Below are positions 1 to 27,214 of a stretch of DNA of 27,214 nucleotides, in pieces. Made by a program: the position numbers and the translations under genes. Each line of letters opens with the position of its first letter. The first letter of the stretch is position 1. A model generated the notes under the pieces. It saw only the letters and a list, made by a program, of their open reading frames with translations, made no database searches and was not told where the DNA came from. Origin of the DNA: Mitosporidium daphniae (lineage: Eukaryota > Microsporidia); contig NW_013546160.1 of assembly GCF_000760515.2 (NCBI RefSeq), forward strand, positions 1 to 27,214. Direction: 5' to 3'.

Positions 1-893
1 GGGATTCCATATTTTGATCCAAATTTCCTCAATAAAAGGATATTTGAATTCCTCCAATGCCTCCAATAGCTTTTTAAAAGCAGCTGCGTCACTAAATTCG
101 GAAAGAACCCCCGGTAAATCGGACAGATAATAGTGATTTGTATTCAAATTGTTTAGAAACATATCGAAAATATGGAATCCCCTGTCATTCGGATTTTTCT
201 TATTGCAATTCCTGATCTCCAAGACGCGAGATCGTTCCAGCAAAAAATGCTCGATTTTCGCTGCCTTTATGGACGATTCAAAGTAGATGATTTGGATGAA
301 CTTTCCAAATCTCGACGAATTGTGGTTATTTTGCGTCTTAGCATTTCCAAACGCCTGTAGCACTATTTCGGAAAGCGAAATCTAAGGCAGTTTGTAAACT
401 TTAAAATTACCAGTCTTAGGATCTTCGGATCTGGATCGCTGGAAAAGCGAACAAGGTAATTTAAAATGTGATGACATGTTCGTGTTTTTCCCGATCCTGA
501 CTCGCCAGATATTATAATCGACTGTGGATGGTTTTTTTCGGTCAGTGCCGAGAACGCTCTATGTGCCACATTATAAATGTGAGCATCATCTCGCGTTGGA
601 GATGCTCTAATTTTTTCAATTTTTTGATCCCCATATAAGAGGGCTTCGTATTTGTCGCTAAATGGGTTGATGGCGATCAGAATGTCCCCAATAAATGTGT
701 ATATGTTTCCCTCTAAAAATCTGGTTCGAATCGTACTAAGAACTAACGGTGTTTACAAAAACATTTAACCTTCCCGACTATCTATGCGTGCAAAGGCCAA
801 AAGATTGCTGACCAGCGAGTGACTTTGGCAAAGCTCCTTATCATTTGTTTCTCCATCCTTATTTCCCTCGCTTAAGAAAAGAACGGAAGGCAT
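1..893 (-). CDS. Myosin heavy chain, N-terminal part of motor domain (partial)
   Basis: Actin-based motor; only about the first 279 residues are inside the window and the gene continues past base 1. Three exons are seen on the minus strand: 893-770, 742-411 and 381-1, separated by 27-nt (743-769) and 29-nt (382-410) GT-AG introns. Joining them gives the expected motor order: a short N-terminus, then IYTFIGDILIAINPF, the P-loop GESGSGKT, LQAFGNAKTQNNHNSSRFGK (switch I) and AAKIEHFLLERSRV, then DRGFHIFD. The P-loop has Ser where most myosins have Ala. There is no room for an SH3-like N-terminal domain, so a class II or V type is unlikely; the class cannot be set without the tail. The start at 893 (MPSVLFLSEG) is a guess; an in-frame ATG also lies at 980. 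It is divergent from VPS13. Confidence 0.87.
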
Positions 894-1181
894 AAGGCCA
901 AATTTGAACAAACTGATAAAAAGAATCCATAACAGTGATCTTGCAATTAAGAGTTGAAGAATGGCATAGATGGCGCCCAATCCAAACCCTAACCCTCGCG
1001 CAATTTAGGGTTAGGGTTGAGCCCGGCTACAATATGTCCCAGCAACAACATTGCAAAGGCGATTGGGTGGTAGGTAATTTTTTGAGATATTTTGTACTTG
1101 GAAATTGCATAGATTTTAGTAAAAATCTTTTTAAAAACTTCAATCTAATTAATCAGCAGCCTTCTGTACTTTTCGGACCAT
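894..1181. promoter_or_regulatory. Shared intergenic promoter between divergent myosin and VPS13 genes
   Basis: These 288 bases separate two divergently transcribed genes and hold no convincing coding sequence. ORFs crossing it in either direction have no family motifs. Its notable content is the telomere-type inverted repeat at 985-1018. The 3' part (1080-1180) is AT-rich, as expected just upstream of a start codon. Confidence 0.55.
985..1018. repeat. Perfect inverted repeat of telomere-type motif (AACCCTAACCCT / AGGGTTAGGGTT)
   Basis: Two 12-bp arms, AACCCTAACCCT at 985-996 and AGGGTTAGGGTT at 1007-1018, are exact reverse complements separated by 10 bp (CGCGCAATTT). Each arm carries two telomeric hexamers. 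Such telo-boxes are known promoter elements bound by TTAGGG-repeat factors (Tbf1/Teb1/TRF-like Myb proteins) in yeasts and other eukaryotes. The symmetric placement in a divergent promoter suggests a bidirectional regulatory site; that role is inferred. Confidence 0.75.
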
Positions 1182-4100
1182 ATGTTCGAATCATTCTTTA
1201 TCAATTTGTTCCAAAGATCTTTTGGGGTCTACTTTGTCAACTTGGAAAATACCAATTTTAAAGTAGGCATATGGAACGGAGATGTCAGTATTTCTAATCT
1301 CGTTATCAATTCTCAGGCTTTTTCGGGCTCAATATCATCATTGCTCCTGACTACTGGTTTGAACTTTTCTTAATGCTAGGATCCATTTCTGAAATTTCAA
1401 TCAAGGTCCCATGGTATAGCCCATTCAAGCAGCCAGTTAATGTATTTGTTGATGGTCTTGCATTACACTTTAAGCTAAAGGTATTCTTTGAACTTGATCC
1501 TCTAGGACGACTACATGGTTATGTCTGACCTCAAAAAGGAAATTTTTCTCTTCTTCCATAAACACTTTCAGGCAGAAGCGGAAGCTACCGGTAACTCTTA
1601 TGTAAAGTCCCTCAAATCCAAAATCCTTGATTCTTGCAATTTGTTCATAAAAAATGCGCAAGTTGTTGTTGAGAGAAATTCCCGCAAATTTGCATTCAAA
1701 ATATCTTCATTGTCTATTTTATCGATTAGCGATGCACTGGAGGCCCCGGCTGGAGAGCCGATTGAAACACCAGCAAGGGATTCTATTGATATTTCTACTG
1801 GAAGCCCGGTGGAGATCTCCAGTTTGGATGCGGTTGATGTTTGTACTGGAAAGCCTGTCGAGATTTCCACTTTGCACGCGGTTGAAGTTTCGCCTCCTGT
1901 TAACGTTGGGCCGAAATCCACTTTGCGGATCCTTTCAATTGAAAGCTTTACTTGCTCGTTCAATGCTGGAAATCTCGATGCCGAAATGGCAACCTTTGTT
2001 GATGCTTCTGTTTTAAGTGTTAAAGTCACACCCAAAAGTGCAGGCGAAGATTCGAAAATCTCTGTGGACCTGCTTATGGATTCTATCTCAATTGAGCTGA
2101 GTCTAGAGCTTGTCCAGGCGTATCAAAGTATTTTGAAAGACTCTCAAAATCAAACCACCAGCCTCAAATCGCTGGCAAAAGTAGTATTGCAGAAAAACAG
2201 GGCGCGTTCCTTTGTTTGGAGCTGTATGGAAGCTTTTTGTGCCGACCGAAAATCCTATGTATGCCACTATAATAGCAAGGTATTGTAATGAGGTGTATTT
2301 ATGCATCCTAGCCGTCAATAGAGTCTCTTCAAATACTAAATTCAATTGAGAAGAAGTATGACGTCCAGGATATCTTGCTTTTCAGGGATATTGCCAAGTC
2401 CGTTCAGAAAAAGAAAGGGCTCTCTTCATTAGCATTGAGGTTCCCAATGTTTTCCTCGAAAAAATCCGCAAATATGCATGCAAATGCTTCTCCTTGTGGA
2501 AATCAGGCAATCTCAAAAACAGTAAGCTTGCTCCCATCTGATTTTAGACAATGATACTTGCAACGTCAAAGATAGAAAAATTGTCCCTTTCTTTACTTGT
2601 TATCAGTGGTGGCGCGACAGCAAATTTTACCTTTGAATTGGGCTCGCTATTTTTAACCACTGAATTTACATCCAACTGGTCTCAATTATCAGGTACGGGG
2701 CAATTTGGAAATGTTTCTTTTGCGTATCAATTGCCAGATAAGGAAGAAAAATTTCTTTTTCAAAACGACGAAAATTTGGACTATTCATCGGATGCTGGGG
2801 AGGGATTTATTTGTAAAAACGTTGTCGAATATGGCCCCAATGATGGCTTGACGCTCAATATTGCTCCCATTTCGCTGAAATTAAACATGAGTACCATCAC
2901 GCTCTTGCAATCTGCATGCGATGCCTTTTTCTCTTCATTTCCTGTCGCCATGCATGCTGCACATAGTAGTAATGATCTGAAATGGGCTGTTTCTTTGCAA
3001 AAAGTTGATATCGCTTTGGCTTTATTTGGGGATGCGGAGAGTTTGATGTTTTCCATTGTTGACATCGAGTTCGCTTGTCCTGAAGGGAATTTTCTAGAGC
3101 TATCTTTATACTCGATTTGCTCATCATTCCAAAATTCAGCAAATGGCCTGCATACGATTCCGCTCTTGGAAATCTCAAATTTCAGCGGTAAATTTATGGA
3201 CCACATTGCGGATGTTTATATTTCGAGGATAGCTTTAGGCTTATATGACTATCCCGTTTGGCTGCTAAGAAAGTCGTTCGCCTACTTTGAGTCTTCGTCA
3301 AGCGAACCGGTAAATTTTAGCCTGGTTTTGAATGTTGATCAATTTAAAGGCGAGCTCTTTTATTCGTCAAAATGCACGGAGTCACCGTGGAATGTTTTTG
3401 AGGGTGGAAATCGTGCATCGACGCTTTGTTTTTCGTTTGACAAGCTGTGCGAACTTGAAGCATCGTCTGTCATCGTCAACTTATCAACAACGTCAAAAGA
3501 GTATCTGAAGATAACTTTTAATGAGCTCTTTGAACTGACCCCTTTACGAAATGAGCTGCTTTTTATTGAAGCCAAGCAACCTCCGGAGGCATTTAAGAAT
3601 TACTTTACACCCTGCTACATTCCCAATCCAGACAATGTTGAAAACAGCTCCTTTTTCCGGTTTGTACGAAAATCATCACCAATGGAAGTGATTTTCAAGC
3701 AATCCGATATGTACTCCCTTTTTTTGCAAGCATTTGTTGTCGACATTGATTCAAGCTTTTGCCCAGAGTTTATTGTTAACTTCCATGCGTATTTTAGTCG
3801 CCTTTTTGTGTTCAATCTGTTTGCCCCTGTGCCGTGTTCGTCGTTTTTTTGCTTTCCCGTCAATCCTCAAAGAAACAGCAAATTCCGCATGCTGCTTTCA
3901 GTTAAAAATTCGTGCTGCAAGCTGTTCCACGTGCCTTCTGCATATCAGCGCTTGTTTATTGAACAGGGAGATGTAACCATTGACTATGAACGGGAAATTG
4001 ATTCCATATTGTCGAAAAAGAACATCGAGGTCGTTTTGAATACCAACTCGTGCGTCAAAAACGCATCGGATGAGACACTCTTTTCGTGGGGGAAACCTTT

Positions 4101-7100
4101 GCATGTGCAGTATGTTTCTCCAAAATCGGTGCACAGCACAAAATCCTACGTGCAGGAGCTTGCAATTTGGTGTGCAAACATTTTCTTATATCTTTCGGAG
4201 ACCGACTTGCGCGATCTTGTGCTGTTTAAAGAAAAGATTCTTCATTTTTTGGATATCTTTTTTTTCCAAATCGACTGCTATTTGGACTTACCATCGCCTT
4301 GCCACACCATGACCAGCTCGTTGACTTTAACGCTGGCTGATGAAAACGAGCTGGTGCTGCCATCGACGGTGTTCGAAAACTCCTATCCATTTGAGTTTTC
4401 CATTTGCCCGTATAATGGCATTTCCGTTATTTTCAGCACATTCCAGTTTAAATCGTCATCGAACCTGTCAACTGTGGAAATCCTTTCAGAAGAGCCATCT
4501 TGTTCATCGCTGAAAGTGAACATCAATGACATCAAGGGCATGGATGAGTCGTTCATATCCAGACCGTTCACCATTGATATCTTGTTGAACAATGCCAAGT
4601 CGACCATCGATATTTACGAGTGTCTGTCTTTCAGATTCCATGGTGCAAAGGCCAAATCAATCACCTTTTTGCTGTGCTTTCTGATGGAGTTTGTCCAGTC
4701 AATTCCATTGATCTTGGAGGGCGTACCTTGCAAAAAGGCAACCGAATTCGTTTTGCTTTTCAATGCGAAAAAGATTGTCGCTGAAATTGGTGCTGCAAAT
4801 TGTGAATCAATCTCACTGAGCATGCTAAATTGCTTGGCCCAAGCATTCAGCTCTGGCGGCAACAAAATGGACATTTTTTACTTTTTTGCAGGGTATTCGT
4901 TGAAATACAAGAACTATTGCATATCGGATGAAGACGTCATCGTGCCGAGCTTAATCGATAAAAGTCTGCTGGTTTTTGACCCATGCATTCTTGCAAACTT
5001 GGTGGACGGAAATACGCAAATATATTGTCCCAAAGCCCTGTCGCTTTATACGGCATCGCCTTTTCGAGGCCAGTTTTCGAGCGAAAAGACTTCCACGAAC
5101 GAGGGCAGCTCCTTCTGCATGGAGAGCGTGCAAAAATTGAACTTTTTCGTCCCATTTGTTTGCAAAATTTACGATGCTTCTGTTCTGCACCAGGCGTTCA
5201 ATTTTATTTTCAGTTCTATTCCCAAGAAGGACCTTGAGGCTATTATTGATCCCAAATCGTCTTTGTTGGTTTCAACGCGCTTATCGAGCATCGATGACAT
5301 CACGCTTTGCTCGCAGGTTTCGGTTGGCTTTTTGCAAGGGATTTACATCTTTTTACCCTTTGATTTCGATGCAGGCTCTTTCTATCTTTTCTGTACACAC
5401 ATGCGGTTCGCAAGCAACGCAAAATTTTTTGCCACGCCAAATGAAGAGAAAGAATACTTTCGCTGGAATGTAGCCGTGTCCAATCTTTGCTTCAGCGTCG
5501 ATCCGTCCATCATCATTAGCGATGGAGGGGGGGCTCTGATCAGCGATTCCTATTTGTTCCCATCTTTGCCAAAAGATTCAAACAGGCAGATTGTCACTCC
5601 GGTTTACTTGAATGTTTCCTTGGATGGCAAGCGAAAACATCCATCGCTCTCCGAAATATGGTCCAAAATCGAGGTATCAAAAGTGTGTGTAAACATCACG
5701 TCCAATGACATTTTGCTGCTTTGGAACCTTTCGTCCACGCTTTGTGCAAAAATAAAAACCGGCAATTGGATGATCCCATCAAGAGGCAGCGTTCCTCCAA
5801 TCGAGCTGGTCAACCAGATCTCTTTGGCTATTGCCGGGGTCGAGATTCTGGTGATTTTCGAGGACTATGCATTTACTGGCGAAAAGGAGATGCAACTCTC
5901 GTGTGCAAAGTCGGCCCACAAATCGACCCCACCGTCTCTTTCTTATTCTTGCCCGTTTTTGAAAGTTGTCATTCCAAAACTGGCCTTGGAAGATGCATAT
6001 TTCAAGGTTGAGAACATCCGGTTTTCAGAGGACGAGGAGGAAGAGCCGGAGCCCTTTGATCCGGATCTGAACGTTGAAGATGATTCCAATTCGATCCGCT
6101 TTGATGATGATGCAAACTCTTCGTATTCCGAATTTTTCTCTGACATTTCGGACGAACTTTGCAACCTTTTCGTCGTATTCACGATGGAGGTAAAAGTCGA
6201 TTATTTCAACTCTGATAACTCCACATGGGAGCCTCTGATCGAGACATGGCAGTTTACTGCCACCATCGATCGCAAGTGGTTGCGGGCGCTCAATATGACC
6301 ACGTCTACAGAGGTCACCATCTCATCGATGCACAATCTCGAGTTCTGTGTTTCGCAAGTCTTTTTGAAGTATGCCGCGCTGTATTTGCGCAGAATTTTCT
6401 CTCTCTGTAAGGACCTCGATTCGGTGGCTACAAACAGCAAAGGCCAGAGTGCTTGTTCTGCCCATGGGCAGAACTTGACATTCTTGGTGCGAAATGAAAC
6501 GGGCGTTGATCTCATGTTGTGGTCCAGCGATGGAGTGACGCCGACAGATAGCACATCTGGAGAGACAACTCCGACTGCCGTTGAAACCACGGAAATCTGT
6601 GATCGATTACAATCAGGCGAATCGCTGTATTGGAGATTTTCATCCTCGCGCGATCCCATCTTGAATGTGCATCTGCTGGAGGATCGGTTTCCGTTTGAAT
6701 CGATAAGGAACATCCCTGTTAACAAGTATCTATCGTCACTGTTTTTGTTGCGGCCGAGCATGGATGGCATCAAGCATTTTATTGTTGCCGAGGTTTCAAG
6801 CTATAACCTGGCATCGGCGGCCCGGATGGCAGGGCAACCTGCAACATCGGCGGCTTGGCCCTCAAAATTTAGCGCCTCATCCACGCTTCCAGTGTCAAGC
6901 CTGGGCTCGACTTTTGATCCACATTGTGCTTCGTTCGCCCTGCATGATCCCATTACATATGCAAAGCGCATCGATATCAGCTCTGCACTACAGCTGCAAA
7001 ATCACACAGATATCGTCTTCGAGGTGATGTTTTTCATCCCAGATCGGCTGTTTCAGAGCCGCGAGTTGGCTTCGTTTCTGATTCCACAGATTTATGTTCT

Positions 7101-10100
7101 CGAGTGTTGGCCAGGCGAGGTGCAGGGCGTTCCCCTTGATATTGCTTACTATTCACGCTTTAAGATCCGTCCCAAGTACTTTGTTGCCAAGGAAAACACC
7201 GAGAACTTGCCCAATTTTTCCACACATGCCCGCAACTCCAAAAAGAGCAGCCCCATTAACTCGGTGCGCTACATCTGGTCTGCATCCTCCGTCGATTGGC
7301 GCACAGTTCTAGATGGCACTAAAGCAGAGAAAAACAGCACTTTGCTGTCTGCAAATGACGTTGAGCTGATATCGAACCCGGATCTGTCGTTTGTCTCGGA
7401 AGGGGAAACCAGCGGCCTTTCACAAGTCTTTTCCGTTTCGACAATTGTCCACTGCGAACGGCTAGGCGATTTCAGCATGCATTATCCTGCGATGCGGTGC
7501 CATTTTTTACCGCCCGTCATCATCAGCAGCCAGCTCCCGTATCCCATCACATTCAAAATTCTTGATCGGCGGCAGAAGGTCAACTTCAAAGCGTCTTTGG
7601 CGAGCTATGAAACGCTACATTTGCACTATGTGGCTCTTTCCGCGTCAGAAGACATCGATGGGGGTCCAGCGTTGCTGGGGTTGATGGTAGATATCCCTGA
7701 CATTGGGTGCACCTCGCGCAACCCGTCACTCATTTATCACTCTGCTGAAGCGTCACGACGTCTAGTAAGAGCGTCCAAGCAAACACCAGAGCAGCGGACC
7801 AAAGTCGAGAACCGCGCAAAAACAGAGCCAGAGCAGCAGAACCCATACGTGGATGACTTTATTGAGCTTGTCAACGGAAATGGCCTTCCTTTGGTTCTGC
7901 GCATAAACTACAGGTGAGCAAGATGCCATTTTAACGGTTACAGGTCGTTTGAGTGTTCGAGCGTTGTGAAGCAGATTGAAATATATGCCCCATATGTGGT
8001 GTTGAATCAATCAGAGCTAGACATTTCATTTAGACAGGTCTCTGCATTGCTACCGGGCAACCAGGGTGAGAAGAGACCACATGCGATCGGTGCCACGAAC
8101 GGGCTACTACCCCTTCTTTATTCATACGGACGCAACTCCGGGACGCTAAATCACTTACTCAAGTCTTCCCATGCACGGTCAGTGATTCGCACCAAAGACA
8201 CGGAGTGGTCAAAGCCAATATCCATAGAAATTGTCGGCTCGTCGCAGCATCTTGAGCTGTGCGGGCGCTCCGCTTCGTATCAGCTCGGAATTTCCGTTTC
8301 GACGGATCCCCGCACCCCAAATTCCAAGGTGATAATGATCCGGCCACGCTTTGTGCTTTATTCAATGGTCGGCTTTGACTTTTGCATTGCTGCCTCTGCT
8401 TCACCCTCCAATGTGAATGTCGTTTCGCCCAGGACGCTGATCCCATTTCACTTTGGACGATCAAAGAGCGAAGACCACGACTCGCCGGCCTTTTATGCAG
8501 TCACGCTCAAAAAAGTGTCATCGCCACAGGACTGCTGGAGCGCGCCCCTGATTCTAACACAGCTTGGAACAAGTTTCCTTCGCTTTGAGCGGAGCGATGA
8601 CCCTGCTATCGTTGTCGGTGGACCGGAGCCAAAACCCAACCCAAAGGCAAGACTGCTAGCCCCGACCTCTAATTTTGATGCTTCGCTGTCTCCGGGAAAA
8701 GGCGCAGCCATCACATTGGATACTTCCAATGCTAGCATATGTACAGAACCTTCAGCAGCATGTGGATTGTCACCGCTACTTAAATGCCAGGCACTGATGG
8801 AAGGCCCTACCTTTTATGTGGTCTTTTCAGCGCAACAGCAATATCCGTTCATTTTGGTGAACTCGTGTTCGCATCACGCACTGACATGTCATCAGGTCGG
8901 GTCCCACAGGCTCTATTACTTGCCTGCACGGAATTCAGAGCCATTCGGTTGCACAGTGCCAAACGAGGAGACAGATGCCCACAAAGGCACTCGGAAAGCC
9001 AGGGATATTTCTCCCAACACGTCTCCGGAGAGAACAGAGGACTCTTGCAGGCCTTCGGCAATCTCGTTTTTTTGGGAGATGCCCTCAGTTGCGGAGAAAA
9101 AACTGGCCATCTATCTGGACGATGCTGGCAAGAAGAAGGAAATCAACATTTCCGAGATTGGCACCCTGGAGCCACTCAAGTTCCGAATGAGGGATGGCAC
9201 GTACACCATAATCAATGCCAAGGTAGAGCTGATGGGAGGCTCACAGAGTCTGCGTGTAGTTTTTTCAGAATCTCCGCTGTTAGATACCACGCCCAAGAAG
9301 CCCTCAAAGAAATATCCACAATGGAAGTTGAAAAAGAAGATCAAGAAAAAAATGAAGGCCCTCAAGCAGTCCATACAGGTCAGCAAGAAGAGCCATTTCC
9401 TGTCTCTTCAGCGAAGATTTTTCCACTCCACCATGCGGGAAGAAGACATGCGACATGATTCATCTGCATCTCCGCACGGTGGGTCTGTGTCAGAGAAACG
9501 GTTGAGCATTTCCAACTTGCTTTCCGGGCTCAAGCTGAACCTGGAAATCCAGTCACGAATCGGCATTTCGCTCATTGACAATAGCAATGCCTGTGAGGCA
9601 TCTGAGCGCAGATTTGAAATGGCCAATGAAACGCTTTTTCATGAGCTAGACGAAATTGCATACATCGCCATCGAGGGGCTCTCCGTAACGTACCACCTGC
9701 CTTCTGCAGAAGAGTCCATTAAGTTTGCGTCTCCAAGCTTGATGAAGCTGTCCATCAACTGGCTGGAGGTTCGTTGATCTCCTGTTTTTCTCACTTGTAG
9801 ATTGATAATCAGTGCGCGCTTGCCACAGCACCATTGGTTCTTTACCCCTCAGTACTGAAAAAAGAACGCTCTCTGCAAGGGGACGAAGATCTGCTCGATA
9901 AGATGGAGCATCCGTTCTTAAAGTTTATTTTGATTGAGGATGAGAACCTGGCCTCCTCCGGTATCAAGTGCTTCCAATATGGAGGTCTTTTAATCCAGGA
10001 GTTCTCGCTAGAGCTTGACGGCTATTTTATCAGGCGAATGGAGCAGTTTCTTTCCTTTGACTCTACCACGCTGGCCCAAGTCTCGTCATGGGCGCTCAGT

Positions 10101-11707
10101 GGCAGCATGGAGGCGGATTTTGATACCATTTGCTCGTTGATGGAGTCGCGCAATGGAGACAAATTGCTCTATTTCGAGTGGCTGCAGATTCATCCCATCA
10201 AAATCAACCTCTCCTATTCGAGGGCAGAGTTTCCGCCGCACATTCAGCTGGCAAAAGAGGGCCAAGCAGAGCCTCTTTCATCGATGGCCGAGATCCTTGG
10301 AAACATTCACGGAGCGCCCCTGCGGTTTAATGCCTTGATTTTACAAAACCCGATCTTTGCATATGGAATTTTCGTGAAAATCCTCAAAGAGCACTATGGA
10401 GACCAGCTCATCCAGCAAGTACGTGTCCCCATCATCTCAATGCATAATGTTGTAGGTTCACAAGGTTATCGGTTCTTCAGACATTGCCGGAAATCCCATT
10501 GGAATGTTCAATAGCTTCGCATCTGGAGTGACCGATCTCTTTTACGAGCCTTACCTTGGCTTCATTTCGGACAAACCGCAAGATTTCGGAATCGGCATTG
10601 CAAAGGGCAGTGCGTCTTTGATCAAAAACACTGTTTATGGCATTTCAGATACACTCTCAAAAGTGACCAATTCGTTTGGTAAAGGACTGTCCATCACCAC
10701 GTTGGACTCTGAGTTTCAAAAGGAGCGGAGGTGGAATCGGCGCAAGAGAAACAGGCCAAGACATGCTTTTTCAGGTATCCCCTTGCAAGTGTGAATGTAA
10801 TTTTTAGGTACGGCCAAAACTAGCGGCCAAAACATAACTTTTAGGCATGACTACGGGCGCAAAGTCTTTGGTAACATCAATTGCCTCCGGCATCACGGGA
10901 ATCGTGGAGAGACCCATTGAGGGCGCCAAACATTCCGGGATTCCTGGGCTCATAAAAGGCATTGGCAAGGGAATAGTTGGGGCCGTCACAAAGCCAGTGG
11001 TCGGCATGTTTGACCTTGCCTCGTCCTTGACGGAGGGCATCAAGAACACAACGTCGCTCATCTTTGACGAAGACATTCTGGATAGATGTCGGCCGCCCAG
11101 AGTGATTGCTGCCAGTGGGGCCATCAAGGTTGCCATCAATTGAGGTTGATTTCTAGGATTACGATTTGGAGGCTGCATTGGGGCAGCAAATGATGAGGGA
11201 GGGTGCGAATGGAAAGTTCATCCATCTCACATATGTTTCGCACTTTTACCTTCCAAAGGGAAGCTCCCTGAAATCGCTCTTTATGAAGCATGCCATTGAA
11301 ACGGCCTCCGTCGGTCTGGTGCTCATTTTGCACACGCGCGGAGTGGCGTTGCTTTCCTCAAAGGGCCAAATGGAAGAAATATGGTCCTTTGACTTTAAAA
11401 GATACATTAGGCTGTTGCCAAACGCAGAGCTTGAGGCTGCATTGGATTTGTCTGTTTTCCATGTGGTTGCCATTGAAATTTACCGCTCCATGGTCGAAGA
11501 CGACGATTACGAAACTGCTTTCGATGATGAAGACGAATTTCTGCCGCTCGAAAAACGGGCCAAATTGAGGATTCTGCTTTTCCCTACTTCTCAGATGAAA
11601 TATGTAAGCTTGCGCGGTTTATCGTTGTTATGATTTAGAAATTTTTAAGCCAGTTTAAAGCAACACATGTGGCATGGCGACAGAAGAATCAAATAGAGCC
11701 AGACTGA
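1182..11707 (+). CDS. VPS13: VPS13 family bridge-like lipid transfer protein (complete, 11 exons)
   Basis: Rod-shaped protein that moves bulk phospholipid between membranes at contact sites. Proposed exons: 1182-1356, 1380-1480, 1506-2279, 2312-2521, 2548-7913, 7944-9768, 9801-10418, 10456-10774, 10845-11128, 11157-11603, 11639-11707. Introns are 23-37 nt except 10775-10844 (70 nt). Phases agree throughout and give about 3395 aa, close to yeast Vps13 (about 3144). The N-terminal chorein motif reads MFESFF...KVGIWNGDVSISNL...ISIKVPW. The VAB/SHR-like segment ends in IEIYAPYVVLNQ (about residue 2220). The C-terminal ATG2-like region has WLEIDNQ, GSSDIAGNPIGMFNSF (about 3030) and SGITGIVERPIEGAK...VGAVTKPVVG (about 3140-3185), followed by the C-terminal PH-like region. 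Oddities: three 16-aa repeats at residues 175-222, an acidic EFFSDIS stretch near 1615, and a polybasic segment near 2660. The C-terminal exon (11639-11707) is the least certain. Confidence 0.95.
1752..1895 (+). repeat. Three tandem 48-bp units encoding 16-aa repeats inside VPS13
   Basis: Units at 1752-1799, 1800-1847 and 1848-1895 encode GEPIETPARDSIDIST, GSPVEISSLDAVDVCT and GKPVEISTLHAVEVSP. The second and third are most alike; the first has diverged. Unit length is constant with no frame break. The repeat sits shortly after the chorein N-terminal domain, where VPS13 proteins normally have a conserved beta-rich groove wall, so it is probably a disordered loop insertion. Confidence 0.85.
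10775..10844 (+). other. Composite 70-nt intron in VPS13 with internal AG|GT junction (candidate recursive splice site)
   Basis: Exon 8 ends in phase 1 at 10774 and exon 9 must resume at 10845 to restore ...FSGMTTGAKSL. The 70 nt between divide exactly into two intron-like pieces: 10775-10807 (33 nt, GTATCC...TTTTTAG) and 10808-10844 (37 nt, GTACGG...CATAACTTTTAG). The first acceptor AG is immediately followed by a new donor GT, leaving a zero-length exon. Stopping at 10807 alone gives the wrong frame; stopping at the AG at 10823 meets an immediate stop. The second half contains a near-exact 13-bp duplication (CGGCCAAAAC at 10811 and 10824). A single longer intron is the plain alternative. 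Confidence 0.6.
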
Positions 11708-11776
11708 TGGGACCGTGTGGTCCGAACTAGGGCCGGGCTAAGGCTTGGGGGGTTAGCATTAGGGCTGCCGCTGCGA

Positions 11777-14700
11777 TCAGAATAAATTTATCACGCAATA
11801 TGACAACTCCTGTATTTCTGGCAAAATAACGTCTTCATACGAGCTTTTCAGGTGATCGTCGGAAAGCACGACCACAAAAGAAAATGCCTCCTGCGCCCAT
11901 TTATAGGATTTGTTGAACAGATGCAGTATTTTGAGCTTTAGCGCGTGGTTCCATATCTGCGTGACAATGTTCGATACCAAGCTGTCGGTGAACACTTGCT
12001 AACAATAAATGAGCGCTGCAATACCGCATGTTTCCTGGCCAGGACAAGTAGGGTTTTGTCAAAAGAAACATCCTCAACTGCCGAGTTGAAAAAGCCTGCC
12101 ACAAGCGAATCTATCACCAACGAAAACTGCTCTTCAAAGCGGCCGGTGCTGGCCGGCTGGCTGCACGTCTGCAAGCTCTCTTCCAAAAGGGTAACGCAAC
12201 GTTCAACTATCGGAAACAAAGACGCACAGATTGCTTGGAAAGAAGCCCGCGGTAGGGTTTCAAGTAGCATGCAAAAAATGTCTTCAAGCGAATCCAAAGA
12301 TGCGTTTGCGATAATTTCAGAACACAATTCAGGCAATCGGCTGGTTGAACATTGACTTTGAATGGCAAAAGCGACGCTGTGGTACTGCAGCTTTGCCCTC
12401 AATGCAAGTGTTGCATGTGGCTCCGAGATATGCATCGCCTTGATGCTAGAATAAATTTCGGCAGCAGCCGTATCCAAAGAAGGGATATCATTGCAGCAGC
12501 CGAGCTCCAAGGCCAGGGAAAGAGCAGAAAAAGACAACAAGGCCGATTTTAGCGCCTGGGCTTGCGACGTTTGGGGGTCCCGCAAAAGGTGCACAAACTA
12601 ATGCAAAAATGAACACCAACAATCCCAACCTTGAAGGAAAAGAAGAAGAAGCGAAAACACGTTTCAAAACAGCACAATTTGGAGAGGCGAAGGCCATAAT
12701 TCCAACCTACAATCACCACGAAAGCTTTACAAGATTTAAATAAATCGCTGACCAGCAAATAAGAAAAGTCATCCAATTGGTGCATGACCGTTTGGATCCA
12801 CTTGTGCACTAGCGCCTTGAATATGATGTGGCTTACATTGGTCGAGTAGGTCCAAAATTGCTGCGAACACTACTTGTGCAGCACTGGAAAAGCAATGTTC
12901 ATCAAAATGATCATAAATGTTTACAAGGTACGAGACCATCACCTCCAGACACAAGGAAACATAGCAAACGGAGCTCCCTCTCTTTCCAAGAAAGCCGCAC
13001 ATCATGTGTAAAGCGAACGGAATGTCAACCAAAGGGATATTTTCAATCAGCACTTCGTGGAATGCATAATAGAGCTCTTCGCTGGCCTGAGAAAGGCTAG
13101 CCACATCATTCATGATAGAAAATATCTGTGCAACCGAATCGCCGGCATTGAGTTTTGCGATCGTCTGCACGTGCAGTATTAAGATCAACAGCTTTGGTTG
13201 CGCATGCTCGGTGGTTTTGATTCGTGACAATTCCTGAACAAAGTTCTTGGATGCGTGGTAATCGTTCAGAATGCAACTTAATAGGACGGAGATTTCATAG
13301 GAAGTGGCAAGATTTTCAATGCAATTTGTTTTGTATGAAAGCAGTTGCAGACACTCCGTGATGGCCTTGGCGTCTTCATATGCCTTTGAGTTGAAAAGCA
13401 AGTGGATGCAGTCGAAAAGCACGACCGACAAATGGTCTGTGATGCCGCTGGTGAGCAGGCAAAATGATAACGAGCAAAGATGCTGTTTGATGGAAGAGAT
13501 GATATTTGGCCTGTCCGCCTGCGTGGATGCATCCAGCTGATGAAATAGCAGCTGGAATTTCAAGAGAACGACCTTGGAGTATAACTCTGCGTTACAATCC
13601 AAAATGTTTTCGTTTTTACGGCAAAAGGCATTATGGCAATTGAGAGCCTGTGAATAGCTAGTGACAATGAGAAATGACGCCTGCTAACTCCAATCGTTCA
13701 CAGATGAGCATCCACAGCTGTTTAACGTGCTCAAAAAAAGTCACATTGACTTGCAAACTACAAAACGCATCCGTGATGACTTTGGAAATTAAACGCAAAA
13801 TTACAGCGTAAAGCAGTGGCATCGTTTTGCAGCATGCTGGCCTTCAATAGGATGTATGGCGGTAAGCTTTGCATCTAGGGGGCTAGCGACAAAAGTACCT
13901 CTATCGCCTTGTCGATGTAAAGCAACGAGTCCTGTTGAGCGCTAGCATTTCCTTGATGCATTGATTCGGCAAGCTTATAGTAGTAATATGCAAGAATAGA
14001 GCTGATTTCAGCATTGCTGATGGAGAAAGTTATTTCTATAAGTTGGGTTAGGAAATCCGAAACAAGGGAGCAATCAACAGTGGCCCCAGACAATTGGTCA
14101 ACAAGCTTCTTTATGCGAATGTGGATATCAATCACCTAATGCCTGATGAACAGCCAAAGCCAAACGTGTTTTGGGTCTTGCACTTGCTTTAGTAAAGCCA
14201 CGATTTCCGCCAAGGTAGCTCCAAATTCAAGACAGGACTTGTGTTGCACTTGGGATGAGGCGCACTTGGGTGTCAGGCTTTGTTCAACCTTTGCGCACAG
14301 AAAAAAGCACTTTTTCTTTGCAATTTTAGCAAACAAATGGCAGATGTTATAGGATAACAGCATCGTAATGACCTAGGCTTTTAGAAATTTGGAAACTTCT
14401 AAGCAATAATCAATAACTTTGTTTTTATGTGGCGACGTTTCTTCCAACTGAAATTGGCCGATCTCAACAAACAACATCAGCTCTTAAAAGGGTTATATAA
14501 GAGTCCATCTACTTTCAAGATGGGACGGAGTTAGCGTTGATGGGGGATTAGAGGTGATTGTTCGATGGCAGTTCTCGAAAAATACAAACAAATTCTTTGC
14601 ATCACTTTCAAGACTCGTCGTTCGAGATCCGGAATTGATGATTTCAATAACTTGGTTCCAAACTTTCACCACTGCATGCAATAGTACTAAACGAATTACT

Positions 14701-14865
14701 TTGTTGCAACGAAAATGTGCATTTCTCAGCTAAGAAGCAGTCTAACGCTTCTTCTTGCAGGAAGGACAAATCCAACTGATTTCCGCCACACTTCATGCAA
14801 AAATTTGCCACAAAACGCACTTTCATGAAAAAGCCCATTTTAATTTGACTGGACTCGTGCTCCAT
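11777..14865 (-). CDS. TPR-rich protein, probable Zip4/Spo22/TEX11-type meiotic factor (11 exons)
   Basis: Ten short introns, all GT-AG, join the fragments: 14672-14699, 14483-14512, 14373-14396, 14136-14165, 13875-13898, 13780-13804, 13648-13678, 12809-12836, 12598-12629 and 11999-12024 (24-32 nt). The result is exactly 937 codons, 936 aa, within the size of plant ZIP4 and animal TEX11 (about 930-940). The product is all-helical, with TPR-like pieces such as ISSILAYYYYKLAESMHQ. It has repeated WN motifs typical of this family: VKVWNQVIEIINSG near the start, VGWNYGLRLSK in the middle and IWNHALKLK near the C-terminus. Family members organise ZMM-class crossover formation on meiotic chromosomes. 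The assignment rests on architecture, length and the WN motifs, not on an alignment. The intron at 12598-12629 is ambiguous, since other donor choices nearby also keep the frame. An unrelated TPR scaffold remains possible. Confidence 0.62.
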
Positions 14866-15073
14866 TTTTCGGACACATTATTTCCGCAACAAAAACCCGC
14901 TCTATGGCAGCGGCTTTCAGCTAAAGTATGCGATGTGTTGAGGGAGGTACAAACCTTCAACCTAACTGCTATTTGCTAGAGCCCTCATCAATAAGGCTGA
15001 TTAGCGGATAACGAACCTTACCGACAATTTTTTGTGCTCTTCGACGGGAATGAAATCGAACCTACCCAAAGGA

Positions 15074-15433
15074 CTATGTATGCTCGCAAATGCGAATAAA
15101 ATAAGAAATCAATTTCAAAGCACTACATTTCAGGCTTTTCTGTGCGATTTTGGCTTGTATGTTTATTTGAGCGAGTGCACATATGGATATATATCGATGG
15201 GGTGCACTTTGACCCGCCTTCAGCTGAGATTTATTGAAAGAACACCTAAAGTCACCAATTTTGGCATCTGGGCGCAAGGATAGCAAGATATTGGATGCTT
15301 TTATACTTTCATGGATGATTCCATTTTTGTGGCCACATTTGACTCCCTGTGCAAAATATTGATCTTTTGAATAAAGGATTCTAATAATGTTTGGATGTTT
15401 CAGCTTGGGTTGGATATCAAATCGTTCATTCAA
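15074..15433 (-). pseudogene. Decayed protein kinase fragment
   Basis: A minus-strand frame still carries kinase signatures: LKHPNIIRI (beta4 region), GIIHESIKASNILLS (catalytic loop) and AKIGDF (Mg loop). It is inactive by inspection: the HRD motif reads HES, so the catalytic Asp is lost, and DFG reads DFR. About 50 residues normally found between HPNII and the catalytic loop (hinge and helix D) are missing, with no GT-AG intron to account for them. No N-lobe glycine loop or VAIK lysine is found, and the activation segment dissolves into unrelated sequence. The catalytic-loop style (IKASNILL) resembles STE20/STE11-like kinases. The frame has no proper ATG: the ORF opens at a TTG and an in-frame TGA lies just upstream. 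I read it as a relic of a duplicated kinase gene, not a working pseudokinase. Confidence 0.7.
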
Positions 15434-15529
15434 GGCAGTCAGTTCAGCCCATAGCTCTCAATTTGTTTAAGAATTGCATGGCTCTGGCTTGAGAATTGGA
15501 TCGGTTAGTTCGGCCCTAAGTTGCACAAT

Positions 15530-15580
15530 GAACATATGATCTGCCTGAACATATGACCTGCCTGAACATATGACCTGCTT
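15530..15580. repeat. Three-copy 17-bp tandem repeat
   Basis: Copies GAACATATGATCTGCCT (15530-15546), GAACATATGACCTGCCT (15547-15563) and GAACATATGACCTGCTT (15564-15580) differ by one or two bases. Each contains the palindrome CATATG. The array is intergenic, between the kinase relic and the small orphan ORF. Length polymorphism would be expected; a binding role is possible but unsupported. Confidence 0.9.
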
Positions 15581-15733
15581 TCGTTGATATCTGTACTGTC
15601 AAGGCATTTCTCAATACTGCGTTTCCACTTAAATGGGCCCTTAAAAAGTGTGAAACTAGTTGCACCAATTAATCCGAGAAATTAATTAGTCTGTTCAGAA
15701 ATACTTTCCTCATTTTAATTATGTTTCATGTTC

Positions 15734-15741
15734 TGACGTCA
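15734..15741. promoter_or_regulatory. TGACGTCA palindrome (CRE/ATF-type site)
   Basis: Exact 8-bp consensus for ATF/CREB bZIP dimers, about 100 bp upstream of the small plus-strand ORF starting at 15840. In fungi such sites are bound by Atf1/Sko1-type stress factors. A single 8-mer can occur by chance in 27 kb, so function is only suggested. Confidence 0.3.
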
Positions 15742-15839
15742 TGCCGTTTGTACCGCAAATTAATATTTCGGTCAAAACGCGTCATAATTTGTTTCTGATG
15801 TAACCTTAACCCTCAATAGAGCATTGGTGTCAGCTATTG

Positions 15840-16106
15840 ATGTGGTTAAAGGGTAACGTTTTTATGTGTACAGCGCCCCATGTTTTCCCTTTTATTTTTA
15901 CAGCGGTGCAACGCTTAACCTCGGCTTTACTCGAACTTGTTCACAAATATCTCAAAAATAGTGCCGCTATTGATGCTATTTTGGGCTTAACCGATCTGAT
16001 TGGTCGCAGTACTGCCATTTTTATGTATTATCTAAAGTTGTCTGTGACCGATCGACTACTGTTGATGATAGAGACGTTACGTTTATCTCAAGGCCGGCTA
16101 TTATGA
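15840..16106 (+). CDS. Small hypothetical protein
   Basis: No family recognised. Read without splicing, the ATG at 15840 gives 88 aa. A possible 51-nt intron after the fifth codon (GTAACG...TTTTTACAG, ending about 15903) would be in frame and would shorten it to about 71 aa beginning MWLKAVQRLTSALLEL. The rest is strongly helical, with alternating hydrophobic and charged residues (ALLELVHKYLKN, DLIGRSTAIFMYYLKL, DRLLLMIETLRL), compatible with a small helical bundle or a membrane-associated peptide. It lies in a sparsely coding stretch beside a kinase relic, so a chance ORF is a real alternative. Confidence 0.35.
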   Translation: MWLKGNVFMCTAPHVFPFIFTAVQRLTSALLELVHKYLKNSAAIDAILGLTDLIGRSTAIFMYYLKLSVTDRLLLMIETLRLSQGRLL

Positions 16107-16159
16107 AGAATGCCAATCTCAAGTTTACGTCAAATTTCCCTCCTGCCCCCCCCCTATGG

Positions 16160-16907
16160 TCAAGAGAGCAATGAAGCCTTTTGAATATCCGATGAGAAAC
16201 TGACCAGTTTACTGAGAAAGTTGTCGATCTGCGCTAACTTCAACTTGTAGTTTTTCCGATCTCTAAAAGCGTTCAAATATGTCAGAAGGGGGCTCTGAAT
16301 GCGGATAAATTTAATTTGACTTTTTAAGTCGGATAATTTTGGGCCTTGTGGAGGACAAGCTTTGTAGCATTGCATGTGTAACAAGAAAGGTCGGCTTTGA
16401 GGAATCAATCGGACAATCTGAAATGTATGTGCAATTCTGGGCAGGCCTGAGAGGGTTGCTTGTCACGGCGTTAGCTTCTGCAAGTCTCTCCTGCACGCGA
16501 ATCCCTTTGACATTTTTTCGAAGCACAAAAGCCTGCCTATCTGAATCCCTCTTTGCATTTTCTGAGGAGCTATTTGGCGTTGGATTATTTTCACACGACC
16601 CTTCCAATACATGGGAAGACCTTTCTAGCTCTGGCTCCGGCGTAATAACCCAAGAGCAATCTGTAAAGACGGAGGGGAGCACATTTTCCTCTGCTAACTT
16701 TTTGTCCGGTTTTCTTCTATCTCGAGACATTGCACATTTAGGGGTGTCAAGACCAGTTATGCAGACATCTTTTTGAGTTTGATTGTTAAAGTTTGGTAAT
16801 GCTCTCCACGTAAAAGAGTTCCTTTGGGCAAATGTAGATTTCCGCCAACCAGAATTCTGCAACTCCGCATCTATCTCAGATAGCGTCTTTGACTTTCTAA
16901 ATGTCAT
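16160..16907 (-). CDS. Hypothetical protein, disordered N-terminus with possible helical C-terminus
   Basis: Product not recognised. The main frame runs from ATG at 16907 to a stop at 16311 (198 aa). It is polar and Ser/Pro/charge-rich (KKLAEENVLPSVF, TPNSSSENAKRDSD), as in a disordered regulatory protein, and opens with MTFRKSKTLSEIDAEL. An overlapping second frame ending at 16160 has a convincing helical look (SDLKSQIKFIRIQ, YLNAFRDRKNYKLKLAQID). The two may be exons of one gene: a 49-nt or a 55-nt GT-AG intron would join them in phase, but both are longer than the other introns here, so I could not settle it. It lies downstream of Wee1 on the same strand, 245 bp away. Confidence 0.5.
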
Positions 16908-17152
16908 TAAATTTGATAAAATTGCAAAGTTAAATCGTCACAATCAACCCCCGGGTAAATCGTCGCCATATACTCATGCTACAAAAACACACATTGGTGA
17001 TGCTTGCTTGTTCTGAGTTTGTGCCCGCAGTGCACCGCTTAAATTTCCATCTCGCGATCCGGGAATCATGGCATCCGAGTTTCAACGCAACATTGTGTGA
17101 AAAGACTTGAGAATTAGACTTTATTCTGTACAAATACGTAAAAAACGGCCTA

Positions 17153-19002
17153 TCATCGACTGGAAATGATCTTTATGATGGCGGGTATTGAGGGCCTCAG
17201 ATTCTGATCAAGGCTAAGCATGTCCTCAATCAGAGACTGAAGGTTTCTTGACACCCCGCTCATAGAGATTCCATTCAACGGAGAGTGGCTTCTAAGTAAT
17301 TGCCACGAGTCACCTTGGCTGGGCAGCTCAATATTGGCTGCAAGCTCTAAAGCAATCAACCCCATACTACAGTTTAAGGCGAAGCCAACACGTACCTGAA
17401 AATGTCAGCGGCAGGAGAAATAGCGCCGGATAAGATTTCAGGAGCCAAGTATACTTTATCGCCCTCTGTGATGTCATCTGAAATCAGCTGCTGAGAATGG
17501 GAATCCGTTGATTCGTAAAGATACTTTCTTGCCAGGCCAAGATCAGACACCTTGTATGTGAATTTGGATGATAAAGCCCCGCTACTTAACAGGATATTTT
17601 CAGGCTTCAGATCGAGGTGGATGTAGCCTTTGGAATGGATGTGTGAGAGGGCCTTTGATAGTTGCTCTATCAGGTCCCAGATTTCTTCTTCATCAAATTG
17701 ACTGCCAGAATATTCGTTGATCAAATCCAAAAGACTACATAAACGTCACTAACATTACCTCCCATTGGGACAAAATTCGGTTTCAATGTAAAGGATGCCG
17801 CTTTGTTCCCAGGCCGAAAGGATCTGAATGCAGTTTGGGTGCCCGGAGATCGCCCATAATGCCAGTATCTCTTCGAGTTTCATCCTCCTACAAGGATGAT
17901 GAGATGTGTGTGCGTACCTGTCGAGATTCCCTGAATATGGGCTTTTGCTTTTTTTCACACATGAAATGCTGGATTCATCATCTACCTTACAAACCTTGTA
18001 AACTTCTGCAAACGAGCCAGAGCCGATGGACTCCAGTATGTCAAATTTTGATAGAAAATAATCTTCGTTGGTGTGGCTGGTATTGTCGTCAGCGTGGGCT
18101 GGCGCGATATGATGCGAAAAATTGGATGAATCAAAAAAGTTAGCTTTAGGAGACATCCATTCGGAGACTTTTCTCTCAAATAGGCTGTTATTAAAGACAT
18201 TTCCATTCTGCCTGAAAGGAGACAGGTTGATGTCACTACGATGCTCTACATCTTCAATATCGGAGTCGCTTGATGAAAATGCGGAATCCTTTCGATCTAT
18301 TGAGCCCACCTCAAATACGAGTCTCCGTGGGGATGATGGCGCATCAATGCACTCAAAATTCATCAGATAGTCTTGCTCTGAAAAAGGTAGGGTTTGTACA
18401 TCATTGAATGAATCATAAAGAGGCTGTCTTATGGGCGAAGTAGATGGCCCTGTTTCCGACATAAATACAAATTTGGTATTGGACTTTTTGGATGGCGTTC
18501 TGGGTGTTATAGATGGGTGCAATAGATCGCTATCTTCGATAGATTGCGAAGAACAGTAATTTTGCGTATCCTTGAGTAGGGGAGAAAATTTTGCTTTAAC
18601 TCTAAATTTCAATGCGGAGGGCGTAGTTGTGTGTCGATTTTTTTTTGATTTGTACCCAGAATGTGAAAAAACATTAGGATCCGGCTTTACGAGCTTCAAC
18701 GGAGTTTTAAAAGTCTGAGGAGACGGTGTTGGTATCGGAAACTGAGATAAATTACCATTATTCAACTGGGCCAAGGACGGTAAAAAGTCTTATGATGACG
18801 ATTTGGGAGGTGTTATGTTCATATAGGTTGATTCCATAGCCAATGCTTCATTGCAAAAGTCGCGCTTGATGGATGGCTTTCTAGGAGAAAAAGGATTAAT
18901 ATCGTCAACGCTTTCATATCCACTTATCATATTGTCACTAAATGGGTCCGAGGATAGATGGGGTGGATAGAGAGGACGAGGACGAGGACTCATGCTATGC
19001 AC
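17153..19002 (-). CDS. WEE1: Wee1-type cell cycle kinase (interrupted by one in-frame TAA)
   Basis: Inhibitory kinase that phosphorylates the ATP-site tyrosine of Cdk1 to delay mitosis. Exons 19002-17918, 17887-17759, 17734-17396 and 17366-17153, with introns of 30, 24 and 29 nt, total 589 codons. The N-terminal half is disordered, with many SP/TP sites and an INPFSPRKP motif like the NPFTP of other Wee1 proteins. Kinase motifs in order: FDILESIGSGSFAEVYKV (glycine loop), CVKKSKSPYSG (lysine), WEQSGILYIETEFCPNGSL (hinge), YIHLDLKPENILL (catalytic loop), VSDLGLARK (DLG in place of DFG, as in several Wee1/Myt1 kinases), EGDKVYLAPEIL, ADIFSMGLIALELA. EGD..YLAPE and the HLD catalytic loop are diagnostic of Wee1. 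The 30-nt intron at 17888-17917 is a multiple of three and is inferred from the conserved spacing. A TAA at 18790-18792 splits codon 71 from the rest and no splice removes it. If the stop is real, translation must start downstream. Confidence 0.9.
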
Positions 19003-19077
19003 TACAGTAATTTATTCATGCAAATTAATTTATTAGTAATTATGTAATTAGAAAAACAATAATCAAAATTTGCAATT

Positions 19078-19150
19078 GGTCCCATAGCACAGTGGTAGTT
19101 GCGACTGCCTCGTAAGCAGTAGGCCGCGAGTTCGATCCTCGCTGGGACCT
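19078..19150 (+). tRNA. tRNA-Thr (anticodon CGU)
   Basis: A complete 73-nt cloverleaf with no intron. Acceptor stem GGTCCCA pairs with TGGGACC. The D arm is GCAC...GTTGC. The anticodon stem ACTGC/GCAGT encloses loop CTCGTAA, giving anticodon CGT, which reads ACG (Thr). The T arm is GCGAG-TTCGATC-CTCGC. Internal Pol III promoters are visible: A box TAGCACAGTGG and B box GAGTTCGATCC. It sits between the wee1 start and the U2AF35 stop, transcribed opposite to both. Confidence 0.97.
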
Positions 19151-19155
19151 TTTTT
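19150..19155 (+). terminator. Pol III T-run terminator of tRNA-Thr
   Basis: Six consecutive T residues begin at the discriminator position and continue directly 3' of the tRNA, the usual RNA polymerase III stop signal. Confidence 0.8.
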
Positions 19156-19164
19156 AATATTTTA

Positions 19165-19776
19165 TTAAAATTGTCTTCTCCTCACCCTATACATCTCCCT
19201 TTGAGCAGCAAATAGATCCTTCTTTAATTTTGGAGTTGGCTCTTTGGGATGCATAAAATTGCAAAAGCCACCTTTAGTGCATTCGCCATTTTCATTTTGC
19301 CTGCAACATGCCTCTCTAAATTCTGTCACAGGTGAAAGCTCTGCATATAAAGGCCTGCCGCTGTAAAAGCGTTGATTGAGAGCTTCCACGGCAATTCCGG
19401 CCTCTTCTTCGGAAGAAAAGCGAATATAGACGTTCCCCAAAAGATGGTCGCCCAAATTTTCACAAATATTCATGGCCTCGATTTCGCCATATTTTGTCGA
19501 AATCTCTATGAATATATCCTCATAAAAGGTGTCAAAGTGTTCTTGAAGCTGGGACTGTGTCATTTTACAATTTGGATCGTGAGAGGGTGGTATGTATAAA
19601 TTGGGGATGAGCATTGTTGTCGAGTATGGGGGTTTTATATGCTTCCTAGAACATCTTTCCCCATGTCTGCAGGCTCCAATCTTGAAATAAAACGAGCAGT
19701 TGACCCTAAAAATCGGCATACACGAAACTTACTTGTCCTTTTCTGTACCATGGATGGAAGCTAAATGATCTGCCAT
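19165..19776 (-). CDS. U2AF1: U2AF35, small subunit of U2 snRNP auxiliary factor
   Basis: Recognises the AG of the 3' splice site and, with the large subunit, recruits U2 snRNP. Exon 1 (19776-19733) encodes MADHLASIHGTEKDK; a 27-nt intron (19706-19732) precedes VNCSFYFKIGACRHGERCSR. The 194-aa product has CCCH zinc finger 1 (C18, C26, C32, H36), a UHM/RRM core (FIEISTKYGEIEAMN...NVYIRFSSEEEA...SGRPLYAELSP) and CCCH zinc finger 2 (REACCRQNENGECTKGGFCNFMH). It ends soon after in RVRRRQF, without the RS/glycine-rich tail of animal U2AF1 (about 240 aa); fission yeast is about 216. It is 32 bp from the divergent TatD-like gene. The gene for this splice-site reader itself contains one of the ultra-short introns. 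Confidence 0.96.
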
Positions 19777-19808
19777 TTTTTAGTTTAAATAAAAAATTTT
19801 TAAATTAA

Positions 19809-20564
19809 ATGTTTTTGACCGACTCGCACATCCATTTGAAGGCACTTCCAATTTCGGCCGATGTATCTAAAGCACTTTTGGTTTCAATTGATCGCTCAGA
19901 ATGGGATATGGTGTGTGATTTTGCTAAAAAGAGTCCTTCATGCATAATCCCGGCATTTGGCACACATCCCTGGTTCGTTTCAAAAGTCTCCCAGCGAGAA
20001 GAATATTTAAAGCAACTTTGGTTTTATGTTCAGTCCTTCCCTAATTCTTTGCTTGGAGAAATAGGTCTAGATTCTAGTAAAAGGCATTTGAATTCCTTTG
20101 CACTACAAGAAGAACTATTTTTTGACCAATTTAAACTTGCAAATCAATTAAGAAGGCCTATTTCGCTACATGTCGTTGGAGAAGTATCCGTTTCTTCACT
20201 CTGCCAATTTTTGAGAGCATTTCCTCTTTGTAGACCCCCTTCGATTTCTCTGCATTCCTTTACAGGCTCCCTGACCCAGCTTCGCCAGCTGCGAAATGCC
20301 TTTGGGGAAGATACCAATGTATTTCTTGGCGTTTCTCAAAGGCTGTCAGGAAGACTTCCACTGGCGAAGCTGCATCGACTTATTTTGGAAATGCCAGATA
20401 ACAGGATATTAATAGAATCTGACGACGAAGCGTGCAATCAAACTTACATTAGTGACCTTGAATCTGTTGCCGGAATACTGTCAAATTGTAAAAATTGGGA
20501 CTTGGCACAGTCAATCATTAACACGCACAACAACTTTTTGGAATTTGCTTTGTGTCCACAATAG
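19809..20564 (+). CDS. TatD/Scn1-like metal-dependent hydrolase
   Basis: 251-aa single-exon protein of the amidohydrolase-fold TatD nuclease family. Metal ligands can be followed in order: DSHIHL (H7, H9), GEIGLD (the bridging Glu), SLHVVGEV, SLHSFTGS and ESDDEA (final Asp). TatD proteins act as 3'-5' DNA exonucleases in DNA repair or apoptosis-type degradation. The fungal Scn1 branch (Cut9-interacting) is closest in style and length, since this copy lacks several TatD-core residues. ATG at 19809 is the first in frame. The stop lies 2 bp from the stop of the convergent Pus4 gene, so the two transcripts must overlap. Confidence 0.88.
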   Translation: MFLTDSHIHLKALPISADVSKALLVSIDRSEWDMVCDFAKKSPSCIIPAFGTHPWFVSKVSQREEYLKQLWFYVQSFPNSLLGEIGLDSSKRHLNSFALQEELFFDQFKLANQLRRPISLHVVGEVSVSSLCQFLRAFPLCRPPSISLHSFTGSLTQLRQLRNAFGEDTNVFLGVSQRLSGRLPLAKLHRLILEMPDNRILIESDDEACNQTYISDLESVAGILSNCKNWDLAQSIINTHNNFLEFALCPQ

Positions 20565-20566
20565 CT

Positions 20567-21560
20567 TTATATAGTTACATTTGTGTGCTGTCTTGAATAA
20601 ATATACTCATCGAGCAGGAGTGCTCCTTGCTCCGAAATTTTCCTTACCGCTTCCAAATCATGCTCGAAGATAGAAAGATCCCTAATGGAATCCTGGATGT
20701 GAAAGGGCCCAATTCTGGTTCTTTCAAGAAAAGTGAGCATGCCAAACGTGCCGAGCTCTGCCGAAATATCTCGCACTAGCGATCGAATATATGTGCCCCC
20801 CATGCAGTCAACAGATAGTGTAATAAAAGGAGGGTCAACATTGACAATCGAAATACTATTAATGGTAACGGGCCTGGCATCCAAGTCGGGAATCTCAATT
20901 CCCCTCCTCATCAAGTCGCATGCCCTCGTTCCATTAACTCTCAATGCTGAAAACCTGGGACGATAAGAGATGAAAAGTGAGTACTTTGGCGGGACTTGGA
21001 GGATATTGTGGCCAATAAATTTCCTAACCACATCCTGAAGCCTAGTTGGGTCAAATATGTCACGAGAAAGAGATTCCGAGCGATCGACTATATTTCCAGT
21101 GGCATCAAGGGTATCGGTACCTTCGCCCAATTTCATGATTGCCGTATAGGACTATTGACGTTAACATTTCAAACATCTGTACCTTGGGGCCTTGCAATAG
21201 AGTTCCTAGCTTTTTAGTACCGGAGCCCAGCCCAACGACGACTATACCCTGTGCCATTGGATCCAAGGTTCCACCGTGTCCAATTTTGCCCAAAACAGAA
21301 AGAATATGCCGTTTTGAAGCGTTCCGCTGCGCACCCTCGCTTCCGAAAGAAATTGGATGAGACTTGCAGTATGCCGACCATAATTTGGTATGTAAATTGT
21401 AAACAAATGGATTTGTAATTCGGAGGGAAGGCTTAAATACAGAAAGTATGCCATTAAGGTTTATGGAATCAAAGAAATAATTGTTCACGATGTCGTCTGA
21501 GTTGAAAGCCCCATGTTTTCCGATGGGGAGCAGCCTGGAATTAGGTAGATGCCTGAACAT
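20567..21560 (-). CDS. PUS4: tRNA pseudouridine synthase, TruB/Pus4 family
   Basis: Makes pseudouridine at position 55 in the T loop of cytosolic and mitochondrial tRNAs. Two exons, 21560-21183 and 21151-20567, joined across a 31-nt intron (21152-21182), give 320 aa. TruB motifs in order: LNGILSVFKPSLRITN (motif around the start of the fold), GKIGHGGTLDPMAQG (motif II with the catalytic Asp in GTLDP), GSGTKKLG, SYTAIMKLGEGTDTLDATG rebuilt exactly at the splice junction, PPKYSLFISYRPRFSALRVNGTRA and GGTYIRSLVRDISAELG. The extra length between KPS and the catalytic loop fits eukaryotic Pus4, not bacterial TruB. The start at 21560 is the first Met before the domain. Confidence 0.94.
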
Positions 21561-21702
21561 CGAATATCATATGGGGACCACCACCGGTGAAAATTAAATT
21601 CTTGCAGCAAAATTAAAGTTTATTAATCCCGAATTCGTTTTCGTGGACTAAAGTTGTGCTAACTCCATTTATCAAATCGTAGGTTGACTCGACATTGGGT
21701 AT

Positions 21703-21999
21703 TTATCCGGCCTTGATCTTTTCAATACATGATAGCGAGACGGAAAACAAACCCCTGGCAAAGTATTTTATAAAATGCCATATGGTAACCGAATGATGCA
21801 GTAGAATTGCCAAAAGGAAAAACAGAATCATATATGCAACAATTTTTTCCATCGGTTCGAGCATGTAAAAAGAGGTGGCAAGCTCGAGCCTCAAATAACC
21901 ACGCTTCATTGCACTCAAAAAACTGCGGTTTTCAGATCGGCCTTTATTTTTTGGCACATAATCTGGGTAAAATTCGGTCATAGTAAAAATAAGGTTCAC
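21703..21999 (-). CDS. Small subunit of serine palmitoyltransferase (ssSPT-like)
   Basis: 98-aa membrane protein. The segment LRLELATSFYMLEPMEKIVAYMILFF matches the ssSPT signature (Y...T.LYMLEPWE...), followed by a hydrophobic helix (AYMILFFLLAILLHHSVTIW). Small subunits bind the Lcb1/Lcb2 core of serine palmitoyltransferase at the ER, raise its activity strongly and tune acyl-CoA choice. The canonical Trp of EPWE is Met here. A 25-residue polar N-terminus and a C-terminal extension (FARGLFSVSLSCIEKIKAG) make it longer than animal ssSPTs (about 70-76 aa). Translation could start at 21999 or at a second Met (21981). It is divergent from ORMDL, which controls the same enzyme. Family assignment rests on one motif and topology. 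Confidence 0.78.
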   Translation of the reverse strand: MNLIFTMTEFYPDYVPKNKGRSENRSFLSAMKRGYLRLELATSFYMLEPMEKIVAYMILFFLLAILLHHSVTIWHFIKYFARGLFSVSLSCIEKIKAG

Positions 22000-22063
22000 A
22001 AAATACTCTATTCATTTTGTTTTGACTGATGTTTGATAGATCTATCAAACCAAAATTTTTAAC
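22000..22063. promoter_or_regulatory. 64-bp shared promoter of ssSPT and ORMDL genes
   Basis: Only 64 bases lie between the two start codons. They contain the palindromic-looking GATAGATCTATC (22035-22046) roughly in the middle and AT-rich sequence on each side. Shared control of both genes is inferred from geometry alone. Confidence 0.5.
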
Positions 22064-22603
22064 ATGGAAAGGCAAAACCCAAATGCGGCCTGGCTTAGCC
22101 AGAGAGGAATTTGGGTAACAAGCCTGGTTCTGGTTATCTTCCTTAAGCTAACATTCTCGGCAAATATAGTTGGAGTTGAGGCATCTTGGACGCTAACAAC
22201 TGTTGTTTTCAACGTCGTCTGCTGGGTCTTTTTCCACAGGATTAAAGGGGTTCCGTTCGACGATGCTGGAATTCAGGGCGAATATGCATGCCTCACGCTT
22301 TGGGAACAATTAGAAGCGGCAGAAGAGGAAGGGCCAATAGGACTAAGAACCAAAAAGAAGCGGGTAATATGCGGTTCTCCCCAGCTCTCTCCGAGAGAGA
22401 TTCCCGACAGTGTTATCGGGGGAACAAGGCGATCAGCCATCAAGGCAGCAAGGACAAAGCGGTTTTTAATTGTACTCCCAATTGCGCTCTTCTTACTTAG
22501 CGCGCACAACTCACGCTATGGCATGCTTGCCTTTGCCTTGAATTTCACGTCAACGCTTTTAGTTCTTCTCCCAAAAATTTACAACTCCAAATTGGTGTCC
22601 TAA
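22064..22603 (+). CDS. ORM1: ORMDL/Orm family regulator of serine palmitoyltransferase, with internal insertion
   Basis: ER membrane protein that holds serine palmitoyltransferase in check in response to ceramide. The 179-aa product follows the family closely: NPNAAWLSQRGIW at the N-terminus, SWTLTTVVFN and FFHRIKGVPFDD after the first helices, GEYACLTLWEQLE, then TKRFLIVLPIALFLLSAHNS and LPKIY at the end, with four hydrophobic segments. In other ORMDLs WEQ is followed within about 10 residues by TPTRKFL. Here about 45 polar, basic residues intervene (22316-22466), including SPQLSPREIPDS. Two in-frame GT-AG options inside (21 or 48 nt starting at 22356) could shorten but not abolish this loop. 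ATG at 22064 is required for the conserved NPN. Confidence 0.95.
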   Translation: MERQNPNAAWLSQRGIWVTSLVLVIFLKLTFSANIVGVEASWTLTTVVFNVVCWVFFHRIKGVPFDDAGIQGEYACLTLWEQLEAAEEEGPIGLRTKKKRVICGSPQLSPREIPDSVIGGTRRSAIKAARTKRFLIVLPIALFLLSAHNSRYGMLAFALNFTSTLLVLLPKIYNSKLVS

Positions 22604-22645
22604 AATTATGCAAAAATAAATTGTAAAAATTGATGCAAAATTTTG

Positions 22646-22710
22646 AATTCCATTGGCTAAGACTAATTCCATTGGCCAAGACTAATTCCATTGGTCGAGA
22701 CTAATTCCAA
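22646..22710. repeat. 19-bp tandem repeat carrying inverted CCAAT boxes
   Basis: Three copies of a 19-bp unit (AATTCCATTGGCTAAGACT and close variants) at 22646-22664, 22665-22683 and 22684-22702, plus a partial fourth. Each full copy contains ATTGG, the reverse complement of CCAAT; the second (ATTGGCCAAG) is also near-palindromic. The array ends about 60 bp upstream of the HECT gene start, so it may act as an NF-Y/HAP-type promoter array. Similarity among copies is direct; the role is inferred. Confidence 0.85.
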
Positions 22711-22768
22711 TCAATTGCAATAACAATCATGTCCTTTCGTAGCCGTTTATTTCCTGTAGGAATATTTT

Positions 22769-25162
22769 ATGAAAAAACGGGAAAAAAAGAAAAAACGCAG
22801 ACACTCATGTGTATGTTGCGGGACCATAAACGCCTTTCCATATTCGGACTGCTTTTTATGCTGCGTATGTGAAACCATTACGGACCTTTCACTTACACAC
22901 ATGTATACTTCACAGTTCTCAGTATCGATCGACAAAAGTCTTATTCCAGGAACGGCAGAGTTTACTTCTGCTCTGATAGCCGCTCATGTAAGCGGAGATT
23001 TGGAAGAGGGTCGCTCTATTCTATTTTCGGGATTCTCATCGTCATTTGTTCTGGGGCTAGCATTTTCAAGAAGGACTCAAAGTGATCATGATTATAAGAC
23101 GATAATCGATAGCGAATCTTTTAATAACTTTTACTTTCAACTCACTGAGATGAAGTGCTCGTTTTTTACTCAAACACTGATGGCCTCTCTTGACCATTTG
23201 GTCAGACGGCCTGGTGTGCTAAATATGGAACAGGAAGCGAGCCCAGTGAGGTGGATTTTGGTGGCCCTTCTGACCCCTTTTCTCTCCAGGAAGAGATTGT
23301 CGATGGAGGGCACTTTTCACCACTCACTTGCAAGACGCCTCTTTTCGCTTTTAAGACAGGCCTGCTGGAAAAGAAAAAAAGACTTTCAACATAAAATCGA
23401 GCTGCATGCAAAATCACTAAAAGAAATTCCTAAAGGGAAGGCACATTCGGAAGAAAAAGCCCTCAAATCAACGGCTTCCTCCACGTCTATATTGAATAAA
23501 ATTCTCGACGCGCTTCCATTGCCACTTTTAAGGCGACTAGCGGAGCTTGCAAATTGGACCCTCAATGTGCGAATTGGAAGGATCTCTAGTGCTAATTGCA
23601 GCTCTGCAAAGGCAAAGGCCAAAATAATTGCTGGCGATTGGGTGATCCTTGCAGGCGCTTATATGCTGCAAATGATTTCAGAGTCTAATGGACGGGTTTA
23701 TCGAATGGAGCCCTCAGAACTTTATAGTATGGCCATCGACTTGATTCCGATTGAGGTTATTTTGGCGGACTGGCACCAGACTACCTGCTCAGTGTCTTTG
23801 AAAAATTTATTAGCTTCACGGGGCCAGCTCCGCTTATTTGGAGAAAAAAAGATGCTTCTTGCCAACCACCCAGGAATTATCTCATTGGGAATCAAGTCTA
23901 GGCTACTGGAGTCTGAGCTTTTCCCAAATGGATATGCTTCAGGATACCCTATTCCTCTTGTGGTAAGGATTCCTCGATCACCGCTGAGAGAGATGCTCCA
24001 TGCGTCCATTATCCAATTACTCAATGCAAGCCCCCCACAGCTTCGTGGGAGGATCAAGGTAGAGTTTCAAGGTGAGCCTGGAATCGATGCTGGGGGCTTG
24101 CTTCGTGAATGGCTGCAGCTTCTTATACATGCACTGATGGATCCTACCCTTGGTCTTTTTCAGGCAGATATTTGTGGATTTGAACTGAACGCACCCTGTG
24201 TCTGGTTCCACAGTGGTGAAAATTGCAGTCAAGGGGTATTTGAACTGGTGCATCTACTTGGGACAATCCTAGGGCTCTCCTTGAACAATGGAATTGTACT
24301 TGACCATAGACTTCCATTTGCACTCTTCAAAAAATTGCTTTCCCCGGACACAAATCCACCGGCATGCGTTTCAGCACACGGGGAATCTATGTCCTCTATC
24401 ACGTTGGATGATCTCTGGGAAATTGCGCCTACCCTTGCCCGCGGCCTTGGCCAGCTGTTGGATTATCACGGGGAAGCAGAGGTTGAAGATGTTTTTCAGC
24501 TTCAATTCACTGCTGGATTTTCCAAACCAGGCCCAGAAAAGAGAGAAATTATCGATCTTACCAATCGTGGATCCGAAATCGCTGTTACGGGGGAGAATCG
24601 CGAAATTTTCATCTCACTTTATCTTGAACATATCTTCCATCATCGTCCAGGAAACCACTGGACAAAGTTTCGAGACTCGTTCTACTCTACACTCAGCGGT
24701 TCGACAATTGCGCTGCTTTCGCCGCAAGAGTTAAAGCAGCTACTTTCTGGGGATCCTGCAGAGATCAGTATCGATCTTTTACGCTCCGTTGCACTCTATG
24801 AGGGATACTTGTCGGCCGAGCATCCAGTTTCTCTCTGGTTTTGGGATATTCTCACCTCATACTCTGCTGAAATGCGACGCAAGTTCCTCATCTTTGTAAC
24901 GGGTGTTGGACGTCTCCCTGCTGCCCTGGCTGCCGCTGGTGCTGCTGGCCATTCCGGCATGCCAAATCAACAGGGCCCTTGGGTTATTCGTCTCTGGGGA
25001 AGAGATGCAAGTTGGAAGAATCTCAGTGGAGGCGAATACCGCCCGCTTGGGCGGACATGCTTCAACCAGCTCTGCTTGCACAAGGGATATCCAGATATGG
25101 AGACTCTTCGACGTTTGCTCACAAACGCCATTGTCGAGTCCGAAGGTTTTGGTATCGAGTAG
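22769..25162 (+). CDS. HUL4: HECT-type E3 ubiquitin ligase, Hul4-like
   Basis: 797-aa single-exon ligase. A lysine/arginine-rich start (MKKREKKKKRRH) leads into a zinc-binding motif, SCVCCGTINAFPYSDC followed by CCVCETITDL, with Cys pairs near residues 14/17 and 31/34; this kind of N-terminal zinc motif is what recalls fungal Hul4-type ligases. The HECT domain occupies about residues 400-797: LRGRIKVEFQGEPGIDAGGL at the N-lobe start, ELVHLLGTILGLSLNNGIVLD, NREIFISLYLEH in the mid region, FVTGVGRLPA, and the C-lobe with catalytic Cys at about residue 764 in GRTCFNQLCLHKGY, ending EGFGIE. HECT ligases form a thioester with ubiquitin on this Cys before transfer. The ATG at 22769 is the one that includes the zinc motif. 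UBE3-class membership is an alternative label. Confidence 0.95.
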   Translation: MKKREKKKKRRHSCVCCGTINAFPYSDCFLCCVCETITDLSLTHMYTSQFSVSIDKSLIPGTAEFTSALIAAHVSGDLEEGRSILFSGFSSSFVLGLAFSRRTQSDHDYKTIIDSESFNNFYFQLTEMKCSFFTQTLMASLDHLVRRPGVLNMEQEASPVRWILVALLTPFLSRKRLSMEGTFHHSLARRLFSLLRQACWKRKKDFQHKIELHAKSLKEIPKGKAHSEEKALKSTASSTSILNKILDALPLPLLRRLAELANWTLNVRIGRISSANCSSAKAKAKIIAGDWVILAGAYMLQMISESNGRVYRMEPSELYSMAIDLIPIEVILADWHQTTCSVSLKNLLASRGQLRLFGEKKMLLANHPGIISLGIKSRLLESELFPNGYASGYPIPLVVRIPRSPLREMLHASIIQLLNASPPQLRGRIKVEFQGEPGIDAGGLLREWLQLLIHALMDPTLGLFQADICGFELNAPCVWFHSGENCSQGVFELVHLLGTILGLSLNNGIVLDHRLPFALFKKLLSPDTNPPACVSAHGESMSSITLDDLWEIAPTLARGLGQLLDYHGEAEVEDVFQLQFTAGFSKPGPEKREIIDLTNRGSEIAVTGENREIFISLYLEHIFHHRPGNHWTKFRDSFYSTLSGSTIALLSPQELKQLLSGDPAEISIDLLRSVALYEGYLSAEHPVSLWFWDILTSYSAEMRRKFLIFVTGVGRLPAALAAAGAAGHSGMPNQQGPWVIRLWGRDASWKNLSGGEYRPLGRTCFNQLCLHKGYPDMETLRRLLTNAIVESEGFGIE

Positions 25163-25299
25163 CCGGATCGACGTGACATTGGCACGATGATGAAAGCAAC
25201 AAGCCGACCAACTGATTGCTAATTTTATTGCGCCATTTGGCATCCGTGGGTATCGACATTAGTGTTGGCATTTATTTGTTACTAGGCCCATTGTGGTTA

Positions 25300-26043
25300 C
25301 TATTCCTCGCCCTCAGAATCTTCCTCCTCCTCATCTTCCTCATTCTCTCCCTCATCTTCATCCTCATCATCCTCATCTTCTTCTAGATCCTCGTCATCAT
25401 CATCAATCTCCTCCTGTGAATACTCTCCTGAGTAGTATTTGATGGCGTTTGGGTATAGCTCCGTAGCAATTATATCTGCAACCTCACGATCTTCGTCAGA
25501 AAACCATGCAAAGAAGGAGGCTGTGGCCGTGTGGCGTCGCTTCTGATTGCCCTGTGTCGGCTCAATCAGGTTCTATTGAATAATAAATCACATTTATACC
25601 ATGCCAGGAAGCCAGTCAATTGGATAGTTTTTGGTGCCTTCCTCTTCGTTAATTTCCTTAACAAGAGTAGCATTAGAAAAGTAGGGGTTGGCATTAAAGG
25701 TAAAGATAATCCGTTTTCCTTCGCCACTGCTACTGATCTTCTCTACAGTGATAGAGGACAGATATGAGAAGACTGCAATGTCCTCCTCTTCGAGAAGTGT
25801 GCCAAGAACAGGATGGTTTCTAAAAGCAATGCTCCAGAAAGCGGGGATTTCCGCCTTGATGATGGCATCCCGCTTTTGTAAAAATGGCAGCTTCTTCTCA
25901 TCATAGTTTGCAAAGATGTTGGCGATCTCAATTGAGCGCTGGGTGTCAATACTATCGAGAGACCCTTCGATCTCAAGCAACTTATTGAACGCAGCTTGTG
26001 GCGATTGTTCTGGATGTGGGTGTACGGTCGCGAGAGAGGACAT
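25300..26043 (-). CDS. SET/TAF-I type NAP-family histone chaperone
   Basis: Histone chaperone that binds H3-H4/H2A-H2B and acts in chromatin assembly. Two exons (26043-25600 and 25572-25300) flank a 27-nt intron (25573-25599); the protein is 238 aa. The N-terminal dimerisation helix (AAFNKLLEIEGSLDSID) and earmuff domain (AEIPAFWSIAFRNHPVLGTL, KRIIFTFNANPYFSNATLVKE, TASFFAWFSDEDREVADIIA, ELYPNAIKYY) match SET/Vps75 more than Nap1. The last 35 or so residues are almost entirely Glu/Asp, the acidic tail of SET. It is divergent from the ITPase gene across 136 bp, which contain an AAACCCTACCC element (about 26123-26133) recalling the telo-box motif upstream of VPS13. Confidence 0.95.
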
Positions 26044-26179
26044 TAGTGGTGAAATGTTAAAAAACCGCTCTCCTCCACCCTGATATTCACATATTGCTTA
26101 TTTATTAAATTTTACCATTTCAAACCCTACCCGAATGAAAACTAATTGAAGAGTCCCGTTTATTTGATTACCAGATTCC

Positions 26180-26841
26180 ATGAGAATCGCTTTTGCTACT
26201 GGGAATGCAAATAAACTTAGCGAGCTTCAGCAAATTCTGAATGGTGTTCTTGAAGTTGATGCCATCTCTTTGGATAGTACTCTTGAATTGGTTAACGATA
26301 GTTCCTGAAATGCAGGGCTGCATAAGGGATATTGCTGTGGCAAAGTCAAAGGAGGCATTCAAGATTATTGGGAGGCCCGTGCTCACTGATGACACTAGCC
26401 TTACATTTTCTGCATTTGGAGGCGAACTACCAGGTTGGCTCTTGTTTTTCATCGTCAGGGCCTTATATTAAATGGTTCCTCTTGGCGAACGGGCCAGAAG
26501 GTATCCTACGCAATGTTCTTATGCCAAGGAATCTGTAGGCTCCTTGATGGATTTGCCACTAGATCTGCAGAGGCTATCTCAACTTTTGCGTATTGCTTTT
26601 CTGCTGAGCAAGAGCCATTGATATTTCAAGGGCGATGTCGTGGAAAGATTGCTCTATCTCCAAAGGGCATTACTTCATTTGGCTGGGACTCCATATTCAT
26701 CCCAGATGAAAGCGACGACAAATCGTTTGGTTTTAATTCTGCTTTTCATATAGGTTCGCTGAGCTTACAAAGGAACAGAAAAATAAGATTTCGCATCGCA
26801 GCAAGGCCCTTGAGCTTTTAAAACAGCACTTTAAGACTTGA
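26180..26841 (+). CDS. HAM1: Inosine triphosphate pyrophosphatase (Ham1/ITPase), five exons
   Basis: Hydrolyses ITP, dITP and XTP to monophosphates, keeping deaminated purines out of nucleic acids. Five exons, 26180-26276, 26302-26433, 26459-26500, 26529-26724 and 26754-26841, are joined by introns of 25, 25, 28 and 29 nt. The splice gives a clean 184-aa ITPase: MRIAFATGNANKLSELQQIL, SLDIPEMQG, VLTDDTSLTFSAFGGELPGP and YIKWFLLANGPEG, TFAYCFSAEQEP, FQGRCRGKI, SFGWDSIFIPDES, SFAELTKEQKNKISHRSKAL. Every intron falls inside a conserved motif, so the model is checked at each junction. Exon 3 is only 42 nt. The active-site Lys/Asp/Ser-His-Arg set is intact. Confidence 0.97.
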
Positions 26842-26931
26842 TTTATAAAATTGAGATCAAATACCAAATTTTATTAATGGAAGTTGGATCGATCGCCGAT
26901 TTGTATTAACCAATGCGCCAAATTGAGGCTT

Positions 26932-27214
26932 ATGCGATTACTTATAACTTTTATCGCTTTTTGTGGTTATTATGTGCCAAATTTTCTTTGCAAGCCACAA
27001 CTCAGCCTTTTCAGGGCCGTTACGAAAATCGCCTCTACTCCGCAGGGTCATTTTCCGGTGTTGATTGACGACAGTTTGTCAAACATTTATGGGGCTCTTC
27101 GATGCGGCTGGAGAGCAATTTGGGTTTCCGAGGATGCCCCAAAAGATGCGGTTTTCTTGGAAAACGACCTTAAATATATGCACTTTGAGGGCGAGAAAGA
27201 CAATTTGGCACATA
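26932..27214 (+). CDS. HAD-superfamily phosphatase-like C-terminal region (partial, open at right edge)
   Basis: An open frame from ATG 26932 reaches the window end without a stop. It reads like the back half of a pyrimidine 5'-nucleotidase-type HAD protein (Sdt1/Phm8 style): CKPQLSLFRAV (motif III Lys) and FPVLIDDSLSNIYGALRCGW (motif IV Asp pair), then RAIWVSED. The nucleophile motif DxDxT and motif II, which should precede these, are absent, and only 90 bp separate this ATG from the ITPase stop. The first 20 residues (MRLLITFIAFCGYYV...) are hydrophobic and could be a signal anchor, or non-native sequence fused by loss of the 5' half. Either a 5'-truncated gene or an unusual reduced HAD protein; the remainder is outside the window. 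Confidence 0.55.
   Translation, partial: MRLLITFIAFCGYYVPNFLCKPQLSLFRAVTKIASTPQGHFPVLIDDSLSNIYGALRCGWRAIWVSEDAPKDAVFLENDLKYMHFEGEKDNLAH

Follow-up and report, generated by a model that had tools for sequence, protein, structure and literature searches.

The 27,214-nucleotide stretch of Mitosporidium daphniae DNA analysed here (the window) carries two adjacent genes that are transcribed away from each other, one encoding an ssSPT-like small subunit of serine palmitoyltransferase (SPT) and the other an ORMDL protein. The gene pair is real, and the identities of its members, an activating small subunit and an inhibitory ORMDL, are well supported by Pfam profiles and, in the case of ORMDL, also by sequence and fold matches to solved structures. 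Judged by its alignments, the ORMDL protein is remodelled, with an N-terminal gate that is nearly absent and an internal insertion, both of which are kept in two close homologues. We propose, with a probability of roughly 0.48, that ssSPT and ORMDL are co-transcribed from a shared spacer region and that this ORMDL would act as a remodelled brake in which the inserted loop takes part in gating. If the pair is truly co-regulated, the arrangement would offer a simple way to hold an activator and an inhibitor in step; in our view, the remodelled ORMDL is a stronger novelty than the gene pair.

The two genes lie between a Pus4-type gene and a HECT ligase gene, with no intervening open frame of at least 80 aa (Table 1). 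Their adjacency and divergent orientation, as well as the positions of the YMLEPMEK, NPNAAW, WEQ and LPK motifs, had been described correctly in a sequence-only reading of this DNA. That reading also gave a gap of 64 bp and an ssSPT of 98 residues, both of which require an upstream GTG start; measured from ATG to ATG the gap is 82 bp, and the protein read from its ATG has 92 residues. We rejected the GTG start, since this is a eukaryotic gene and since the ssSPT of a relative (P0006) aligns from the ATG, that is, from the same MTE...YVPK segment (its own predicted start lies 8 residues earlier). Searches of the whole assembly (4,662,434 bases, or 4.66 Mb, in 147 contigs), conducted in six frames and exon by exon and to be read as lower bounds, returned one match to PF11779 and one to PF04061. 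Among 14 control genomes, all of them prokaryotes, PF04061 was matched in none and PF11779 in one, below its cut-off. A search of the assembly for microsporidian SSU returned nothing. No description of the ssSPT-ORMDL linkage appeared among the literature matches listed, in a search outside subscription papers and preprints. The terms ORM, Tsc3 and 'small subunit' are absent from the main text of a survey of fungal sphingolipid proteins (PMC13161914), as far as that text was open to a term search, so the survey does not cover this question.

Table 1. Features of the ssSPT-ORMDL interval and its neighbours (window coordinates).
Feature	Position	Strand	Remarks
TruB/Pus4-type pseudouridine synthase, 3' neighbour of ssSPT	20567..21560	-	profile match
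ssSPT-like small subunit of serine palmitoyltransferase	21703..21981	-	92 aa, PF11779
Spacer between ssSPT and ORMDL ATGs	21982..22063	.	82 bp, 24% G+C
Perfect 20-bp palindrome GTTTGATAGATCTATCAAAC	22031..22050	.	13 bp before ORMDL ATG, 49 bp before ssSPT ATG
ORMDL	22064..22603	+	179 aa, single open frame, PF04061
Shortened ORMDL N-terminus	22064..22075	+	4 residues before Asn5 (= human Asn11)
ORMDL insertion, ~40 aa after WEQLE (~residues 89-129)	22328..22450	+	homologue alignment
HECT ubiquitin ligase, 3' neighbour of ORMDL	22769..25162	+	profile match; synteny control

Besides the HECT gene, VPS13-, NAP- and U2AF-like genes are found in the window (the U2AF-like label is our own reading of CCCH and RRM matches), and a tRNA-Thr (CGT) gene lies at 19078-19150, between a kinase-like gene and the U2AF-like gene. 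The Pus4/TruB-type gene contains a probable 31-nt intron (21152-21182) with TTAAC ahead of its 3' AG, suggesting that the genome may commonly use very short introns. Inspection by eye also located three tandem units of ~21 bases containing CCATTGG between ORMDL and HECT (22640-22715), directly upstream of the HECT ATG, whose complementary strand reads as a CCAAT-box-like core.

The family call for the ssSPT-like protein rests on its Pfam profile: PF11779 matched with an E-value of 3.3e-9 and 36.7 bits against a curated cut-off of 29.8, and its homologue P0006 reached 33.6 bits. Among solved chains, human SPTSSA was the only molecule matched, with E-values of 0.42 and 1 that are not significant, nor did a profile built from the two sequences reach significance against SPTSSA (E 1.1); Tsc3, to which the YVP segment may bear some resemblance, was unmatched in the sequence searches against solved chains. 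The structural model (mean pLDDT 74.8) consists of two helices, residues 15-39 and 43-91, with a break at YMLEP. The small-subunit assignment of the sequence-only reading was upheld by the profile but gained no ssSPT chain among the matches of its model in Foldseek and VIA, for which a short all-helical model is a weak test. In an alignment that is not significant by E-value, Met40 is paired with Met28 of human SPTSSA, a residue linked to acyl chain length. Given this position, and since a methionine of ssSPTa is reported to project into the tunnel for the substrate (PMC10550967), a preference of the ssSPT-containing enzyme for C16-CoA is conceivable. Activation of Lcb1/Lcb2 by the ssSPT-like protein is predicted.

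The proposed co-regulation would start from the notion that ssSPT and ORMDL are the activating and inhibiting subunits of one SPT complex and that both would be transcribed, in opposite directions, out of a single AT-rich spacer. In so small a spacer the core promoters should overlap or abut, and for this reason both genes would most likely respond to the same region of open chromatin; perhaps a dimeric factor bound to the palindrome acts on both. The outcome would be a coordinated supply of the two regulators, with the catalytic subunits set elsewhere. We infer the co-transcription, the role of the palindrome and the role of the loop, and consider co-regulation plausible, roughly even with passive linkage. 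The idea of the sequence-only reading that a shared promoter would fix the activator:inhibitor ratio is speculation; it is weakened by the presence in the window of an equally close divergent pair and by the location of the catalytic subunits on other contigs, as a result of which the ssSPT-ORMDL linkage does not set the dose of the regulators relative to the enzyme.

It is quite possible, if somewhat short of even odds, that the adjacency arose by chance in a compact genome and has persisted through slow change of synteny, the two genes being functionally uncoupled and having promoters that abut but are separate. A short gap is ordinary here, since the U2AF-like and TatD genes of the window form another divergent pair 89 bp apart. 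With ~1,900 genes in the genome (our own estimate, from 11 genes counted in the window) two given genes would be neighbours at a rate of ~0.1%, yet a genome holds very many related pairs, some of which are bound to end up side by side by chance. The relatives bear on the same point. Four ORMDL proteins, including the window's own, were found among 272 candidates (P0002, 81% identity; P0003, 77%; P0004, 40%), while both ssSPT candidates were homologues, one being the window's own and the other P0006 (62%). P0002 and P0006 come from the same source and both list a longest contig of 104,208 bp, a figure also listed by the HECT homologue P0009 (71% identity over 57% of the query; three proteins found), from which we infer that the ORMDL, ssSPT and HECT homologues share one 104,208-bp contig, a linkage at the level of the contig. 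The conserved adjacency that the sequence-only reading had looked for in relatives is borne out to this extent, as contig-level linkage with HECT in one relative. A pair kept while its flanks were rearranged was not seen in this relative; the HECT neighbour is kept too, which points to general synteny rather than to selection for the pair, and the linkage may be passive, kept along with its neighbourhood as slow change of gene order alone would give. For P0003, whose longest contig is 8,172 bp, no ssSPT homologue was found among the two candidates, and further relatives were confirmed neither among viral contigs (18 pattern stretches) nor among genome contigs (52). Three observations weigh against chance adjacency: the palindrome in the spacer, a second sphingolipid pair in the same genome, and the persistence of the linkage at identities of 62% (ssSPT) and 81% (ORMDL).

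The second pair emerged from the other sphingolipid genes of the assembly. PF00155 has six matches, among which one of two matched frames on contig C58 is Lcb2 (L006:1480-1887; best solved match human SPTLC2, 1e-34) and a frame at the C70 locus is Lcb1 (L007:1001-1507; best solved match human SPTLC1, 9e-43); the enzyme targeted by both regulators is thus present, encoded on other contigs. Lcb2 and a PAP2_C gene of SMS/SMSr type (L006:53-939, corresponding to ~20886-21772 of C58 in assembly G000; best solved match SMSr, 3.6e-7) are arranged tail to tail, the 3' ends of the two open frames overlapping by ~97 bases (last Lcb2 frame assigned by eye). An interaction of SMSr with SPTLC2, and regulation of SPT by SMSr, have been reported in mouse (PMC12594915). 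By contrast, and in support of chance, no sphingolipid neighbour was recognised (by eye) beside Lcb1, the ceramide synthase on C88 or the fatty-acid hydroxylase on C133, the last of which has an N-terminus that we labelled by eye as cytochrome-b5-like. Two further TRAM/LAG1/CLN8 matches, C47:400-849 and C84:31174-31623, have identical score and span and are possibly one locus assembled twice. Ceramidase (PF05875) had no match in the assembly and none in the control, and short-chain dehydrogenases (PF00106), where a ketosphinganine reductase might be found, had eight matches. With a set of eight sphingolipid-related genes (Lcb1, Lcb2, ssSPT, ORMDL, PAP2_C, two TRAM/LAG1 matches taken as C88 and C47/C84, and the fatty-acid hydroxylase; a second, weak PAP2_C match is not counted) among ~1,900, ~0.03 adjacent pairs would be expected by chance and two are seen. 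This excess is only suggestive, because one of the two pairs prompted the search in the first place.

The assignment of ORMDL is supported by the PF04061 profile, which scores 120.7 bits (E 5.2e-35; cut-off 27), and by a structural model that, at a modest confidence (mean pLDDT 62.2), matched 13 ORM chains from human, yeast and plant at a Foldseek probability of 1.00; by sequence, the closest solved ORM is yeast Orm1 (114.6 bits). The ceramide-contacting asparagine (human Asn13) corresponds to Asn7 of the NPN motif and is kept in all four aligned sequences, the query included. In alignments to solved ORMs, Asn5 of the same motif falls on human residue 11, Arabidopsis residue 15 and residue 74 of yeast Orm1, so that the 4 residues that precede it here compare with 10, 14 and 73, respectively. 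Four residues precede this asparagine in all three close ORMDLs (query included) and two in P0004, the starts of the database homologues being predictions; in the window, an in-frame TAG (22037-22039) precedes the ORMDL ATG with no other ATG between them. A gate of the human type, with ~10 residues before Asn11 and an Asn2 reaching the acyl-CoA site, is not found in this ORMDL, and the positions of human Arg15 and Tyr91 are occupied in the alignment by Ala9 and Ala85. The insertion follows shortly after the residue aligned with Tyr91, is common to P0002 and P0003 and absent from P0004 (whose C-terminus is longer), and carries Ser105-Pro and Ser109-Pro in all three close sequences; in the model it is of low confidence (disordered), with residues 90-120 under a pLDDT of 50. 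Reading the insertion as an unspliced intron was rejected, as none of 10 in-frame GT-AG combinations (24-240 nt, between 22294 and ~22485) contained a branch-like motif and both P0002 and P0003 carry the segment in their protein sequences.

The N-terminal arrangements by which ORM proteins hold SPT in check differ from one another in human, plant and yeast. In human SPT, ORMDL3 extends its N-terminus into the substrate site; Asn13 binds ceramide, Asn11, Arg15 and Tyr91 are engaged in polar contacts at the N-terminus, and complexes with ORMDL3-deltaN2, -deltaN8 or -deltaN17 are reported to be considerably more active, with inhibition by C6-ceramide nearly abolished (PMC10261145). In Arabidopsis, part of the N-terminal 14 residues of ORM1 forms an inhibitory sheet with LCB2a, and with purified SPT the deltaN14 truncation abolishes inhibition while deltaN8 largely relieves it (PMC10058238). 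Since only 4 residues precede Asn5 here, the near loss of ceramide inhibition with human deltaN8 and its loss with plant deltaN14 make it worth considering that the present ORMDL has ceased to inhibit SPT and is now a scaffold that binds ceramide, in which case the two genes would not form an activator-inhibitor pair. We regard this as unlikely. In HEK293 cells plant ORM1-deltaN14 still represses SPT, albeit much less (PMC10058238), so inhibition can survive the shortening of the N-terminus, a point that also counts against our main proposal; the N-terminus of yeast Orm1 carries phosphosites and points away from the active site without forming a plug, and the yeast Orm proteins are reported to be negative regulators nonetheless (PMC10550967), which means that an N-terminal plug is not universal. 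The present protein, moreover, keeps the ceramide-binding asparagine and has gained a long insertion near the gate. This ORMDL may inhibit SPT in another way: in the brake that we propose, the ceramide-contacting asparagine would be kept, the N-terminal gate reduced to a stub, and the ~40 residues with conserved Ser-Pro after WEQ would have taken over, or would modulate, gating. A more specific version, in which a palindrome-controlled divergent promoter supplies both proteins and an internal, Ser-Pro-phosphorylated loop gates SPT in a fourth way after loss of the N-terminal gate, seems quite unlikely. A natural ORMDL that lacks most of the N-terminus and bears a conserved loop offers a ready test of the parts needed for ceramide feedback.

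The palindrome in the spacer is a candidate shared element. When the spacer was simulated 200,000 times with a first-order Markov model, arms of at least 10 arose in 0.05% of the runs, a test made after the palindrome had been noticed. Its use as a genome-wide operator was considered and is unsupported, the 16-base core occurring exactly only once in the assembly (two further matches have 2 mismatches each). A second perfect 20-bp palindrome, GTTCTGCCCATGGGCAGAAC, lies at 6455-6474 inside the VPS13-like coding frame, making two in the window against 0.035 expected, and 14 other loci, 74,357 bases in all, held none with arms of 10. Palindromes of this size are thus rare in this DNA, though the coding example need not be regulatory. 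That the palindrome, which lies close before the ORMDL ATG and could fold into a stem of 8 bp capped by a GAUC loop, acts instead as an RNA hairpin in the ORMDL 5' leader and tunes translation of ORMDL alone is very improbable, as the whole spacer folds no better than its shuffles (z -0.60, with 53 of 200 as good).

Comparison with known systems places both parts of the proposal. Co-transcription of ssSPT and ORMDL would recall the bidirectional promoters of functionally related divergent genes, with which the pair has a short common spacer in common. To our knowledge, neither the human ssSPT and ORMDL genes nor the yeast Tsc3 and Orm genes are linked. The human complex (SPTLC1/SPTLC2/ssSPTa/ORMDL3) is matched in the YMLEP of ssSPT and its methionine at the position of SPTSSA Met28 (in the non-significant alignment), and in the ORMDL fold and its ceramide-contacting asparagine; unlike human ORMDL3, the present protein has an N-terminus 6 residues shorter, the ~40-aa insertion after WEQ, and a shorter C-terminus. 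The yeast SPOT complex (Lcb1/Lcb2/Tsc3/Orm1-Orm2) likewise has an extra ORM segment with potential phosphosites, but its Tsc3 is unmatched by sequence, and the extra segment and its Ypk sites are described as N-terminal in yeast (PMC10550967), whereas the segment is internal here. The Arabidopsis SPT-ORM1 complex, finally, shares the same ORM core fold, but its ORM1 places 14 residues, rather than 4, before the equivalent asparagine.
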